Shown: in pieces, positions 1 to 64,000 of the stretch
Position numbering within the stretch: the first letter of the stretch is position 1
How the letters are laid out: every line of letters begins with the position of its first letter
NCBI GenBank assembly: GCA_031081715.1
Contig: JAVHMA010000001.1
Location: 157,385-221,384 of the forward strand
Length of the DNA: 64,000 nt
Direction of reading: 5' to 3'
Origin: Armatimonadota bacterium
GTDB lineage: Bacteria > Sysuimicrobiota > Sysuimicrobiia > Sysuimicrobiales > Humicultoraceae
The notes under the pieces: generated by a model
Told to the model about the DNA's origin: nothing
Seen by the model: only the letters and a program-made list of their open reading frames with translations
Database searches by the model: none
Translations under genes and position numbers: made by a program

Positions 1-1320
1 GCGATGGCGGTACGTCGGGCCCTGGACGCGCTGGGGTTCGTGGAGGTCGAGACCCCGATGCTCATCCGGAGCACGCCGGAGGGCGCGCGCGACTTCATCG
101 TGCCGAGCCGGCTCCAGCCCGGCAAGTTCTACGCGCTCCCGCAGTCGCCCCAGCTCTTCAAGCAGCTGCTCATGGTGGCCGGCCTGGACCGCTACTTCCA
201 GATCGTCCGGTGCTTCCGCGATGAGGACCTGCGGGCCGACCGCCAGCCCGAGTTCACGCAGATTGACGTGGAGATGAGCTTCGTCGGCCAGGACGACATC
301 ATCGCGGTCACCGAGACGGTCGTGGCCACGGCGGTCGAGTCGGTGCGGGGCGTGCGCGTGGCGACGCCGTTCCCCCGCCTCTCGTACGCTGACACGATGC
401 TGCGCTATGGGTCCGACAAACCGGATCTGCGCGTGGACCTCGAGATCGCCGACCTCACGCCGCTGGCTGCCACGAGTGGCATCGAGCGCTTCGCGGCGGC
501 CGCGGCCACCGGCGGGGTGCTGCGCGGCCTGCGGGTGCCCGGATGCGCCGGCGCGTCGCGCCGCGAGCTCGACGAGCTCACCGCGGTGGCGGTAGCCGCG
601 GGCGCCGGCGGGCTGGCTCCCCTCGCGCTTGTCGCCGGCGGTCCTCGCGGCCCGCTGGCGCGTCGGCTGACCGAGGGCGCAGTGGCGGCCGTCGCGGAGC
701 GGACCGGCGCGCGGGAAGGCGACCTGGTGCTGCTCGTCGCCGGGCCCGAGCCGGTGGTCGCGGCCGCGCTGGGCCGGTTGCGCCTGGACGTAGCGGAGCG
801 CTACGGCCTGCGCCGCGACGACGGCGCCCTGCGATTCGTCTGGGTCACCGGGTTCCCCCTGCTCGAGTGGAGCGATGCCGACGGCCGGTACACGCCTGTC
901 CACCATCCGTTCACCGCGCCGATGATCGAGGATCTGCCGCTGCTGGCCACCCATCCTGGTCGGGTCCGGGCTCAGGCGCACGACCTGGTGCTGAACGGCG
1001 TCGAGCTCGGCGGCGGCAGCATCCGGATCCACGACCGGGCGGTCCAGGAACGGGTCTTCGACCTGCTCGGCATCGGGGCCGAAGAGGCCCGTGCCCGTTT
1101 CGGATTCCTGCTCGAGGCACTCCAATATGGCGCGCCTCCCCATGGCGGTATCGCACTCGGGCTGGATCGGTTCGTCATGCTGCTGGCGGGCGAGGCGACC
1201 ATCCGAGAGGTCATCGCTTTCCCGAAGACCGCGAGCGCGGCCGACCTGCTGACCGGTGCGCCCGGCGAGGTGGACCCGGCGCTGCTCCGCGACGCGCACA
1301 TCGCGGTGATCGCCGACTGA
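1..1320 (+). CDS. aspS: Aspartyl-tRNA synthetase, 5'-truncated by the window edge
   Basis: Class II aminoacyl-tRNA synthetase that charges tRNA-Asp in the cytosol. The reading frame is open from base 1, and 438 residues follow the first ATG at 4. Bacterial AspRS is about 590 residues, so roughly 150 (the N-terminal OB-fold anticodon-binding domain) lie upstream of the window. Visible parts are motif 1 (TPMLIRSTPEGARDF, near residue 18), motif 2 (RYFQIVRCFRDEDLRADRQ, about 63-81), a GAD insertion domain in the middle and motif 3 (GIALGLDRFVMLL) near the C-terminus. A separate asnS gene lies at 8007, so this enzyme may be Asp-specific rather than non-discriminating; that is inference. The 6S RNA gene follows directly, as in Bacillus. 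Confidence 0.96.
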   Translation, partial: AMAVRRALDALGFVEVETPMLIRSTPEGARDFIVPSRLQPGKFYALPQSPQLFKQLLMVAGLDRYFQIVRCFRDEDLRADRQPEFTQIDVEMSFVGQDDIIAVTETVVATAVESVRGVRVATPFPRLSYADTMLRYGSDKPDLRVDLEIADLTPLAATSGIERFAAAAATGGVLRGLRVPGCAGASRRELDELTAVAVAAGAGGLAPLALVAGGPRGPLARRLTEGAVAAVAERTGAREGDLVLLVAGPEPVVAAALGRLRLDVAERYGLRRDDGALRFVWVTGFPLLEWSDADGRYTPVHHPFTAPMIEDLPLLATHPGRVRAQAHDLVLNGVELGGGSIRIHDRAVQERVFDLLGIGAEEARARFGFLLEALQYGAPPHGGIALGLDRFVMLLAGEATIREVIAFPKTASAADLLTGAPGEVDPALLRDAHIAVIAD

Positions 1321-1333
1321 CCGGCACGGCGCG

Positions 1334-1362
1334 TTGCGGGCCAGCGCACCGCGTGCTAGCAT
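1334..1362 (+). promoter_or_regulatory. Promoter of the 6S RNA gene
   Basis: The -35 element TTGCGG (1334-1339) is separated by 17 bp from an extended -10, TGC-TAGCAT (1354-1362). The predicted start is near 1369, where the self-complementary 6S sequence begins. The tRNA-Sec promoter at 51281 uses the same -35 hexamer. Confidence 0.7.
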
Positions 1363-1368
1363 GTGGGC

Positions 1369-1560
1369 GGGAACGGTTCTCTGCCGTGTGCGAGGCGGGT
1401 CGATAGCCCCGATCCAACACGGAGTCCCAGGGAGCCCGTCTCCGACCGTGGAGGGTTCCCGCGTGATCAGCGTGGGCGACGAATCGGTCGGGAGGGCACC
1501 CACCTACGAGCGTAGGGTTCGGGGGCTATGATCCGCACGGCACGGCGGAGAGCACTATGA
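1369..1560 (+). ncRNA. ssrS: 6S RNA (RNA polymerase regulator), predicted
   Basis: A non-coding stretch of about 190 nt lies between aspS and rarA, the location of 6S-1 RNA (bsrA) in Bacillus. The ends pair over a long interrupted helix: TCTCTGCCGTGTGCG (from 1378) with CGCACGGCACGGCGGAGA (from 1534), and CGGGTCGATAGCCCCGA (1396-1412) with TTCGGGGGCTATGATCCG (1519-1535). An apical stem pairs CTCCGACC with GGTCGGGAG. A small hairpin, CCTACG-AG-CGTAGG (1503-1516), sits on the 3' side of the central region, as in known 6S RNAs. Size, position, rod-like fold and a dedicated promoter all agree. The family binds sigma-A RNA polymerase by mimicking an open promoter. Ends are approximate and no covariance search was possible. 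Confidence 0.74.
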
Positions 1561-1586
1561 GGGGCGGCCGCGCACGCGGCCGCCCC
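1561..1586 (+). terminator. Strong hairpin ending the 6S RNA transcript
   Basis: A perfect 12-bp inverted repeat, GGGGCGGCCGCG-CA-CGCGGCCGCCCC, follows the 6S RNA directly. No U-tract follows (TCGCGGTATTGG), so it may act as a weak terminator or as a 3'-end processing or stability hairpin. Confidence 0.5.
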
Positions 1587-1652
1587 TCGCGGTATTGGCG
1601 GCGCGCTGCCTCTCTTCGCATCGTGGCAGCGTCCCCTGCGTGAGGGGTTCCG

Positions 1653-1661
1653 TGCTACGAT
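1653..1661 (+). promoter_or_regulatory. Extended -10 promoter for rarA
   Basis: TGC-TACGAT matches the extended -10 form seen before other genes here. No convincing -35 is visible. The predicted start near 1668 leaves a leader of only about 14 nt before the ATG at 1682. That leader is a small palindrome (GGTGGGCCCCACC) with no Shine-Dalgarno sequence. Confidence 0.45.
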
Positions 1662-1681
1662 ACAGTCGGTGGGCCCCACCG

Positions 1682-2998
1682 ATGTCGCTGTTTGAGCAGA
1701 CCGGCACCCGTCCCGCGGCGCCGCTGGCGGCGCGGCTACGGCCGCGCTCGCTGGACGAGTTCGTCGGTCAGGCCCACCTGGTCGGCCCGGGCCGTGCGCT
1801 GCGGGCGGCGATCGACGACGACCAGGTTCACAGCCTGATCCTTTGGGGGCCGCCAGGGGTGGGCAAGACCTCGCTCGCGCTCATCATTGCCGCGAAGACC
1901 CGGTCGCACGTGGAGCAGGTCAACGCGGTCACGGCCGGGGTCGCCGACCTCCGGCGTATCATCGCCGAGGCGCAAGACCGGCGACGGTTCCACGGCCACC
2001 GGACGCTGCTGCTCGTCGACGAGATCCACCGCTTCAACAAGGCGCAGCAGGACGTGCTCCTACCCCACGTGGAGGACGGCACCCTCATCCTGATCGGCGC
2101 GACGACCGAGAACCCGTTCTACCAGGTGAACGCGACACTCGTCTCGCGCTCGCGGGTCGCGCAGCTCCAGCCGCTGGCCGACGGAGAGATCCGCGCGATC
2201 GTGGCACGAGCGCTCGCTGACCCCCAGGGGCTGGGAGGGCTCGGGCTCGCGATCGAGGAGGACGCCCTCGCTCACTTGGTCCGCCTGAGCAACGGCGACG
2301 CGCGGGTCGCGCTCAACGTCCTCGAGGCCGCCGCCCTGGCGGTCGGGGCCACCGGCGGTCGCCGGGTGACGCTCGATGCGGTGGCGGACGCGGCGCAGCG
2401 GCGACCACTGGCCTACGACCAGGCCGGTGACGCCCACTACGATACGATTTCGGCGTTCATCAAGAGCCTGCGGGGGTCCGATCCGGACGCGGCCGTGTAC
2501 TGGCTCGCGCGCATGCTGGCCGCCGGGGAGGACCCGCGGTTCATCGCCCGGCGCATGATCGTCCACGCAGCCGAGGACGTCGGCCTCGCCGACCCGACGG
2601 CCCTGTTGGTCGCCACGGCCGCCGCTCACGCGGTCGAGTACGTGGGTCTGCCCGAGGCGCGCATCCCTATGGCGGAGGCCGCCATCTACATCGCGACCGC
2701 ACCGAAGAGCAACGCGGTGGTGCGGGCGATCAGCGCCGCAGGAGAAGACGTCCAGGAGCAGCGCGCCGGCCGCGTCCCGGTCCACCTGCGGGACACCAGC
2801 CATCCGCAAGCGGTTCGACAGATGCGCCACGGGGTAGACTACCGCTACCCACACGACGCGCCGGGCGGCTTCGTCCCGCAGGACTACTGGCCGGAGGGCA
2901 TGACCCGCCGGCGCTACTACGAGCCCACCGACCGCGGGCTGGAGGCCGAGCTCAGGCGCCGGCTGGCGGCCTGGTGGGGCGAGGAGCCGGCGCTTTGA
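1682..2998 (+). CDS. rarA: Replication-associated recombination protein RarA (MgsA), AAA+ ATPase
   Basis: AAA+ ATPase of the RarA/Mgs1/WRNIP1 family, which acts at stalled replication forks and binds SSB and DNA ends. From the ATG at 1682 the protein is 438 residues, the usual length. It shows Walker A GPPGVGKT (56-63), Walker B LLLVDEIHRF (109-118) and sensor 1 GATTENP (139-145), followed by the RarA C-terminal domain. An in-frame upstream start at 1595 would add 29 non-conserved residues that cross the predicted promoter, so 1682 (MSLFEQ, a typical beginning) is preferred. The stop codon overlaps the -35 of the next promoter. Order aspS-6S-rarA-mnmA matches the Bacillus arrangement. Confidence 0.93.
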   Translation: MSLFEQTGTRPAAPLAARLRPRSLDEFVGQAHLVGPGRALRAAIDDDQVHSLILWGPPGVGKTSLALIIAAKTRSHVEQVNAVTAGVADLRRIIAEAQDRRRFHGHRTLLLVDEIHRFNKAQQDVLLPHVEDGTLILIGATTENPFYQVNATLVSRSRVAQLQPLADGEIRAIVARALADPQGLGGLGLAIEEDALAHLVRLSNGDARVALNVLEAAALAVGATGGRRVTLDAVADAAQRRPLAYDQAGDAHYDTISAFIKSLRGSDPDAAVYWLARMLAAGEDPRFIARRMIVHAAEDVGLADPTALLVATAAAHAVEYVGLPEARIPMAEAAIYIATAPKSNAVVRAISAAGEDVQEQRAGRVPVHLRDTSHPQAVRQMRHGVDYRYPHDAPGGFVPQDYWPEGMTRRRYYEPTDRGLEAELRRRLAAWWGEEPAL

Positions 2999-3024
2999 CA
3001 CGCCGCGTTTTGCGCTGTTACCAT
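2995..3024 (+). promoter_or_regulatory. Promoter of mnmA
   Basis: A perfect -35, TTGACA (2995-3000), overlaps the rarA stop codon. An 18-bp spacer leads to extended -10 TGT-TACCAT (3016-3024). Predicted start near 3031, giving a leader of about 25 nt. Confidence 0.72.
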
Positions 3025-3055
3025 CAGGGGACTGCGCACCGGCGGTGACGGTGAG

Positions 3056-4153
3056 ATGGCGACGATCGCCGTCGCGATGAGCGGCGGGGTGGACAGTGCG
3101 GTGGCCGCGGCGTTGCTGGTCCGCGAGGGACACCGCGTCATCGGGCTCACGATGAATCTGTGGCCGGCGTGGCTGCCGCCCGCGGACGGGGCGTCGCGTG
3201 CCTGCTGCGGGGCGAGCGCGATCGACGACGCCCGCGAGACGGCCGTTCGCCTGGGCATCCCGCACTACGTGCTCAACCTGCGCGAGGCGTTCGAGCGCGA
3301 GGTCATCGGGTACTTCGTGGACGAGTACGCGCAGGGCCGCACGCCCAATCCCTGCATCGCGTGCAACCAGGCTGTGAAGTTCAGCATCCTGCTCGAGCGC
3401 GTCAGCGCGCTGGGGGCGGACGCGCTGGCCACCGGCCACTACGCCCGTATCGCGCACGACCCCGCGACCGGGGCGCCGCGCCTGCTGCGCGCGACCGACG
3501 CGCGCAAGGACCAGTCGTACGTGCTCTACGGACTCGTGCCGGCGCAACTCGCGCGGGTGCGGTTTCCGGTCGGCCCCTACCGCAAGCCCGAGGTCCGCGC
3601 GCTGGCCCGCAGCCTGGGGCTCCCCGTCGCCGACAAGCCGGACAGTCAGGAGATCTGCTTCGTGCCCGGCGGGCACTACGGCGCGCTGGTCGCGGCGCGG
3701 CGCCCGGAGGCGGCGCGTCCCGGCCCGATCCTTGCCCGCGACGGCGCCGTGGTCGGCACGCACGCGGGCATCGGCCGCTATACCGTTGGGCAGCGCCGTG
3801 GCCTGGGCCTGGCAGGCGGCGCGCCGCGCTACGTGGTGGACATCGATCCAGCGCGCAACGCGCTCGTCGTGGGGGGGGCGGAGGCGCTCGCGCGCGAAAG
3901 CGTCCTGCTGCGCGACGTGAACTGGATCGCGCCGCCGCCGCCATCGGGTCGCGTCACCGCCCGCCTGCGGCATGCGGCCGCGGAGGTCCCGGCCCGTCTG
4001 GAGGAGGTGTCGGGCGGAGCGCTACGCGTCTGGTTCGAAACGTCCCAGCGCGCCGCGGCCCCGGGCCAGGCCGTGGCGCTCTACGACGGGGAGATTGTAC
4101 TGGGCGGCGGCATCATCGAGCGAGAGGTACCGAGGGGAGGCGAAGGGTCATGA
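3056..4153 (+). CDS. mnmA: tRNA-specific 2-thiouridylase MnmA
   Basis: Cytosolic enzyme that thiolates U34 of tRNA-Lys, -Glu and -Gln, taking sulfur from a cysteine desulfurase relay. The 365-residue length is normal. It shows the ATP pyrophosphatase P-loop SGGVDS (9-14), the catalytic cysteine in NPCIACN (C100), the second active-site cysteine in EICFVPGGHYG (C201), and the family segment CCGASAIDDAR (50-60). The ATG at 3056 lies about 25 nt behind a strong promoter. The stop overlaps the next ATG (ATGA), implying translational coupling to the YtxH-like gene. No cysteine desulfurase gene is adjacent. Confidence 0.96.
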   Translation: MATIAVAMSGGVDSAVAAALLVREGHRVIGLTMNLWPAWLPPADGASRACCGASAIDDARETAVRLGIPHYVLNLREAFEREVIGYFVDEYAQGRTPNPCIACNQAVKFSILLERVSALGADALATGHYARIAHDPATGAPRLLRATDARKDQSYVLYGLVPAQLARVRFPVGPYRKPEVRALARSLGLPVADKPDSQEICFVPGGHYGALVAARRPEAARPGPILARDGAVVGTHAGIGRYTVGQRRGLGLAGGAPRYVVDIDPARNALVVGGAEALARESVLLRDVNWIAPPPPSGRVTARLRHAAAEVPARLEEVSGGALRVWFETSQRAAAPGQAVALYDGEIVLGGGIIEREVPRGGEGS

Positions 4154-4479
4154 GCAACCGCACCGACTTCGTCGCCGGGTTCATCCTGGGTGGTCTGCTC
4201 GGCACGGCGCTGGCGCTGCTGTTCGCGCCGCGCTCAGGCGAGGAGACGCGCCAGCAGTTGACGAGCTCCGCAGAGCAGCTCCGCGAGCGCGCCAGGGAGC
4301 GCGCCGACGACCTGCTCGACCGGGTCCGCACGGGGGCCCAGGACCTCTCCGAGCGGGGCCGGGCGGCGCTGGACGACGGCGTCGGCCGCCTTCGAGACGC
4401 CGTCGAGCGAGGGCGCGAGGCGATTGAGGAGAAGGCCCGCGAGCGCCAGGGCCGTGGGGGCGACCCGACCGAGAGCTAG
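4150..4479 (+). CDS. YtxH-domain small membrane protein
   Basis: 109 residues beginning MSNRTDFVAGFILGGLLG. One N-terminal transmembrane or glycine-rich segment (about 7-26) is followed by the YtxH hallmark LLFAPRSGEETRQQL and then a long charged amphipathic helix, probably a coiled coil, to the C-terminus. YtxH proteins are stress-linked in Bacillus but have no defined biochemical role. It overlaps mnmA by 4 nt and is itself overlapped by the next gene, so it belongs to that operon. The family call rests on the FAPRSGEETR motif after a glycine-zipper helix. Confidence 0.8.
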   Translation: MSNRTDFVAGFILGGLLGTALALLFAPRSGEETRQQLTSSAEQLRERARERADDLLDRVRTGAQDLSERGRAALDDGVGRLRDAVERGREAIEEKARERQGRGGDPTES

Positions 4480-5770
4480 CTCCCTGCTGGACGCGCTGCC
4501 CGGGCCGCTGCGGCCCGGGCTAACCGTGGCCGACCGCCTGCAGCGCGCGGGGTGGGAGACCTACCTGGTCGGCGGCGTCGTGCGCGACCTCCTGCTCGGA
4601 CGCACGCCCGCCGACCTCGACATCGCGACCGCGGCCCCGCCCGGGACGGTGCGGGCGCTGTTCGCGCACACCGTCCCGGTGGGCGCGGAGTTCGGCGTGA
4701 CCGCGGTGATCGCGGACGGTCGGCCCTATCAGGTGGCGACCTTCCGGCGCGAGGGGCCGTACCTCGACGGGCGGCGGCCGTCGTTCGTCGAACGCGGCGA
4801 CCTCGCGACTGACGCGGCCCGTCGCGACTTCACGATCAACGCGCTCTACCTCGACCCGCGGACCGGCACCGTTCGTGACCTCGTCGGCGGTCAGGCGGAC
4901 CTGGCCGCGCGGGTCGTCCGCGCGGTGGGCGACCCCGCCGAACGGTTCCGCGAGGATCGGCTGCGTATGCTGCGCGCGGTGCGCCTGGCGACCGAGCTCG
5001 GGTTCACGCTGGACGCCGGCACACGCGGGGCGATCGAGGCGGCTGCTCCCCTGGTGGCGTCGGTCAGCGCCGAGCGCGTACGTGACGAGCTGCTGCGCCT
5101 GCTGGCCGCGCCACAGCGCGCCGCGGGCGCGCGCCTGCTGGCCGAGACCGGCCTGCTCGGCGTGGTCCTCCCGGAGCTTGCGGAGCCCGGTGCCGGTGAC
5201 CGCCTGGCGGTTACCCTCGCCTGCCTGGAGGCCCTGCGCCGGCCTGAGGCGACGCTCGCGCTGGCCGCGATGCTCCACACCCTGGATTTCGCGCGCGTGG
5301 AGGCGGTCTGCCGCCGCCTGCGGGTGCCCAGCGCGCAGCGGCGCGCCGTGGTGGCGCTCATCGCCGGCCTGCCCGCCGTGCCGGTACTCTCGCGGAAGCG
5401 GCCGTCGGAGGTGCGGGCACTTTTGCGCCACGCGGGCGCCGCGGCCCTGCTCGAGCTCAGCCGCGCCGCTGCGGTAGCGCGCGGCGAAGGCACCAGGGCC
5501 GCGCGCCGTGCCGCCGTCGTCGTGGCGTCCGTGCCGGCGGACGGGCTGGCCGCGCTGCTCTCTGGCCGCGACCTGCGCGCGCTGGGCCTGGCGCCGGGGC
5601 CGCAGTATCGGGCGATCCTCGATGCGGTGGGCCAGGCGCGCGCGCGCGGCGAGATCGCCTCGCCAGCAGAAGCGCGGGCCTGGGTGCGGGCGCGGCTGCG
5701 GGCAGGAGGCCACGCGGTGACCGTGGAACGCTCCCGCCGGTCCGCGCGGTCCGGCGGACCTGGAGGCTAG
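4454..5770 (+). CDS. CCA-adding enzyme / poly(A) polymerase family nucleotidyltransferase
   Basis: Class II tRNA nucleotidyltransferase, which adds or repairs the CCA end of tRNA or polyadenylates RNA. The head domain carries YLVGGVVRDLLLGRTPADLDIA (here split as GGVVRD and the metal-binding D-L-D). Then come RRDFTINALYLDP and the neck motif DPAERFREDRLRMLRAVRLA, the latter typical of nucleotide selection. A helical C-terminal region runs to residue 438. The start is uncertain: GTG at 4454 and TTG at 4424 are both in frame, neither has a clear ribosome site, and both overlap the ytxH-like gene. The tRNA-Sec gene in this window encodes its own CCA, so the role may be repair. CCA addition versus polyadenylation cannot be settled by eye. 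Confidence 0.88.
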   Translation: MGATRPRASSLLDALPGPLRPGLTVADRLQRAGWETYLVGGVVRDLLLGRTPADLDIATAAPPGTVRALFAHTVPVGAEFGVTAVIADGRPYQVATFRREGPYLDGRRPSFVERGDLATDAARRDFTINALYLDPRTGTVRDLVGGQADLAARVVRAVGDPAERFREDRLRMLRAVRLATELGFTLDAGTRGAIEAAAPLVASVSAERVRDELLRLLAAPQRAAGARLLAETGLLGVVLPELAEPGAGDRLAVTLACLEALRRPEATLALAAMLHTLDFARVEAVCRRLRVPSAQRRAVVALIAGLPAVPVLSRKRPSEVRALLRHAGAAALLELSRAAAVARGEGTRAARRAAVVVASVPADGLAALLSGRDLRALGLAPGPQYRAILDAVGQARARGEIASPAEARAWVRARLRAGGHAVTVERSRRSARSGGPGG

Positions 5771-5771
5771 C

Positions 5772-5927
5772 ATGGTCGAGCGTCAGGCGGTCCTGATCGT
5801 GCTGTGGGCGCTGGCGGTGATGATCGTGGTGGGCGCGGTGCTGCCCGCGGTCGCGCCAGGGCTGATTCGGTTCGTCAACCGTACGGTGCTCAAGGAGGAC
5901 GCCGCCAACCACCAGTCCGGGCACTAG
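5772..5927 (+). CDS. Small single-pass membrane protein, 51 residues, unknown
   Basis: The ORF begins MVERQAVLIVLWALAVMIV and ends HHQSGH-like (NHQSGH). A strong Shine-Dalgarno GGAGG (from 5762) lies 7 nt upstream of the ATG. One hydrophobic helix covers about residues 6-30, with a short polar basic/acidic tail that would face the opposite side. The stop of the CCA-family gene is 1 nt upstream, so the two are probably cotranscribed. No family is recognised. The ribosome site and the clean hydrophobic helix make it likely to be translated. Confidence 0.6.
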   Translation: MVERQAVLIVLWALAVMIVVGAVLPAVAPGLIRFVNRTVLKEDAANHQSGH

Positions 5928-6017
5928 CGAGTACCCGCGTACAAGGAGATCGTTCTCGACGGGTCGAACACGCCTTCGGGCGGGGCAGGTTATCTTGCGC
6001 CCGCCGGGTGCAGAAGC

Positions 6018-6833
6018 GTGGACGGCGAGGCGCTGGTCATCGGGCTCGTCAACCAGAAAGGCGGCTGCGGCAAGACCACCACGGCCGTCAACCTGAGCGC
6101 CTCCCTGGCGGCCGCGGGCCACCGCACCCTGCTTGTCGACCTCGACCCGCAGGCGAACGCCACGGTCAGCGTGGGCGTGGACCCGGCCACGCTCGAGCGC
6201 ACGATCTACCACGTCCTCGTCGATCCGGACCACGACGAGGGACTGCCGCTCGAGACGGTGATCCGGCCGACGAGCGTCAAGCGGCTGGATGTCGCGCCCT
6301 CGTCGATCGACCTGGCGGCGGCGGAGCTCGAGCTCGCGGCCCGTATCGGCCGCGAGAACTCGCTGCGGCGCCGGCTTGCCGCGGTCCGCGACCGGTACGC
6401 GTTCATCCTGATCGACACGCCGCCGTCGCTGGGCCTGCTGACCCTCAACGCGCTCGTGGCCTGCGACGCCATCGTCATCCCGATCCAGACACACTACTAC
6501 GCGCTGCTGGGGATGCGCCAGCTGCTGCGCACCCTCAAGATGGTGCGGGAGGAGGTCGGCCACCACGTTGAGATCCTCGGGGTGCTGCCGACGATGTACG
6601 ACTCGCGCACGACCATCAGCAAGGAGATCGTCGCCGGCATCCACGACTTCTTCCCGAACAAGGTATTCAAGTCCATCATCCACTTCAACATCAAGCTGGT
6701 GGAGTCGTCGATGAAGGGGGTCCCGCTCTTCGTCACCAACCCCGAGTCGCGCGGCGCCCGCGAGTACGCCAGTCTGGCAGAAGAGGTGATCACGCATGCC
6801 AAAGGCGCGCGAGGAGCTGCGGCGCGGCGTTAG
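6018..6833 (+). CDS. ParA/Soj-family chromosome-partitioning ATPase
   Basis: Deviant Walker ATPase of the ParA/MinD superfamily, 271 residues, beginning at GTG. Walker A is KGGCGKT (14-20) with the signature lysine. Walker A' appears as LLVDLDPQANAT and Walker B as FILIDTPPSLG. Such ATPases bind DNA or membrane and position cargo such as ParB-parS, plasmids or protein clusters. No parB or parS-like gene neighbours it; instead it overlaps by 38 nt the gene for a Cys-rich protein, its probable functional partner. It could therefore be an orphan ParA that places another cargo. Upstream (5928-6017) only a weak TATCTT -10-like string was seen. Confidence 0.9.
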   Translation: MDGEALVIGLVNQKGGCGKTTTAVNLSASLAAAGHRTLLVDLDPQANATVSVGVDPATLERTIYHVLVDPDHDEGLPLETVIRPTSVKRLDVAPSSIDLAAAELELAARIGRENSLRRRLAAVRDRYAFILIDTPPSLGLLTLNALVACDAIVIPIQTHYYALLGMRQLLRTLKMVREEVGHHVEILGVLPTMYDSRTTISKEIVAGIHDFFPNKVFKSIIHFNIKLVESSMKGVPLFVTNPESRGAREYASLAEEVITHAKGARGAAARR

Positions 6834-7290
6834 GAACCTGATCGAGGTCGCCTCCCGGGAAATGGACGCGCTCGACGCCGAGGCGCCTCCGGCGCCGCAG
6901 GCGCCCGAGGTATTCGGTGACGAGCGGCCCGATCGGCCGATCCTCCGCCTGGTCCGCGAGCCGGGGCCCGCGGCGACGCCCGTGGTCGACGAGCCGGCCC
7001 GGGCGAGCGCGCCCGCTCCGCCGGTGCAGCGTGTGCCGGCCCCCACGCGTGCTTTGGCCTCGGCCCCCCCGGCCCCCGTGCTGCACGGGATCCCGGCGGA
7101 CGCGAGCGGGGTGCATCCTCGCCGCGGCGTCTGCGCAGCATACTACGTGAACCACGCGTGCTGGGAGGTTCCCGAGGCGCCGTGCAACCAGGCGCTCCAC
7201 GTCTGTATGCTGCGCGACTGCCCGGTCTACAACCTCAACCGCGACGAGCTGGAGCGCCGCTTCGCGGCGAAGTTCGCGCATCTCTGGTAG
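6796..7290 (+). CDS. Uncharacterised ParA-linked protein with a C-terminal Cys-rich domain
   Basis: 164 residues, overlapping the parA 3' end by 38 nt in another frame, so expression is tightly linked. The N-terminus (1-30) is a basic-acidic amphipathic helix. Residues about 31-100 are a disordered Pro/Ala-rich linker. The C-terminal 55 residues are compact, with five cysteines at 113, 122, 130, 137 and 142 (CX8CX7CX6CX4C) and several aromatic residues (AAYYVNHACW). The pattern suggests a small metal- or FeS-binding fold, or disulfides, but no named family is recognised. A linker plus N-terminal helix next to a ParA resembles the layout of adaptors that stimulate ParA ATPases; that is inference. 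Confidence 0.72.
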   Translation: MPKAREELRRGVRNLIEVASREMDALDAEAPPAPQAPEVFGDERPDRPILRLVREPGPAATPVVDEPARASAPAPPVQRVPAPTRALASAPPAPVLHGIPADASGVHPRRGVCAAYYVNHACWEVPEAPCNQALHVCMLRDCPVYNLNRDELERRFAAKFAHLW

Positions 7291-7296
7291 TCGGGG

Positions 7297-7944
7297 TCAG
7301 GCCTCCCACGCCAGGTCGAGCAGCTCCCGCAGGTCGGTGACCCAGGCCCACGGCCGGAGCCCCCGCGCCTCGGCGTCCGCGCGGCGCGGGCCGAACCCCA
7401 CGAACCGGACGCCCGCGGCCTCGGCCGCCCGGCCATCGATCCAGGAGTCGCCGACCAGATACGCCGCGCGCACAGGACCGGCCTGCTCGAGCACCAGGCG
7501 TACCCCGGACGGGTCGGGCTTCAGCCGCGGGACGTCGTCGCGGGTGACCGCGTGGTCCAGGAGCGAGGCCAGGTCGAGGGCCGCAAGCGCCGCGGTGGTC
7601 CCGGCGCGCGCGTTGTTGGTCAGCAACGCCAGGCGAAACCCCCGTTGCCGCAGGCCGGCGAGCACCTCGCGCGCGTACGGCATGGCGCCGGCGCCGCGCA
7701 GGCCGTCCGCTTCCGCGGCCTCGATTCGGGTCCACATCCGCCCGGCGAGCGCCGGGGAGAGCGCCGCGCCGCGCTCCACCAGTTCGATCAGCGGCAGGCG
7801 CAGGAGGGCCTCGCGCGACTCGGGCGGCGCGCCCGCCTCTGCCAGCATGTCGGCCAGCGCTGTCCGGAGGCCGGTGTAGTCGATCCGGGAGTCGACGAGT
7901 GTGTTGTCGAAGTCGAAGATGACGAGGGTCGGACGCTCGGGCAT
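7297..7944 (-). CDS. HAD-superfamily hydrolase (phosphoglycolate-phosphatase-like)
   Basis: 215-residue HAD phosphatase. Motif I is FDFDNTLVDS with nucleophile D11 and acid D13. Motif II is ALLTNN, motif III the lysine in RLKPDPSG, and motif IV the GDSWIDG acidic pair. An alpha-helical C1 cap lies between motifs I and II. Likely substrates are small phosphoesters such as phosphoglycolate or a nucleotide, but the sequence does not decide which. It is convergent with the Cys-rich gene (6 nt between stops) and divergent from asnS across a 62-bp gap in which I see no clear promoter for either direction. Confidence 0.88.
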   Translation of the reverse strand: MPERPTLVIFDFDNTLVDSRIDYTGLRTALADMLAEAGAPPESREALLRLPLIELVERGAALSPALAGRMWTRIEAAEADGLRGAGAMPYAREVLAGLRQRGFRLALLTNNARAGTTAALAALDLASLLDHAVTRDDVPRLKPDPSGVRLVLEQAGPVRAAYLVGDSWIDGRAAEAAGVRFVGFGPRRADAEARGLRPWAWVTDLRELLDLAWEA

Positions 7945-8006
7945 GGATGCTCCCGGGAAGGATTCCCCGGTGACCGGGCGGCGTTCCTGCGGCGAGGAGG
8001 GCGAGG

Positions 8007-9314
8007 GTGGCTAGTTCCGCGGGGCCTGCGCGTGTCGACGAGCTGCGCGAGCACGTGGGCCGGACCGTCGAGGTCCGCGGCTGGCTGTACAACCGGCGGA
8101 GCAGCGGCAAGATCCACTTCCTGCTGGTGCGGGACGGGACCGGCGTCGTGCAGGCGGTGCTGTCCCGCGCCGACGCGCCCGAGGAGGCGTTCGCGCTTGT
8201 CGGTCGCATCCCGCAGGAGAGCAGCGTCGTGGTGACCGGAGAGGTGCGCGCCGACCCGCGGGCGCCCGGCGGGGTCGAACTCGCCGTTCGCGCGCTGCGC
8301 CTGGTGCACGAGGCCGAGCCTTACCCCATCACACCCAAAGAACACGGCGTCGAGTTCCTGATGGACCACCGGCACCTGTGGCTGCGGAGCGCACGCCAGC
8401 ACGCGGTGCTGCGCGTGCGCGCTGAGATCATCCGCGCGATGACGGACTACCTGGACGCGCGCGGGTACCTGCGCGTGGACGCGCCCATCCTGACTCCGGC
8501 GGCGGCCGAGGGCACGACCACCCTCTTCGAGACGACCTACTTCGACCTGGGGCCCGCCTACCTCACGCAGTCCGGCCAGCTCTACAACGAGGCGGCGGCC
8601 ATGGCGTTCGGGCGAGTCTACTGCTTCGGCCCCACGTTTCGCGCGGAGAAGAGCAAGACGCGCCGGCACCTGATCGAGTTCTGGATGCTCGAGCCCGAGG
8701 CCGCGTACATGGAGCTCGACGAGTACATGGCGCTGGCCGAGGAGTTCGTGGCGAGCGTGGTCGCACGCGTCCTCGAACGGCGCCGGTCCGAGCTGGCCGT
8801 CCTTGAGCGCGACCTCGCGCCGCTCGAGCGCGTCCGCGCGCCGTTTCCCCGCATCTCCTACGACGAGGCACTCCGCCTGCTGGCCGAGCGCGGGCTGCGC
8901 GTGCCCTGGGGCGAGGACCTGGGCGGCGACGAGGAGACCGCGCTGGCGAGCGCGTTCGACCGGCCGGTGTTTGTCCACCGGTACCCGGTGCAGTGCAAGG
9001 CGTTCTACATGCAGCCAGACCCCAAGCGGCCCGAGGTCGTGCTGGGCGCTGACCTGCTGGCGCCCGAGGGCTACGGCGAGATCATCGGCGGCGGCCAGCG
9101 CATCCACGACCTGGCGTTGCTCGAGCGGCGGCTGGTCGAGCACAACCTGCCGCCGGAGCCGTACCGCTGGTACCTGGACCTGCGGCGCTACGGCTCGGTG
9201 CCCCACTCAGGGTTCGGGATCGGTATCGAGCGTACGGTGGCGTGGATCTGCGGGCTCGACCACGTGCGGGAAACGATCCCGTTCCCGCGGCTGCTCAACC
9301 GGCTCTACCCCTGA
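8007..9314 (+). CDS. asnS: Asparaginyl-tRNA synthetase
   Basis: Class IIb synthetase of 435 residues that charges tRNA-Asn. The N-terminal OB-fold begins [16 protein letters not shown]. The catalytic core has [14 protein letters not shown], the motif 2 region [18 protein letters not shown] and motif 3 [13 protein letters not shown]. The [14 protein letters not shown] segment and [11 protein letters not shown] ending are characteristic of AsnRS rather than AspRS. The GTG start at 8007 has AGGAGG 7 nt upstream. Its presence beside aspS means direct Asn charging, without need for the amidotransferase route for tRNA-Asn. One nucleotide separates it from the next gene. Confidence 0.95.
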
Positions 9315-9315
9315 C

Positions 9316-10794
9316 GTGACGGACCGCTCCGGCGAACCCGCCTCGCCCCGCGCCGCCTACGGCCGCGAGGTCCTGAGGCGCCTCTTCGACGCGCTCGGGG
9401 TCGAGCTGGCCGGCGAGCTCCTTGAGGCGACGCGGGCGCACGTGGTCGTACTGTACGACCGCGGCATCCTCCCGCAGGCCCAGGGCGGGCCGTTGATCCG
9501 CGCGCTGCGCGCGCTCGACGGCGCCAGGCCAGTCTACGACCCCCAGGTCGAGGACCTCTACTGCTGGATGGAGCGGGCGCTCGTCGACCGGCTCGGCCCT
9601 GAGGCGGCGGGCAACGTGCAGCTCGCGCGCAGCCGGAACGACCTGGACGCGGCCGCCTACCGCATGGTGCTCCGACGGCGGCTACTGGACCTGGCGGACG
9701 CCCAGACCGAGGTCGCCGACGCGGTGCTGGCACGCGCGTACGACGGCCGGACCGCGCTGATCGTCGCGCGGACGCACGGCGCGCCGGCTCAGCCCACAAC
9801 CCTGGGGCACCTGCTCGCCGCCTACCTCGGCGTGCTGACCCGCGATCTCGACCGGACGCGGGCCGCCTACCGGGTGGTCAACTGCTCGCCGCTGGGCGCC
9901 TGCGCGCTGGCGGGCACGGCGTTTCCGCTGGACCGCGAGGCCCTGGCCGCGTGGACCGGCTTCGACGCGCTCGTCGAGAACACGTACGACGCCGTGGCGA
10001 GTACGGACTACGTGCTCGATGCGCTCGCCGCCGCCGCAGTCGGACTGGCGCAGGTCTCGCGGTTCCTGGAGACGCTGCGGCTGCTGGTGACTGCGGCGCC
10101 GCCAGCCGTGCGGCTGGACCCAGGGCTGATCCAGATCAGCAGCATGATGCCGCAGAAGCGCAACATCGTCTTCATCGAGCACCTGCGCGCCCGGGCCGCG
10201 CACGTGGCGGGCGTCCTGGCCGGCGCGCTGGCCGCCTCCGCCGCCTCGCCGTTCGAGGACAGCGACCTGGCGTCGACGGACTTGCAGCCCACGGCCTGGG
10301 CGGCGCTCGAAGAGGCGGCCGGCGCGTACCGCGTGCTCGGCCTCGCGCTGCGCACGGCGGCCGTCGCCGACGGCGTCCCGCCCGCGGACGTCGTCGCGAG
10401 CGGCGCGACCGCGAGCGAGCTCATGGATGCGCTGGTGCGACGTTTCGGGCTCGCCCAGCGGACCGCGCACCGCGTGGTCTCCGCGCTGGTCGACCGCGCG
10501 CCCGACCCGCGCGAGTGGACCGGCGAGCTCCTGCGGACGGTCGGCCGCGAGGTCGCTGGTCGGGAGCTGGCGATGGACACCGACGAGGTCCGGGTCGCGC
10601 TGGATCCCGCGCGCTTCGTGGCCGGCCGGGCCATGCGCGGTGGGCCGGCGCCCGTGGCGCTGGCCCAGGACCTCGCCGCCGCCGGGGCCGCGCTGCGCGC
10701 GCACCGCGGGTGGCTCGCAGCCGCGCGCGCGCGCCTCGTGGACGCGCGGGCGCGGCTGGCCGCGCGCTGCGACGCCCTCGCGGCCCTTGCCTGA
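9316..10794 (+). CDS. Argininosuccinate lyase-like protein (fumarase/aspartase superfamily), divergent
   Basis: 492 residues from GTG at 9316, 1 nt after asnS. Superfamily signatures are present: ARSRNDLDAAAYRM (ArgH SRNDQ region, with Leu replacing the usual Gln), RTHGAPAQPTTLGHLLA (general-acid region), NCSPLGACALAGTAFPLDR and the mobile loop SSMMPQKRN. The C-terminal domain is longer than in standard ArgH (about 460 residues). Known ArgH splits argininosuccinate to arginine and fumarate. Here no other arginine gene is adjacent and a key-region residue differs, so a related elimination on another substrate is possible. The stop overlaps the -35 of the nusA-operon promoter. Confidence 0.8.
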   Translation: MTDRSGEPASPRAAYGREVLRRLFDALGVELAGELLEATRAHVVVLYDRGILPQAQGGPLIRALRALDGARPVYDPQVEDLYCWMERALVDRLGPEAAGNVQLARSRNDLDAAAYRMVLRRRLLDLADAQTEVADAVLARAYDGRTALIVARTHGAPAQPTTLGHLLAAYLGVLTRDLDRTRAAYRVVNCSPLGACALAGTAFPLDREALAAWTGFDALVENTYDAVASTDYVLDALAAAAVGLAQVSRFLETLRLLVTAAPPAVRLDPGLIQISSMMPQKRNIVFIEHLRARAAHVAGVLAGALAASAASPFEDSDLASTDLQPTAWAALEEAAGAYRVLGLALRTAAVADGVPPADVVASGATASELMDALVRRFGLAQRTAHRVVSALVDRAPDPREWTGELLRTVGREVAGRELAMDTDEVRVALDPARFVAGRAMRGGPAPVALAQDLAAAGAALRAHRGWLAAARARLVDARARLAARCDALAALA

Positions 10795-10816
10795 TCGCGC
10801 CGACATATGGTAGCAT
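10787..10816 (+). promoter_or_regulatory. Promoter of the rimP-nusA-infB operon
   Basis: The -35 TTGCCT (10787-10792) overlaps the upstream stop codon. An 18-bp spacer leads to extended -10 TGG-TAGCAT (10808-10816). Predicted start near 10823, giving a leader of about 100 nt that holds a terminator-like hairpin. Confidence 0.68.
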
Positions 10817-10870
10817 CACGCCAGGACCGCGCCAGAACTGGCCGGCTCTCCGCCGGCGGGAGTCTTGTGG

Positions 10871-10902
10871 CGAGTGGGTGCTTGGCAGCCCGCTCGTTTT
10901 TT
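10871..10902 (+). terminator. Rho-independent terminator in the leader (attenuator) of the rimP-nusA operon
   Basis: The stem CGAGTGGG (10871-10878) pairs with CCCGCTCG (10889-10896), with one G-U pair, and is followed at once by six T (10897-10902). It lies between the promoter at 10787 and rimP, whose GGAGGAGG ribosome site is 10912-10919, so read-through must be controlled. An upstream GGCGGG (10855-10860) could pair with CCCGCT (10889-10894) and act as anti-terminator. A second hairpin, GCCGGC-N5-GCCGGC, is at 10841-10857. NusA itself promotes hairpin termination, so autogenous feedback is plausible. Attenuators before this operon are known in other bacteria. Confidence 0.7.
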
Positions 10903-10922
10903 ATGGCGGCGGGAGGAGGACG

Positions 10923-11429
10923 ATGCGGCAGCCTGCGTGGGCGGCGGCGGTGCACAGGCTGGCGGCGGCAGTCGCCGAGCGTCACGGCCTGGCGCTGGCC
11001 GGGCTTGAGGTGCTGGGTGAGGGGCGGCGCACGATCGTCCGCGTCAGCGTCGAGAGCGAGGCTGGCCTCACGGTGGAACGCTGCGCTGAGGTGGCGGAGG
11101 AGCTCGGCCGCGCGCTCGACCTGCACGACCCGATCCCGCACGCCTACACCCTGGAGGTGGCCTCGCCGGGTCTGGACCGCCCGCTGCTCAGCGAGGCCGA
11201 CTTCAGGCGCTTCGCCGGCCGGAAGGTCGAGGTCACCACCTCCGCGCCGGTCGAGGGCCGCCGGCACTGGAAGGGCCGGCTGCTCGGGCTGGAGGCGGAC
11301 CAGGTCGTCCTCGACGTCGGCGGAGAGATGGCGCGCCTGCCGCTGGAGGCGGTGGCGCGGGCGCGCCTGGCCGTGGACATGGAGGACCTGCGGGCGGATC
11401 TCGCCAGAGGAGGGCACGCCGGGTCATGA
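10923..11429 (+). CDS. rimP: Ribosome maturation factor RimP
   Basis: Assists 30S subunit assembly. 168 residues from ATG at 10923 with a strong GGAGGAGG ribosome site. It shows the family signatures GLEVLGEGRRTIVRVSVES and the core YTLEVASPGLDRPL, with the C-terminal SH3-like domain (GRKVEVTT, WKGRLLGLE). First gene of the operon, and its stop overlaps the nusA ATG by 4 nt. Confidence 0.95.
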   Translation: MRQPAWAAAVHRLAAAVAERHGLALAGLEVLGEGRRTIVRVSVESEAGLTVERCAEVAEELGRALDLHDPIPHAYTLEVASPGLDRPLLSEADFRRFAGRKVEVTTSAPVEGRRHWKGRLLGLEADQVVLDVGGEMARLPLEAVARARLAVDMEDLRADLARGGHAGS

Positions 11430-12604
11430 ACGCCGAGTTGCTCCGGGCGCTCGACCAGCTCGAGGAGGAGCGGGGAATCAGCAAGGACGTGATCTTCGAC
11501 GCCATCGAGGCGGCGCTGGTCTCCGCCTACAAGAAGAACTACGGTGCCACCGCGCAGAACATGCGGATCGAGGTCGACCGCGAGACCGGCGAGATGCGCG
11601 CCTACCAGGTGCGCACCATCGTCGAGGAGGTGGACGATCCGACGACGCAGATCGCGCTCGCACAGGTCCGCGAGTGGGATCCCACCGCGCAGGTCGGCGA
11701 GATGGTCGAGGTGGAGGTCACGCCCAAGGACTTCGGCCGGATCGCCGCGCAGACCGCGAAGCAGGTGATCGTGCAGCGCGTGCGCGAGGCGGAGCGCGAG
11801 ATGGTCTACAAGGAGTTCCGTGACCGCGAGGGCGACATCGTCACCGGCATCGTCCAGCGGATCGAACGGAAGAACGTCTTCCTCGACCTGGGCCGCATCG
11901 AGGCGGTCTTGCCGCCGCCCGAGCAGATCCCGCGCGAGAGCTACCGGCAGGGCGAGCGCGTCAAGGCGTACGTCGTCGAGGTGCGCCAGGGGACGCGCGG
12001 GCCGCAGATCGTCGTATCGCGGACGCACCCGGGTCTGCTCAAGCGCCTGTTCGAGCTGGAGGTGCCGGAGGTCTACGAGGGCATCGTCGAGATCAAGGCG
12101 ATCGCCCGTGAGGCCGGGACCAGGAGCAAGATTGCCGTGGCCTCGCGCGACCGCAACGTGGATGCCGTGGGCGCGTGCGTGGGGCCGAAGGGCTCGCGGG
12201 TGCAAGCGATCGTGGATGAGCTGCGCGGCGAGAAGATCGACATCGTCGCGTGGAACCCGGACATCGGCCAGTTCGCTGCCGCGGCGCTCTCGCCGGCCAA
12301 GGTCGTACGCGTGGAGATCGACGACGCGACGAAGACCGCGCTGGTGATCGTGCCCGACCACCAGCTCTCGCTGGCGATCGGTCGCGAGGGCCAGAATGCG
12401 CGCCTAGCCGCCAAGCTCACCGGCTGGCGCATCGACATCAAGAGCGAGTCGCAGATTCGGGAGATCGAGGCGCAGAAGCTGTTCGTCGACTTGCCCGAGG
12501 AAGAGCCCGCGGCGGCCGGGCCGACGTCGGAGGTCACAGCCCCGCGCGCGGACGGGGCGCCCGCGGAGGCCGCGGCCCCCGCGGTGCCGGAGCCGGTCGA
12601 GTAG
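11426..12604 (+). CDS. nusA: Transcription termination/antitermination factor NusA
   Basis: RNA polymerase-binding elongation factor that modulates pausing, termination and antitermination. 392 residues. The N-terminal RNAP-binding domain covers 1-130, the S1 domain is about 136-200 (GDIVTGIVQRIERKNVFLDL), KH1 about 230-285 with GPKG at 253-256, and KH2 about 300-355 (LAIGREGQNARLAAKLT). The tail is a short Ala/Pro/Glu-rich extension. There are no C-terminal acidic repeats of the enterobacterial kind, so the layout is the short Gram-positive one. Coupled to rimP by ATGA. Confidence 0.97.
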   Translation: MNAELLRALDQLEEERGISKDVIFDAIEAALVSAYKKNYGATAQNMRIEVDRETGEMRAYQVRTIVEEVDDPTTQIALAQVREWDPTAQVGEMVEVEVTPKDFGRIAAQTAKQVIVQRVREAEREMVYKEFRDREGDIVTGIVQRIERKNVFLDLGRIEAVLPPPEQIPRESYRQGERVKAYVVEVRQGTRGPQIVVSRTHPGLLKRLFELEVPEVYEGIVEIKAIAREAGTRSKIAVASRDRNVDAVGACVGPKGSRVQAIVDELRGEKIDIVAWNPDIGQFAAAALSPAKVVRVEIDDATKTALVIVPDHQLSLAIGREGQNARLAAKLTGWRIDIKSESQIREIEAQKLFVDLPEEEPAAAGPTSEVTAPRADGAPAEAAAPAVPEPVE

Positions 12605-12613
12605 CGGAGGTCC

Positions 12614-12940
12614 ATGGCGAAGGTCAGGCGGGTTCCCCAGCGCCAGTGCGTGGCGTGCCGGCAGATGCGGCCGAAGCGCGAGCTCGTGCGCGTCGTGCGC
12701 ACGCCCGCGGGCGAGGTGCGCGTCGACCCGACGGGGAAGGTCTCGGGCCGCGGCGCCTACGTCTGCCCGGCGGCGGACTGCGCGGAGGTCGCCCTGCGCG
12801 CCGGTCGCCTCGAGCACGCGCTCGCCTCGCCGATTTCGGACGAGACGGCGCTGGCGCTGCGCGAGCTCGCGGCGCGAACCGCCGCCGCGCGCGCGGTGGA
12901 GACGCAAAATCCCAGGAGGCCGCGGCATGCGGGTGTATGA
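12614..12940 (+). CDS. ylxR: YlxR family protein (RnpM-like RNA-binding protein)
   Basis: 108-residue DUF448 protein with the usual QRQCVACRQMRPKRELVRVV start and the SGRGAYVCP core. Bacillus YlxR binds RNA and modulates RNase P; the same role is inferred here. The C-terminal 40 residues form a basic/Ala-rich helix beyond the compact domain. It lies between nusA and infB as in Firmicutes, overlapping infB by 14 nt. The ylxQ (L7Ae-like) gene that usually follows is absent. Confidence 0.9.
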   Translation: MAKVRRVPQRQCVACRQMRPKRELVRVVRTPAGEVRVDPTGKVSGRGAYVCPAADCAEVALRAGRLEHALASPISDETALALRELAARTAAARAVETQNPRRPRHAGV

Positions 12941-15452
12941 ACTAGCGAAGGAGCTCGGGCTGTCCGCCAAGGAGCTGATGGACGTGCTGGCCGCGCTCAA
13001 GCTGCCGGCCAAGAGTCACAGCAGCAGTCTGACCCTGGCAGCTGAGCAGCGCGTGCGCGAGCACGTGGCGGCGACCCGGGCGAAGGGCCGCAAGGTGCAG
13101 CCCGCGGCGGCGCCGGCTGTGCCTGCGGGCCCACCCAGGCCCGAGTCCAAGACACCTACGGGCGAGCGCATCCTGGGCGTGCGCAAGATCGTGATCCCGC
13201 CGCCCCAGGTGGTCGAGGCGCCGGCGGCCGAGGTTGCGGCGCCGCAGGCCGAAACACCAGTACAGGTCAGGCCGGCGGCGCAGACCCCCCCGGCCCCGGC
13301 TGTGGAGGCGCCGCTCCAGGCGCAGGCCGCGACGTCTACCGCGCCGGTCGCGGAGCCGGCGAAGCCACCGGTCAGGCCCACCCCGCGCCCCACGCCCGAG
13401 GTTCCAGCCGGCGGCGTGCGTATCGAGCCGGTCCGGCCGCCGCGTCGCGAGCGCGAGCCGGGTCGAGAGCCCTCGAGGGCTCCGGCCGCGCCCGAGGAGG
13501 TGGCGCCCCCGGCGCCGCCGCGGCCCTCGCCGGCCCGCCCGCCTGCCGCACCCGACCGGCGTCGGCCAGCGGGCGGGGACGGTCGGGCGGCGCCGAGCCG
13601 ACCCCAGTTCCAGCCGCGTCGGCCGATGCGCCGGCTCCCGCGCCGCCGCAGGCCGCTGGTGCGGCCGGCCGAGCCCACCGCGGTGCCGACGGCCCCGCAG
13701 GTGGCGGCCGAGATCGAGCTGAGCGGGCCGCTCAGCGTCGGCGAGCTGGCCGCGCGGCTCCAGGTGCCCGGCGGCGAGATCGTCAAGCGCCTGCTCGAGC
13801 GAGGCGTGCTCGCCGGGATTAACCACCAGGTGCCGCTCGAGGTGGCCGCCTCCATCGCGGAGTCGTTCGGGACCGCGGTGCACACGCCCCCGGGGGCGGA
13901 GCGCCACCAGGCGCCGGTCCAGAAGATCGAACGGATGACCGTGGCCACGGGCGAGCGCGCGGTGGCGCGGCCGCCGGTGGTTACCGTCATGGGGCACGTG
14001 GACCACGGCAAGACCTCGCTGTTGGACGCGATTCGCCAGACGAAGGTCGCCGAGGGCGAGTTCGGCGGTATCACGCAGCACATCGGCGCGTCGGTGGTCG
14101 AGAGCGCCGGCCGGCAGATCGTGTTCATCGACACGCCGGGCCACGAGGCGTTCACGGCGCTGCGCGCCCGGGGCGCGCAGGTCACCGACATCGCGGTGCT
14201 GGTCGTGGCCGCCGACGACGGGGTGATGCCGCAGACCGTCGAGGCGATCAACCATGCGCGGGCGGCGGGTGTGCCCATCGTGGTGGCCATCAACAAAGTG
14301 GACCTGCCGCAGGCGAACCCCGACCGCATTAAGCAGCAGCTCTCGGAGCTGGGGCTCGTCCCCGAGGAGTGGGGCGGGGATACCATCATGGTGCCAGTCT
14401 CGGCCCGGCAGCGCACCGGGCTGGACCACCTGCTGGAGATGATCCTGCTGGTCGCCGATCTCGGCGACCTGCGAGCGGAGGTCGATCGGCCCGCCCGGGG
14501 GACCATCGTCGAGGCGCGGCTGGACCGCGGTCGCGGCCCGGTGGCCACCGTGCTCGTGCAGGAGGGGACGCTGCACGTGGGCGACGCGGTCGTCGCGGGC
14601 GAGACCTACGGCCGCGTCCGCGCGATGATCGACGCGCGCGGCCAGCGCGCGGAGGTCGCGACGCCGTCCGTGCCGGTGGAGGTCCTGGGGCTGGTGGACG
14701 TGCCTACCGCCGGCGACCTGCTCGAGGCCGTGCGGGACGAGCGCATGGCGCGTGCCGTGGCCGAGGAACGCCGGGAGCGTCGCCGCGCGGCCGAGCAGGC
14801 CACGCGCCCGGCCGGGGCGGAGGCGGTCGGCGGCGAGGAGGGGCCGCGCGAGCTGCGGCTGATCGTGAAGGCCGACGCCCATGGGTCGCTGGAGGCGCTG
14901 CAAGGCGCCATTCCGCGGCTCTCGACGCCCGAGGTCCGGATTGCGATCCTCCATGCCGGCGTCGGCAACGTCACGGAGTCGGATGTGATGCTCGCGGCGG
15001 CCAGCCGCGCGGTGGTGGTCGGGTTCAACGTGCGGCCGGACGGCCAGGTGCGCAGGATGGCCGAGGCCGAACGGGTGGACGTGCGCCTCTACCGCATCAT
15101 CTACGAGGTGCTGGACGACCTCGCGCAGATGCAGCGCGGCTTGGTGGCGCCGAAGACCCAGGAGGTGGTGCTGGGGCAGGCCGAGGTGCGCCAGGTCTTC
15201 ACGATCTCGCGCGTCGGCACGATCGCCGGGTCGTACGTCACCACCGGGCGGATCGTGCGGGGCGCCCAGGCGCGGCTCATCCGCGACGGCGTGGTAGTCT
15301 ACGACGGCCGCATCGGTTCGCTGCGGCGCTTCAAGGAGGACGTCCGCGAGGTGACCGAGGGATTCGAGTGCGGCATCGGGCTCGAGCGCTTCAACGACGT
15401 CAAGGAGCGGGACCTGATCGAGACCTACGAGGTCCAGCAGGTCCCGGCCTAG
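12927..15452 (+). CDS. infB: Translation initiation factor IF-2
   Basis: GTPase that delivers initiator tRNA to the 30S subunit. 841 residues. The N-terminal IF2_N helix bundle begins [19 protein letters not shown] long Pro/Ala/Arg-rich linker (about 60-250) and a second IF2_N-like unit (about 265-300) follow. The G domain has G1 GHVDHGKT (about 356-363), G3 DTPGHE and G4 NKVD. Domains II, III and IV end in [18 protein letters not shown]. It overlaps ylxR by 14 nt, and the next gene starts 20 nt after the stop. Confidence 0.98.
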
Positions 15453-15472
15453 GACTCACAGGAGCGCGGCCG

Positions 15473-15754
15473 ATCATCGTCGGCGTCGCCCGCGCGGAGT
15501 TGAGCCTGCCCGGGGCCCGGGGGCTGAAGGACAAGCGGCGGCTGGTGAAGAGCCTGGTGGAGCGGGCGCAGCATCGGTTCCGCGTCAGCGCGGCCGAGGT
15601 GGACCACCATGAGGCATGGCGGCGGGCCGCGGTCGGCTTCGCGTGTGTCTCCACATCCACGCGTCACGCCCACGAGATCCTGGCGGAGGTCGCCCGGTTC
15701 GTGGAGCGCCAGGACGAGGTCGTGTTGATGGACTTCCAGGTCGAGATCCGATAG
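15473..15754 (+). CDS. ylxP: DUF503 / YlxP-like protein, apparent ATC start codon
   Basis: 93 residues matching the small DUF503 family that sits between infB and rbfA in many Gram-positives: IVGVARAELSLPGARGLKDK, then the RRLVKSL helix and a VSAAEVDHHEAWRRAAVGF strand pair. No ATG, GTG or TTG occurs at the expected start. Homologues usually start M-I-V-G-V, which aligns the initiator with ATC at 15473. That codon lies 8 nt behind AGGAG (15460-15464), ideal spacing. The nearest in-frame GTG is about 100 nt upstream inside infB, and a TTG at 15497 would cut into the conserved strand. Function of the family is unknown (translation- or ribosome-linked by context). Confidence 0.82.
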   Translation: MIVGVARAELSLPGARGLKDKRRLVKSLVERAQHRFRVSAAEVDHHEAWRRAAVGFACVSTSTRHAHEILAEVARFVERQDEVVLMDFQVEIR

Positions 15755-15764
15755 GGAGAGGGAC

Positions 15765-16154
15765 ATGAGCGCCTCGCGCGCGGAGCGCCTGGCCGAGGTG
15801 ATCCGCACCGAGGCCAGCGAGATCATCCAGCGGGAGCTGCGCGATCCTCGCATCGGGTTCCTGTCGATCACCGATGTGGAGGTGAGCGCCGATCTGCGCC
15901 ACGCCAAGATCTTCGTGAGCGTGCTGGGCGACGCCGACGCGAAGCGCCGGACGATGGCCGCGCTCGCGCACGCGCGGGGGCGCGTGCGCTCGATGCTCGG
16001 CGGCCGACTCGCGCTGCGCTTCGTGCCCGAGATCGCCTTCCGGCTCGACGAGTCGATCGAGCGCGGGGCGCGGGTCGCGACCCTCCTGCGCCGGGTGACG
16101 GAGGACGGTTCGGGTGGAACCGCGGGCGGCGATCGCTCAGGCACTGGCGGATAG
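15765..16154 (+). CDS. rbfA: 30S ribosome-binding factor RbfA
   Basis: Cold-shock and 16S rRNA maturation factor with a KH-like fold. 129 residues. Signatures are RAERLAEVIRTEASEIIQRE, then RDPRIGFLSITDVEVSADL and KIFVSVLG, and RFVPEIAFRLDESIERG. The last 15 residues are a Gly-rich tail that overlaps the nrnA start by 41 nt. Ten nt follow the ylxP stop. Confidence 0.96.
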   Translation: MSASRAERLAEVIRTEASEIIQRELRDPRIGFLSITDVEVSADLRHAKIFVSVLGDADAKRRTMAALAHARGRVRSMLGGRLALRFVPEIAFRLDESIERGARVATLLRRVTEDGSGGTAGGDRSGTGG

Positions 16155-17103
16155 CGTGCGCGCCCTGATCGTAGGGCACGTCGCGCCCGACGGCGACTGC
16201 CTCGGCGCCGGGCTGGCGCTTGGCGCGGCGCTGCGCCGTCTGGGCAAGACCGCGGTCGTGGCCTGCGCCGACGGCGTGCCGGCTTCGCTCCGCTTCCTGC
16301 CCGGGGCCGGTGCAGTGGCCACGGCGGTCGCCGACGACGAGGCGTTCGACGTGGCCGTGACCCTGGAGTGCGCGACACTGCCCCGCGCAGGCGCGCTGGC
16401 CGGCGCCGTGCGGCGCGCGCGCCTGGTGGCCGCGATCGACCACCACCCCGACCACGTGCCCTACGCCGATCTGACCGACGTGGACCCTCGGGCCCCGGCG
16501 GTAGGTGCGATGGTGGCTGACCTGATCCGGCGCCTGGGGGTGTCGCTCGACCGGGCGATGGCCCTGAACCTCCTGACCGCGGTGGTGACCGACACCGGCG
16601 CGTTCCGCTACGCCAACGCGACCCCAGGCGCGCTGCGCCTGGCGGCGGACCTGATGGCATACGGCGCGTCGGTACACGAAGTGGTGCGGGCCGTCTACGA
16701 GGAGCAGCCGGTCCAGGCCGTGCGACTACTGGGCACCGCGCTCACCGGCGTTGCCCTGCATCACAACGGACGCGTGGCCACCGCCGTGCTCACGCCAGCC
16801 GCCCTGGCCGCCACCGGCGCGTCGTGGGAGGACACCTCCGGAATCGCCGCCGCGCTCCGCGGCATCGCGGGGGTTCGCCTGGCCATGGTCTTCGAGGAGC
16901 GCGAAGACCGCATCCGGGTGTCGCTGCGGTCGCGGGACGGCGCGCGGGCCGACCGCGTCGCGCGGGCGCTCGGCGGCGGCGGGCACCCCGAAGCCGCGGG
17001 CGCAGAGCCGGCGGGGGGGCTTGAGGAGGTCGTCGCGCTGGCGCTCGACCTCGCCGCGGCCGAGGTCGGTGTCGTGGACGATGAGCAACCGGCCCCGGTC
17101 TGA
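16114..17103 (+). CDS. nrnA: DHH/DHHA1 phosphoesterase, NrnA-type oligoribonuclease / pAp phosphatase
   Basis: 329 residues from GTG at 16114, with GGAGG 9 nt upstream inside rbfA. DHH domain motifs are GHVAPDGDCLG (D26, D28), a mid-domain acidic strand and IDHH (109-112). The C-terminal DHHA1 domain carries GGGGHPEAAG (about 288-297). NrnA degrades nanoRNAs from 2-5 nt and dephosphorylates pAp, completing RNA decay started by PNPase and RNase Y, both encoded in this window. The 41-nt overlap with rbfA and 23-nt overlap with truB place it within the operon. Confidence 0.92.
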   Translation: MEPRAAIAQALADSVRALIVGHVAPDGDCLGAGLALGAALRRLGKTAVVACADGVPASLRFLPGAGAVATAVADDEAFDVAVTLECATLPRAGALAGAVRRARLVAAIDHHPDHVPYADLTDVDPRAPAVGAMVADLIRRLGVSLDRAMALNLLTAVVTDTGAFRYANATPGALRLAADLMAYGASVHEVVRAVYEEQPVQAVRLLGTALTGVALHHNGRVATAVLTPAALAATGASWEDTSGIAAALRGIAGVRLAMVFEEREDRIRVSLRSRDGARADRVARALGGGGHPEAAGAEPAGGLEEVVALALDLAAAEVGVVDDEQPAPV

Positions 17104-18028
17104 CCCGCGTCCCGTGTTCTCGGGCGTGCTGAACGTGCTCAAGCCGCCCGGTATGACCTCCCACGACGTCGTGGACGAGGCACGGCGGTGGGCGGGCATG
17201 CGCCGCATCGGGCACACCGGCACCCTCGATCCCGGGGCCGCGGGCGTCCTCGTGCTGTGCCTTGGTGACGCGACGCGCATCGCTGAGTTCCTTACCGACC
17301 AGCGCAAGGCGTACCGGGCGGAGTTCACCTTCGGGGCCTCCACCGACTCGGGTGACGCCTACGGCACCCTCATCGGCGAGCACGACGCGTCGGTCTTGAC
17401 CGCGGCGGATGTCCAAGCCGCGCTGGCCGGCTTCCTTGGCGTGCAGGAGCAGGTGCCGCCCATGGTCTCCGCCGTCCACCGCGGCGGCCGCCGGCTCTAC
17501 GAGCACGCGCGCCGCGGTGAGACCGTAGAGGTCGAACCCCGCCGCATCGAGATCACCGAGTGCCGGCTCCTGCGGTTTCAGCCCGGGCCGCGGGCCCGCG
17601 CCCTGGTCCACGTGGAGTGCTCGAAGGGCACCTACATCCGTGCCCTGGCGCGGGACCTCGGCGAGCGCCTGGCGGTGGGCGCGCACGCGTCGTTCGTGCT
17701 GCGCACGCGTGCGGGCCGCTTCGAGATCGCCGAGGCGATGACGTTCGAAGAGCTGGCCGAGGTTGCCGCCGAGGGACGGCTCCCCGCGGTGCTGACGAGC
17801 ATGGACGACGCGCTGGCCGACCTGCCGGTTGTGGACCTGACGCCCGGGCAGCGCGTGCAGATTTCCGACGGCCGGCCGCTGCCGCTGTTCCAGATTCCCG
17901 GCTGGGCGCGGCTGCCCACGGACCGGCCGATCCGGCTGCGCGACAGTCGGGGCCTGCTCGCACTCGGCCGCATCGAGGAAGGCCGGATTCGGCCGTTCCG
18001 GGTGCTGCGGGGAGCCTCCGGATCGTGA
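17081..18028 (+). CDS. truB: tRNA pseudouridine-55 synthase TruB
   Basis: Isomerises U55 in the T-loop of tRNAs. From ATG at 17081 it has 315 residues; an in-frame GTG at 17114 would give a more compact start (VFSGVLNVLKPPG), so the start is uncertain. The signature GMTSHDVV and the catalytic aspartate D50 in HTGTLDPGAAGVL are clear. The thumb/RNA-binding part has VHRGGRRLYEHARRG, and a C-terminal PUA-like domain follows. The stop overlaps the ribF GTG by 4 nt. Confidence 0.95.
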   Translation: MSNRPRSDPRPVFSGVLNVLKPPGMTSHDVVDEARRWAGMRRIGHTGTLDPGAAGVLVLCLGDATRIAEFLTDQRKAYRAEFTFGASTDSGDAYGTLIGEHDASVLTAADVQAALAGFLGVQEQVPPMVSAVHRGGRRLYEHARRGETVEVEPRRIEITECRLLRFQPGPRARALVHVECSKGTYIRALARDLGERLAVGAHASFVLRTRAGRFEIAEAMTFEELAEVAAEGRLPAVLTSMDDALADLPVVDLTPGQRVQISDGRPLPLFQIPGWARLPTDRPIRLRDSRGLLALGRIEEGRIRPFRVLRGASGS

Positions 18029-18990
18029 ACGTCATCCGCGGGCTGGAGGCCTTCGAGGCGGCGGCACCCGTGGCGGTGGCGCTGGGGACCTTCGACGGCT
18101 TGCACCGGGGCCACCGGGCGGTGATCGACTGCCTCCGGGAGGTCGCCGGCCGTACGGCCGGTCAGTCCGTGGCGCTGACGTTCGACCCGCACCCGCTCAC
18201 CGTCATCGCGCTGCCGGAGGAGCCCTTCCTGCTCAGCACGCTCGACGAGCGGGTGGAGCTGTTCGCCGCCTCGGGCGTCGACGCGCTGGTCGTCGTCCGT
18301 TTCGACCACGCCCTTCGGCAACTGCCCCCGGAGCAGTGGCTGGAGCAGCTTGCCGCCCGGCTCCGGCCGGTACACGTTGTCGTCTCGTCCACCCACGCGT
18401 TCGGACGCGACCGGCAGGGGACGCCGGAGATGCTCGACCGGTGGGCCCGCGCACGGGGGGTCGGGCTGACCGTGGTTCCGCCGGTCCGCGCGGATGGCGT
18501 GGTCATCAGCAGTTCCGGCATCCGCGGTCTGCTGCGGTCGGGTGACGTGCGCACGGCCGCGGCCTGGTTGGGGCGGTGGTATGGCCTGCGGGGGCGCGTG
18601 GTGCCCGGCGACCGCCGCGGCCGGCAGCTGGGGGTGCCCACCGCGAACCTCGACATCCCGCCGCTCAAGCTCGTGCCTGCCCGAGGCATCTACGCGGCTT
18701 ACGCCACGGTCGCCGGCGCCACGTACGCCGCGGCGGTCAGCGTGGGCGTTCGCCCGACGTTCGGAGAGGGTCGGCTGGTCGTCGAGGTGCATCTGCTGGG
18801 CGTCGAGGTGGACCTTTACGGGCAGACCCTCGAGGTCAGGTTCGTTGAGCGGCTCCGGGACGAGGTACGGTACCCCGACGTCGAGGCGCTGAAAGCGCAG
18901 ATGGCCCTCGACCTGCGGGCAGCAGCCTCCGCCCTCCGGGCGGTTGATCCGGCACACGGGGTACCAGAAATATCGCCTGAAATCATATAA
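18025..18990 (+). CDS. ribF: Bifunctional riboflavin kinase / FAD synthetase RibF
   Basis: Converts riboflavin to FMN and FAD. 321 residues. The N-terminal nucleotidyltransferase domain has ALGTFDGLHRGH (19-30) and FDPHPL. The C-terminal kinase domain has GDRRGRQLGVPTANLD and SVGVRPTF, then FVERLRDEVRYPDVEAL. It starts on the GTG overlapping the truB stop. The last codons and the following 40 bp are strikingly AT-rich for this genome. Confidence 0.95.
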   Translation: MNVIRGLEAFEAAAPVAVALGTFDGLHRGHRAVIDCLREVAGRTAGQSVALTFDPHPLTVIALPEEPFLLSTLDERVELFAASGVDALVVVRFDHALRQLPPEQWLEQLAARLRPVHVVVSSTHAFGRDRQGTPEMLDRWARARGVGLTVVPPVRADGVVISSSGIRGLLRSGDVRTAAAWLGRWYGLRGRVVPGDRRGRQLGVPTANLDIPPLKLVPARGIYAAYATVAGATYAAAVSVGVRPTFGEGRLVVEVHLLGVEVDLYGQTLEVRFVERLRDEVRYPDVEALKAQMALDLRAAASALRAVDPAHGVPEISPEII

Positions 18991-19047
18991 TACACAACTT
19001 TGAGTCTTATTTTTCACCTTCCGGCGCTATCCGGGGAAGGAGGCCTG

Positions 19048-19150
19048 TGCTACCATGGACAGTGACCCGAGCGGGGGCGCCAGCGTCCTCCAGCGGTGTC
19101 TCGGCTCCGGGCGACGGCAGGGACAGCGCGCAGGCGCGAGGAGGGCAGGC
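19048..19150 (+). promoter_or_regulatory. rpsO promoter and about 90-nt leader, candidate S15 autoregulatory RNA
   Basis: Extended -10 TGC-TACCAT is at 19048-19056, with no clear -35. The predicted start near 19063 leaves an untranslated leader of about 88 nt. It is rich in self-complementary sequence and ends with CGCGC-AG-GCGCG beside the ribosome site GGAGG just before the rpsO ATG. S15 controls its own mRNA through differently structured leaders in several phyla, so such a leader is expected; its exact fold here is inference. Confidence 0.5.
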
Positions 19151-19417
19151 ATGCTCAAGGCCGAGGCCAAGCAGGGCATTCTCGGGAAGTACAGGCGTCA
19201 TACCGGCGACACCGGGTCGCCGGAGGTTCAGATCGCGCTCCTGACGGAGCGGATCAATCAGTTGTCAGAACACCTCAAGACGCACCGGAAGGACTTCCAC
19301 TCGCGCCGCGGGCTGCTGAAGATGGTCGGGAAGCGGCGCCGGTTGCTCGCCTACCTCGAGCGCACGGATATCGCCGCGTACCGGCGCCTCGTGGAGCAGC
19401 TGGGGTTGCGGCGGTAG
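19151..19417 (+). CDS. rpsO: 30S ribosomal protein S15
   Basis: 88 residues from ATG at 19151, the normal length, with GAGGAGGG upstream. Signatures are [20 protein letters not shown] and [16 protein letters not shown], then [12 protein letters not shown]-like [15 protein letters not shown]. An in-frame ATG at 19055 would add 32 unrelated residues across the presumed leader and is rejected. Followed 70 nt later by pnp, the standard rpsO-pnp pair. Confidence 0.97.
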
Positions 19418-19487
19418 GCCAGGTAGGCTCACCGACCCGACGCGCGACCACGTCGCTGGAAAACCGCATAGGAAGGACGGTTTCATC

Positions 19488-21734
19488 ATGGATCTGGCAT
19501 CAATGGTTCGCCGCGCCGAGGCCGCCGTGGGCGGGGCGCGGCTCGTCTTCGAGACCGGGTTGCTCGCGCGGCAGGCGCACGGCGCGGTGACCGTCACGAT
19601 GGGCGAGACGGTGGTGCTGGTTACCGCCACGATGTCCGATGCCCCGCGCGAGGGCATCGACTTCTTCCCCCTCACCTGCGACTTCGAAGAGCGCATGTAC
19701 GCCGCCGGGAAAATCCCCGGCGGCTTCTTCAAGCGGGAGGGCCGGCCGGGAGAGCGGGCCATCCTGACGTCGCGGCTGATCGACAGGCCGATGCGGCCCC
19801 TGTTCCCCAAGGGGATGCGCAACGACGTGCAGGTCATCGCCACGGTGTTGTCCACGGACCAGGCGCATGACCCCGGGCTCGCCGCGATGAACGGCGCCTC
19901 GGCCGCCCTGATGATCTCCGGGATTCCGTTCGGCGGGCCGGTGGGCGCGGTCCGGATCGGCCTCCTCGACGACCGGCTCGTGGTGAACCCGACGATGCGG
20001 GAGGTGGAGGAGGAGAGCCGGCTCGACCTGGTGGTGGCGGGCACGGATACGGCGATCCTGATGGTCGAGGCCGGCGCCGACGAAGTCCCCGAGGCGCGAC
20101 TGCTCGACGCGATCGACCTGGCGCACGCCGAGATCAAGAAGATTGTGGCCGCGCAGCGCGAGCTGGTCGCCGCGGCCGGCCACCCGCCGCGGCCGATCGT
20201 GAGCGTGGTGCCCGACCCGGCGCTGGCGGCGGCTGTGCGCGAGGCCGCCCTGCCGCTGGTGCGCGAGGCACTGCGCGCCCCCGAGAAGGCGGCCCGCGAG
20301 GACGCCCTGCGCGCGGTCGAGGCCGAGGTGCGCGAGAAGCTCGACCCGACGCTCGCCGGGGCTCCCCAGTTGGGCGACGTCATCGCCGCGATCGTCAAGG
20401 AGGAGGTGCGGCGGCGCATTCTGGACGAGGGCCGTCGCCCCGACGGCCGGACGCCCACCGAGATCCGGCCCCTGGCCTGCGCGGTGGGGTTGCTGCCACG
20501 CACGCACGGGTCGGGGCTGTTCCAGCGCGGGCAGACCCAGGTGCTGTCGGTGGTCACGCTCGGGACCAGTGAGGACAAGCAGCGCGTGGACGACATCGGG
20601 ATCCGCGAGTTCAAGCGCTACATGCACCACTACGTCTTCCCGCCGTTCTCCGTGGGCGAGGTCCGGCCCCTGCGCAGCCCCGGGCGCCGTGACATCGGGC
20701 ACGGGGCCCTGGCGGAGCGTGCGGTCGAGCGGCTGATCCCGCCGGAGGAGCAGTTCCCCTACGCGATCCGCGTGGTCTCGGAGGTGTTGGAGTCCAACGG
20801 GAGCACCTCGATGGCGTCGGTGTGTGGCTCGACGCTCGCCCTGATGGACGCCGGCGTCCCGATCCGGGCCGCGGTCGGCGGGATTGCGATGGGCCTGGTG
20901 ACCGACGCCGACGGCCGGTACGCGATCCTCACCGACATCCAGGGGATCGAGGACGCGATGGGCGACATGGACTTCAAGGTCGCCGGTACCCGCGAGGGCG
21001 TGACCGCGCTGCAGATGGACATCAAGATCGGCGGCCTGTCGCGCGCCGTGCTCGGCGAGGCACTCGAGCAGGCGCGCGCGGCGCGCATGCGCGTGCTGGA
21101 CGCGATGGCGCAGGCGATCGCGGCCCCGCGTACCGTGCTCTCCCCGCACGCCCCCCGTATCCTGACCATCCAGATCAACCCCGAGAGAATCCGCGACGTC
21201 ATCGGGCCCGGCGGCAAGGTCATCAACAAGATCACCGCGGAGACCGGCACGAAGATCGACATCGAGCAGGACGGGCGCGTGATGATCGCCTCCGTGAACG
21301 AAGAGGCCGCCGCCCGGGCGGCCCAGATGATCGAGGCGATCGTGCACGAGGTGCAGGTGGGCGAGACCTACCGCGGCCGGGTGACGCGCCTGCTGAACTT
21401 CGGCGCGTTCGTCGAGATCCTGCCCGGCAAGGAAGGGCTGGTCCACATCTCCGAGCTCTCGTACGACCACGTCAACAAGGTGGAGGACGTGGTCAAGGTC
21501 GGCGACGAGCTGGAGGTGAAGGTCAAGGAGATCGACAGCATGGGACGGATCAACCTGACCCACCGGGGCACGCAGCCACCGCCCGAGGGCTGGAATCCGG
21601 AGTACGAAGAGCGGCAGCCCGCGGACATCACCTCGCGCCGCCCGCTGCACCCGCGGCGGGAGGGCGGCCGGCGTGACGGCGGCCGGCCCCCGCGGCGGCG
21701 GGGCGGCCCGCGGCCCGCCCGCAGGCCCCAGTAG
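19488..21734 (+). CDS. pnp: Polynucleotide phosphorylase
   Basis: Phosphorolytic 3'-5' exoribonuclease of the RNA degradosome. 748 residues. Two RNase PH domains ([16 protein letters not shown], then [19 protein letters not shown]) flank an all-alpha domain. The KH domain has GPGG near residue 573 ([19 protein letters not shown]) and the S1 domain begins [20 protein letters not shown] basic Arg/Gly/Pro tail of about 40 residues at the C-terminus is longer than usual and may bind RNA or partners. The 70-nt gap after rpsO has no evident terminator. GGAAGG lies about 11 nt before the ATG, and a closer site is not seen. Confidence 0.97.
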
Positions 21735-21759
21735 CGGACCCCGCCGAGGGAGGCTGGCG

Positions 21760-23076
21760 ATGGAGCCGACCCAGAAGACGGTCCTGGCGAACGGCATCCG
21801 CGTGGTGACCGAGACGATGCCACAGGTGCGCACGGCGTCCATGGGCATCTGGGTCGGCACGGGCTCGCGGTACGAGCCGGCGAGCCAGCACGGCATTTCG
21901 CACTTCCTCGAGCACCTGTTCTTCAAGGGCACCGAGAGCCGCTCCGCGCTCGCGATCGCGCAGGCGGTCGACGCGCTCGGCGGGCAGATGAACGCGTTCA
22001 CCGACAAGGAGCACACCTGCTACTACGTCAAGGTGCTGGCCGATCATCTTCCGGCCATCGTCGAGCTAACCGCCGACATGCTCCTGCACTCGTCGTTCGC
22101 GCCGGAGGCCATCGAGAAGGAGCGGCAGGTCATCACCGAGGAGATCAAGACCTACGAGGACTCCCCCGACGAGGTGGTGCAGGACCTGGTCGTGCAGACG
22201 ATCTGGGACGGGCACCCGCTCGGCCGGTCGGTGATCGGCACCCGCAAGGCGGTCGCGAAGCTGACCCGCGAGGACTTCGTGCGGTATATCGAGCGGCGCT
22301 ACCGGCCGGACAACATCGTGGTCAGCGTGGCCGGCCACGTCACGCACGACGCCGTCGTGGAGCTGGTCGAGCGACACCTCGGGGGCTGGGATGGCAGGAC
22401 CACCGCGCAGCCCACCGAGGTGCCCACGCTCTCGCCGTCGGTTGCCATCCGCATGAAGGAGATCGAGCAGGTGCACCTGTGTCTGGCCGCGCGCGGGTGC
22501 GCCCAGGAGGACGAGCGCCGCTACGTGCTCGCGGTGCTCGACAACGTGCTGGGCGGCGGCATGTCGAGCCGGCTGTTCCAGGAGATCCGCGAGACGCGCG
22601 GGCTGGTCTACACGATCGCGTCCTACTCCGCCTCGTACCGCGAGGGCGGGCTGTTCGTCGTCTACGCGGCGATGAGCCCGGAGAACGGTCCCGAGGTCGT
22701 ACGCCTGGCGCTTGAGGAGATCGCCCGCTTGCCCGGCAGCCTGGACGAGCCGGAGCTCCACCGCGCCAAGGAGTCGCTGAAGGGCAGCATCATGCTCGGG
22801 TTGGAGAGCACGGGCAGCCGGATGAGCAAGCTCGCGCGTTCCGAGCTCTACTACGGCCGGCAGATCGACTTCGACGAGATCCTCGGGCGCATCGACGCGG
22901 TCACACTCGAAGGCGTGACCGCCATGGCCCGCGAGATCTTCACGCCCGACGCCGTCACGATGGCGGCGATTGGCCCGTTTGCGGCGCGCAGCGCGGCGCG
23001 GGCCGACCTCGAGCGCACCTTTGCCGACTCGCTGCACCTGCTCGCGCCCCGTCCCGCCGTGCCCACGGGCGCCTGA
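21760..23076 (+). CDS. M16-family zinc metallopeptidase (processing-protease-like)
   Basis: 438 residues, single-copy M16B type such as Bacillus MlpA/YmxG. The zinc-binding HXXEH is HFLEH (48-52), with the downstream glutamate in the EEIKTYEDSPDEVVQ helix. The second, inactive half carries GGGMSSRLFQEIRETRGLVY. The ATG at 21760 is favoured because GGGAGG lies just upstream and homologues start near the NGIRVVTE strand; a longer in-frame start overlaps pnp. The pnp-ymxG-dap order is conserved in Bacilli. The natural substrate is unknown. There is no signal peptide, so it is cytosolic. Confidence 0.92.
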   Translation: MEPTQKTVLANGIRVVTETMPQVRTASMGIWVGTGSRYEPASQHGISHFLEHLFFKGTESRSALAIAQAVDALGGQMNAFTDKEHTCYYVKVLADHLPAIVELTADMLLHSSFAPEAIEKERQVITEEIKTYEDSPDEVVQDLVVQTIWDGHPLGRSVIGTRKAVAKLTREDFVRYIERRYRPDNIVVSVAGHVTHDAVVELVERHLGGWDGRTTAQPTEVPTLSPSVAIRMKEIEQVHLCLAARGCAQEDERRYVLAVLDNVLGGGMSSRLFQEIRETRGLVYTIASYSASYREGGLFVVYAAMSPENGPEVVRLALEEIARLPGSLDEPELHRAKESLKGSIMLGLESTGSRMSKLARSELYYGRQIDFDEILGRIDAVTLEGVTAMAREIFTPDAVTMAAIGPFAARSAARADLERTFADSLHLLAPRPAVPTGA

Positions 23077-23123
23077 GCCCGCCGACAAGGGCCGCTGCCG
23101 GGCGGCGACGAACTCCCCGCACC

Positions 23124-23933
23124 GTGGAGCCGATCCGCGTCGCCGTCAGCGGCGCCGCCGGACGCATGGGCCGTGCGACCGTGCGCGCGGTGGTGCGCGA
23201 GGCCGACCTGCGCTTGGTGGCGGCCGTCGGCCGTGAGCGGGGGGTGGGGCAGGACGCGGGCCTGACCGCCGGCGTCGACGCCCTGGGCGTGAGGATCGTC
23301 GCCCATCTCGCGGACGCGCTCGCCGCGCGGCCCGACGTGCTGGTGGAGTTCGCCCCCGGCCGGCAGGCGGCGGCGCACGCGCGCGCGGCGCTGGAGGCCG
23401 GCGTCCGGCCGGTGGTCGGCAGCACGGGCCTGCCCGGCGACGAGCTCGAGCGGCTCGGCGAGCTCGCGCGCGCGAGGGGGTTGGGCGCCGTCGTCGCACC
23501 CAACTTCGCGGTCGGCGCGGTGCTGATGATGGCGTTCGCGCGTGCGGCCGCGCCCTGGCTGCCGCACGCCGAGGTCATCGAGCTTCACCACGACCGCAAG
23601 CGCGACGCGCCCTCGGGCACGGCCCTGGCGACGGCCCGGCTGATCGCCGCCGCCCGGGGCGCCGCGCCGTCGGCCGCGTCTGGCGAGGAGGAGCTGGCCG
23701 CGGGCGCGCGCGGCGCGACCGTCGACGGCGTGCGCATCCACAGTGTGCGGCTGCCCGGGCTCAATGCCCACCAGGCCGTGGTGTTCGGCGGGCCGGGGCA
23801 GACGTTAACGATTCGCCACGACTCGTTGAGCGAGGAGTCGTTCATGCCCGGCCTGTTGCTGGCGGTGCGGCGCGTGCGCGACCTCGACGGGCTGGTCTTC
23901 GGCCTCGAGCATCTGCTAGGATTGCAGGCATGA
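23124..23933 (+). CDS. dapB: 4-hydroxy-tetrahydrodipicolinate reductase
   Basis: 269 residues from GTG at 23124, without a clear ribosome site. N-terminal Rossmann motif VAVSGAAGRMGRA. The catalytic region ELHHDRKRDAPSGTALATA holds the paired histidines, the lysine and the SGTA substrate loop. It reduces HTPA to tetrahydrodipicolinate in the diaminopimelate/lysine pathway. It overlaps asd by 4 nt (ATGA), and dapA follows, so three consecutive pathway steps are clustered. Confidence 0.94.
   Translation: MEPIRVAVSGAAGRMGRATVRAVVREADLRLVAAVGRERGVGQDAGLTAGVDALGVRIVAHLADALAARPDVLVEFAPGRQAAAHARAALEAGVRPVVGSTGLPGDELERLGELARARGLGAVVAPNFAVGAVLMMAFARAAAPWLPHAEVIELHHDRKRDAPSGTALATARLIAAARGAAPSAASGEEELAAGARGATVDGVRIHSVRLPGLNAHQAVVFGGPGQTLTIRHDSLSEESFMPGLLLAVRRVRDLDGLVFGLEHLLGLQA
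23914..23922 (+). promoter_or_regulatory. Possible internal extended -10 promoter giving a leaderless asd transcript
   Basis: TGC-TAGGAT ends 7 nt before the asd ATG at 23930, so transcription would begin at or near the start codon. It lies inside the dapB reading frame (codons for L-L-G-L), has no -35 and may be chance. Confidence 0.25.
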
Positions 23934-25024
23934 TGACGAGTGGCAGGGGGCGCGCGGGCACGTCGGCGGCGCTGGACGTTGCCGTCGTCGGCGCCACCGG
24001 CGTCGTCGGCGGCGCGATGGTGCGCATCCTCGAGGAGCGAGCATTTCCGGTCGGGCGGCTCCGCCTCTACGCGACCGCGCGCTCGGCGGGCAAGGCGGTC
24101 CCGTTCCGCGGCGCGACCGTGACGGTCGAGGAGACCGGCGAGGGGCTCACCGATGCCGACCTGGTCCTGTTCGCCGGCGGTGACGATGCGAGCCGGCGCT
24201 TCGCGTGGGCCGTTGCCGAGGCAGGCGGGGTAGCGGTGGACAACTCGTCCACGTGGCGCATGGACCCCCGCGTGCCGCTCGTCGTGCCCGAGGTCAACGC
24301 CGGGGCGCTGGCCGGGCACCGGGGCGTCGTCGCGAACCCGAACTGCACGACCATGGCGCTGGTCATGGCGCTGAAGCCGATCCACGATGCCGCGCGGATC
24401 CGCCGGGTCGTGGTGGCGAGCTACCAGTCGGTCTCGGGCGGCGGCCTGGACAACATGCGAGCGCTGCTCGACCAGACGCGGGCGCTGCTCGAGGTCCCCG
24501 ACGCCCTGGAGCGCGGCGACGCCGAACGCGTCCGCGCGGCAGCTGGGACCGCGCACCCGGTGGCGTTCAACGTCCGGCCGCAGTGGAAGTGGCAGCCCGA
24601 CGGCGACACCGAGGAGGAGGCAAAGGTGGTCGCCGAGACCCGCAAGATCATGGACGCTGACATCGCGGTCAGCGTCACGACGATGCGCGTCCCGGTGCTG
24701 GTGGGGCACACCCTGGCGGTGCACCTCGACCTCGGGCGGCCGCTGGAGGTCGCCGCGGCGCGCGCCGCGCTGGCCGCGTTCCCCGGGGTCGAGGTCGTGG
24801 ACGAGCCAGCGGCCGACCGGTTCCCGACGCCCTTGCAGGCCGCCGGCCGTGACCCCGTGCTGGTCGGCCGCGTGCGGCCCGATCCGTTCGACCCCAGCGC
24901 GCTGCGCCTGGTCGTCGCCTCCGATAACCTGCGCAAGGGCGCGGCCCTCAACGCGGTTCAGATCGCCGAGCACCTGCTCGCGGCGGGCCGGCTCGGGCCG
25001 CGGCGGCCGGCCGCGCGGCGGTAA
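23930..25024 (+). CDS. asd: Aspartate-semialdehyde dehydrogenase
   Basis: 364 residues. NADP-binding VVGATGVVGGAMVRILEER is followed by the SAGK(A)V strand. The catalytic cysteine is C139 in ANPNCTTMAL. The SYQSVSGGG loop and the FNVRPQWKW and EEEAKVVAETRKIM region complete the active site. It makes aspartate semialdehyde for DAP, lysine, threonine and methionine. A possible internal promoter TGCTAGGAT lies 7 nt before the ATG within dapB (see 23914). Confidence 0.95.
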   Translation: MMTSGRGRAGTSAALDVAVVGATGVVGGAMVRILEERAFPVGRLRLYATARSAGKAVPFRGATVTVEETGEGLTDADLVLFAGGDDASRRFAWAVAEAGGVAVDNSSTWRMDPRVPLVVPEVNAGALAGHRGVVANPNCTTMALVMALKPIHDAARIRRVVVASYQSVSGGGLDNMRALLDQTRALLEVPDALERGDAERVRAAAGTAHPVAFNVRPQWKWQPDGDTEEEAKVVAETRKIMDADIAVSVTTMRVPVLVGHTLAVHLDLGRPLEVAAARAALAAFPGVEVVDEPAADRFPTPLQAAGRDPVLVGRVRPDPFDPSALRLVVASDNLRKGAALNAVQIAEHLLAAGRLGPRRPAARR

Positions 25025-25058
25025 CGAGGGCGCGAGCACGACGAGAGGAGGGGAGGGC

Positions 25059-25952
25059 ATGGCGCTGTTCGGGCACGTGATCACCGCCATGGTGACACCG
25101 TTCGACGTCGACGGTCGGCTCGACGAGCGGCGGGCGGCGCTCTTGGCCAGGCGGTTGATCGATCGGGGCAACGATGCGCTTGTGGTCGCCGGCACGACCG
25201 GTGAGTCGCCCACACTGTCCGACGACGAGAAGGTCCGGCTATTCCGCACGGTCAAGGAGGCCGTGGGGGAGCGGGGCAAGGTGATCGCCGGCACCGGCAC
25301 CTACGACACCGCGCACTCGATTCACCTCTCGCGCGAGGCGCACCGGGCCGGCGCCGACGGCCTGTTGCTGGTCAACCCGTACTACAATCGCCCGTCCCAG
25401 GATGGCCTCTACGCGCACTTCCGCGCGGTGGCGGAGAGCACGCCGCTGCCGGTCATGCTCTACAACATCCCGGGCCGGACCGGGGTGAACTGCACCCCGG
25501 AGACGATCGCCCGCCTGGCCCAGGTCCCCAACATCGTGGCTGTCAAGGAAGCCGCGGGCAGCCTCGACCAGGTTTCAGAGATCCGCGTGCGCACCCCCGA
25601 TGCGTTCCTCATCTACAGCGGTGACGACAGCCTGACGCTGCCAAAGCTCGCGGTAGGGGCGACGGGTGTCGTGAGCGTGGCGGGCAACCTGGTGCCCGGC
25701 GAGATCAAGCGCATGATCGAAGCCTACATCGCCGGCCGGCCAGGGGAGGCGCTCCGCCTCCACCGGCGCCTGTGGCCGCTGTTCAAGGTGTTGTTCATCA
25801 CGACGAACCCGGTGCCGGTGAAGGCGGCGCTTCGCCTGAGCGGGTTCGACTGCGGCCGTGTGCGCCTGCCGCTGGTGGACGCGACGCCGAAGGAAGAAGA
25901 GCAGATCCGCACGGTCCTGGAGGCGCTCGACCTGGTGCCGACGCCGGCGTAA
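25059..25952 (+). CDS. dapA: 4-hydroxy-tetrahydrodipicolinate synthase
   Basis: 297-residue TIM-barrel aldolase that condenses pyruvate with aspartate semialdehyde. The Schiff-base lysine is K163 (VAVKEAAG), the tyrosine Y135 (MLYNIPGRTG) and the substrate loop GTTGESPTL. The length and these positions match the E. coli enzyme closely. A strong GGGAGGG ribosome site precedes the ATG at 25059. Last gene of dapB-asd-dapA. Confidence 0.96.
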   Translation: MALFGHVITAMVTPFDVDGRLDERRAALLARRLIDRGNDALVVAGTTGESPTLSDDEKVRLFRTVKEAVGERGKVIAGTGTYDTAHSIHLSREAHRAGADGLLLVNPYYNRPSQDGLYAHFRAVAESTPLPVMLYNIPGRTGVNCTPETIARLAQVPNIVAVKEAAGSLDQVSEIRVRTPDAFLIYSGDDSLTLPKLAVGATGVVSVAGNLVPGEIKRMIEAYIAGRPGEALRLHRRLWPLFKVLFITTNPVPVKAALRLSGFDCGRVRLPLVDATPKEEEQIRTVLEALDLVPTPA

Positions 25953-25999
25953 TCGCGACGTCCAGGCCGTGCCTCACCGCGCTCGGTACGGAGGGAGCA

Positions 26000-26028
26000 T
26001 TGACGCCTCCGCCGAACGCCCGTACGAT
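26000..26028 (+). promoter_or_regulatory. Promoter of uppP
   Basis: TTGACG (26000-26005), a 17-bp spacer and TACGAT (26023-26028) lie in the 141-bp gap after dapA. Predicted start about 26035, with GGGAG 7 nt before the uppP GTG. Nothing else is seen in the gap. Confidence 0.7.
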
Positions 26029-26093
26029 ACGGTGAGAGCGCGCATCGTGGCAGCGATCGGAGAATTCGACCCACCACCAGCGGGAGCGCGGCC

Positions 26094-26894
26094 GTGCTCG
26101 ACCTCGTCATTCTGGGCCTGGTCCAGGGGCTGACCGAGTTCCTCCCCGTCAGCAGCTCTGCCCACCTGCTGTTCGCCGAGCACTACCTCGGGATCGCACG
26201 GCCCGGGCTCGTCATCGAGGGGGTGTTGCACCTCGGCACGGTCGCGGCTGTGGTCTGGCTGTTCTGGGCCGACATCGTGCGGCTGCTGCGGGCGGCCCCG
26301 GCGCTGGTCCGTCCACCGGCACCCGGTGATCCGAGGGACGGCGACCGGCGGATGCTCCTGGCCATTCTCGCCGCCACGGCGGTCACCGGGGCGCTGGGTT
26401 TGGCGTTCGCCGGGCCGCTTCAGCGCACGTTCGAGTCGGTGCACGGCGCGGCCTACCAGCTCATGGCCACCGGGGTGATTCTCGCCCTCATGCGAGAACG
26501 CGGGACCCGCGCGGCCCGCCAGGCTTCGGTGGCCGACGGTGCCGCGATGGGGCTCGCGCAGGCTGTCGCCATCCTGCCCGGTATCTCCCGGTCGGGCATC
26601 ACGATCGCGGCCGGCCTCTTCCGCGGGCTCGGCCGCGCCGAGGCCGCGCGGCTCTCGTTCTTGATGGCGATCCCCGCGATCGTCGGTGCGGGGCTCTTCT
26701 CGCTCAAGGACGCGACCGAGGCCGCCTCCCTCGGGTACGGGCCGGTCGAGCTGGTGGTCGGCGCGGTCGTCGCGGCCGGCAGCGGCGCGCTCGCGATCGT
26801 CTGGCTCCTCGACATCCTGCGCCGCGGCCGGCTCGTGTGGTTCGCCGTGTATTGCTGGGCCGCGGCGGTCGCGGTACTGGCGACCACTCGATAG
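26094..26894 (+). CDS. uppP: Undecaprenyl-diphosphatase UppP (BacA type)
   Basis: 266-residue polytopic membrane enzyme that dephosphorylates undecaprenyl pyrophosphate, recycling the peptidoglycan lipid carrier; overexpression in other species gives bacitracin tolerance. Signature motifs are VQGLTEFLPVSSSAH (10-24) and ILPGISRSGITIAAG (about 160-174). Multiple hydrophobic helices are evident. GTG start at 26094. Only 4 nt separate its stop from ftsK, so the two are probably cotranscribed. Confidence 0.94.
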   Translation: MLDLVILGLVQGLTEFLPVSSSAHLLFAEHYLGIARPGLVIEGVLHLGTVAAVVWLFWADIVRLLRAAPALVRPPAPGDPRDGDRRMLLAILAATAVTGALGLAFAGPLQRTFESVHGAAYQLMATGVILALMRERGTRAARQASVADGAAMGLAQAVAILPGISRSGITIAAGLFRGLGRAEAARLSFLMAIPAIVGAGLFSLKDATEAASLGYGPVELVVGAVVAAGSGALAIVWLLDILRRGRLVWFAVYCWAAAVAVLATTR

Positions 26895-26898
26895 CCCG

Positions 26899-29271
26899 AT
26901 GAGCCGCCGCCGCGAGGCCCGCCGGCATCCCCAGAACCGCAGGGCCGCGGTCGGGCTGGCGCTCGTTCTGGCCGCCATCCTGCTCGGACTCTCCTTTCTC
27001 CCGGGCGCGACCGGGATCCCGCTGCTCCTGGCGGCCTGGCAGTCGCGGCTGCTCGGCATCGCGGCGCCGGCGCTGCCCGTCTACCTGCTCGCGGTCGGCC
27101 TGGTGCTCATCGGCGCCGGCGCGCGCGCCCGGTTCAGCCGCCGCGTCGCCGGCTTCCTGCTGGCGAGCCTGGTGGTGCTGATGGCCGCCCACGCCCACCT
27201 GATCGCCGGCGGTTATCTGGCCGCGGGCCTGGCGGGCGCGGGCACCGGGGTACTCGGCGGGGTGCTGACAGGCGCCGCGGCCGCGGCGTTTGGCGGAAGC
27301 GGGTTGTGGGCGCTGATCGTGGTAGCTGGCCTGTGCGCGCTCGGGCTGATGGGCGGGGTGACCGTAGCCGCGCTCGGCGCGTGGCTGCGCGCGCTCGCGC
27401 GGGCGGCGGCGGTCGCGATCGCCGCCGTGGCGCGCGCGGCAGTTCGGCTCGCGGTCAGCCTCGGCAGGGGTGTGGCGCGTGCGATCCGAGGCCTGCGGCC
27501 CGCGGCCGCCGGCCTCGCCGGGGCCGCCGCGGCCGCCGGCGCGCGGCTTGGAACGGCGGCCGGAACCGTGGCGGGCCGCGTGCGTCTGCCCGTCGGGTTA
27601 CGCCCTGCCGCACCCGCGCCGCTGCCGGAGGTCGCCGGGCCTGCGCGGCGGTTCGGCCCCGGGGAGGACTGGCTTGAGGCGGCCGCGGGCCCTTCACAGA
27701 CGCTGCCGCCGGCTGCGCCGGACGGTCGCGCGGCCGCTGAGGGCGCCCCGGCCCCGCCTGGCGTGGCGATGGAGACACGCGACCGCCGTCAGCCGCGCCG
27801 GCCCACGCAAAAGGAGCCCGAGGCCCAGGCGCGGCTGGACTTCGCGACCAGAGACTACCGGTTACCGCCGCCGTCGCTGCTCGGCGACGCGGGGAGCGCG
27901 CGGGGGCGCGCCCGGGTAGACCCCGCCGACACCGCCCGCGCGCTGGAGCAGACGCTAGAGAGCTTTGGCGTCCGGGCCCGCGTGGTGCACTGGGAGGTCG
28001 GGCCCGTGGTCACCCGGTTCGAGGTGCAGCCCGAACCCGGGGTCAAGGTGCAGAAGATCACGAGCCTGACCAACGACATCGCCCTCAACCTGGCCGCGCA
28101 GAGCGTGCGGATCGAGGCGCCGATCCCGGGTAAGTCCGCGGTGGGAATCGAGCTGCCCAACCAGAAGGCGAGTCTGGTGCACCTGCGCGAGATTCTCGGC
28201 TCCGAGGCGTTCGGGAAGGCCTCGGGCCCGTTGGTCGTGGCCGTCGGCAAGGACATTGCCGGGCACCCGATCGCGGCGGACCTGACGGAAATGCCCCACC
28301 TGTTGATCGCGGGCGCGACCGGGTCTGGCAAGTCGGTGATGCTCAACGCGATGATCGCGAGCCTGCTGTTTCGCTGCACGCCGCGACAGGTCCGGCTGGT
28401 GATGATCGACCCCAAGCGCGTCGAGTTGACCGACTACAACGACATCCCGCATCTGCTTGTCCCGGTGGTGACCAATCCCCGGCAGGCCGCCAGCGTCCTG
28501 AAGGACATGCTGCGGGTCATGGAGCAGCGATTCGAGCGCTTCGCCGAGGTCGGGGTCCGCAACATCCAGGCCTACAACCAGCTCGCCGACGTCGACCCGA
28601 TGTACTACATCGTCATCATCATCGACGAGCTGGCCGACCTGATGATGGTCGCCCCGGCGGACTTCGAGGACATCATCTGCCGGCTGGCCCAGATGACGCG
28701 CGCGACCGGCATCCACCTGGTGGTCGCGACACAGCGGCCGTCGGTGGACGTGATCACCGGGCTCATCAAGGCCAACATCCCCTCGCGCCTGGCGTTCGCG
28801 GTCTCCAGCCAGGTGGATAGCCGGACGATCTTGGATACGACAGGCGCGGAGAAGCTGCTCGGGCGCGGCGACATGCTGTTCCTGCCGCTGGGCGCCTCGC
28901 GCGCGGTGCGTGCCCAGGGCGCCTACGTGGCGGACGACGAGATCCGCGCGGTGGTGGAGTGGTGGCGCCAGCAGGGCCGGCCGGACTACGACCGGCAGCT
29001 CGTGGAGGCTCAGCAGGCGGCGCCCGCGGAGGAGCACGCCGACGGGGAACGGCTAATCGAGGCCGCCCGGCTGGTCGTCCGGTCGGGCTACGGATCGGTC
29101 TCGCTCCTCCAGCGGAAGATGCGGATCGGGTACGTCACCGCCGCCCGCCTGATCGACGAGCTCGAGGCCCGGGGCGTCGTCGGCCCCGTCCAGGGCAGCA
29201 ATCCCCGCGAGGTGCTGATCGGGTTGGACGCCCTGGAGCAGATGTTCCGCCGCAAGGCGTCCTCCGGCTGA
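26899..29271 (+). CDS. ftsK: DNA translocase FtsK/SpoIIIE
   Basis: 790-residue septum-located motor that pumps chromosomal DNA during division. The N-terminus has about four membrane helices (residues 15-155). An Ala/Arg/Pro-rich linker runs to about 340. The motor domain carries Walker A GATGSGKS (about 472-479), Walker B YIVIIIDELADLMM and RLAQMTRATGIHLV. The C-terminal gamma winged helix (YGSVSLLQRKMRIGY, then AARLIDELEARGVVG) would read KOPS-like sequences. The N-terminal linker is far shorter than in E. coli FtsK. Confidence 0.95.
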   Translation: MSRRREARRHPQNRRAAVGLALVLAAILLGLSFLPGATGIPLLLAAWQSRLLGIAAPALPVYLLAVGLVLIGAGARARFSRRVAGFLLASLVVLMAAHAHLIAGGYLAAGLAGAGTGVLGGVLTGAAAAAFGGSGLWALIVVAGLCALGLMGGVTVAALGAWLRALARAAAVAIAAVARAAVRLAVSLGRGVARAIRGLRPAAAGLAGAAAAAGARLGTAAGTVAGRVRLPVGLRPAAPAPLPEVAGPARRFGPGEDWLEAAAGPSQTLPPAAPDGRAAAEGAPAPPGVAMETRDRRQPRRPTQKEPEAQARLDFATRDYRLPPPSLLGDAGSARGRARVDPADTARALEQTLESFGVRARVVHWEVGPVVTRFEVQPEPGVKVQKITSLTNDIALNLAAQSVRIEAPIPGKSAVGIELPNQKASLVHLREILGSEAFGKASGPLVVAVGKDIAGHPIAADLTEMPHLLIAGATGSGKSVMLNAMIASLLFRCTPRQVRLVMIDPKRVELTDYNDIPHLLVPVVTNPRQAASVLKDMLRVMEQRFERFAEVGVRNIQAYNQLADVDPMYYIVIIIDELADLMMVAPADFEDIICRLAQMTRATGIHLVVATQRPSVDVITGLIKANIPSRLAFAVSSQVDSRTILDTTGAEKLLGRGDMLFLPLGASRAVRAQGAYVADDEIRAVVEWWRQQGRPDYDRQLVEAQQAAPAEEHADGERLIEAARLVVRSGYGSVSLLQRKMRIGYVTAARLIDELEARGVVGPVQGSNPREVLIGLDALEQMFRRKASSG

Positions 29272-29355
29272 TCCAGGGCGCAAAGGACTCTTCTCTACCG
29301 GCCAGAAGTAGTCCGGTGTCCAGCCACGGTCAGCATCAGGAGAGGGGTGACGGGC

Positions 29356-30432
<1,077 letters not shown>

Positions 30433-30436
30433 CGGC

Positions 30437-30463
30437 GGGGGGACGGCCGCCCGGCCGCCCCCC
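30437..30463 (+). terminator. Intercistronic GC hairpin after the binding-protein gene
   Basis: Six G (30437-30442), an A bulge, then CGGCC, a 4-nt loop and GGCCG, closed by six C (30458-30463). No U-tract. Hairpins at this place commonly let binding-protein mRNA exceed permease mRNA by partial termination or by protecting the 3' end. Confidence 0.55.
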
Positions 30464-30472
30464 GAACGTCTT

Positions 30473-31996
30473 ATGGACGCCATCGTTGAGCTGTCCGGGA
30501 TTACCAAGCGGTTCCCCGGCGTGCTCGCGAACGACCGCATCTCGCTCGCGGTGGCGCCCGGCGAGATCCACGCCCTGGTGGGCGAGAACGGCGCCGGCAA
30601 ATCCACCCTGATGAAGATCCTCTACGGACTCTACCAGCCGGACGACGGGACGGTAGCCGTTCGGGGCGAGCGCGTGGTCCTGGACAGCCCCCGGCGCGCG
30701 ATCGCGCTCGGCATCGGCATGGTCCACCAGCACTTCATGCTCGTCCCGCGGTTTTCGGTGGCCGAGAACGTCATCCTGGGCGCGGAGCCCGCGCGGGGTG
30801 GTCGGCTGCTGGCCGGCGAGGCGCGTGCCCGCATCGCCGCCCTCGCCGATCAGTACGGACTCGCGGTCGACCCGGCCGCGCCGGTGGACGGCCTGTCCGT
30901 TGGCGAGCAACAGCGGGTCGAGATCCTCAAGGTGCTCTACCGTGGTGCCGAGGTGCTGATCCTCGACGAGCCGACCGCGGTGCTCACCCCGCAGGAGGTC
31001 GACGACCTTTTCGCCAACCTGCGGCGGCTGCGCGCGGAAGGCAAGACCGTGGTGTTCATCAGCCACATCCTCGAGGAGGTCCTCGCTATCGCGGACCGGA
31101 TCACGGTGCTCCGGGGCGGCCGCGTGGTCGGCACGCTGGTCGCGCGCGAGGCGACCAAGGCCCAGATCGCCGAGATGATGGTCGGCCGGCCGGTGCTCAT
31201 GGACCTGGCGATCCCGCCGGCGCGGCCGGGCGAGGTCGCGCTCGAGGTGGCCGGTGCGGTGGTCGCCGGCCGCCGCGGCCGGCCCGCGGTTCGAGGGGTC
31301 TCGTTCACGGTGCGCGGCGGCGAAATCTACGGGATCGCAGGGGTGGAGGGCAACGGGCAGTCGGAGCTCGTGGAAGCGCTCGTGGGCCTGCGGCCGCTGG
31401 CCGCCGGCCGGCTCGCGATCCGCGGCCGCGACGTCACGCGCGCGGGTGTGCGGGCGATCCGGTTGCTTGGTGTCGCCCACATCCCGGAGGACCGGCACCG
31501 CCGGGGTCTCGTGCTGCCGATGGACGTCTGGGAGAACCTGATCCTGGGCCACCACGGCCGGAAGGAGTTCGGCCGCGGGCCGGTGCTGGACCGCGTTGCC
31601 GTGTGGCGCTACGCTGCCGATCGCGTCCAGCGGTTCGATGTCCGCACGCCGTCGCTTGCGACGCCGGTGCTGGCGCTCTCTGGCGGCAACCAGCAGAAGG
31701 TGGTGGTGGCCCGCGAGCTCGGGTTCGCCCCGACGGTGTTGATCGCTGCGCAGCCCACGCGCGGCCTGGATATCGGGGCCACCGAGTTCGTGTGGACGCA
31801 GCTCGCCGAGGCCCGCGCCGCGGGCCTGGCCGTGGTGCTGGTCTCGGCGATGCTCGACGAGGTCCTCACCCTGGCGGACCGCGTCGGCGTCATCCACGCC
31901 GGGCGCATCGTGGCCGAGTTTCCGCGCGGGGGTGCCTCCCCGCGCGAGATCGGCCTGGCCATGACCGGCGCGCGCCTTGGGGAGCGGTCCGCGTGA
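30473..31996 (+). CDS. Nucleoside-type ABC transporter ATPase with two fused nucleotide-binding domains
   Basis: 507 residues, tandem ABC cassettes as in NupO/RbsA-like proteins. The first domain has Walker A GENGAGKS, signature LSVGEQQRVEIL and Walker B VLILDEPTAVLTP. The second has the degenerate P-loop GVEGNGQSELVE, signature LSGGNQQKVVVAREL and the changed Walker B QPTRGLDIGA, with SAMLDE at the switch. Such asymmetry is normal for the family. Starts 9 nt after the intercistronic hairpin. Confidence 0.94.
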   Translation: MDAIVELSGITKRFPGVLANDRISLAVAPGEIHALVGENGAGKSTLMKILYGLYQPDDGTVAVRGERVVLDSPRRAIALGIGMVHQHFMLVPRFSVAENVILGAEPARGGRLLAGEARARIAALADQYGLAVDPAAPVDGLSVGEQQRVEILKVLYRGAEVLILDEPTAVLTPQEVDDLFANLRRLRAEGKTVVFISHILEEVLAIADRITVLRGGRVVGTLVAREATKAQIAEMMVGRPVLMDLAIPPARPGEVALEVAGAVVAGRRGRPAVRGVSFTVRGGEIYGIAGVEGNGQSELVEALVGLRPLAAGRLAIRGRDVTRAGVRAIRLLGVAHIPEDRHRRGLVLPMDVWENLILGHHGRKEFGRGPVLDRVAVWRYAADRVQRFDVRTPSLATPVLALSGGNQQKVVVARELGFAPTVLIAAQPTRGLDIGATEFVWTQLAEARAAGLAVVLVSAMLDEVLTLADRVGVIHAGRIVAEFPRGGASPREIGLAMTGARLGERSA

Positions 31997-32012
31997 GCCG
32001 GCGGGGCGGGCC

Positions 32013-33155
32013 GTGAGCGCCCGGTGGCGCCTGGCGCTGCTCCAGGCCGCGGCGCCCGTGCTCTCGATCGCCTTCGGCGGCCTAGTGGCCTCGGGCATCA
32101 TCGTCGCCATCGGCAAGAATCCGCTCGACGTCTACGGCCTGATGCTGCGGTTCAGCCTCACGCGCACGGACAGTCTGGCCGCGATCCTGCTGAAGGCCAC
32201 GCCGCTGATCTTTGCCGGCCTGGCGGTCGCGCTGGCGTTTCGCGCCGGCGTGTGGAACATCGGGGTGGAGGGGCAGTACTACGTGGGCGCGTTCGCCGCG
32301 GCGTTCGTCGGGTTTTCGGTGCGGGGTGTCCCGGCGGTCGTCCACCTGCCGCTCGCGGTGGCGGTCGGTGGCGCGGCCGGCGCACTGTGGGCGTTTGTGC
32401 CGATCGCGCTCAAGCTGCGGCGCGGCGCGCACGAGGTTATCACGACCATCATGATGAACTACATCGCCGCGGCGGTCGTCCTCTACCTGCTGGCGGACGT
32501 GTTCCGCGATCCCACGCAGATCGGCACGCCGCGAGTGCGCACGCCCCTGTTCGCCGACAGCGCGCGCCTCCCCCCGCTGGGGCCCGCGCTCGCCTGGCTG
32601 GGGTTCGATGTTCCCGCGCACTCGGCGCTCAACTGGTTCCTGCCCGTCGGGGTGGTGCTGTGCGCCGTCGCCGCGTACCTGTTGGTCCGCACCCGGTTCG
32701 GCTACGAGGTGCGCGCGGTGGCGTTCAACCCCGACGCGGCCGAGGCCGCGGGCATCAGCCTGGACCGCGTCCGGTTCACCATGTTTCTGGCCAGCGGCGC
32801 GATCGCCGGGCTGGTGGGGCTGTCAGACATTCTCGGCTTCTTCGGGTACTTCGACATTGACTTTCCCAAAGGGCTCGGGTTTTTGGGTATTTCGGTCGCC
32901 CTGCTCGCACGCAACCATCCGCTGGGCGTCGTCCCGGCGGCGTTGCTGTTCGGCCTGCTCGACCGCGGCGCGCAGGGCGTCCAGGTCTTCGCGGGCGTGC
33001 CGCGCGAGGTCATCACGATCCTCCAGGCCGTCATCATCCTGGCCATTGTCGTCGGGTACGAGCTCGTGACCCGGTACGTGCGCGTCCAGCGGAAGCTGGA
33101 GGCCGAGCGCGCGCTGGCGCCCGGCGAGCCCGCACCGCTCCCCGGGAGCGGGTAG
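32013..33155 (+). CDS. Nucleoside-type ABC transporter permease 1
   Basis: 380 residues from GTG at 32013. BPD_transp_2 family membrane protein (NupP/YufP-like) with about nine hydrophobic helices. It contains AFRAGVWNIGVEGQYYVGAF, the motif shared with branched-chain amino acid and sugar permeases, and GAHEVITTIMMNYIA. One nucleotide separates it from permease 2. Confidence 0.92.
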   Translation: MSARWRLALLQAAAPVLSIAFGGLVASGIIVAIGKNPLDVYGLMLRFSLTRTDSLAAILLKATPLIFAGLAVALAFRAGVWNIGVEGQYYVGAFAAAFVGFSVRGVPAVVHLPLAVAVGGAAGALWAFVPIALKLRRGAHEVITTIMMNYIAAAVVLYLLADVFRDPTQIGTPRVRTPLFADSARLPPLGPALAWLGFDVPAHSALNWFLPVGVVLCAVAAYLLVRTRFGYEVRAVAFNPDAAEAAGISLDRVRFTMFLASGAIAGLVGLSDILGFFGYFDIDFPKGLGFLGISVALLARNHPLGVVPAALLFGLLDRGAQGVQVFAGVPREVITILQAVIILAIVVGYELVTRYVRVQRKLEAERALAPGEPAPLPGSG

Positions 33156-33156
33156 G

Positions 33157-34134
33157 GTGGCGGACCTGGTCGGCTCGCTGCTCAACCTGGCGTTGCTCGC
33201 GTCGGCGGTGCGCCTGGCGGTGCCGATCCTGCTGACCGCGCTCGGCGCGGTCTACACCGAGCGCGGCGGGGTGTTCAATATCGGCCTCGAGGGCACGATG
33301 ATCATGGGCACCTTCTTCGGCGCGGCCGCCACACACGCGGTCGCGCAGGCACTCCCGGCCTCGCAGGGCCCGCTGGCGTCGATGCTCGCGCCCCTCGCCG
33401 GCATGGCCGCGGCCATGCTTGCGGGGGTGCTCTTCTCGCTGATCCACGCGCTGGTGTCCGTGACCTTCCGCGTCGACCAGCTGCTCAGCGGGGTGGCGCT
33501 CAACCTGCTCGCGGTCGGGCTGGCGCGCTTCCTGAACATCCTGCTCTTCGGCGTGGCGACCCAGTCGCCCGGCGTCAACGGGTTCCCGCCGCTGGCGATC
33601 CCGGTCCTGCGTGACATCCCGGCACTGGCGCCGGTCGCGACCGGCATCTCGCCCGTGATCCCGGTGGCGCTGGCGCTGGTGGTTGCCGGGCAGTGGGTCC
33701 TGCTGCGCACCACCTTCGGTCTCCGGCTGCGCTCGGTGGGGGAAAACCCGCACGCGGCCGACACCCTTGGCATCGACGTCGCGCGCCTGCGCTACGCCGG
33801 CGTGCTGATCAGCGGCGCGCTCGCCGGGCTCGCGGGCGGCTATCTCTCGATCGAGCAGGGCCGGGGGTACCTGGAGGGCATGACCCAGGGTCGGGGGTTC
33901 ATCGCGCTGGCCGCCATGATCTTCGGCAACTGGTGGCCGCTCGGCGCCCTGGGCGCCTCGGCGCTGTTCGGGTACTTCGACGCCCTGAGCCTGCGGGTGG
34001 TCGCCGTGGGCGTTCCGTATCAATTTATCACGGTGCTACCCCACATCGCGACGATTCTGGTGCTCGCGGGGGTGGTCCGGCGCGCGACCCCTCCGGCCGC
34101 GGATGGCATCCCGTTCACCAAGGAGGAGGGCTGA
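33157..34134 (+). CDS. Nucleoside-type ABC transporter permease 2
   Basis: 325-residue partner permease (NupQ/YufQ-like) from GTG at 33157. It shows ERGGVFNIGLEGTMIMG and GLRLRSVGENPHAADTLG, the latter the cytoplasmic coupling loop to the ATPase. Completes the binding protein-ATPase-permease-permease set. Confidence 0.92.
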   Translation: MADLVGSLLNLALLASAVRLAVPILLTALGAVYTERGGVFNIGLEGTMIMGTFFGAAATHAVAQALPASQGPLASMLAPLAGMAAAMLAGVLFSLIHALVSVTFRVDQLLSGVALNLLAVGLARFLNILLFGVATQSPGVNGFPPLAIPVLRDIPALAPVATGISPVIPVALALVVAGQWVLLRTTFGLRLRSVGENPHAADTLGIDVARLRYAGVLISGALAGLAGGYLSIEQGRGYLEGMTQGRGFIALAAMIFGNWWPLGALGASALFGYFDALSLRVVAVGVPYQFITVLPHIATILVLAGVVRRATPPAADGIPFTKEEG

Positions 34135-34137
34135 CCG

Positions 34138-34308
34138 GTGCGCCCGGCGGTGGTCGTGGCCGGCGACGCGCTCGTGGATGTCCGCGCCGGCCCATGGTCG
34201 TCAAGGTGAACGCCCGGCTTCCGGCCGAGGTGGCGGTCGCGATGTGCGCGACCCTGCGTGGACGCGGAGGGAAACCCGCGGAGAGCGCGGAACATCGAGC
34301 GCGTGACC
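34138..34308 (+). pseudogene. Possible remnant of a PfkB-family (nucleoside/sugar) kinase
   Basis: A GTG at 34138 opens VRPAVVVAGDALVDVRAGP and then stops at 34207-34209. In another frame the sequence continues as NARLPAEVAVAMCATLRGRG. Together they resemble the PfkB N-terminus (VVxGEALVD, then PGGAPANVAVALARLG) with a frameshift and a large deletion. A nucleoside kinase would fit the adjacent transporter. The match is short and could be chance. No other gene is seen between 34135 and 34308. Confidence 0.28.
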
Positions 34309-35139
34309 ATGGCGCGCGGCGATCGAGCCCCGACCGGGATCGGCGCAGCCCTGCGCGCGGCCCGCGCCGAGCGAGGGCTGTCCCTGGCGGAGTTGCAGGC
34401 CCGCACCAAGATCCGGGCCCGGTACCTGTCCGCTCTGGAGGAAGAGCGCTTCGCCGACTTGCCTCCCTATCCGTTTGCGCGTGGCTTCGTGCAGGCGGTG
34501 GCGGTGGAGCTGGGCCTCGATCCGGCGCCCCTGCTGGACCGCCTGAGCGCGGCTGTCGGGGGGGCTGACCAGCGAGCGGCCGGGTGGCAGCGCCTGGACT
34601 CGGCCATCGAGCCCGCGGTAAGGCCGAGCCGGTTGCGTCGCCTGGCCATGTGGGCGATCGGGGTCGTCGTCGTGGTCGGCGGCGCGTTGATGATCTACTT
34701 CGCCCAGCAGTTGCGGGAGCTCAGCCGGCCGGCCACGCCGGTGACCGCACCCCAGGCCGCCACCCCCGCGCCCGCGCCTGCCGCGGGGGCGCCGGTGGAG
34801 CCCGCGGCCGCGGCCCCGTCGCCCGAGGCCCCGGGGTCCCGGAACGAGCCGCCCGCGCGGGCGGACTCGCCGACCGCGCCGGGTAGCGGCGAGGCGGTTG
34901 CCGTGGACCTGGAGGCTACCGGGCGGTCCTGGTTGCGCGTCGTGGTGGACGGGCAGGAGGTCTTCGTGGGGTTCATCACGGGCGGCGAGCGGCGGCGCTG
35001 GGAAGCCCGCGGGTCGGTGGCGGTGCGGCTCGGCAACGCGGGCGCGGTGGCGGTGACGGTCAATGGCCGTGCCCTGGGCTCGCTGGGAGGGCCGGGCGAG
35101 GTCGTCACGCGCGTCTTCCGGGCGGGCGAGGCCCCCTGA
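34309..35139 (+). CDS. rodZ: RodZ-like cell-shape protein: HTH, one transmembrane helix, DUF4115
   Basis: 276 residues from ATG at 34309 (an in-frame GTG lies 6 nt upstream; no strong ribosome site). The N-terminal HTH_25 domain has GAALRAARAERGLSLAELQ and the PYPFARGFVQ ending typical of RodZ. One membrane helix covers about 107-128 (WAIGVVVVVGGALMIYFA). A disordered Pro/Ala linker and a beta-rich extracytoplasmic DUF4115-type domain (RSWLRVVVDGQEVFVGF) follow. RodZ links MreB to the elongation machinery. The rodZ-cinA-recA neighbourhood matches Firmicutes, except that pgsA is missing between rodZ and cinA. Confidence 0.88.
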   Translation: MARGDRAPTGIGAALRAARAERGLSLAELQARTKIRARYLSALEEERFADLPPYPFARGFVQAVAVELGLDPAPLLDRLSAAVGGADQRAAGWQRLDSAIEPAVRPSRLRRLAMWAIGVVVVVGGALMIYFAQQLRELSRPATPVTAPQAATPAPAPAAGAPVEPAAAAPSPEAPGSRNEPPARADSPTAPGSGEAVAVDLEATGRSWLRVVVDGQEVFVGFITGGERRRWEARGSVAVRLGNAGAVAVTVNGRALGSLGGPGEVVTRVFRAGEAP

Positions 35140-35172
35140 TCGTCGAGTACCGCACGACCGCCGGGAGGCGCG

Positions 35173-36411
35173 ATGCGCGCTGAGATCATCTCGGTCGGCA
35201 CGGAACTGCTCCTCGGGCAGATCACGGACACCAACGCCCCGTTTCTCGCGCGCCTCCTGGCGTCCTATGGCGTGGACGTGCGCTTCAAGCAGACGGTCGG
35301 CGACAACCTCGAGCGGGTGCGCGCCTCGGTGGCGCTCGCCCTGGATCGCGCTGATCTCGTCGTGACGAGCGGCGGACTCGGCCCGACCGAGGACGACCTG
35401 ACCGTCGAGGCCGTAGCGCTGGCGACCGGGCTGCCCCTCGTCTTCGATCAGGGGACGGCCGACACGATCCGCACCCTGTTCGAGAGCCGCGGGCGCCAGG
35501 CACCGGAGTCGGTGTTCCGGCAGGCGCGCATCCCCCTGGGCGCCACCGTCATCCCCAATCGCCGCGGCACCGCGCCCGGCTTGATGGTCCCGGTCGGCGA
35601 CCGCACGGTCTTCACGTTCCCGGGCGTGCCGTGGGAGATGGAAGGCCTAGTCGCCGACGGTCTGGAGCCGTGGCTGGCCGCCCGCGCCGGCGGCGAGGTC
35701 ATCCGGTCCCGCGTCCTCCGGATCGCCGGCCTCGGGGAGTCCGTGGTGGAGGAACGCGTGCGCGATCTCATCCACGGCAGCAATCCCACCGTCGCGCCGC
35801 TGGCGAAGCGAGGCGAAGTGCACCTGCGGATCACCGCAAAGGCCGCGCCGGAGGCGGTCGGGCCGATGCTGGCCGCCATGGAGGCCGCGCTCCGGGAGCG
35901 CCTCGGCCACGCGGTCTTCGGCGCGGACGACGAGTCGCTGCCTCTGGTGACCGCACGGCTGCTCGTCGAGCGCCGGCTTACCCTCGCGATCGCGGAGTCG
36001 TGCACCGCCGGGCTCGTCGCCTCCAGGCTCACCGAGATGCCGGGCAGCTCGGCCTTCCTCCTGGCCGGGTACGTGCCGTACAGCAATGAGGCGAAGGTGC
36101 GCGATCTTGGGATCGCGCCCGAACTCATCGCGGCGCACGGCGCGGTGAGCGCCGAGGTCGCCGCGGCGATGGCGGCGGGCGTTCGGGCCCGCGCGCGCGC
36201 CGACCTCGGGCTGGCGGTGACCGGTATCGCCGGCCCCTCTGGCGGCACGGCCGCCAAGCCGGTGGGGCTCGTCTACCTCGGCCTGCAGGACGCAAGCGGA
36301 ACCCGCACCGAGGAGCTGCGGTTCGGCAGCGAGCCCGGCCGCGACGGTGTGCGGTACCTCGCGGCCCAGGCCGCGACCAACCTGCTCCGTCTCTGCCTGC
36401 TGCGGCTGTGA
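35173..36411 (+). CDS. cinA: CinA family protein (competence/damage-inducible; NMN deamidase domain)
   Basis: 412 residues. The N-terminal MoCF-like domain has EIISVGTELLLGQITDTNAP and TSGGLGPTEDDLT and includes the ADP-ribose pyrophosphatase region. The C-terminal CinA/PncC domain has AESCTAGLVASRLTEMPG and VTGIAGPSGGTA, which deamidates NMN in characterised relatives. GGGAGG precedes the ATG at 35173. The stop overlaps the thpR GTG by 4 nt. It lies just upstream of recA, as in Bacillus and Streptococcus. Confidence 0.95.
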   Translation: MRAEIISVGTELLLGQITDTNAPFLARLLASYGVDVRFKQTVGDNLERVRASVALALDRADLVVTSGGLGPTEDDLTVEAVALATGLPLVFDQGTADTIRTLFESRGRQAPESVFRQARIPLGATVIPNRRGTAPGLMVPVGDRTVFTFPGVPWEMEGLVADGLEPWLAARAGGEVIRSRVLRIAGLGESVVEERVRDLIHGSNPTVAPLAKRGEVHLRITAKAAPEAVGPMLAAMEAALRERLGHAVFGADDESLPLVTARLLVERRLTLAIAESCTAGLVASRLTEMPGSSAFLLAGYVPYSNEAKVRDLGIAPELIAAHGAVSAEVAAAMAAGVRARARADLGLAVTGIAGPSGGTAAKPVGLVYLGLQDASGTRTEELRFGSEPGRDGVRYLAAQAATNLLRLCLLRL

Positions 36412-36998
36412 CCCTCCACCGAACGTTCGTCGCGGTCGAGCTCGGGGAGCGGATGCGCGCGGGTATCGCGCGGCTCCAGGAGGAACTGCGAGCGGCTGGG
36501 GCGCGCCTGCGGTGGGTCCGACCGGACCACCTCCACTTCACGCTGCGCTTCCTAGGCGAGCTGCCGCCGGCCCAGGTCGCCCGCGCGGTTGTGGCGACCC
36601 GCGATGCGGTGGCGACGATCGCGCCGTTTGCCCTCACGCTCGGCGGGCTCGGGGCGTTCCCCTCGCTCGAGCGCCCCCAGGTGGTCTGGGTCGGAACCAT
36701 CGCAGGCGCTGACGCGCTCGTGGCGCTGGCCCGCGCGGTGAACGAGGCCCTGGCGCGCGCCAAGTTCCCCGCAGACGGCCGGCCGTTTCGCCCGCACGTC
36801 ACGCTGGGCCGCGCGCGCGACGACCGCCAGTGGGGCGAGCTGGTTCGGGCGCTGCACCGCTACCGGGACGTGATCCTGGGCGACGACCAGGTCATAGCCG
36901 TGACCGTGATGGAGAGCCGGCTCCTGCCCGACGGCCCGGTGTACACGGTGCGGGAGCAGGTGCCGCTGTCCCACGGGTTGAATGCTCGAAGCAAATAA
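36408..36998 (+). CDS. thpR: RNA 2',3'-cyclic phosphodiesterase ThpR (LigT)
   Basis: 196-residue 2H phosphoesterase. The two HxTx motifs are HFTL (H43, T45) and HVTL (near residue 131). It hydrolyses 2',3'-cyclic phosphate ends of RNA. Starts on GTG overlapping the cinA stop. It is followed by the recA control region and is the last gene before that promoter. Confidence 0.92.
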   Translation: MTLHRTFVAVELGERMRAGIARLQEELRAAGARLRWVRPDHLHFTLRFLGELPPAQVARAVVATRDAVATIAPFALTLGGLGAFPSLERPQVVWVGTIAGADALVALARAVNEALARAKFPADGRPFRPHVTLGRARDDRQWGELVRALHRYRDVILGDDQVIAVTVMESRLLPDGPVYTVREQVPLSHGLNARSK

Positions 36999-37005
36999 CC
37001 ACAAT

Positions 37006-37045
37006 CCCTGGTTATCGGCTGGTGAAGACATGGTTTCCCTGGTTG
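37006..37045 (+). repeat. Direct repeat CCCTGGTT upstream of recA
   Basis: CCCTGGTTA (37006-37014) and CCCTGGTTG (37037-37045) are 31 bp apart, about three helical turns. The second copy overlaps the recA -35. They could be an activator or operator pair, or chance. Confidence 0.35.
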
Positions 37046-37074
37046 ACAACCGAACATTTGTTTGGTATGTTCGG
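37043..37074 (+). promoter_or_regulatory. recA promoter with LexA-type SOS operator
   Basis: A perfect -35 TTGACA (37043-37048), a 17-bp spacer and -10 TATGTT (37066-37071), preceded by TGG. Between them lies CGAACATTTGTTTG (37051-37064), which differs from the Gram-positive LexA box CGAACRNRYGTTYG at one position. A wider perfect inverted repeat CCGAACAT-N9-ATGTTCGG (37050-37074) spans the same site. LexA bound there would block RNA polymerase. lexA itself is not in the window. Confidence 0.82.
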
Positions 37075-37106
37075 GGCAACCGGACGACCTCTGGAGGTCG
37101 GCAGCC

Positions 37107-38174
<1,068 letters not shown>

Positions 38175-38184
38175 CTCGTCCCTG

Positions 38185-38859
38185 GTGAGCGCGCCGGCGC
38201 CGCGCATCCTCCGCATTCAGGCGCTGGCGCGTCGCCCCGGGGTCTGCCGGGTGGACATCGCCGGGGCCGGAACCTACCCGCTCGAGTGCGCCACGGTGCG
38301 CGCCCTGGGCCTTGCGGAGGGTGCCGAGGTGAGCAGCGCGTTGCTGGAGCGCGTGCGTGCCGCCGCGGCGCGCCTGGGCGCGCGCGAGGCGGCGCTGCGC
38401 CTGTTGCGGCGACGGCTGCGCAGCCGGGTGGAGCTGGAGGCTGCGCTGCGGCGGCGAGGCGCCCCTCCCGACGCGGTGCTGGCGGTGGTTGGCGAGCTGC
38501 GCCGCCTTGGCTGGATCGACGACGCGCGCTTCGCCCGCGCGTGGATCCGCGACCGCCTGGCGCTCCGACCGTGCGGCGCGAGGCGGCTGCGCGCCGAGCT
38601 GCGGCGCCGCGGCGTGAGCGCGCAGGTCATCGCCGAGGCCCTGGCCGAACTGCTTCCCTTCGAGATGGAGGACGACCTGGCCGTCGCCCAGGCGCGCTCG
38701 CGCCTGGGACGCCTGCGCGCACTGTCGCCCGAGGCGGCGCGGCGCCGGCTCGCCGGATGGCTGGCCCGGCGCGGCTACCCCGCGGAGGTGATCGCGAGGG
38801 CGCTGCGCCACCTGCTGCCGGGCGGAGGCGGGTCTACCGGTGTCGGCCCGGCGGCCTGA
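38185..38859 (+). CDS. recX: Regulatory protein RecX
   Basis: 224 residues from GTG at 38185, an alpha-helical RecX repeat protein. The characteristic parts are ALRLLRRRLRSRVELEAAL, then LGWIDDARFARAWIRDRL and GARRLRAELRRRGVS. It binds RecA filaments and limits or remodels them. Directly downstream of recA and overlapping the next gene by 20 nt, so it is probably SOS-induced with recA. Confidence 0.92.
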   Translation: MSAPAPRILRIQALARRPGVCRVDIAGAGTYPLECATVRALGLAEGAEVSSALLERVRAAAARLGAREAALRLLRRRLRSRVELEAALRRRGAPPDAVLAVVGELRRLGWIDDARFARAWIRDRLALRPCGARRLRAELRRRGVSAQVIAEALAELLPFEMEDDLAVAQARSRLGRLRALSPEAARRRLAGWLARRGYPAEVIARALRHLLPGGGGSTGVGPAA

Positions 38860-41800
38860 CGGCGCGGCCTCGCTCCAGATCGCCCTCGCGCTGGATCGCG
38901 AGGTCGGCGTGGGGGCGCCGGGCAGCGTGGGGCCTGAGGCCGAGGCGCGCGCGCTCGAGGGGCTTACCGGGGACCAGCGCGAGGCCGTGACCCACGGCGA
39001 GGGCCCGCTACTGGTGGTCGCCGGCGCGGGCACGGGCAAGACACTGGTGCTTACCCGCCGGATCGCCTGGCTCATCGCCACCCGGCGTGCGCGCCCGTCC
39101 GAGATCCTCGCGCTCACCTTCACGGAGAAGGCCGCCGCCGAGATGGAAGCGCGCGTGGACGCGCTGGTCCCCTACGGTTACGTGGACACGCAGATCAGCA
39201 CCTTCCACGCGTTCGGCGATCGCCTGCTTCGCGATCATGCGCTGGAGGCCGGCCTGCCGCCGGACTTCCGTGTGCTGTCGCGGCCAGAGCAATACATCTT
39301 CTTCCGGGACCGGCTCTTCGAGCTGCCGCTGGAGCGGTACCGGCCGCTGGGCGACCCGACGCGGTACGTGGACGCCCTGCTCGGCCTGATCAGCCGCGCC
39401 AAGGACGAGGACGTGACGGCCGACGCTTACCTGGCTTTCGCCCGCGCCCTGGCGCAGCAGGCCGGGCTCGCGCCCGACGACGCCGGGCTGCGCGAGCAGG
39501 CCGCGATGCACGCCGAGATCGCGCGGACCTACGAGGCCTACCAGCGGCTGCTGCGCGAGGCCGGCCGCGTCGACTTCGGCGACCTGATCGCGCTGCCGCT
39601 CGCGCTACTGCGGGCACGGCCCGACATCCTGCGGCGCGAGCAGGCGCGGTTCCGCTACCTGCTGGTGGACGAGTTTCAGGACACCAACCACGCGCAGTTC
39701 GAGCTGGTGAAGCTGCTGGCAGCCCCCCACCGCAATATCACGGTCGTCGGTGACGATGACCAGTCGATCTACAAGTTCCGCGGCGCCGCGATCAGCAACA
39801 TCCTGGGGTTTGGCGACGCGTATCCCGACGCCCGCCGGGTGGTGCTGGCGCACAACTTCCGGTCGGTCCAGCCGATCCTCGACGCGGCCTACCGGCTCAT
39901 CCAACACAACAACCCCGACCGTCTCGAGGCGCGCATCGGCCTGGTCAAGGCGCTTGTCGCCGCCCGCGGCGGCGGGGCGCCGGTGCGCCACGAGCACTTC
40001 GAGACGCTGACCGATGAGGCCGACGCGGTCGCCGCCCAGATCGCCGCGCACGTCTCTGGTGGCGGGCGGTACGCGGACTGCGCGATCCTGGTGCGGGCGA
40101 ATGGCGACGCCGATCCCTTCGTGCGGGCGCTCAACATGCGCGGCATTCCCTGGTGGTTCTCGGGGACGCGCGGCCTCTACGACCGCGAGGAAGTGCGGCT
40201 GGCGCTGGCGTTCCTGCGGGTGCTGGCGGACCCGGCGCACAACCTGAGCCTGTACTATCTGGGGACCTCGCCGCTGTACCTGATCGATCCCACCGACATG
40301 GCCCGCGCCCTGAGCTACGCCGACCGGCGGCACCGGTCGCTGGAACACGTCTTCCGGCACCTGCGGGAGACCGAGCTCGGCGCTGAGCTGTCGCGCGAGA
40401 GCCACGCCGCCATCGGCCGGCTGGTCGAGGACCTGGACGCGATGCGTCGCCTCATGCGCGAGCAGGCGACGGGCCGGGTCCTCTACGAGTATCTGGTGAC
40501 GCGCACCGGGTACATCCGGCGGCTGGCTACTTCCGGCCAGCCCGCAGACGAGGTCAAGGTCGCGAGCCTGGCGCGTCTCTTCGACATCGTCTCGCGCCAC
40601 GCGGAGGTCGCGGTCTACGACCGGGTCCCGGAGTTCGTCCGGCGCATGGAGGACCTGATCGCGGCGGGCGACGACCCGCCGACGCCGGATCCCGATCCGG
40701 ACTTTGACGGTGTCAACATCCTGACCGTCCACAAGGCCAAGGGGCTCGAGTTCCCCGTCGTGTTCCTGGTCAACTGCGTCGCCGACCGCTTCCCGTCGCG
40801 CGCGCGCGCGCAGCCGCTGGAGCTCCCTGACGAGCTGGTGCGCGGCAAGGAGGTCCTACCCTCAGGGGATGGCCACCTCCAGGAGGAGCGGCGGCTCTTC
40901 TACGTGGCGATGACGCGGGCGCGCGACCGCCTGGTGCTCACCAGCGGCCGCGACTACGGACGCGTCCGGGCGCGCAAGGTGAGCCGGTTCGTCGTGGAGG
41001 CGCTGGACGAACCTGCGGTGGACGCCGGCGCGTTCCGCGCGTCGCCCGCCGAGGTCATCGCGCGCCACGCGCCGCCGGCCGCCGACCCGCCGGTCGGGCT
41101 GCCCGGGCTGGCAGGGGAGCGGCCGCTTCTGGTGTCGTTCCGGCAGGTGGACGACTACCAGACCTGTCCGCTCAAGTACAAGTACGCGCACCTGCTCCGT
41201 GTGCCGCTGCTGCGCGACCACCGGGTGGTCTACGGGACCGCGGTGCACGCAGGCGCCATGGAGTACAACCGGCGCCGCGCCCGCGGCCAGCCGGCCACCC
41301 TGGAGGACCTCTATCGGGCGTTCGAGACGGCCTGGGTGACCGAGGGGTTCATCAGCCGGGAACACGAGGACCAGCGGCTGGCCGAGGGGCGCGAGGTGCT
41401 GGCGTCCTTCCTCGCGTTCCAGCAGGCGAGCGGGTTTACCCCCACCATGGTCGAGAGCCGGTTCGCCATCCAGGTCGGCGACGCGCGCGTCCGTGGCCGC
41501 TGGGACCGGGTGGACATCCGGCGTCGGCCGGACGGCGACGACGAGGTGGTCATCATCGATTTCAAGACGAGCGACGTACGCGCGCAGAAGGACGCCGAGC
41601 GGCGCGCCCGCGAGAGCCTGCAGCTCGCGATCTACGCGCTGGCGTACGAGCGGCAGTACGGTCGCACGCCGGACCGGCTGGAGCTGCACTTCCTCGGGCC
41701 CCGGGGTGTCCTGGTCGGCGCGGTGACGCCCCTCCGGGCGCGGTTGGACGAGGCCGCCAGCGTTATCGAGCAGGCTGCGGCGGGCATTCGCCGAGGGGAG

Positions 41801-41884
41801 TTCACCGCGACGCCGGACTACTACCGCGCGTGCCGCTACTGCGCATTCGCCTCGATCTGCCCCTACACCGCGAAGGAGGACTGA
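38840..41884 (+). CDS. UvrD/PcrA-type superfamily 1 helicase fused to a Cas4/RecB-like FeS nuclease
   Basis: 1014 residues. Helicase: Q-motif LTGDQREAVTH, Walker A AGAGTGKT (61-68), Walker B LLVDEFQDTN (about 274-283), motif III GDDDQSIYKFRGA, motif IV NFRSVQPIL, motif V VNILTVHKAKGLEF and motif VI FYVAMTRARDRLVL. The C-terminal PD-(D/E)XK domain (about 765-1014) has the histidine in GTAVHAGAMEYN, GRWDRVDI and VVIIDFKTS. FeS cysteines are C776 with C998, C1001 and C1007, the iron-staple pattern of AddB and Cas4. Architecture recalls AdnB/AddAB end-resection enzymes. No partner gene is adjacent; rmuC follows. It overlaps recX by 20 nt, so it is likely in the SOS operon. Confidence 0.92.
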   Translation: MSARRPDGAASLQIALALDREVGVGAPGSVGPEAEARALEGLTGDQREAVTHGEGPLLVVAGAGTGKTLVLTRRIAWLIATRRARPSEILALTFTEKAAAEMEARVDALVPYGYVDTQISTFHAFGDRLLRDHALEAGLPPDFRVLSRPEQYIFFRDRLFELPLERYRPLGDPTRYVDALLGLISRAKDEDVTADAYLAFARALAQQAGLAPDDAGLREQAAMHAEIARTYEAYQRLLREAGRVDFGDLIALPLALLRARPDILRREQARFRYLLVDEFQDTNHAQFELVKLLAAPHRNITVVGDDDQSIYKFRGAAISNILGFGDAYPDARRVVLAHNFRSVQPILDAAYRLIQHNNPDRLEARIGLVKALVAARGGGAPVRHEHFETLTDEADAVAAQIAAHVSGGGRYADCAILVRANGDADPFVRALNMRGIPWWFSGTRGLYDREEVRLALAFLRVLADPAHNLSLYYLGTSPLYLIDPTDMARALSYADRRHRSLEHVFRHLRETELGAELSRESHAAIGRLVEDLDAMRRLMREQATGRVLYEYLVTRTGYIRRLATSGQPADEVKVASLARLFDIVSRHAEVAVYDRVPEFVRRMEDLIAAGDDPPTPDPDPDFDGVNILTVHKAKGLEFPVVFLVNCVADRFPSRARAQPLELPDELVRGKEVLPSGDGHLQEERRLFYVAMTRARDRLVLTSGRDYGRVRARKVSRFVVEALDEPAVDAGAFRASPAEVIARHAPPAADPPVGLPGLAGERPLLVSFRQVDDYQTCPLKYKYAHLLRVPLLRDHRVVYGTAVHAGAMEYNRRRARGQPATLEDLYRAFETAWVTEGFISREHEDQRLAEGREVLASFLAFQQASGFTPTMVESRFAIQVGDARVRGRWDRVDIRRRPDGDDEVVIIDFKTSDVRAQKDAERRARESLQLAIYALAYERQYGRTPDRLELHFLGPRGVLVGAVTPLRARLDEAASVIEQAAAGIRRGEFTATPDYYRACRYCAFASICPYTAKED

Positions 41885-41888
41885 CCGC

Positions 41889-43070
41889 ATGGAAGGCGTG
41901 CTCCCGATTGTGGTGGCCGCAGCGGTCGCGGCGTTGCTTGCCGCGGGCGTGGTGGCCGTGGTGCTGCGGCGGCGAGCGGAGGCCGAGGCGGGCCTGCTCC
42001 TGCTCCAGCAGCAGATGGACGCGCTCCGCGCGCAGGTCAGCCAGAGTCTCGATGCGACCGGGCAGGCGGTCGCCGCGCGCACGGACGCGCTCCAGGCGCA
42101 GGTGGCCGCGCGCCTGGAGGAGGTCACGCGGGCGGTGAGCGAGCGCCTGGCCGAGAACGTGCAGGCGCTGCACCAGGTCAACCAGCAGCTCGGGCAACGG
42201 CTGGACACCAACCTCCAGATGGTCGGACAGCGGTTCACCGAGACCTCGACCATGGTGACCACGGTGCACGAGAAGCTGCGCGGCCTGGAGGAGGCGGCGG
42301 GACGCATCTTCGAGCTCGGGCGCGACCTGAGCTCGCTCCAGGAGATCCTGCGGCCGCCCAAGCTGCGGGGCGGTGTGGGCGAGGTGCTGCTCGAGAACCT
42401 GCTCGCCAACGGGCTGCCGCGGGCCAACTACGAGATGCAGTACCGGTTCCCCGGCGGCGCGACGGTCGATGCTGTGATCCGGCTGGGCGGCAAGCTCGTG
42501 CCCGTGGACTCGAAGTTCCCCCTCGAGGGCTTCTACACCGTGGCGCGGGCGGACAGCGACGACGAGCGCGCCCGGGCCCGGCGCGAGTTCCTGCGGGCCG
42601 TGCAGGGGCACATCAAGGCGATCGCCGACAAGTACATCCTGCCGGCCGAGGGGACCTACGATTTCGCGCTGATGTACATCCCGGCCGAGAACGTCTACTA
42701 CGAGGCCGTTGTGCGGGGCGACGACGCCGGCGGGGTCTACACGTTCGCCATGGAGCGCCGCGTCATCCCGGTGTCGCCGACAACGTTCTACGCCTATCTG
42801 GTGGCGCTGGTCTACGGGCTCAAGGGGATGCAGGTCGAGCGGCAGGCCGAGCAGATCCGCGCCGGGCTGGCGCAGCTGGCGGTGAGCTTTGACCGGCTCC
42901 GCGAGCCGCTGAGCCGGCTGGGCGAGCAGCTCCGCCGCGCGCAGAAGAACTACGAGGAGGCCGAGCGGGCGCTGGACCGCTTCGGCGACCGCCTGGAGGC
43001 CCTCTCGGGGACGGAGCTCCCGGAGACCGCCCCGCAGGCCCTGCCGCTCGGTGAGCTCGCCGACGGCTGA
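41889..43070 (+). CDS. rmuC: DNA recombination protein RmuC
   Basis: 393 residues. An N-terminal membrane helix (about 5-26) is followed by a long coiled coil (30-150). The RmuC nuclease-like domain has [31 protein letters not shown] and [12 protein letters not shown]. RmuC limits inversions at short repeats; its catalytic role is inferred from the restriction-like fold. Four nt after the helicase-nuclease gene, so it extends the recA-recX repair operon. The stop is followed by the rny promoter. Confidence 0.94.
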
Positions 43071-43090
43071 GGCGCGACGACCGCGCGTCC

Positions 43091-43120
43091 TTGACACCCT
43101 TTTTCGGCCGTCGCTACAAT
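43091..43120 (+). promoter_or_regulatory. Promoter of rny
   Basis: TTGACA (43091-43096), an 18-bp spacer and TACAAT (43115-43120). Predicted start near 43127, giving a leader of about 70 nt, purine-rich near its end. Confidence 0.75.
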
Positions 43121-43195
43121 CATCTGAAAGACCGCAGGACCCAAATCCAAGTCCCTGGAGGCCAAGACCACCAGACCCGGAGACAACCTGAGGGG

Positions 43196-44746
43196 GTGAG
43201 TTCCATCGACGCCCTGGGCCCGTATGTCGTTGCTCTCGTGGTGGGCCTGATCGCACTCCTCCTGGGTTGGCTCCTCCGCAAGACCATCGCCGAAGCGAAG
43301 ATCAAATCAGCCGAAGAGCATGCTCGACGTGTACTGGAGGACGCGCAGCGGCAGGCAGAGGCCAGACAGCGGGAGGTCCTTGTCGAGGCCAAGGACGAGG
43401 CGTTTCGCATCAAGCGCGAGGCGGAGCGTGAGATCCGCGAGCAGCGGGCGGAGCTCCAGCGGCTGGAACGGCGTCTGGTACAGCGTGAGGAGAACCAGGA
43501 GCGCAAGATCGAGGCACTCGAACGGCGCGAGCGGCAGCTCGCGGAAGAGGAGTTCCGACTCGCCGGGGTTCGCGACGAGATCGCCCGGCTCAAGCAGGAG
43601 CAGCACGCCGAACTGCAGCGGATCGCCGGCCTGAGCGCCGAGGAGGCGCGCGCACAGCTCCTGGCGGCTGCGGAGGCCGCCGCGCGCGAGGATACCGCGG
43701 CGCTCATCCGGCGCATCGAGGCCGAGGCGCGCGACGAAGGCGAGCGTCGCGCGCGGGACATCCTCGCCCTGGCCATCCAGCGGTGCGCCTCCGAGCACAC
43801 CGCCGAGGTCACGGTGTCCGTCGTTCCCCTGCCCAACGAGGAGATGAAGGGCCGGATCATCGGCCGCGAGGGGAGAAACATCCGCACGCTGGAGAGTCTC
43901 ACCGGCGTGGACCTGATCATCGATGACACGCCGGAGGCGGTGACGATCTCGTCCTTCGACCCGGTCCGGCGCGAGGTCGCGCGGCTGGCGCTCGAGAAAC
44001 TGATGGCCGACGGCCGCATCCATCCCGGGCGGATCGAGGAGATCGTTGAGAAGGCGCGGCGCGAGCTCGACGACGTGGTCCGCCAGGCGGGCGAGCAGGC
44101 GGCGTTCGAGGCCGGCGTGCACGGTCTGCACCCGGAGGAGCTCGAGGTGCTGGGTCGGCTGAAGTTCCGCCACTCTTACGGCCAGAACCTGCTCCGCCAC
44201 TCGGTGGAGGTGGCGCTGCTGGCCGGACTGCTGGCCACTCACCTGGACGCGGATGCGAAGCTGGCCCGGCGCGCCGGCCTGCTGCACGACATCGGCAAGG
44301 CCCTGACCCACGAGGTGGAGGGCACCCATGTCGAGATCGGCGCGGACCTGGCGCGGCGCTACCACGAGCCGCCCGAGGTCATCAACGCCATCGCCTACCA
44401 CCACGGCGAGGAAGAGGCGACCTCGGTCGAGGCGGTGCTGGTGGCCGCGGCCGACGCCATCTCGGCGAGCCGGCCCGGGGCGCGCAAGGAGACCGTGGAG
44501 ATGTACATCAAGCGCCTCCAGACCCTCGAACAGCTCGCGACGTCGTTCGCCGGGGTTGAGAAGGCGTATGCCATCCAGGCTGGCCGGGAGATCCGGGTGA
44601 TGGTCAAGCCGGCAGAGATCGACGACGCCGGCGCGGCGACCCTGGCCCGTGACTTAGCCAAGAAGATCGAGGAGGACCTGAAGTACCCCGGGCAGATCAA
44701 GGTGACCGTGTTGCGCGAGACGCGCGTCGTCGAGTACGCGCGCTGA
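43196..44746 (+). CDS. rny: Ribonuclease Y
   Basis: Membrane-anchored endoribonuclease that starts mRNA decay. 516 residues from GTG at 43196. An N-terminal membrane helix ([17 protein letters not shown]), a long charged coiled coil to about 200, a KH domain with [15 protein letters not shown] and an HD domain ([16 protein letters not shown], then [12 protein letters not shown]). The start is debatable: GTG is embedded in the SD-like GGGGGTGA, and the in-frame ATC at 43205, 5 nt after that element, would give a better-spaced initiator. ymdB follows after 4 nt, the usual rny-ymdB pair. Confidence 0.95.
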
Positions 44747-44750
44747 GCGC

Positions 44751-45530
44751 GTGAAGGTCCTCTTCGTCGGCGACGTGACCGGGAAGCCGGGCCGCCGCAT
44801 CCTGGCGGACCGGCTTCCCGGTTTGCGGCGGTCGCTGGCGCTGGACGCCGTGGTCGCCAATGGTGAGAACGCCGCGGGCGGCATGGGGCTGACCGCCGGC
44901 GTGGCGGCTGAGCTGTTCGGGTGCGGGGTGGACGTACTGACCGGCGGCAACCACATCTGGCAGAACCGCGAGGCCTACGACCTGCTCGATGCGGACCCCC
45001 GGGTGCTGCGGCCCGCGAACTATCCGCCGGGTGCACCCGGCCGCGGTGCGGGCGTGTTCGAGACCGCCTCGGGCGCGCGGTTGGGGGTATTGAACCTCCA
45101 GGGACGGGTCTTCATGGCGACCATCGACGATCCGTTCCGCATCGGCCGGGAGCTCGCCGAGGGGCTGCGCGCACAGACGCCGGTAGTGGTGGTGGATGTG
45201 CACGCCGAGGCCACATCGGAGAAAGTCGCGCTCGGCTGGCACCTGGACGGCGTGGCCAGCGCGGTGATCGGTACCCACACCCATGTGCAGACCGCTGACG
45301 AGCGCGTGCTGCCCGGCGGGACGGCCTACATTACTGACGTCGGGATGACCGGGCCGCGGGATGGGGTCATCGGCATGGCGCGGGAGACGATCCTGGAACG
45401 CTTCCTGACACAGCTGCCCGTGCGGTTCGAGGTCGCCCCCGGACCGGTGCAGCTCAACGCCGTGGTCGTGACCGTGGCGGCCGATGGCCGCGCCACGGCG
45501 ATCGAGCGCCTGCAGCTTACCGCGGACTGA
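44751..45530 (+). CDS. ymdB: YmdB-family metallophosphoesterase
   Basis: 259 residues from GTG. Metal ligands are in place as in Bacillus YmdB: D8 (FVGDVTGKPG), E39-N40 (ANGENAAGG), N67-H68 (GGNHIW), and later VDVHAEATSEK and GTHTHVQTAD. Bacillus YmdB hydrolyses 2',3'-cyclic nucleotides and affects biofilm and motility. Coupled to rny. Confidence 0.94.
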   Translation: MKVLFVGDVTGKPGRRILADRLPGLRRSLALDAVVANGENAAGGMGLTAGVAAELFGCGVDVLTGGNHIWQNREAYDLLDADPRVLRPANYPPGAPGRGAGVFETASGARLGVLNLQGRVFMATIDDPFRIGRELAEGLRAQTPVVVVDVHAEATSEKVALGWHLDGVASAVIGTHTHVQTADERVLPGGTAYITDVGMTGPRDGVIGMARETILERFLTQLPVRFEVAPGPVQLNAVVVTVAADGRATAIERLQLTAD

Positions 45531-45532
45531 GC

Positions 45533-46393
45533 GTGCGGATCGACCTGCACACCCACACCACGGCTTCGGACGGGGTGCTCGCGCCTGCTGCGCTGGTCGA
45601 GGAGGCGCGGCGATGGGGTGTGGAGGTGCTCGCTGTCAGCGACCACGACACGACCGCGGGTCTGGACGAGGCCTTGGGTGCCGGGGCTGCGCTGGGGGTC
45701 GAGGTGTGGCCCGCCGTGGAGCTGTCCTGCGACGTCGAGGCGGGCGAGGTGCACATGCTCGGGTACTTCGTGGATCGCACGCTGGATTGGTTCCAGGCGC
45801 TGCTCAGCCGGCTCCGGGACGGCCGGTCGCTTCGCGCGCGGCGTATGGTCGAGCGCTTGGCCGCGCTCGGGGTGCCCGTGGAGTTCGACCGGGTCCGGCA
45901 GATCGCGGGCGAGGCGGCGATCGGCCGGCCCCACGTCGCGCGCGCGCTCGTCGAAGCCGGGCGCGTGCGGACCGTGGCCGAGGCGTTCGACCGCTTCATC
46001 GGCCGGCACGGCCCCGCCTACGTCGAGCGCGTGAAGGTGACGCCCCTGCAGGCGGTGGACGTGATCCGGGCGGCGGGCGGCCTGGCGGTCCTGGCGCACC
46101 CCGGGTGGGGAGGCCAGGAGGGTATGGTGCCCGCGCTCGTCGCCGGTGGGCTCGACGGCATCGAGGTGTACCATCCGGACCACACGCCCGATCAGGTGCG
46201 GGCGTACGCCGCCCTGGCGGGTCGCTACGGGCTGCTGGTCACGGGCGGCACGGACTTCCACGGCGGCGGGCTAGCCACCCGGGTGAACGTGGGCAGCCAG
46301 TACGTTCCCGAGCACGTGCTGCCGCCGTTGCGCGCTGCGGCGGCGCGCCGCCGGCCCGGGGCGCCGCCAGTGCTCGATCTGGCCGTGGAGTAA
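45533..46393 (+). CDS. PHP-domain phosphoesterase (RNase AM / nucleoside 3',5'-bisphosphatase-like)
   Basis: 286 residues from GTG at 45533, 2 nt after ymdB. PHP motifs: DLHTHTTASDG (H6, H8, D13), AVSDHDTTAG, AVELSCDVEAGEVHMLGY, LAHPGW and GGTDFHGGG. Closest known class is TrpH/YciV (COG0613), which removes 5' nucleotides from short RNA or hydrolyses nucleoside 3',5'-bisphosphates. Sitting with RNase Y and YmdB, an RNA-end processing role is likely. Confidence 0.9.
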   Translation: MRIDLHTHTTASDGVLAPAALVEEARRWGVEVLAVSDHDTTAGLDEALGAGAALGVEVWPAVELSCDVEAGEVHMLGYFVDRTLDWFQALLSRLRDGRSLRARRMVERLAALGVPVEFDRVRQIAGEAAIGRPHVARALVEAGRVRTVAEAFDRFIGRHGPAYVERVKVTPLQAVDVIRAAGGLAVLAHPGWGGQEGMVPALVAGGLDGIEVYHPDHTPDQVRAYAALAGRYGLLVTGGTDFHGGGLATRVNVGSQYVPEHVLPPLRAAAARRRPGAPPVLDLAVE

Positions 46394-46425
46394 CGCCCTG
46401 GGAAGGGCGGAGGGGAGGCTTGGCG

Positions 46426-46659
46426 ATGCGGTGTCCCACCTGCGGTACGGAGAACGCGGCCGGCCGCGCGCAGTGCGTGCGCTGCGGCACGCGCCTGCGT
46501 CCCACAGCGGCCAGGGGGCCGGTCGCGCGGAGCGCGGCGGGCTCGGCGGAGGCAGAGGCGGTGCTCATGGCCGGCCTGCGCCGCGACCTTCGGCGGCTGG
46601 CGGTCGTCGCGGTGGTCGTCGTGGCGGTGGCCGCGGTGTTGGGCGCGCTGCTCCGGTAG
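46426..46659 (+). CDS. Small zinc-ribbon membrane protein, unknown
   Basis: 77 residues beginning MRCPTCGTENAAG. A zinc ribbon with paired CPTC and CVRC knuckles (residues 3-6 and 17-20) is followed by a basic linker and one C-terminal membrane helix (VVAVVVVAVAAVLGALL). The ribosome site GGGGAGG is 7-10 nt upstream. Two nt before the selA GTG, so it is cotranscribed with selA/selB. Such proteins are common but uncharacterised. Confidence 0.72.
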   Translation: MRCPTCGTENAAGRAQCVRCGTRLRPTAARGPVARSAAGSAEAEAVLMAGLRRDLRRLAVVAVVVVAVAAVLGALLR

Positions 46660-46661
46660 AC

Positions 46662-48056
46662 GTGAACGGCTCCGCGGCCCTGCGCCGGCTGCCCTCGGTG
46701 GACCGGCTGCTGCGGGCGCTGGAAGCGCGCGGCACCGTGGCGGCGTTCTCCCGCCGGGCGGTGGCGGCGTGCGTCCGCGAGGTGCTGACCGCGGCGCGCG
46801 CGCACGTCCGGGCGGCGGGCGTCGAGGTGGGGGAGGCGGCGCTGCTCGGGGAGGTCGAGACGCTGTTGGAGCGGCGGCTCGGCGGTACCCTGCGGCCGGC
46901 GATCAACGCCACGGGCATCATCCTCCACACCAACCTCGGGCGCGCGCCGCTGGGCGTCGGCGCGCGGGCCGCGGTCGAGGCTGCGGCCGCCGGGTACAGC
47001 ACGCTCGAGATCGACCTGGAGACCGGCGAGCGCGGCAGCCGCCACGCTCACCTGGAGGGACTGCTCACCGCCGTCACCGGAGCCGAGGCCGGCATCGCGG
47101 TGAACAACGCCGCGGCTGCGGTCACCCTCAGCCTGGCGGCGCTCGCCCCGGGCGCGGCGGTCGCGGTCAGCCGGGGCGAGCTCGTCGAGATCGGAGGCAG
47201 CTTCCGACTGCCCGAGGTCATGGCGCAGAGCGGCGCGCGGCTGGCCGAGGTCGGGACCACTAACCGCACCTACCTGGCCGACTATGAGGCCGCGCTCGAT
47301 GCAGGCGCGGCTGCGCTGCTCAAGGTACACCGCAGCAACTTTATCCAGCGGGGTTTCGTGCACGACGTGCCGCTCGCCGAGCTGGTGGCGCTGGGCCGCC
47401 GCCGCGGGGTTTCGGTCGTCTACGACCTGGGCGGGGGTTGTCTGGTCGACCTGCGCGCGGTCGGGCTGCCGGCCGAGCCCACGGTGCAAGAGGCGGTGGC
47501 GGCGGGCGCTGACCTGGTGCTCTTCAGCGGCGACAAGCTGCTGGGGGGGCCGCAGGCCGGGGTGGTGGTGGGCCGCCGCAACCCTGTCGACCGATGCCGC
47601 TCCCACCCGCTGGCGCGAGCGCTACGGCTCGACAAGCTCGACGTGGCCGCGCTCGCGGCTACGCTGCGCGCGTACCTCGATCCCGACCGGGCGTGGGCGG
47701 AAATCCCGGTGCTGGCGCTGCTGCGGCGCCCGCCCGCTGTGCGCCGCCGGCTCGCCCGGCGCCTGGCCCGCGCGGCCGCGGCCGCGCTCGGGAGCAACGC
47801 GGTGGTGGACGTCGTGGCGACCGAGGGCGAAATGGGTGGTGGGACGTTGCCCGGCGCGGTCATCGCGTCGAGCGCGGTGCGCATCCGTCCGACCCGCGAG
47901 CGGCCCGAAGCCTGGGCCGCGCGGCTGCGGCGCGGTACGCCCCCGGTGATCGGTCTGGTGCGGGACCGGGCGCTGCTGCTGGATGTTCTGGCCCTGCTCC
48001 CGGGAGAGAACACGCAGCTTGCGAGGGCGCTCCGCTCGCTTGCGCGCGACGCCTGA
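46662..48056 (+). CDS. selA: L-seryl-tRNA(Sec) selenium transferase SelA
   Basis: PLP enzyme that turns Ser-tRNA-Sec into Sec-tRNA-Sec using selenophosphate. 464 residues from GTG at 46662. The N-terminal region binds tRNA (LRRLPSVDRLLRAL). The core has INATGIILHTNLGRAPLG, YSTLEIDLETGERGSR and the PLP lysine K292 in LFSGDKLLGGPQAG. Its stop shares one base with the selB start. No selenophosphate synthetase gene (selD) is seen in the window. Confidence 0.96.
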   Translation: MNGSAALRRLPSVDRLLRALEARGTVAAFSRRAVAACVREVLTAARAHVRAAGVEVGEAALLGEVETLLERRLGGTLRPAINATGIILHTNLGRAPLGVGARAAVEAAAAGYSTLEIDLETGERGSRHAHLEGLLTAVTGAEAGIAVNNAAAAVTLSLAALAPGAAVAVSRGELVEIGGSFRLPEVMAQSGARLAEVGTTNRTYLADYEAALDAGAAALLKVHRSNFIQRGFVHDVPLAELVALGRRRGVSVVYDLGGGCLVDLRAVGLPAEPTVQEAVAAGADLVLFSGDKLLGGPQAGVVVGRRNPVDRCRSHPLARALRLDKLDVAALAATLRAYLDPDRAWAEIPVLALLRRPPAVRRRLARRLARAAAAALGSNAVVDVVATEGEMGGGTLPGAVIASSAVRIRPTRERPEAWAARLRRGTPPVIGLVRDRALLLDVLALLPGENTQLARALRSLARDA

Positions 48057-49957
48057 TGCGCGCGGTCACCATCGGCACGGCCGGGCACATCGACCACGGC
48101 AAGAGCGCGCTCGTGCGCGCGCTGACCGGAATCGATCCCGACCGTCTGGCCGAGGAGCAGCGCCGCGGCATGACCCTCGACTTGGGGTTCGCGCACCTCG
48201 ACCTGCCGGGCGGTATCCGCGCCGGGATCGTGGACGTCCCTGGCCACGAGGCGCTGGTCCACAACATGCTTGCGGGCGCAGGCGGCATCGACGTGGTCAT
48301 ACTCGTCGTGGCCGCCGACGAGGGCGTGATGCCACAGACGCGCGAGCACCTGGACATCCTGGGCTTCCTCGGTCTGGCCGGCGGCGTCGTGGCGCTGACC
48401 AAGGTAGACCTGGTCGGCGATGAGGCCTGGCTGGCAGCGGTGGAGGACGACGTCCGCGCGCACCTCGCCGGTACGCCGCTGGAGGGCGCGCCCGTGGTGC
48501 GCGTGTCCGCGCGCACGGGCGTCGGCCTGCCTGACCTGGTTGCGGCGCTGGACCGGCTTGTGGCCGCGGTGCCACCCCGGCCCGCGGACGGTCCGGTAAG
48601 GCTGCCCGCCGACCGTGTCTTCACGATGCAGGGGTTCGGCACCGTGGTCACCGGCACGTTGTGGAGCGGCACCGTGAGGCCGGGTCAGACGCTGGTGGTG
48701 CTGCCTTTGGGGCTGGAGGCCAGGGTGCGGGGCGTGCAGGTACACGGCGCGGCTGTGTCCGAGGCCATGGCCGGGAGTCGCGTCGCGGTCAACCTCGCCG
48801 GCGTCGAGAAGAGCCAGGTCGCGCGCGGGGATGTGCTGGCGACGCCCGGGGCGTTCCGCCCGGCGGACCGCCTCGATGTTCGGTTGAGGCTCGTGGCGGG
48901 CGCGCCCGCCCTGCGCCACGGCGACCGCGTCCACCTGCACCTGGGCTCGGGCGCGTCAGTGGCGCGGGTGCTCGTGGCGGGCGGAGGACGGATCGAACCC
49001 GGGCAGGAGGGTGACGCGCAGCTCAGGGTTTCGGTTCCGACCGTGGCGATCCACGGTGACCGGTTCGTGATCAGGCGCTATTCGCCCACCAGGACGATCG
49101 GGGGCGGGGTGGTCCACGCTGCGGGGGTCGGGACGAGCACCGGCAGGCGACCGCGGGCGGCCGGCGCCGACGCGGCCGCGGTGCTGGTGGCTGCGGTGGC
49201 CGCCAGGGCGCAGGAGGGGGTCGCGCTCGCGGACCTGGCTGCGGTGGCCGGGCTCGAGGCCGGCACGGCGGGGCGCGCGCTCGACGACGCGCTCACCGAC
49301 GGCCGGCTCGTCCGGATCGGAGACCGGGTGTATGCCCGGTCGGTGGCGGACGCCCTGCGGGCGGCGACCGTGGACGCGCTGCAGGCCTACCACGAGGCGA
49401 CGCCGTGGAGGGCGGGGATGCCGCGCGAGGCGCTGCGGAGCCGGGTGCTGCGCGGGGCGCACGACGCGCTGTTCGAGACCGTGCTCGCCGAGATGCTGGA
49501 CACCGGCGAGGTGGCAGCGCACCGGCGGCTGATCGCACGCCGCGGGTTCCAGCCGCGGCGCACCGAGGAGGAGGCGAGCGCGCTCGACGCCCTGCGGGCG
49601 GCCGTGGAGCGCGGGGGCATCTCCCCACCGCCGCTCGACGAGCTGCGGCGCCTGGCCCAACCGGACATCGCCGACCGGATGCTACAGGTGCTGCTCGACG
49701 AGGGTGCGGTGGTCGCGGTGGCGCCGGACCTGCGGTACGCGGCGTCAGTCGTGGCCGCGGTCCAGACGATCATTGTCGAGACGCTCCGCGCGGGCGGGGA
49801 GGTGACGGTCGCGACTCTTCGCGACCGGCTCGGTACCAGCCGACGCTACGCCCTGGCGCTGCTGGAGTACTTCGACGCCAGCCGCGTTACGCGCCGGGTG
49901 GGAGACCGCCGGATCCTGGGTCCGCAGGCCGGCGCGCCGCGCGCGCCCGCGGGCTAG
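48056..49957 (+). CDS. selB: Selenocysteine-specific elongation factor SelB
   Basis: 633-residue GTPase that brings Sec-tRNA-Sec to UGA codons with a SECIS element. EF-Tu-like G domain: GTAGHIDHGKSALVRAL, VDVPGHE and ALTKVDLV. Domains II and III follow, with the RIEPGQEGDAQLRV region. The C-terminal half has the winged-helix repeats that bind SECIS RNA (LLDEGAVVAVAPDLRY, then a final helix pair). It starts on ATG within the selA TGATG junction. The stop overlaps the convergent gene's stop by 3-4 nt. Confidence 0.95.
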   Translation: MRAVTIGTAGHIDHGKSALVRALTGIDPDRLAEEQRRGMTLDLGFAHLDLPGGIRAGIVDVPGHEALVHNMLAGAGGIDVVILVVAADEGVMPQTREHLDILGFLGLAGGVVALTKVDLVGDEAWLAAVEDDVRAHLAGTPLEGAPVVRVSARTGVGLPDLVAALDRLVAAVPPRPADGPVRLPADRVFTMQGFGTVVTGTLWSGTVRPGQTLVVLPLGLEARVRGVQVHGAAVSEAMAGSRVAVNLAGVEKSQVARGDVLATPGAFRPADRLDVRLRLVAGAPALRHGDRVHLHLGSGASVARVLVAGGGRIEPGQEGDAQLRVSVPTVAIHGDRFVIRRYSPTRTIGGGVVHAAGVGTSTGRRPRAAGADAAAVLVAAVAARAQEGVALADLAAVAGLEAGTAGRALDDALTDGRLVRIGDRVYARSVADALRAATVDALQAYHEATPWRAGMPREALRSRVLRGAHDALFETVLAEMLDTGEVAAHRRLIARRGFQPRRTEEEASALDALRAAVERGGISPPPLDELRRLAQPDIADRMLQVLLDEGAVVAVAPDLRYAASVVAAVQTIIVETLRAGGEVTVATLRDRLGTSRRYALALLEYFDASRVTRRVGDRRILGPQAGAPRAPAG

Positions 49958-51201
49958 TTGCCGTTGCCGATACGGATCTCTCCGACACGGGCCTGCGCCT
50001 GCCAGGTGATGAACTCCGGGCAGGTGCCGGCTGAGATCGGAAGCGTGAGCCGGGTGGAGGCACCGGGCCGCAGTTGGGTCACGGTGACCGAACCCGAGCG
50101 GTTCTCCTGGATGGTCCGCCGCGCGGGCGGTGCGGGCACGCTCACGACCACGACGCACGTCACGGTCAGGTCCACGGCGACCACCGCGGAGGCCACGAGC
50201 AGCGAGCTGCCGTTGGTGACCGTGACCACGAACGTGTCGCGGTTCGCGGGTTGCGCCGTCGACTGCACCTCGACCCGCATCTGGCGGGCGACGACGTCGG
50301 CGAACTGCTGCATGTCGCGCGCCGCCACCTCGCGCGTGGCCTCCACCAGCCGGCCGGCAATCGTCCCGATCGGCCGGATCACCACCGTGTAGCGCCGGAC
50401 GACGTCGTTGACCGGGACGCGGACCTCGAACGAGCCAACCCCGCCTGCGGGGACGGGGTTGGGCGACAGCGGGCCTTCACCCTGTCCGATCTGGACACCG
50501 GCAGGGTTGAACGCGCGCACCTCGGCGTACACCCCGGCGCCCCGACTGCGGTTCTCGACGACGCCCGTCACGACCAGTGTGCCGTCGTCGATACGCGCGG
50601 CCAGCGTACGGAATCCCCACGCCCCGGGCGCCGTTGTGGGGGACGGGCTCGGCCCGGGCGAGGGCGACGGGCCGGCCGCGGCCGGTGCGGACGCCGGTCC
50701 CGGACCGGCAGCCGGCCCCGCGCCCAGCGTCTCCGCCCTGAAGACGTCGACCTGGACCACGCGGTCGCCCTGGAGGAAGAACGCGACTCCGCTGTACGGG
50801 TAGCTGAGCCACTCGCCATCGGTCGCCCGGGTCACGGTGCTCACCACGGCGCCGGCGTAGGCCTCCCGGACCGCGGCGCGTGTGCTGCCCGGCCCCACGC
50901 CGCGCGCGGTCCGGCACTCGGCGGTGCGCGTCGAGACGCGTACGATCACGCCACCCTGGGCGACCAGGAGGGCCCAGGGCGCGCGCACCGTGTAGAGGAC
51001 CTGACCGCCGACCTGCTGCTCGCGCAGTGGCGCGCCCGTGGCCGCCAGCGCGGCCTGCACGCTGCCGCCGACCTCCACACCGGCGATAGACCGGCCGTCG
51101 GCGACGGCGCAGCCCACGGGTGTGGCCCGGGCGGGCCACGGGAGCCCGGCGGCCGTCAGGACGGCGATGACCAGGAGCGCGCGCAGCGCGTCGGTGCGCA
51201 T
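49954..51201 (-). CDS. Exported protein with a FxLYD-like beta domain, unknown function
   Basis: 415 residues from ATG at 51201. A Sec signal peptide (MRTDALRALLVIAVLTAAGL, cleavage near ARA) comes first. Two short related segments follow, GVEVGGSVQAALAATG and GVGPGSTRAAVREAYA, in a beta-rich domain. A Pro/Ser-rich spacer (PSPSPGPSPSP) leads to a FxLYD-like domain (DGTLVVTGVVENRS) and a C-terminal beta-rich part. Upstream in-frame codons to 51513 run across the tRNA-Sec gene and are rejected as a start. Convergent with selB and divergent from selC. Function unknown, presumably extracytoplasmic. Confidence 0.68.
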   Translation of the reverse strand: MRTDALRALLVIAVLTAAGLPWPARATPVGCAVADGRSIAGVEVGGSVQAALAATGAPLREQQVGGQVLYTVRAPWALLVAQGGVIVRVSTRTAECRTARGVGPGSTRAAVREAYAGAVVSTVTRATDGEWLSYPYSGVAFFLQGDRVVQVDVFRAETLGAGPAAGPGPASAPAAAGPSPSPGPSPSPTTAPGAWGFRTLAARIDDGTLVVTGVVENRSRGAGVYAEVRAFNPAGVQIGQGEGPLSPNPVPAGGVGSFEVRVPVNDVVRRYTVVIRPIGTIAGRLVEATREVAARDMQQFADVVARQMRVEVQSTAQPANRDTFVVTVTNGSSLLVASAVVAVDLTVTCVVVVSVPAPPARRTIQENRSGSVTVTQLRPGASTRLTLPISAGTCPEFITWQAQARVGEIRIGNGN

Positions 51202-51280
51202 GCGATACCGGTTCGCGGGCGAGACGGTCGTCCCCTCTGGTGCGTGCCCGGACCTGCGGGGTCTGAGACCTGGCCTGTCC

Positions 51281-51310
51281 TTGCGGCCTCGGGCCGGCGG
51301 CCCGTACAAT
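51281..51310 (+). promoter_or_regulatory. Promoter of the tRNA-Sec gene
   Basis: TTGCGG (51281-51286), an 18-bp spacer and TACAAT (51305-51310). The predicted start is about 10 nt before the mature tRNA end. Confidence 0.68.
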
Positions 51311-51327
51311 GCACATGCATCGCGCGC

Positions 51328-51423
51328 GGAGGGCAGCGTCCGCCGGTGCGGGCCCCGGTCTTCAAAACCGGTCGTCGGGCCTTTGCGGTCCGGGTTGGGT
51401 TCGACTCCCAATGCCCTCCGCCA
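51328..51423 (+). tRNA. selC: Selenocysteine tRNA, anticodon UCA
   Basis: 96 nt including an encoded CCA. The 8-bp acceptor stem GGAGGGCA (51328-51335) pairs with TGCCCTCC (51412-51419), with discriminator G and CCA at 51421-51423. The anticodon stem CCGGT/ACCGG closes the loop CTTCAAA, with TCA at 51362-51364. A long variable arm (CGGGCC-TTTGC-GGTCCG) and a T-arm (TTGGG/CCCAA with TTCGACT) follow. The D-stem is long (TCCGC/GCGGG). This is the bacterial 8+5 tRNA-Sec shape, and it stands close to selA and selB. Confidence 0.95.
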
Positions 51424-51436
51424 CATCCCGCGGTGG

Positions 51437-52582
51437 TCAGGGCGACGCCGGCGGTCGGAGCAGCAGTACGGCCTCGGGTGCGACGCGGAGTGCCACCGGT
51501 GCACCTTCGACAAGGGGCATGTCCGTGGGCGGCCGCACCACCTGCACCCGCAACACCCGGCCCTCCGGCAACTCGACCTCGCTACTCATCACCGCGCCCA
51601 GGTAGTTGACCAGTCGTAGCCTCCCGCGCAACAGGTTGGGCCCAGCGGGCCCGCGGTCAGGCACCAGCTCCAGGGCCTCCGGGCGAACGCAGACGGTCAC
51701 CCGGTCCCCCGCCTCGAACTCCGTGTGGCGGGACGCGCTGGCGTGGAGCTCGGCCGTGGCGACGCCGTTGCCGGCATCCAGCGCAACCACCAGCGCGTCG
51801 CCCGTTCTGCCGCGGACCGTGCCGGGCAGGAAGTTCGCGCCGCCGAGGAAGTCGGCGACGAAGACGTCGGCTGGGTGCTCGTAGAGGTCGCGCGGGGTTC
51901 CCAGCTGCACTAGGCGGCCCTGGTGCAGCACGGCGATCCGCGTCGATAGCATCAGCGCCTCCTCCTGGTCGTGGGTCACGTAGATCGTCGTGATACCGAG
52001 GTGCCGTTGCAGGGTGACCAGCTCGGCCCGCATCTGGACCCTGAGCCGGGCGTCGAGATTAGAGAGCGGTTCATCGAGCAGCAGCAGGCGCGGTCGCACC
52101 ACGATGGCACGGGCGAGCGCCACCCGCTGCTGTTGGCCGCCAGAGAGCTGGGAGGGCAGGCGGTGTTCCAGACCTTCCAGGCCTACCAGCCGGAGCGCGT
52201 CGTCCACGCGACGACGGAGCTCGTCTCGCGGCACCCGCCGCTCCACGAGACCGAAGCCCACGTTCTCGAAGACGGTCATGTGGGGCCACAGGGCGTAGTT
52301 CTGGAACACCATGCCGATGTCGCGGCGCCATGGAGGGGTCGTGGTCACCGGTCGTCCGTCGAAGAGAATCTCTCCGGCGTCGGGCAGGAGGAGCCCCGCG
52401 ATCATGCGCAGGGTCGTGGTCTTGCCGCAGCCGCTTGGCCCCAGGAAGGTGAAGAACTCGCCTGGGCCGATCGTCAGCGTTAGATCGCGTACCGCGGCGG
52501 TGTCACCGAACCGCCGGTGGAGGTCACGCAACTCCACCTCGAGCGGTGAAGGGCCGCCCGTGCGGGCCGCTGTCACGTTCAC
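51437..52582 (-). CDS. Iron(III)-type ABC transporter ATPase (FbpC/PotA-like)
   Basis: 381 residues from GTG at 52582. Walker A GPSGCGKT, signature LSGGQQQRVALARAI, Walker B LLLLDEPLSNLDARLR and H-loop YVTHDQEEALML. The C-terminal TOBE/OB regulatory part (about 250-375) is typical of the Fe3+/putrescine/sulfate subfamily. It overlaps the permease gene by 4 nt. Substrate inferred from the neighbours: ferric iron most likely, with phosphonate, thiamine or polyamine as alternatives. Confidence 0.92.
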   Translation of the reverse strand: MNVTAARTGGPSPLEVELRDLHRRFGDTAAVRDLTLTIGPGEFFTFLGPSGCGKTTTLRMIAGLLLPDAGEILFDGRPVTTTPPWRRDIGMVFQNYALWPHMTVFENVGFGLVERRVPRDELRRRVDDALRLVGLEGLEHRLPSQLSGGQQQRVALARAIVVRPRLLLLDEPLSNLDARLRVQMRAELVTLQRHLGITTIYVTHDQEEALMLSTRIAVLHQGRLVQLGTPRDLYEHPADVFVADFLGGANFLPGTVRGRTGDALVVALDAGNGVATAELHASASRHTEFEAGDRVTVCVRPEALELVPDRGPAGPNLLRGRLRLVNYLGAVMSSEVELPEGRVLRVQVVRPPTDMPLVEGAPVALRVAPEAVLLLRPPASP

Positions 52583-54312
52583 AGGGTGAAGGCCATCCGG
52601 CTCCGGCCACTCAACCGGTTGGCCAGGTAGGTGCCGACGGCGACGATCACGATGGCCACGACGCCGAGCGCGGCGGCGGCGCCGCGGCCCAGCGGGCTCT
52701 GCGAGTAGATGTAGATCGCGTACGACAGCGGACTCTGTTCGATACGGCTCACCAACGTGATTGTCGTGCTGAACTCCACGGCGGAGGTGATAAAGATCAA
52801 GACGCCGCCCGCGGTTACGCCGCCCAGGATCAAGGGGAGCACGACCCGTCGGAATGCGCGGGTTCGCGGCGCGCCGGCGACCGCCGCGGCGTCCTCCAGG
52901 GTTCCGTGGACCTGGTGGAGTGCCGCGTGGCTTGCCCGCAGCGCATATGGGAGCCGCCGGACCATGTACGCGAGGACGAAGATCGCCCCAGTCGAGGCCA
53001 GGGAGGTCTCGGTCCCCGGCAGGGTCATGGGGTAGAAGACACGCAGGAAGCCGACCCCGATCACGACCCCGGGCAGCGCGATCGGCATCATGGCCACCGC
53101 GTCGAGCACCGCCTTCCCCGGCACGCGGCCCCGCTGGAGCAGGTAGGCGGTAGCGGCGGCAATGACCACACCGAGCAATGCGGCGGCGATGCTATACGTC
53201 AGCGTGTTGACGATGAATCGCGGCGCGCGGAGGAAGATCTCGGCGTAGTGGCCGAGCGTGTATGCGCTGGGCAGGTACGTCAGGCTCCACACGCGGCTGA
53301 AGGACATAACGATGACGGCGAGGTGCGGAAGGAGGGAGGCACCGAGGACCAGGACGCAGAGGCTCAGCGCGCCGATGGCCCCCCAGCCCACGAGCCGCGT
53401 CGGCAGGCCGGACGCGCGCGCACCGGTCTGGAGGGTGGCGTACTCGCGACGCGCGACGATCCAGTTGGACGCGCCGACGCACGCGATGGAGATCGCGACC
53501 ATGACGACGCAGATCACGTAGCCGTCCACATCGTCTCGGCCGACCGTGGTAATGCGCAGGTATGCCTGTGGCCCGAGCATGTTCTTGACGTTAAGGATGA
53601 ACGGTGTGCCGATGTCGTCGACGGCCTTCACGAAGGTCAGGAGCGCGCCGGCCGCGTAGGCGGGCAGCACGAGCGGAAAGATCACGCGCCGGAGTAGCCG
53701 CCAGCCGTGGGCCCCCATCGTCTGGCCCATCTCCTCCAGCGACCGGTCGACGTTCATCAGCGCCGCCGCCACCGTCAGGAAGATGAACGGGAAGAAGTGC
53801 AGGGCCTGTGCGACGATGACGCCCCGGAGACCGTCCATCAGGTTGACGTGGATCCCGAACAAGTCCTGGACCAGGAGGGTGAGCGTGCCCGCGCGGCCGA
53901 ACACCTGCGTCAACGCGATGGCCCCGACGAACGGCGGCAAGACCAGGGGAAGGGTGGACAACGTTGTGACCAGCGTGCGCCCCCGGAAGTCGTAGCGGGC
54001 GACGAGGAACGCCAGGGGCAGCGCGAGCACAGTCCCGATGGCGACCACCCAGGCGCCCGCGCGCAGGCTGTTGGCGAGCGACTCGATGTAGAGCGGGTTC
54101 TCGAAGAACCGGGCGAGATGGGCCAGCGTCACCCCGCCGTCGGGCTCGACCAGGGCGGCCCCAAGGACCGCCGCGATCGGCCATACCACGAACACGGCCA
54201 GGATCGCCAGCAAGAGCAGCCCGAGCACGGCATGCCCGGGATCGATGACGGCGCGCCAGCCGACGCCTGGCGGTGCCGGCGCCACGGCCTGCCCGGGGAT
54301 GCCTATGCGCAC
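52579..54312 (-). CDS. Iron-type ABC transporter permease with two fused domains (FbpB-like)
   Basis: 577 residues from GTG at 54312, with about twelve membrane helices. Two MetI-type halves are each marked by an EAA-like loop: EEMGQTMGAHGWRLLRRVIFP in the first (EEMGQTMGAHGW) and EDAAAVAGAPRTRAFRRV in the second. Such a fused permease serves as its own dimer and is typical of FbpB/AfuB ferric iron transporters. It overlaps the ATPase gene by 4 nt. Confidence 0.92.
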   Translation of the reverse strand: MRIGIPGQAVAPAPPGVGWRAVIDPGHAVLGLLLLAILAVFVVWPIAAVLGAALVEPDGGVTLAHLARFFENPLYIESLANSLRAGAWVVAIGTVLALPLAFLVARYDFRGRTLVTTLSTLPLVLPPFVGAIALTQVFGRAGTLTLLVQDLFGIHVNLMDGLRGVIVAQALHFFPFIFLTVAAALMNVDRSLEEMGQTMGAHGWRLLRRVIFPLVLPAYAAGALLTFVKAVDDIGTPFILNVKNMLGPQAYLRITTVGRDDVDGYVICVVMVAISIACVGASNWIVARREYATLQTGARASGLPTRLVGWGAIGALSLCVLVLGASLLPHLAVIVMSFSRVWSLTYLPSAYTLGHYAEIFLRAPRFIVNTLTYSIAAALLGVVIAAATAYLLQRGRVPGKAVLDAVAMMPIALPGVVIGVGFLRVFYPMTLPGTETSLASTGAIFVLAYMVRRLPYALRASHAALHQVHGTLEDAAAVAGAPRTRAFRRVVLPLILGGVTAGGVLIFITSAVEFSTTITLVSRIEQSPLSYAIYIYSQSPLGRGAAAALGVVAIVIVAVGTYLANRLSGRSRMAFTL

Positions 54313-54346
54313 CGATACTCCACCGCGATGCGCCCGGATGCGCCGT

Positions 54347-55699
54347 CTAGCGGCGCCGCGCGGCCTCCTCGGCTGCAGCCGCCAGCTGCGCCGCGCGCAC
54401 GTACGAGGCCCGGGCTACCTCGCCCCACTCACGCTCCTTAGCGCTACGGTAGGCCGCGTCTCGCTCCATAACGCCCGACACCTCGGCCGCCATGCGCTCG
54501 CTGACATGGACGTAGCTGGCGGAGGCGCGGGCCTGGGTTAGCATGCGCTCCGTCTCGGTCATGTCACGCCCGGCAGCCCTGGCCGCCTCGACGGCCCGCT
54601 CCGCCCGGTAGATGGCCTCCCAGGCCCGCCGCAACTCCGCGTGCCGGAACGTGATGATCTGATCGAACATGCGGTTGGTGACCTGGTAGCGGCTGGCGGA
54701 CAGATCGGCGTTGAACTGGACTCCGGCCTTCATGGTGAACGGATTGGGCATGCCGCGGGGTGCCTCGCGGTACAACGCCGTCCGCACCGGGAGCCGCGCG
54801 ATCTCGGGCCTGAAGAGCAGGCGCTGGCCGTCGTCGCTGAGGAGGTAGTTGATGAAGCGGCGGGCACCCTCAGGGTTCGGTGCATTGCGGATGATCGCCA
54901 CGTTCGCCGGCACGATCGAGGTCACCGACGGGTACACGAAATCCACCGGCTGACCCGAGGCGATGGCGGATAGCCCGAAGAAGTCGATGACGATGCCGAT
55001 GCCGTACTGCCCGGCGATCACGGCTTCGGGGACACCGAACGACCGTTCGGTGATCGCGCCCATGCTGCCGCCCATCCGGAGGAGCAGCTCCCAACCTCTC
55101 TGCCATCCGTACCCCTGGAGGATGGTCTCGACGGTCAGGTGGGTCGTGCCGCTGCGGCTCGGCGCAGAGATCACCAGGTGACCCAGGTACTCCGGCCTGA
55201 TCAGGTCCTCCCACTCCTTTGGCGCGGGGAGCCGGTACCGCGTGAGATACGTCCGGTTCCACATGATCCCGTAACCGCTGACAGCGAACCCGTGGAAGAA
55301 TCCGTCCGCGTCGTTGACGGGGAACCCCGCGACCTGATCCGGGATGCCGCGCCGGAGGTCCGCGGGCAGGGTGTAGCGCTCGAGCATGTTGTTTGACTTG
55401 AGGAAAATGAACGCGTCGACGGCGCTGGCCCAGAAGACGTCGACGTCAGGCCGCGCCGCGCGCTCGCGCACGTGCGTGATCGCGGCAGATGTCGGCTTGG
55501 GAACGACCTCCATTCGCCACCCCGCATGCGCACGTTCGAAGCCCGCCTTGTAAGCGTCGAACAGCTCCTTGGGGAAGGAGGTCAGGACAACGACCTGCTG
55601 GGTCTGCGCGAACGTTGGGGAAGGCGCAACGGTCACGGCGATCAGGAGCAGGCCGGGTAGCAGCAGCCGTGCGAGACTGCGCACCGTGTCAGCGATCAT
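54347..55699 (-). CDS. Iron-type ABC transporter substrate-binding protein with a long helical C-terminal tail
   Basis: 450 residues. An N-terminal Sec signal peptide ends TFAQ. The solute-binding part (about 35-330) shows VVVLTSFPKELFDAYKAGFE and DVFWASAVDAF, then GYGIMWNRTYLTRY and the NAPNPEGARRFINYLLSDDGQ segment shared by FbpA-like proteins. The last 110 residues are a charged Ala/Glu/Arg-rich helical extension (TETERMLTQARASASYVHV) not found in standard 330-350-residue binding proteins. The ribosome site GAGGTGA lies 4 nt before the ATG. Promoter for the three genes is presumably in 55700-55826, where nothing clear is seen. Confidence 0.9.
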   Translation of the reverse strand: MIADTVRSLARLLLPGLLLIAVTVAPSPTFAQTQQVVVLTSFPKELFDAYKAGFERAHAGWRMEVVPKPTSAAITHVRERAARPDVDVFWASAVDAFIFLKSNNMLERYTLPADLRRGIPDQVAGFPVNDADGFFHGFAVSGYGIMWNRTYLTRYRLPAPKEWEDLIRPEYLGHLVISAPSRSGTTHLTVETILQGYGWQRGWELLLRMGGSMGAITERSFGVPEAVIAGQYGIGIVIDFFGLSAIASGQPVDFVYPSVTSIVPANVAIIRNAPNPEGARRFINYLLSDDGQRLLFRPEIARLPVRTALYREAPRGMPNPFTMKAGVQFNADLSASRYQVTNRMFDQIITFRHAELRRAWEAIYRAERAVEAARAAGRDMTETERMLTQARASASYVHVSERMAAEVSGVMERDAAYRSAKEREWGEVARASYVRAAQLAAAAEEAARRR

Positions 55700-55826
55700 G
55701 GCTCACCTCGCGCGCCTCGGTGTCGGCCCCCCACGGGCGGGGAACGCCGGGTTTCTCTTCGCGGAGCCGGCGGGCGACATCCTGCCCGGATCTCCCGGGG
55801 CGTCGAGTATCCGGATCGCGGGGCCG

Positions 55827-56279
55827 CTAGATGCGGATGTCGACGATCGCCGAGACCCCCACGCCCGGCACGCGTCGGAAGGCCTGCCAGGGCTGGAGGT
55901 TGTCCACGGGCACGTAGGCCTTGACGCGGAACGCGCGCTGGAAGTCGGCCTCAAGCAGCGCGACCGCCTGCGTGCGCTCGACTGCCGATCGGGGACCGGA
56001 GACCTGCGCGGCACCGATGTAGGCGCCCGACGGGTTGCCGATCCCGATGGCCAGACTCAGGATCGGCACGACCTTGGTCTGCTCGCGCACCGCGACGCCG
56101 CGGTTCTGGAGCAGGTCGTTGATGAAGTCGTTGATCTGCGGGGCGAAGGTCCGCACCGCGTAGCCGATCCCCAGCGTCTTGATGATGCCGAAGATGTCCT
56201 GGCCGCGGACCTGCGCGGCGGTCCCGCCGACCACGAGGGCCGCCAGGACCACCACGGTGAGCATGCGGGTACCGTTCAT
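55827..56279 (-). CDS. Small exported protein, unknown
   Basis: 150 residues from ATG at 56279, with AGGAGG 7 nt upstream (an in-frame GTG at 56285 would sit on it). A signal peptide MNGTRMLTVVVLAALVVGG is followed by a mature region predicted to start with a hydrophobic amphipathic helix (FGIIKTLGIGYAVRTFAPQI) and then beta strands (VVPILSLAIGIGNPSGAYIGAA, here split at GIGNP). It lies 127 bp before the iron-type transporter operon on the same strand. No family recognised; envelope location inferred. Confidence 0.68.
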   Translation of the reverse strand: MNGTRMLTVVVLAALVVGGTAAQVRGQDIFGIIKTLGIGYAVRTFAPQINDFINDLLQNRGVAVREQTKVVPILSLAIGIGNPSGAYIGAAQVSGPRSAVERTQAVALLEADFQRAFRVKAYVPVDNLQPWQAFRRVPGVGVSAIVDIRI

Positions 56280-56348
56280 CGTCACCCTCCTGCGGTTCGT
56301 GATCTCCGACCCCGCTGGTGTAACGGAACCGTATCGCGCGCGGTTCCC

Positions 56349-58034
56349 CTACGGGTCGCAGATCGCCCCGCGCGATGCGGTGGACACCAGCCGGGCGTAC
56401 TTGGCGAGCGCGCCCCGGGTGTAGCGCGGCGCGGGCGCCTGCCAGGCACGCCGTCGAGCCGCCACCGTCTCGACGGGCACCTGGAGGTCCAGCCGCCGGC
56501 CGGGAATGTCCAGGACGATCGCATCGCCCTCCTCGACCAGCGCCAGCGGGCCCCCCACGGCCGCCTCCGGCGAGACGTGGCCGACCATCAGCCCGTGCGT
56601 GGCCCCCGAGAAGCGTCCGTCGGTGATGAGCATGACGCGCTCGCCCAACCCCCGGCCGACCAGCGCAGCCGTGACGCTCAGCATCTCGCGCATGCCCGGG
56701 CCGCCCTTGGGGCCTTCGTAGCGGATGACGACGACGTCACCGGCCTGGATGCGGCCCTTGATGATCGCCGCGAAGGCGTCTTCCTCGCGGTCGAAGACCC
56801 GGGCCGGGCCCTCGTGGTGGGCGATCTTGACGCCCGCCGTCTTGATGACCGCACCCTCGGGGGCCAGGTTTCCCCGTACGATCGCCAGCCCGCCCTCCGG
56901 GGAGAGGGGGGCGCTAACCGGGAGCACCACCGGCGGCGCGCTCGCCGGGGTCTGCGCCAGGTTCTCGGCCACGGTGCGGCCGGTGACCGTCAGGCAGTCG
57001 CCGTGCAGCAGCCCGGCGTGGAGCAGCGCTTTCATCACCACCGGGACGCCGCCGGCGCGATCGAGGTCGCTCATGACGAACCGGCCGCCGGGCTTCATGT
57101 CCGCGATGCGCGGGGTCGTGCGGCCCAGCCGGTCGAAGTCGTCCAGCGACAGCTCGACGCCGGCCTCGTGCGCGATCGCCAGCAGGTGGAGCACCGCGTT
57201 GGTGCTCCCGCCCATGGCCACCACCACGCGGATGGCGTTCTCGAACGCGCGCCGCGTCAGGATGTCCCGCGGGCGGATGCCCTCCCGCAGCATGTGGAGC
57301 GCCGCGGCGCCGGTGCGGCGGTCAGCCTCGGCCCGCCGCGCATCGAGGGCCGGGATGGAGGCCACCCCGGGCACCGACAAGCCGATCGCCTCGATCGCCG
57401 AGGACATCGTGTTGGCGGTGAACAGGCCGCCGCACGACCCGGCCCCCGGGCAGGCGCGGCGTTCGAGCGCCTCCACCGCGTCCGCGGTGAGCTGACCCTG
57501 CGCGTGTCGCCCCACGGCCTCGTAGACGTCCTGCACCGTGACGTCGCGGCCCTCGAACTCGCCCGGCATGATGGTTCCGCCGTAGAGGAAGACCCCGGGC
57601 AGGTTCAGACGCGCGAGCGCCATCACCGACCCGGGCAGGCTCTTGTCGCACCCGGCGATCGCGACCACCGCGTCGAAACACTGGGCGTGGGCCATCAGCT
57701 CGATCGAATCGGCGATGACCTCGCGACTCACCAGCGAGGCCTTCATGCCCTCGTGGCCCATCGCGATGGCGTCGCTGACCGCGATCGTGCCGAACTCCTG
57801 CGGGGTGCCGCCGGCGGCGCGCACCCCCGCCTTGACCGCCTGGGCCTGGTCGTCGAGATTCAGGTTGCAGGGGGTGACCTCGTTCCAGGTGCTCGCCACG
57901 CCGACCAGCGGCCGCCGGAGGTCGTCGTCCGAGAGCCCCGTGGCGCGGAGCATCGCGCGGTGCGGCGCGCGCTCGATGCCCTCGGTGACCGTGCGGCTGC
58001 GGTGTTTCAAGTCGGCGTCGACGATTTTGGCCAT
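56349..58034 (-). CDS. ilvD: Dihydroxy-acid dehydratase IlvD
   Basis: FeS enzyme of branched-chain amino acid synthesis that converts dihydroxy-acids to 2-oxo acids. 561 residues. The start at 58034 ([15 protein letters not shown]) has GGGAGG 6 nt upstream; the in-frame ATG at 58040 abuts that site and 58076 has none. Cluster cysteines are in [17 protein letters not shown] and [16 protein letters not shown], followed by GSTNAVLH and the C-terminal GRFSGATHG. No other ilv or leu gene is in the window. Confidence 0.95.
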
Positions 58035-58074
58035 CGCCATCCTCCCGTTCTGCGCCCGCGGCGCAATCAGCGCC

Positions 58075-58083
58075 ATGATACCA
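58075..58083 (-). promoter_or_regulatory. Extended -10 promoter of ilvD
   Basis: Read on the minus strand the sequence is TGG-TATCAT, identical (with the following GG) to the 11-mer before dapL at 63387. Predicted start near 58068, giving a 34-nt leader with GGGAGG. No obvious -35. Confidence 0.55.
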
Positions 58084-58125
58084 GGAATCGTCCGCGCGGC
58101 GCAGGGGACGCCGGCCGGCGGCCTG

Positions 58126-58134
58126 TGCTAGCAT
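58126..58134 (+). promoter_or_regulatory. Extended -10 promoter of mutS, probably leaderless
   Basis: TGC-TAGCAT ends 6 nt before the mutS GTG at 58141, so the first transcribed base should be at or beside the start codon. No ribosome site is available in that space. No -35 match is seen. Confidence 0.6.
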
Positions 58135-58140
58135 GGAACC

Positions 58141-60786
58141 GTGGCCGGCGGCGGCGTGCTTACCCCCATGATGCGGCAGTACCAGGACCTCAAGGCTCGG
58201 CATCCCGGCGCGCTGCTGATGTTTCGCCTGGGCGACTTCTACGAGCTGTTCTTTGACGACGCCGTGACCGCCTCGCGCGAGCTGGAGATCGTACTCACCT
58301 CGCGCGAGATCGGCAAGGGCCGGCGCGTCCCCATGTGCGGGGTGCCGTACCACGCGCTGGACAGCTACCTGGCCCGGCTCGTGGACCGGGGCTACCGCGT
58401 CGCCATCTGCGACCAGGTCGAAGACCCGCGCCGCGCGCGGGGTCTGGTCCGCCGTGAGGTCACCCGCGTCGTGACGCCGGGCACCGTCATGGACGCCGCT
58501 GCGCTCGAGGCGCGCGAGCCCCGCTATCTGGCCGCGCTGGTCGAGGCCGGCGGCGCCTGGGGGCTGGCCGCGGCCGATCTGACGACCGGCGACTTCCGGA
58601 CGACGCAAATCGCCGGCGCGGAGGCGGATGCGCGCCTGGCGGAGGAGCTCGCGCGGTTCCGTCCGCGCGAGGTCGTGGTTCCCGACGGCGCCAGCGCGAC
58701 CTGGCCACTTCCGGCGGGCGCCGCTCGCACCCCGATCGAGCCGTGGCGCTTCGAGGCGGCCTCCGCGCGCCGGGCTCTGATCGAGCACCTCCGCGTGGCC
58801 TCGCTCGAGGGGTTCGGGGTCGAAGACCTGCCGCTCGCGACCGCCGCGGCCGGCGCGCTGCTGCAGTACCTCCAGCAGACACAGCGCTCGACGCTGGCGC
58901 ATGTGCGAGGGCTGCGCCTCTACGACACGGAGCACAGCCTGGGTCTGGACGAGACGACGCAGCGCAACCTGGAGCTCTTCCGCAACCGGCGCGACGGCAC
59001 GACCGCGCACACGCTCCTGGGGGTCCTGGACCACACGCTGACCGCCATGGGCGGCCGTCTGCTGCGCGAGTGGATGCTGCGGCCCCTGGTGGATCCCCCG
59101 GCCATCCGGGCGCGGCTGGTGGCCGTAGAGGCTGCACTTGGCGACCGGGGCCGCCGGGTGGAGCTGCGCGGCGTCCTGCGGGGGGTCCCGGACCTGGCCC
59201 GTCTCGTGGGGCGCATCGGCCATGGCTCGGCCACCGCGCGCGACCTGGTCGCGCTACGCGCCGGGCTCGAGCGCCTGCCGAAACTGCGCGAGGGGCTCAC
59301 GCGGCTGGCGGACCCGCGCTTCGCAGCGCTCGCCGGAGCGATCGATCCCCACGAGACCCTGGCCGCGCTGATCGGCCGCGCGGTCGTGGACGATCCGCCT
59401 GTCGGCCTCCGCGAGGGCGGGATGATCCGTGACGGCTACGATGCCACGCTGGACGCGATGCGCGCGGCGGCCGCAGATGGCCGGGCCTGGATCGCCGGGC
59501 TCGAGGCCGCGGAGCGCGAGCGTACCGGCATCCGATCGCTGCGCGTCGGCTTCAACAAGGTCTTCGGATACTACATCGAAGTCTCCAACCCCAACCGGCA
59601 CCTGGTGCCGGCCAACTACATCCGCAAGCAGACGCTCGTGGGCGCGGAGCGGTACATCACGCCCGAGATGAAGGAGCGGGAGGCCGCGATCCTGGGCGCG
59701 GAAGAGCGCATGGCCGAGGTCGAGTACGAGCTTTTCGTCGCGCTGTGCGACCGCGTCGCGGCCTCCGCGCAGACGCTGCTCGCGACCGCGGCCGCGGTCG
59801 CCGAGGCGGACGTGATCCTGGCCCTCGCCGAGGCGGCGGAGCGTGGCGGCTACGTCCGGCCCGACGTGGTGGAGGAGCCGGTGCTGGAAATTCGGGCCGG
59901 CCGGCATCCTGTGGTCGAGCGCCTCCTGGAGGGCGAGCGGTTCGTGCCCAACGACCTGCGCCTGGACGTGGCCGACCGGGCGCTGTTGATCGTGACCGGG
60001 CCGAACATGGCGGGCAAGAGCACCCTGCTGCGGCAGGCGGCGCTGATCCTCATCATGGCACAGATGGGTTCGTTCGTGCCGGCCGCGGTCGCGCGGGTCG
60101 GGGTGGCGGACCGGGTCTTCACGCGCGTCGGCGCGACCGATGACCTGGCCGGCGGCCGCAGCACGTTCCTGGTCGAGATGCAGGAGGTCGCGCGCATCCT
60201 GTCGGGCGCGACGCGCCGCAGCCTGGTGGTGCTCGACGAGGTGGGCCGCGGCACCAGCACCTACGACGGCATGAGCCTGGCCTGGGCGGTCGTGCACCAT
60301 CTCCACGAGCACGTCGGGGCGCGCACGCTCTTCGCGACGCACTTTCACGAGCTGACCGAACTCGCCGGGCTGCTGCCGCGCGTGCACAACATCAGCATGC
60401 GCGTGCGGGAGGACGGGGAGACCATCGTCTTCCTCCACAGCGTGGCCGACGGCGGCGCCGACCGCTCCTACGGCCTTCACGTGGCCCGCCTGGCGGGCAT
60501 CCCCGATGGGGTCATCGACGAGGCGCGCCGGATCCTCGCGCAGCTCGAAGCGGCCGCGGCCCGGCCGCGTGAGCCCGACGCACCTCCCGTGCCGTCGCGG
60601 GCGGGGCGCGCGCGGCAGTTGCCGCTGGCGCTCGAGCTGACCTCGCCGGTCGAGGAGGCGCTGTTGGCGCTGTCGCTCGAGTCCATGACGCCGCTGGAGG
60701 CGCTGCGGGCGCTGGCGGAGCTGCGGGACCGCGTCCGTACGGCACGCGAGTCCGCGCGGGCCCAGGACCGCCGGCGCGTGCAGTGA
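58141..60786 (+). CDS. mutS: DNA mismatch repair protein MutS
   Basis: 881 residues from GTG at 58141. The mismatch-recognition motif MFRLGDFYELFFDDA holds the Phe-Tyr-Glu wedge. Connector, core and clamp domains follow. The ATPase domain has Walker A GPNMAGKST (620-628), the RVGATDDLAGGRSTFLVEM segment and VVLDEVGRGTSTYDGMSLA. The C-terminal region (about 800-860) includes an extended Pro/Arg linker. GTG is at the predicted transcription start. mutL follows after 10 nt. Confidence 0.97.
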   Translation: MAGGGVLTPMMRQYQDLKARHPGALLMFRLGDFYELFFDDAVTASRELEIVLTSREIGKGRRVPMCGVPYHALDSYLARLVDRGYRVAICDQVEDPRRARGLVRREVTRVVTPGTVMDAAALEAREPRYLAALVEAGGAWGLAAADLTTGDFRTTQIAGAEADARLAEELARFRPREVVVPDGASATWPLPAGAARTPIEPWRFEAASARRALIEHLRVASLEGFGVEDLPLATAAAGALLQYLQQTQRSTLAHVRGLRLYDTEHSLGLDETTQRNLELFRNRRDGTTAHTLLGVLDHTLTAMGGRLLREWMLRPLVDPPAIRARLVAVEAALGDRGRRVELRGVLRGVPDLARLVGRIGHGSATARDLVALRAGLERLPKLREGLTRLADPRFAALAGAIDPHETLAALIGRAVVDDPPVGLREGGMIRDGYDATLDAMRAAAADGRAWIAGLEAAERERTGIRSLRVGFNKVFGYYIEVSNPNRHLVPANYIRKQTLVGAERYITPEMKEREAAILGAEERMAEVEYELFVALCDRVAASAQTLLATAAAVAEADVILALAEAAERGGYVRPDVVEEPVLEIRAGRHPVVERLLEGERFVPNDLRLDVADRALLIVTGPNMAGKSTLLRQAALILIMAQMGSFVPAAVARVGVADRVFTRVGATDDLAGGRSTFLVEMQEVARILSGATRRSLVVLDEVGRGTSTYDGMSLAWAVVHHLHEHVGARTLFATHFHELTELAGLLPRVHNISMRVREDGETIVFLHSVADGGADRSYGLHVARLAGIPDGVIDEARRILAQLEAAAARPREPDAPPVPSRAGRARQLPLALELTSPVEEALLALSLESMTPLEALRALAELRDRVRTARESARAQDRRRVQ

Positions 60787-60796
60787 CCGGCAGGCC

Positions 60797-62494
60797 GTGA
60801 CGTCCATCCAGATCCTCGAGCCCTCGGTGGCCGAGCGTATCGCCGCCGGCGAGGTGGTCGAGCGTCCGGCCTCGGTGGTCAAGGAACTCGTCGAGAACAG
60901 CCTGGACGCCGGTGCCAGGGCGATCGCGATCGATATCGAGGGCGCGGGGCTCCGGCTGATCCGCGTCAGCGATGACGGCGAGGGCATCGCGGCCGCTGAG
61001 GTTCCCCTTGCGTTTCAGCGCTTCGCGACGAGCAAGATCAGGCGGCTGGAGGATCTGGACGCGGTCGAGACGTTCGGGTTCAGGGGCGAGGCGCTCCCCA
61101 GCATCGCGGCCGTGGCGCGGGTCACGCTGACCACGCGGCCACCGGACGCCGACGTGGCGACCCGAATCGTGGTCACGGGCGGCACCGTGGAGGGTCTGGC
61201 GCCGCATGGCGCGCCGGCGGGCACCTCGGTGGAGGTCGCGCGGCTGTTCTACAACACCCCCGCACGCCTGAAGTTTCTCAAATCACCGGCGCGCGAGCAG
61301 GCGCTCATCGCCGCCGCGGTGGAGCGCGCGGCTCTGGCCGCCCCGCGGGTGGCGTTCCGCTTCACCGTCGACGGGCGCCAGGTGGGGCTCTGGCCGCCGG
61401 CGGCGGCGACGGCCCGAGTGGCCGACCTGCTCGCCTCCGGCCGGCCGGGCGATCTCGTCGAGGCACGAGGGGCGTTGCCCGGCGGCAGGCTCACGGGCTG
61501 GCTGGCGCGTCCCGAGCGCGGCCGTCCCGCCCGCACCGGCCAGTACGTGTTCGTCAACCGACGGCCGGTCTCCAGCGCCGCGCTCCGACGCGCGGTGGAG
61601 CAAGGATACGCCCAGCTCCTACCCGTGGGGCGCTTCCCTGTGTTCGCCCTGTTCGTGGAGATCGACCCTGCGCTCGTGGACGTCAACGTCCACCCGCGCA
61701 AGCTCGAGGTCCGGTTCCGCGACGAGGGCGCGCTGTTCGGCGCGGTCGCGCGGACCGTGCGGGCGGCCCTGCTGTCGGTCGCCCTGGTCCCGTCAGCGGT
61801 GGTGCCGGCCTCGGTGCCCGCAGTCGCGGCGCGGCCCGTTGTCGAGCCGGCCCGGGCGGGAGGGGTTCCGGCGCTCGTGCTGGAGGCGCGGGAACCCGCA
61901 GCCGCCTATCCGGCTGCGGACCGGTTGCCGGCGCTGCGGCCGCTCGGCCAGCTCATGGCAACCTACGTCCTCGCCGAGGGCCCCGACGGGCTGTACCTGA
62001 TCGACCAGCACGCTGCCCACGAGCGCGTCGTCTACGAGCGCCTGCTGGCCGCGCGCCAGCGCGGGGGGACCGCCAGCCAGATGCTTGCGGTGCCGCTCAC
62101 GCTGGACCTGACGCCGGCGCAGATGAGCCTGGCCGTCGGTCATGCGGACGCGCTGCGCGCGCTGGGCTACGAGGCCGAGCCGTTCGGCGCCCGGACGCTG
62201 CTGTTGCGCGCGGTGCCGGCGGCCGCGGCGGGCCGCGAGCCGGACGCGCTGCTCCACCGCGCACTCGGGGCTCTCGGCGACGACGGGGAGGGCGCCGATC
62301 CATTCGAGCGCCTCGCCATCGCCACCGCATGCCACACCGCGATTCGCGCCGGGGACCGGCTCAGCGCCGAGGGCATCGCCGCGCTGCTGGCCGACCTGGC
62401 CGCGACCGAAGATCCCTTCACCTGCTTCCACGGGCGCCCCACGGTCGTGCGTGTCGCCCGCGCGCAGCTCGAACGATGGTTTCTCCGAGGGTAG
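60797..62494 (+). CDS. mutL: DNA mismatch repair protein MutL, endonuclease type
   Basis: 565 residues from GTG. The GHKL ATPase N-terminus has IAAGEVVERPASVVKELVENS, then DDGEGI and GFRGEALPSIAAV. The C-terminal dimerisation/endonuclease domain carries DQHAAHERVVYE (403-414), the metal-binding motif of nicking MutL proteins. The companion motif reads CFHGRP (near 542) with Phe in place of the usual Pro of CPHGRP. The ACHTAIR helix is present. A strand-nicking MutL fits the absence of a MutH gene. Confidence 0.95.
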   Translation: MTSIQILEPSVAERIAAGEVVERPASVVKELVENSLDAGARAIAIDIEGAGLRLIRVSDDGEGIAAAEVPLAFQRFATSKIRRLEDLDAVETFGFRGEALPSIAAVARVTLTTRPPDADVATRIVVTGGTVEGLAPHGAPAGTSVEVARLFYNTPARLKFLKSPAREQALIAAAVERAALAAPRVAFRFTVDGRQVGLWPPAAATARVADLLASGRPGDLVEARGALPGGRLTGWLARPERGRPARTGQYVFVNRRPVSSAALRRAVEQGYAQLLPVGRFPVFALFVEIDPALVDVNVHPRKLEVRFRDEGALFGAVARTVRAALLSVALVPSAVVPASVPAVAARPVVEPARAGGVPALVLEAREPAAAYPAADRLPALRPLGQLMATYVLAEGPDGLYLIDQHAAHERVVYERLLAARQRGGTASQMLAVPLTLDLTPAQMSLAVGHADALRALGYEAEPFGARTLLLRAVPAAAAGREPDALLHRALGALGDDGEGADPFERLAIATACHTAIRAGDRLSAEGIAALLADLAATEDPFTCFHGRPTVVRVARAQLERWFLRG

Positions 62495-63429
62495 GCCCCG
62501 GCCCACTCGCGGTCCTGTGCGGGCCCACGGCGACCGGCAAGAGCGCCATCGCGGTGCCGCTCGCCGAGCGCCTCGGCGCCGAGATCGTCGCCGCGGACTC
62601 GCGCACGGTGTACCGCGGTATGGACATCGGCACGGCGAAGCCTCCGCCGGCGCTGCGGGTGCGCGTGCCGCACCACCTGATCGACGTCGCGGACCCCCGC
62701 GAGATCGTCACCGCCGCCGAGTTCCAGCGCCTGGCGCGCGCGGCCATCGATGGGATCCGCCGCCGCGGCCGCCTGCCCCTCATCGTGGGTGGCACCGGGT
62801 TCTATATTCGGGCGGTCACCGACGGCTGCGCGTTCCCGCCGGTGCCGCCCGACCGGGACCTGCGCGCGCGGCTGGAGGCCGAGGCACGGACGTACGGCCC
62901 GGTCGCGCTGCACGCGCGGCTGGCCGCGCTCGATCCGGCGAGCGCCGCCGCGATTCACCCACACAACGTCCGCCGCGTGGTCCGCGCGCTCGAGATCGCC
63001 CTGCACACCGGCGCGCCGCGGCCCCTGGTGGCGCCCGGGGACGGAGCGCCCGTGGTCATGGTCGGGCTCGTGATGGAACGCGCGGCGCTGTACCGACGCA
63101 TCGCTGCGCGCGTGCACGCGCAGCTGGCGGCGGGCCTGGTGGACGAGACACGCCGGTTGCTCGCCGAGGGGGTGCCGCTCGACCGGCCGTCGATGCAGGG
63201 TCTGGGCTACAAGGAGATCGCGAGCTGGCTGCGCGGGGAGCGCGGCTACGACGAGGCGGTGCGCGTGCTTATCCGCAACACGCGCCAGTACGCGAAGCGT
63301 CAGCTCACCTGGTTCCGACGTGAGCCGCGCCTGCACTGGGTGGACGTCACCGGTGCCGCGACCGATGAGGTGGTCGCGCGCGTGCATGGTATCATGGACC
63401 GGGAACTCCGCGCGATGAAGGAGGCATGA
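62476..63429 (+). CDS. miaA: tRNA dimethylallyltransferase MiaA
   Basis: Adds the isopentenyl group to A37 of tRNAs reading UNN codons. 317 residues from ATG at 62476, overlapping mutL by 19 nt, without a visible ribosome site. P-loop GPTATGKSAIA, ADSRTVYRGMDIGTAKP and the substrate region VGGTGFYIRA, then GLGYKEIASWLRGE and RNTRQYAKRQLTWFRRE. The mutS-mutL-miaA order is conserved in Gram-positives. A possible promoter for the next gene lies in its 3' end. Confidence 0.96.
   Translation: MVSPRVGPGPLAVLCGPTATGKSAIAVPLAERLGAEIVAADSRTVYRGMDIGTAKPPPALRVRVPHHLIDVADPREIVTAAEFQRLARAAIDGIRRRGRLPLIVGGTGFYIRAVTDGCAFPPVPPDRDLRARLEAEARTYGPVALHARLAALDPASAAAIHPHNVRRVVRALEIALHTGAPRPLVAPGDGAPVVMVGLVMERAALYRRIAARVHAQLAAGLVDETRRLLAEGVPLDRPSMQGLGYKEIASWLRGERGYDEAVRVLIRNTRQYAKRQLTWFRREPRLHWVDVTGAATDEVVARVHGIMDRELRAMKEA
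63387..63395 (+). promoter_or_regulatory. Extended -10 promoter before dapL
   Basis: TGG-TATCAT within the last codons of miaA. Predicted start near 63402, leaving a leader of about 27 nt that contains AAGGAGG (63418-63424). The sequence is the same 11-mer as at the ilvD promoter. Confidence 0.5.
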
Positions 63430-64000
63430 TGCAGGCACAGCGACTCCGCAACATCGGGGCGTATCTCTTCGCGGATCTGGACCGCAAGCAGGAGGAACTC
63501 CAGCGGCGCGGCGTCGACGTGATCAATCTGGGCGTGGGCGATCCCGACATCGCGACGCCAGCGCACATCGTTCGGGCGATGGAGGAGGGAGCCCGAGACC
63601 CGCAAACCCACCGCTACCCGCCCTACCGCGGCACGGCGGAGTTCCGGCGCGCGGCCGCGGCGTGGTTCGAGCGCCGGTTCGATGTCGCGCTCGACCCTGA
63701 CCGCGAGGTGCTCGCTCTGATCGGCTCGAAGGAGGGGCTGGCGCACCTGCCCTGGGCGGTGCTGAACCCGGGCGAGGTCGCGCTCGTGCCCGATCCCGGC
63801 TATCCGGTCTACCGGTCGGCCACGATCATGGCGGAGGGCGAGCCGGTCGCCTTGCCCCTGCGAGCCGAGCACGGCTTCCTGCCCGACCTAAACGCGATTC
63901 CGCCCGAGACCCTGCGCCGCGCGCGCATCCTGTTCCTCAACTACCCCAACAACCCCACGGGTGCGGTCGCCGACCTCGGGTTCTTCGCGCGGGCCGTGGA
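63429..64000 (+). CDS. dapL: LL-diaminopimelate aminotransferase, cut by the window end
   Basis: About 190 residues are visible and the frame is open to 64000. It begins with ATG at 63429 (another ATG 3 nt earlier, which overlaps the miaA stop, is almost on top of AAGGAGG). Class I/II PLP aminotransferase with NLGVGDPDIATPAHIV, YPPYRGTAEFRRA, GSKEGLAHLPWAVLNPG and FLNYPNNPTGAVAD. These blocks match DapL, which makes LL-DAP directly from tetrahydrodipicolinate, better than aspartate or histidinol-phosphate aminotransferases. The PLP lysine lies beyond the window. It completes the dapA-dapB route found at 23124-25952. Confidence 0.86.
   Translation, partial: MQAQRLRNIGAYLFADLDRKQEELQRRGVDVINLGVGDPDIATPAHIVRAMEEGARDPQTHRYPPYRGTAEFRRAAAAWFERRFDVALDPDREVLALIGSKEGLAHLPWAVLNPGEVALVPDPGYPVYRSATIMAEGEPVALPLRAEHGFLPDLNAIPPETLRRARILFLNYPNNPTGAVADLGFFARAV

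Follow-up and report, generated by a model that had tools for sequence, protein, structure and literature searches.

An orphan ParA ATPase and an overlapping cysteine-domain protein probably form a positioning system conserved across a CSP1-3-type bacterial order

In the 64-kb stretch of DNA analyzed here, referred to as the window, the gene of an orphan ParA-type ATPase overlaps that of a small cysteine-containing protein, and the two probably constitute one positioning system in which the second protein is an ATPase-activating cargo adaptor. This reading concerns the mechanism and not the cargo. It is well supported by the conserved pairing and gene overlap, by a parAB locus coexisting elsewhere in the genome, by a ParB-like motif in the partner, and by membership of the ParA in a clade of ParB-less ATPases with exchanged partners; on the same grounds, the dedicated ParA adaptor proposed in a preliminary description of this DNA is well supported, although "ATPase-activating adaptor" is a more exact name for it than a protein whose position ParA may set. 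The pair is undescribed in the libraries and papers searched, and it belongs to the known ParA-adaptor kind rather than to a new type of system. It is of interest because it is present in almost all genomes sampled from an uncultured phylum and because it would provide a short peptide for ATPase activation. The features of the locus are as follows.

6018 to 6833, plus strand: gene of the orphan ParA/Soj-type ATPase, 271 aa, GTG start (Pfam AAA_31, 7e-57)
6783 to 6789, plus strand: Shine-Dalgarno-like GAGGTGA of the partner, read from the sequence within parA codons; a GGAGGT/GAGGTGAT-type site stands in the same place in most homologues
6796 to 6833, plus strand: overlap of the parA and partner frames, 38 nt, identical in length in 27 of 30 loci
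6796 to 7290, plus strand: partner, candidate ParA ATPase-activating cargo adaptor, 164 aa, ATG start; present in 42 of the 43 genomes and adjacent to parA in all 30 loci read
6808 to 6849, plus strand: putative ParB-like ParA-interaction motif, partner residues 5-18 (REELRRGVRNLIEV), from the ParB N-terminal profile and the AlphaFold2 helix 2-29
6883 to 7110, plus strand: Pro/Ala-rich disordered linker (pLDDT about 45-59; alignment), varying in length among homologues
7120 to 7287, plus strand: C-terminal cysteine domain, partner residues 109-164, from alignments; one copy per genome, with remote two-CW similarity

As the preliminary description had noted, the ParA frame overlaps that of a 164-residue protein, the two being read in different frames, and this arrangement is closely maintained among homologues. 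ParA lies directly upstream of the partner in all 30 loci read, and in 27 of them the partner start, which is an ATG, GTG or TTG codon, precedes the parA end by exactly 38 nt. The ribosome-binding site of the partner, embedded in parA, is mostly GAGGTGAT-like across these loci. Overlap of the ATPase gene with its neighbor is known in some ParA/MinD-type systems (PMC10241942). The end of the ParA protein (...ARGAAARR) is conserved in the family, and the other frame there encodes the invariant REELRRG of the partner; conservation of this tail is therefore probably a by-product of the overlapping coding.

Using a profile search, the partner and the orphan ParA were found in 42 of the 43 genomes of the order, which comprises CSP1-3-type lineages. 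The sole genome without the pair, G033 (72% complete), also lacks the orphan ParA, and in G022 only the N-terminal part of the partner is present because the contig ends there. With the single protein as query, 41 of 61 genomes gave a match to the partner, every one from the same order, and a scan of genome contigs with the single protein found nothing, while the alignment-based scan succeeded. Among 343 other bacteria, the profile gave one weak, spurious match. Matching records that carry names are listed as Armatimonadetes CSP1-3, "Terrabacteria group ANGP1," or metagenome-assembled genomes (MAGs) of similar label, and we infer that this group is the phylum named Sysuimicrobiota (PMC11604079). 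The widely shared gene order is mnmA, a YtxH-like gene, cca, a small membrane protein gene, parA, the partner, a HAD gene, a class II tRNA synthetase gene, and rimP. In some loci, a gene that we take from its sequence to be FBPase-like lies nearby on the opposite strand. The protein encoded directly upstream of parA in the window (5772-5927, plus strand) has 51 aa and a single membrane span, and the same position is occupied in this way in many CSP1-3 loci. No hint of the cargo was found among the gene neighbors of the pair.

In the AlphaFold2 model of the partner, a disordered middle part separates a helix at residues 2-29 (pLDDT about 90 or more) from a helical C-terminal domain at residues 114-162, in line with the helical N-terminus and disordered Pro/Ala linker described earlier. 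The linker contains RPILRLVR at positions 6934-6957. Total partner length among homologues ranges from 124 to 353 aa; in L021, L028, L015, and other f7 genomes, the linkers are lengthened (totals of 182-353 aa) and both ends of the protein stay conserved.

To the N-terminal helix we compared a profile built from the N-termini of 30 ParB proteins of ParA loci, with the motif L-G-[RK]-G-L-x-[AS]-L-[ILF]. Within the first 45 residues, the profile peaked at residues 5-18 in all 28 partners (4-17 in one), which are not independent of one another, and an earlier, stricter ParB profile picked the same site. Shuffling gave a P value of 0.016 for the window protein; most members had values of 0.02 or less, and the weakest reached 0.1. 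The consensus of the partner tag, REELRRG[IVL]RxLI, retains the second glycine of the ParB LG[RK]GL and has an arginine in place of the first; R5, R9, and R13 are invariant, and R10 is nearly so. In ParB, the aliphatic and positively charged N-terminal motif is the ParA-binding, ATPase-activating element (PMC12462528). Adaptors generally join a positively charged N-terminus, which in PomX sits in an Ala/Pro-rich region, to an interaction domain (PMC7993993; PMC10241942). The partner resembles ATPase-activating adaptors both in this positively charged, putative ParA-interaction peptide and in being encoded beside its own ATPase and conserved with it.

Phylogenetic analysis placed the orphan ParAs in one clade (100/100), apart from the canonical ParAs. 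For comparison, 20 ParA loci of high score were taken from other bacteria, a small sampling steered by similarity score, and in 16 of these the retrieved stretch contained a ParB match. The ParAs of the four loci lacking one (L078, L088, L073, and L090) group with the CSP1-3 orphans (100/97), apart from the ParB-paired ParAs, the L090 protein being a long branch. The partners encoded there are PilM-PilN, TPR, and FtsZ proteins, and their N-termini match the ParB profile with P values of 0.005 or less. At L078:618-2991 and L088:656-3164 (both minus strand), a KGGCGK ParA is followed by an overlapping PilM-PilN fusion with the ParB-like motif at its N-terminus, in two copies in L088, and pilin-like genes lie around; these loci are candidate systems for positioning pilus machinery. 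A KGGSGK ParA at L073:2482-3312 (minus strand) precedes a TPR protein gene whose product starts NVLGKGIEAIF, a clear ParB-like tag. At L090:1399-3550 (minus strand), the gene after parA encodes an FtsZ whose basic N-terminal extension is similar to the activation motif of ParB (P value of 0.005), and this FtsZ is possibly coupled directly to ParA. Such a clade, in which the partners have been swapped, would reveal the way in which positioning ATPases gain new cargos.

The group of ParAs with PilM-PilN partners is sister to the CSP1-3 orphans (95/79), and PilM occurs in 40 of the 43 genomes of the order, as would be expected if the pair positioned the type IV pilus machine in the way that the sister clade, in pilin operons, appears to. 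We consider this improbable, since the partner has no PilM domain, the genes of the pair stand outside pilus operons, and genome G012 keeps the pair with no T2SSE motor over the cut-off and with weak, partial PilM matches only. The type IV pilus was accordingly judged unlikely as an obligate cargo, although at 89% completeness G012 does not settle the matter.

The cargo must occur throughout the phylum, and machines of patchy distribution are therefore unlikely as the general cargo. Flagella and chemotaxis, whose genes are reported for two of the five families only (PMC11604079), were rejected on this distribution. Carboxysomes and other bacterial microcompartments (BMCs) were likewise rejected: the shell domain PF00936 occurs in one of the 43 genomes, and the shell genes that mark McdAB systems are absent from the other 42. 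That single BMC shell domain protein is encoded at G021:C10:58020-58235. Because MinD was detected over its curated cut-off in none of the 43 genomes and the other known cargos are patchy, placement of the division site or of the cell cycle is our leading guess for what the pair does, a weakly held one that is drawn from absences and that we offer as a tentative possibility. A broader proposal is slightly more doubtful still: that CSP1-3 bacteria place the division site, or another universal cell-cycle machine, by means of a ParA working on the nucleoid and an adaptor with a cysteine domain, in place of Min, and that this is one branch of an ancient clade of ParB-less ParAs in which the ParB activation tag has come to stand on unrelated cargo proteins (PilM-PilN, FtsZ, TPR, and CW domain).

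At its other end, the partner carries the cysteine domain. Its residues C113, C122, C130, C137, and C142 have the CX8CX7CX6CX4C spacing first reported, and none of the five varies among 28 aligned homologues. The domain (residues 109-164) is the most conserved region of the partner, with a mean column identity of 74% in the domain alignment A3, and is closed by an invariant tryptophan, W164. The preliminary description could not assign it to a family. This holds for direct searches, as the partner had no match in Pfam, NCBIfam, PHROGs, or the PDB, and Foldseek, run on models of the whole protein and of the domain, likewise gave no PDB match; nor did the search bring up a known family with a role unrelated to ParA. 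It does not hold for profile comparison, in which a remote similarity to the two-CW family (NF045718) emerged over the CW/Cys core. Aligned with hhalign against 15 two-CW sequences, the domain scored 34.8 (92% probability), compared with at most 18.4 over 100 column shuffles and with 8.3 when the profile was reversed; with an alignment of the short-form subset, the match was shorter and weaker and lay in another register. With hmmscan, 21 domain sequences had no match to NF045718 even at an E value of 10 (curated cut-off, 35 bits), and tblastn with the partner found a two-CW protein in L126 at an E value of 0.004 in a small set.

The domain profile also found a 63-aa protein in L132 (also in L133), CPAYKIEKSCWEVPAVPC...CPVY, whose four cysteines are equivalent to C113, C122, C130, and C142 with identical spacing (hhalign, 95.6%). 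The corresponding genes, L132:2123-2314 (plus strand) and L133:51-263 (minus strand), encode free-standing CW-like cysteine proteins of 63-70 aa directly after a large membrane protein gene, in two genomes of one family. Most of the weak outside matches of the domain profile were set aside as chance; the exceptions are the small CW-like proteins of G188 and G325. On these alignments, the domain is probably related to the CW cysteine domains, as a compact form. It shares with the two-CW family the pattern C-x-A-Y ... C-W-x7-C ... C-x-V-Y, but has one CW unit only and another distal cysteine spacing, and is fused to a putative ParA-binding tail. C113, C122, C130, and C142 are the likely ligand set, and binding of a metal or an FeS cluster is plausible given the invariant cysteines. 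The partner would place a cysteine domain akin to the uncharacterized two-CW family in a functional context for the first time.

Two-CW relatives also sit inside large proteins resembling membrane sensors. Together with the five invariant cysteines, this would suit a sensor of redox state or metal by which ParA activity is switched, with ParA acting on a regulator (DnaA or division proteins, for example) and moving no cargo. That arrangement seems unlikely to us, however, as the layout of the partner is the same as that of known adaptors.

The ParA has no ParB neighbor, as had been stated: the only ParB_N match of the source genome lies on another contig, beside a canonical KGGVGK ParA. ParB is present in 40 of the 43 genomes of the order, and the pair is thus conserved where chromosomal parAB lies elsewhere, a point that the preliminary description had proposed to check. 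The Soj-type ParA and the ParB-like N-terminal motif of the partner might nevertheless point to a DNA-binding centromere protein and hence to a second DNA partition system. We regard this as very unlikely, because Pfam and NCBIfam gave no ParB, HTH, or CopG match for the partner, no parS-like site (TGTTNCACGTGNAACA, 2 or fewer mismatches) occurs within the window, a parAB is already present in the genome, and the mnmA-cca context is a housekeeping chromosomal one.

The window ParA itself has the signature-lysine deviant Walker A (KGGCGKTTT), the Walker A' aspartate, and the Walker B (DTPPS) of the Soj subgroup of ParA/MinD (A/D) ATPases. Across a 27-member ParA alignment, K14, K19, D43, D133, and R197 are invariant, so that the catalytic residues are all kept; of the basic residues of DNA-binding type, R197 is invariant and K226 nearly so. 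Against the MinD model TIGR01968 it scored 46 bits, with a cut-off of 213. An FeS-cluster carrier system with ParA as an Mrp/NUBPL-like carrier, suggested by weak P-loop similarity to NUBPL (1e-8), is rejected on sequence as highly improbable, since ParA/Soj structures are by far the closest PDB matches (7e-59) and the Mrp/ApbC scores in NCBIfam are far under the cut-off.

For the cargo adaptor, we infer the following cycle. ParA-ATP dimers would bind the nucleoid, and synthesis of the partner would be coupled to that of ParA through the overlapping genes. The basic N-terminal helix of the partner (residues about 2-20) would dock on ParA with its ParB-type motif and stimulate ATP hydrolysis, leading to a release-and-ratchet cycle. 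The flexible Pro/Ala linker would tie this tail to the small cysteine domain, which is probably metal stabilized and which, with its invariant C-terminal tryptophan, may hold the cargo. In McdB, an invariant C-terminal tryptophan docks cargo (PMC11321042), and the partner's tryptophan recalls it by analogy only.

Compared with ParABS (Soj/Spo0J), the pair has the same type of ParA and a ParB-like N-terminal activation motif in the partner, but the partner lacks the ParB CTPase/HTH domain, the window holds no parS, and a canonical ParABS is found elsewhere in the genome. It shares with the ParA loci encoding PilM-PilN, TPR, and FtsZ partners the ParA clade, the partner directly downstream, and the ParB-like N-terminal motif; the cargo domain differs, in that there the pilus or cytoskeletal protein itself bears the tag. 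With McdA/McdB, PomZ/PomX, and PpfA/TlpT it has in common an ATPase and an adaptor with a basic N-terminus, a disordered linker, and a cargo domain, whereas the cargo domain is unrelated in sequence and is here a cysteine domain.

Follow-up and report, generated by a model that had tools for sequence, protein, structure and literature searches.

Comparison of related genomes indicates that ylxP, which encodes a DUF503 protein between infB and rbfA, is translated from an AUC codon in the 64,000-nucleotide stretch of DNA analysed here (the window), and that this start is real and fixed within one bacterial lineage, its position being well supported. The same rare codon stands at the homologous start in all six members of a clade, where it has been kept without a usable canonical start (ATG, GTG or TTG) in any of them. 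By analogy with rare starts studied in other bacteria, it probably lowers the synthesis of YlxP and places the protein under discrimination by initiation factor IF3.

The window follows the usual gene order, with nusA, ylxR/rnpM, infB, ylxP, rbfA and others (Table 1), as read from profile matches; ylxP lies directly behind infB, as the earlier note had stated. The infB stop codon TAG (15450-15452) is followed by 20 bases and then by the ATC of ylxP, a second ATC (15476-15478), GTC (15479-15481) and GGC. The nearest in-frame canonical codon upstream is a GTG 35 codons away, within infB, and the nearest downstream is a TTG at codon 10. The statements made earlier from the sequence, that AGGAG lies 8 nt upstream of the ATC and that no canonical start occupies the right place, are correct. 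Among the six genomes with the ATC start, infB and ylxP are 20-32 nt apart in five and 94 nt apart in G005; across the family the gap is 94-95 nt in G005 (L003) and G004 (L018) and 20-32 nt in the other eight genomes bearing ylxP. Upstream through infB, the ylxP frame has no stop for 380 codons (14369-15754, + strand), and mechanical calling of open reading frames yields a 461-residue ORF from GTG 14369 that covers ylxP.

Table 1. Positions in the window of ylxP, its start signals and neighbouring genes.
Feature	Position	Strand	Remarks
nusA	11426..12604	+	TIGR01953, E 1.5e-133
ylxR/rnpM, RNase P modulator	12614..12940	+	NF047356, E 1.2e-29
infB, IF-2, 841 aa	12927..15452	+	directly upstream of ylxP; TIGR00487, E 1.3e-230
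Shine-Dalgarno AGGAG	15460..15464	+	8 nt before ATC; read from the sequence
ylxP, DUF503, 93 aa	15473..15754	+	PF04456; 1J27 by sequence and fold
ylxP start codon ATC (well supported)	15473..15475	+	same in 6/6 clade members
TTG, ylxP codon 10	15500..15502	+	rejected start; CTG in the other five
rbfA, 30S ribosome-binding factor	15765..16154	+	canonical ATG; TIGR00082, E 1.1e-32

YlxP belongs to the same protein family as TT1725 of Thermus and SCO5707 of Streptomyces. Residues 3-89 align to positions 1-87 of the 88 in the PF04456 (DUF503) model (E-value 3.7e-30; 104.1 bits against a curated cut-off of 22.4), and the protein is full length with respect to both the family and the solved structure of TT1725 (1J27). 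The predicted structure has the same fold as 1J27 (Foldseek E-value 2.8e-9, TM 0.94), superposing with Z 16.8 and an rmsd of 0.9 over 92 aligned residues, and its first strand comprises residues 2-11 with a pLDDT of about 97. Other fold neighbours, the C-terminal domain of eIF2-alpha and permutants of S6, have in common a widespread ferredoxin-like arrangement, and function was not assigned from them; RbfA is absent among the fold matches listed, an absence that excludes nothing. Under tetracycline, the ribosome fraction has been described as enriched in SCO5707 (PMC7157823), which, together with the place of ylxP between infB and rbfA, fits a role for YlxP at the ribosome, and we infer such a role here.

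Of 61 genomes searched, 51 have ylxP. Within the order, all 43 genomes were searched and 39 gave a match, those without one being G010, G015, G032 and G033; two genes were set aside, as the N-terminus could not be aligned in G041 and the start lay off the contig in G017. The 37 readable starts comprise 26 ATG, six ATC, three TTG and two GTG, and the 31 canonical codons fall exactly where the six genes have ATC. All six ATC genes are in the family of the window genome (f1), in which the other four ylxP genes start with ATG, GTG, GTG and TTG, and they span four genera: g1 (G000, the window genome), g6 (G005), g4 (G003) and g3 (G002, G008 and G009). The other five proteins are 74-87% identical to the window copy. 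A tree for 35 genomes, inferred from YlxP without residue 1 joined to IF3, unites the six in one clade with a support of 0.995, indicating that the ATC start arose once, in the ancestor of the four genera. Relatives outside the order numbered 242, of which 80 from named genomes were kept and 79 had a readable start (the sequence of the remaining one, L038, begins inside ylxP). The sole ATC among these 79 belongs to L032 (JACQHU010000152.1), a public copy of G003 identical to it in ylxP start codon and upstream sequence; the others have a canonical codon at the aligned start or at most two codons away. This comparison of related genomes had been proposed in the earlier note as a check on the ATC start, and with all six clade members agreeing, the tree uniting them and no canonical position shared between them, the start assigned there is upheld.

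Conservation of the protein begins at codon 1 in the six genes, and GGAG(G) lies 7-8 nt before the ATC in every one of them, at a distance suited to initiation there. Codons 3, 4, 5, 7 and 9 show only synonymous differences among the six, indicating that these codons are translated. It is very improbable that YlxP starts elsewhere, whether before or after the ATC, or arises by a frameshift from infB, with the ATC as an internal isoleucine codon. Canonical codons are present near the ATC in some members (GTG at -2 in G005, TTG at -5 in G002 and G008, GTG at codon 5 in G003 and G005, TTG at codon 10 in G000), but each is private to a single member or a small group, and no ATG, GTG or TTG position anywhere in ylxP is common to all six. 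The GTG of G005 at -2 is only 1 nt from the Shine-Dalgarno sequence, the TTG at -5 is replaced by CTG in G009, and codons -14 to 0 are unconserved, whereas codons 3-9 evolve as coding sequence. G009 has no in-frame canonical codon between the upstream stop (-22) and codon 73, and G003 has none between the upstream stop (-23) and codon 5. The TTG at codon 10 was rejected as a start: it is CTG in the other five genes, it has no Shine-Dalgarno sequence at the right distance and, in the structural model, most of the strand 2-11 would be lost. Origin of YlxP by a frameshift from infB is unlikely, as 94 nt separate the end of infB from ylxP in G005. The chance that the ATC is a sequencing or assembly error is negligible; the genomes are mostly fragmented assemblies, but the same ATC recurs in all six clade members, independent genomes of four genera, and G003 has a matching public record, which rules this explanation out.

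Rare starts escape gene finders, and apart from infC only a few genes are known to use them. A survey of rare starts compared 261 kb of the window contig with the matching 160 kb region of G005, giving 90 coding-like gene pairs, in which a start was recognised by a sharp gain in protein identity right after the start codon together with a Shine-Dalgarno sequence in both genomes. Canonical codons passed this boundary test in 18 genes and rare codons in two, nusA and ylxP. The nusA candidate was rejected, since a shared ATG directly follows the rare codon, leaving ylxP as the only unexplained rare start among the 90 pairs; the test favours specificity over sensitivity, with canonical boundaries in just 18 of 90, and other rare starts may exist. 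Another survey, for shared canonical starts, was too blunt, as ylxP itself passed through a GTG at codon 29. Outside the window, the pairs g0_844, g0_128 and g0_857 have ambiguous starts, and the gene at G000:C41:116207-116966, which has CTG where G005 has TTG at a conserved start and a GTG 11 codons upstream, is possibly another weak start.

The gene for IF3 itself, infC, was found in 40 of the 43 genomes of the order, and its start position holds a rare codon in all 40: ATC in 34 and ATA in six (G030, G027, G024, G033, G013 and G012). In G036 and G034, both with ATC, an alternative ATA lies three codons downstream. The rare start is forced in 15 of the 40 (G001, G003, G007, G010, G011, G016, G017, G018, G020, G022, G025, G028, G031, G032 and G038) by an in-frame stop a few codons upstream with no ATG, GTG or TTG between. 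The window genome has one match to TIGR00168 (IF3), with ATC at the infC start position (L112, G000:C4:1630-2133, - strand). Gene finders would probably misplace the infC start of these genomes. Rare infC starts are well known, with ATT reported in E. coli, ATC in Streptomyces and AUA in S. aureus (PMC5472188, PMC13009471), so the result in this order is expected. It implies that infC and ylxP probably present IF3 with the same codon to discriminate against. The rare infC start is also present in relatives whose ylxP starts with ATG, indicating that the two starts do not covary.

An initiator tRNA with a CAT anticodon and the GGG/CCC anticodon stem is present in seven of the 11 family genomes, including G000, G005, G002 and G008, and the possibility of a changed initiator with the anticodon GAU was discarded on this evidence, an altered additional initiator having been sought only with the search pattern GGGNTNATAACCC. 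No tRNA was called at the hits of this pattern in G003 and G009 or at one of its two hits in G002, and G006 and G010 had no hit. With an ordinary CAT initiator in the window genome, AUC is a mismatched start codon. G005 has two initiator-like tRNA-Met genes 5.7 kb apart (L123 and L132; G005:C1, at about 2072685 and 2078414), the second of which differs in acceptor stem and D arm.

The ATC start has persisted while the rest of the gene changed. Between genera, 31-51 of the 93 third codon positions differ among the six genes; only 12 of the 92 other codons of ylxP are fully identical in all six, the same 12 being found among the 57 of codons 2-93 that encode the same amino acid throughout. Eight of the 39 other C-ending codons of the window gene keep C in all six. 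The third base of the start ATC alone says little, as the only other position with isoleucine in all six genes also has the codon ATC. The six genes represent one evolutionary event, so their conservation counts as persistence rather than repeated origin. A single base change would restore ATG, and the retention of ATC despite this suggests that selection may favour the rare start. Fixation by drift, with the output of ylxP hardly mattering, is improbable: the ATC has a single origin and canonical starts also vary within the family, as drift would allow, but the persistence described above and the conserved amino acid sequence of the protein argue against it.

Pairing of the Shine-Dalgarno sequence averages -9.4 kcal/mol in the six ATC genes against -6.9 kcal/mol in canonical relatives. 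Among the genomes of the order, this is a trend towards compensation of the rare codon that does not reach significance (p 0.066), and the window gene, at only -6.6 kcal/mol, is weaker than the mean of canonical genes. No regulatory RNA hairpin was seen over the ylxP start when folding was compared with shuffled sequences (z -0.90 to 0.77).

The AUC start arose once from a canonical start in the ancestor of the four genera and has been kept. In the mechanism proposed here, the ordinary formyl-methionine initiator tRNA, with anticodon CAU, would initiate at this codon, guided by the Shine-Dalgarno sequence 7-8 nt upstream; two bases of AUC pair with the anticodon and the third is mismatched. 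The AUC would hold YlxP synthesis well below the AUG level; in S. aureus in poor medium, the output from rare starts was reported as about 10% of that from AUG (PMC13009471). The output of YlxP would be tied to IF3 activity because IF3 rejects start complexes mismatched at the third base, and weak third-base start pairs have been described as disfavoured by IF3 (PMC10158994). By analogy, slow production of YlxP would be expected, speeding up whenever IF3 is scarce or loses stringency; infC, which itself starts with AUC or AUA in these bacteria, would behave in parallel. In Streptomyces, IF3 is reported to repress sigR through its GTC start, and either canonical codons or IF3 fidelity mutants increase SigR (PMC5472188). 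This precedent and the rare infC starts in 40 of 40 genomes lend circumstantial support to a link between the ylxP start and the initiation factors, which the earlier note had raised in suggesting that the rare start might sense initiation fidelity.

A plausible alternative, credited at somewhat less than an even chance, is that the AUC is a fixed attenuator that holds YlxP at a steady low dose compared with the IF2 and RbfA of the operon, with no meaningful regulation by IF3. Such an unregulated dose would fit the sequence nearly as well. It is in keeping with the range of ylxP starts in the family (ATG, GTG, TTG and ATC), as if weaker initiation were favoured, and with cvfC1 of S. aureus, whose AUU start is reported to give low output with no effect of the medium (PMC13009471). 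However, discrimination by IF3 against codons other than AUG, GUG and UUG is described as general (PMC5472188), so some sensitivity to IF3 would be expected wherever AUC is used. A larger claim built on IF3-dependent initiation of ylxP, which we consider rather unlikely, is that infC and ylxP form a small IF3 regulon in which YlxP reads out initiation stringency or the load of 30S maturation. IF3 and ribosome-associated YlxP would then rise together when free IF3 drops relative to 30S subunits, and in this clade the infC loop would have been extended to a second gene of translation.

The start of ylxP and its single origin were fixed by comparison alone, in bacteria of Sysuimicrobiota that are known chiefly through environmental assemblies; one class and one order have been described for Sysuimicrobiota (PMC11604079). 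Lying beside infB, ylxP offers a directly testable case of IF3 acting outside infC, and conservation boundaries at AUC, AUU or AUA codons are a possible route to other IF3-sensitive starts. A literature search of open-licence PMC papers found no report of an AUC start for ylxP or DUF503, and the Streptomyces DUF503 genes examined differ from that of the window in having no rare start.

The view in the earlier note that rare starts are known mainly for infC is too narrow, given the published GTC start of sigR, AUA of ccpN, AUU of cvfC1 and ATC of rnhC, alongside which the AUU start of pcnB is also cited. The start of infC shares its rare codon class with ylxP, and in this order it is ATC or ATA, but infC controls itself, whereas YlxP is no initiation factor as far as known and a loop through ylxP would be open. 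Like ylxP, Streptomyces sigR is a gene other than infC whose rare start is conserved inside a single bacterial lineage (PMC5472188). A GTG inside its Shine-Dalgarno region invites misannotation, and G005 likewise has a GTG adjoining the Shine-Dalgarno sequence of ylxP; sigR differs in being another gene with a GTC codon, proven by Edman data, codon mutants and infC fidelity mutants (PMC5472188). In S. aureus, the rare starts of ccpN (AUA) and cvfC1 (AUU) are reported to be conserved, to follow strongly pairing Shine-Dalgarno sequences and to reduce output (PMC13009471). The two genes encode a transcription repressor and a putative zinc-finger protein in another phylum, and their starts were shown by profiling and reporters (PMC13009471), whereas that of ylxP is known from sequence comparison. 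Listeria rnhC is a conserved gene other than infC in which an ATC start is fixed as in ylxP, but it lies outside the initiation operon and its start was confirmed experimentally according to the paper (PMC13068326). On the evidence of its six homologous starts, ylxP joins these other genes in which a rare start is conserved.
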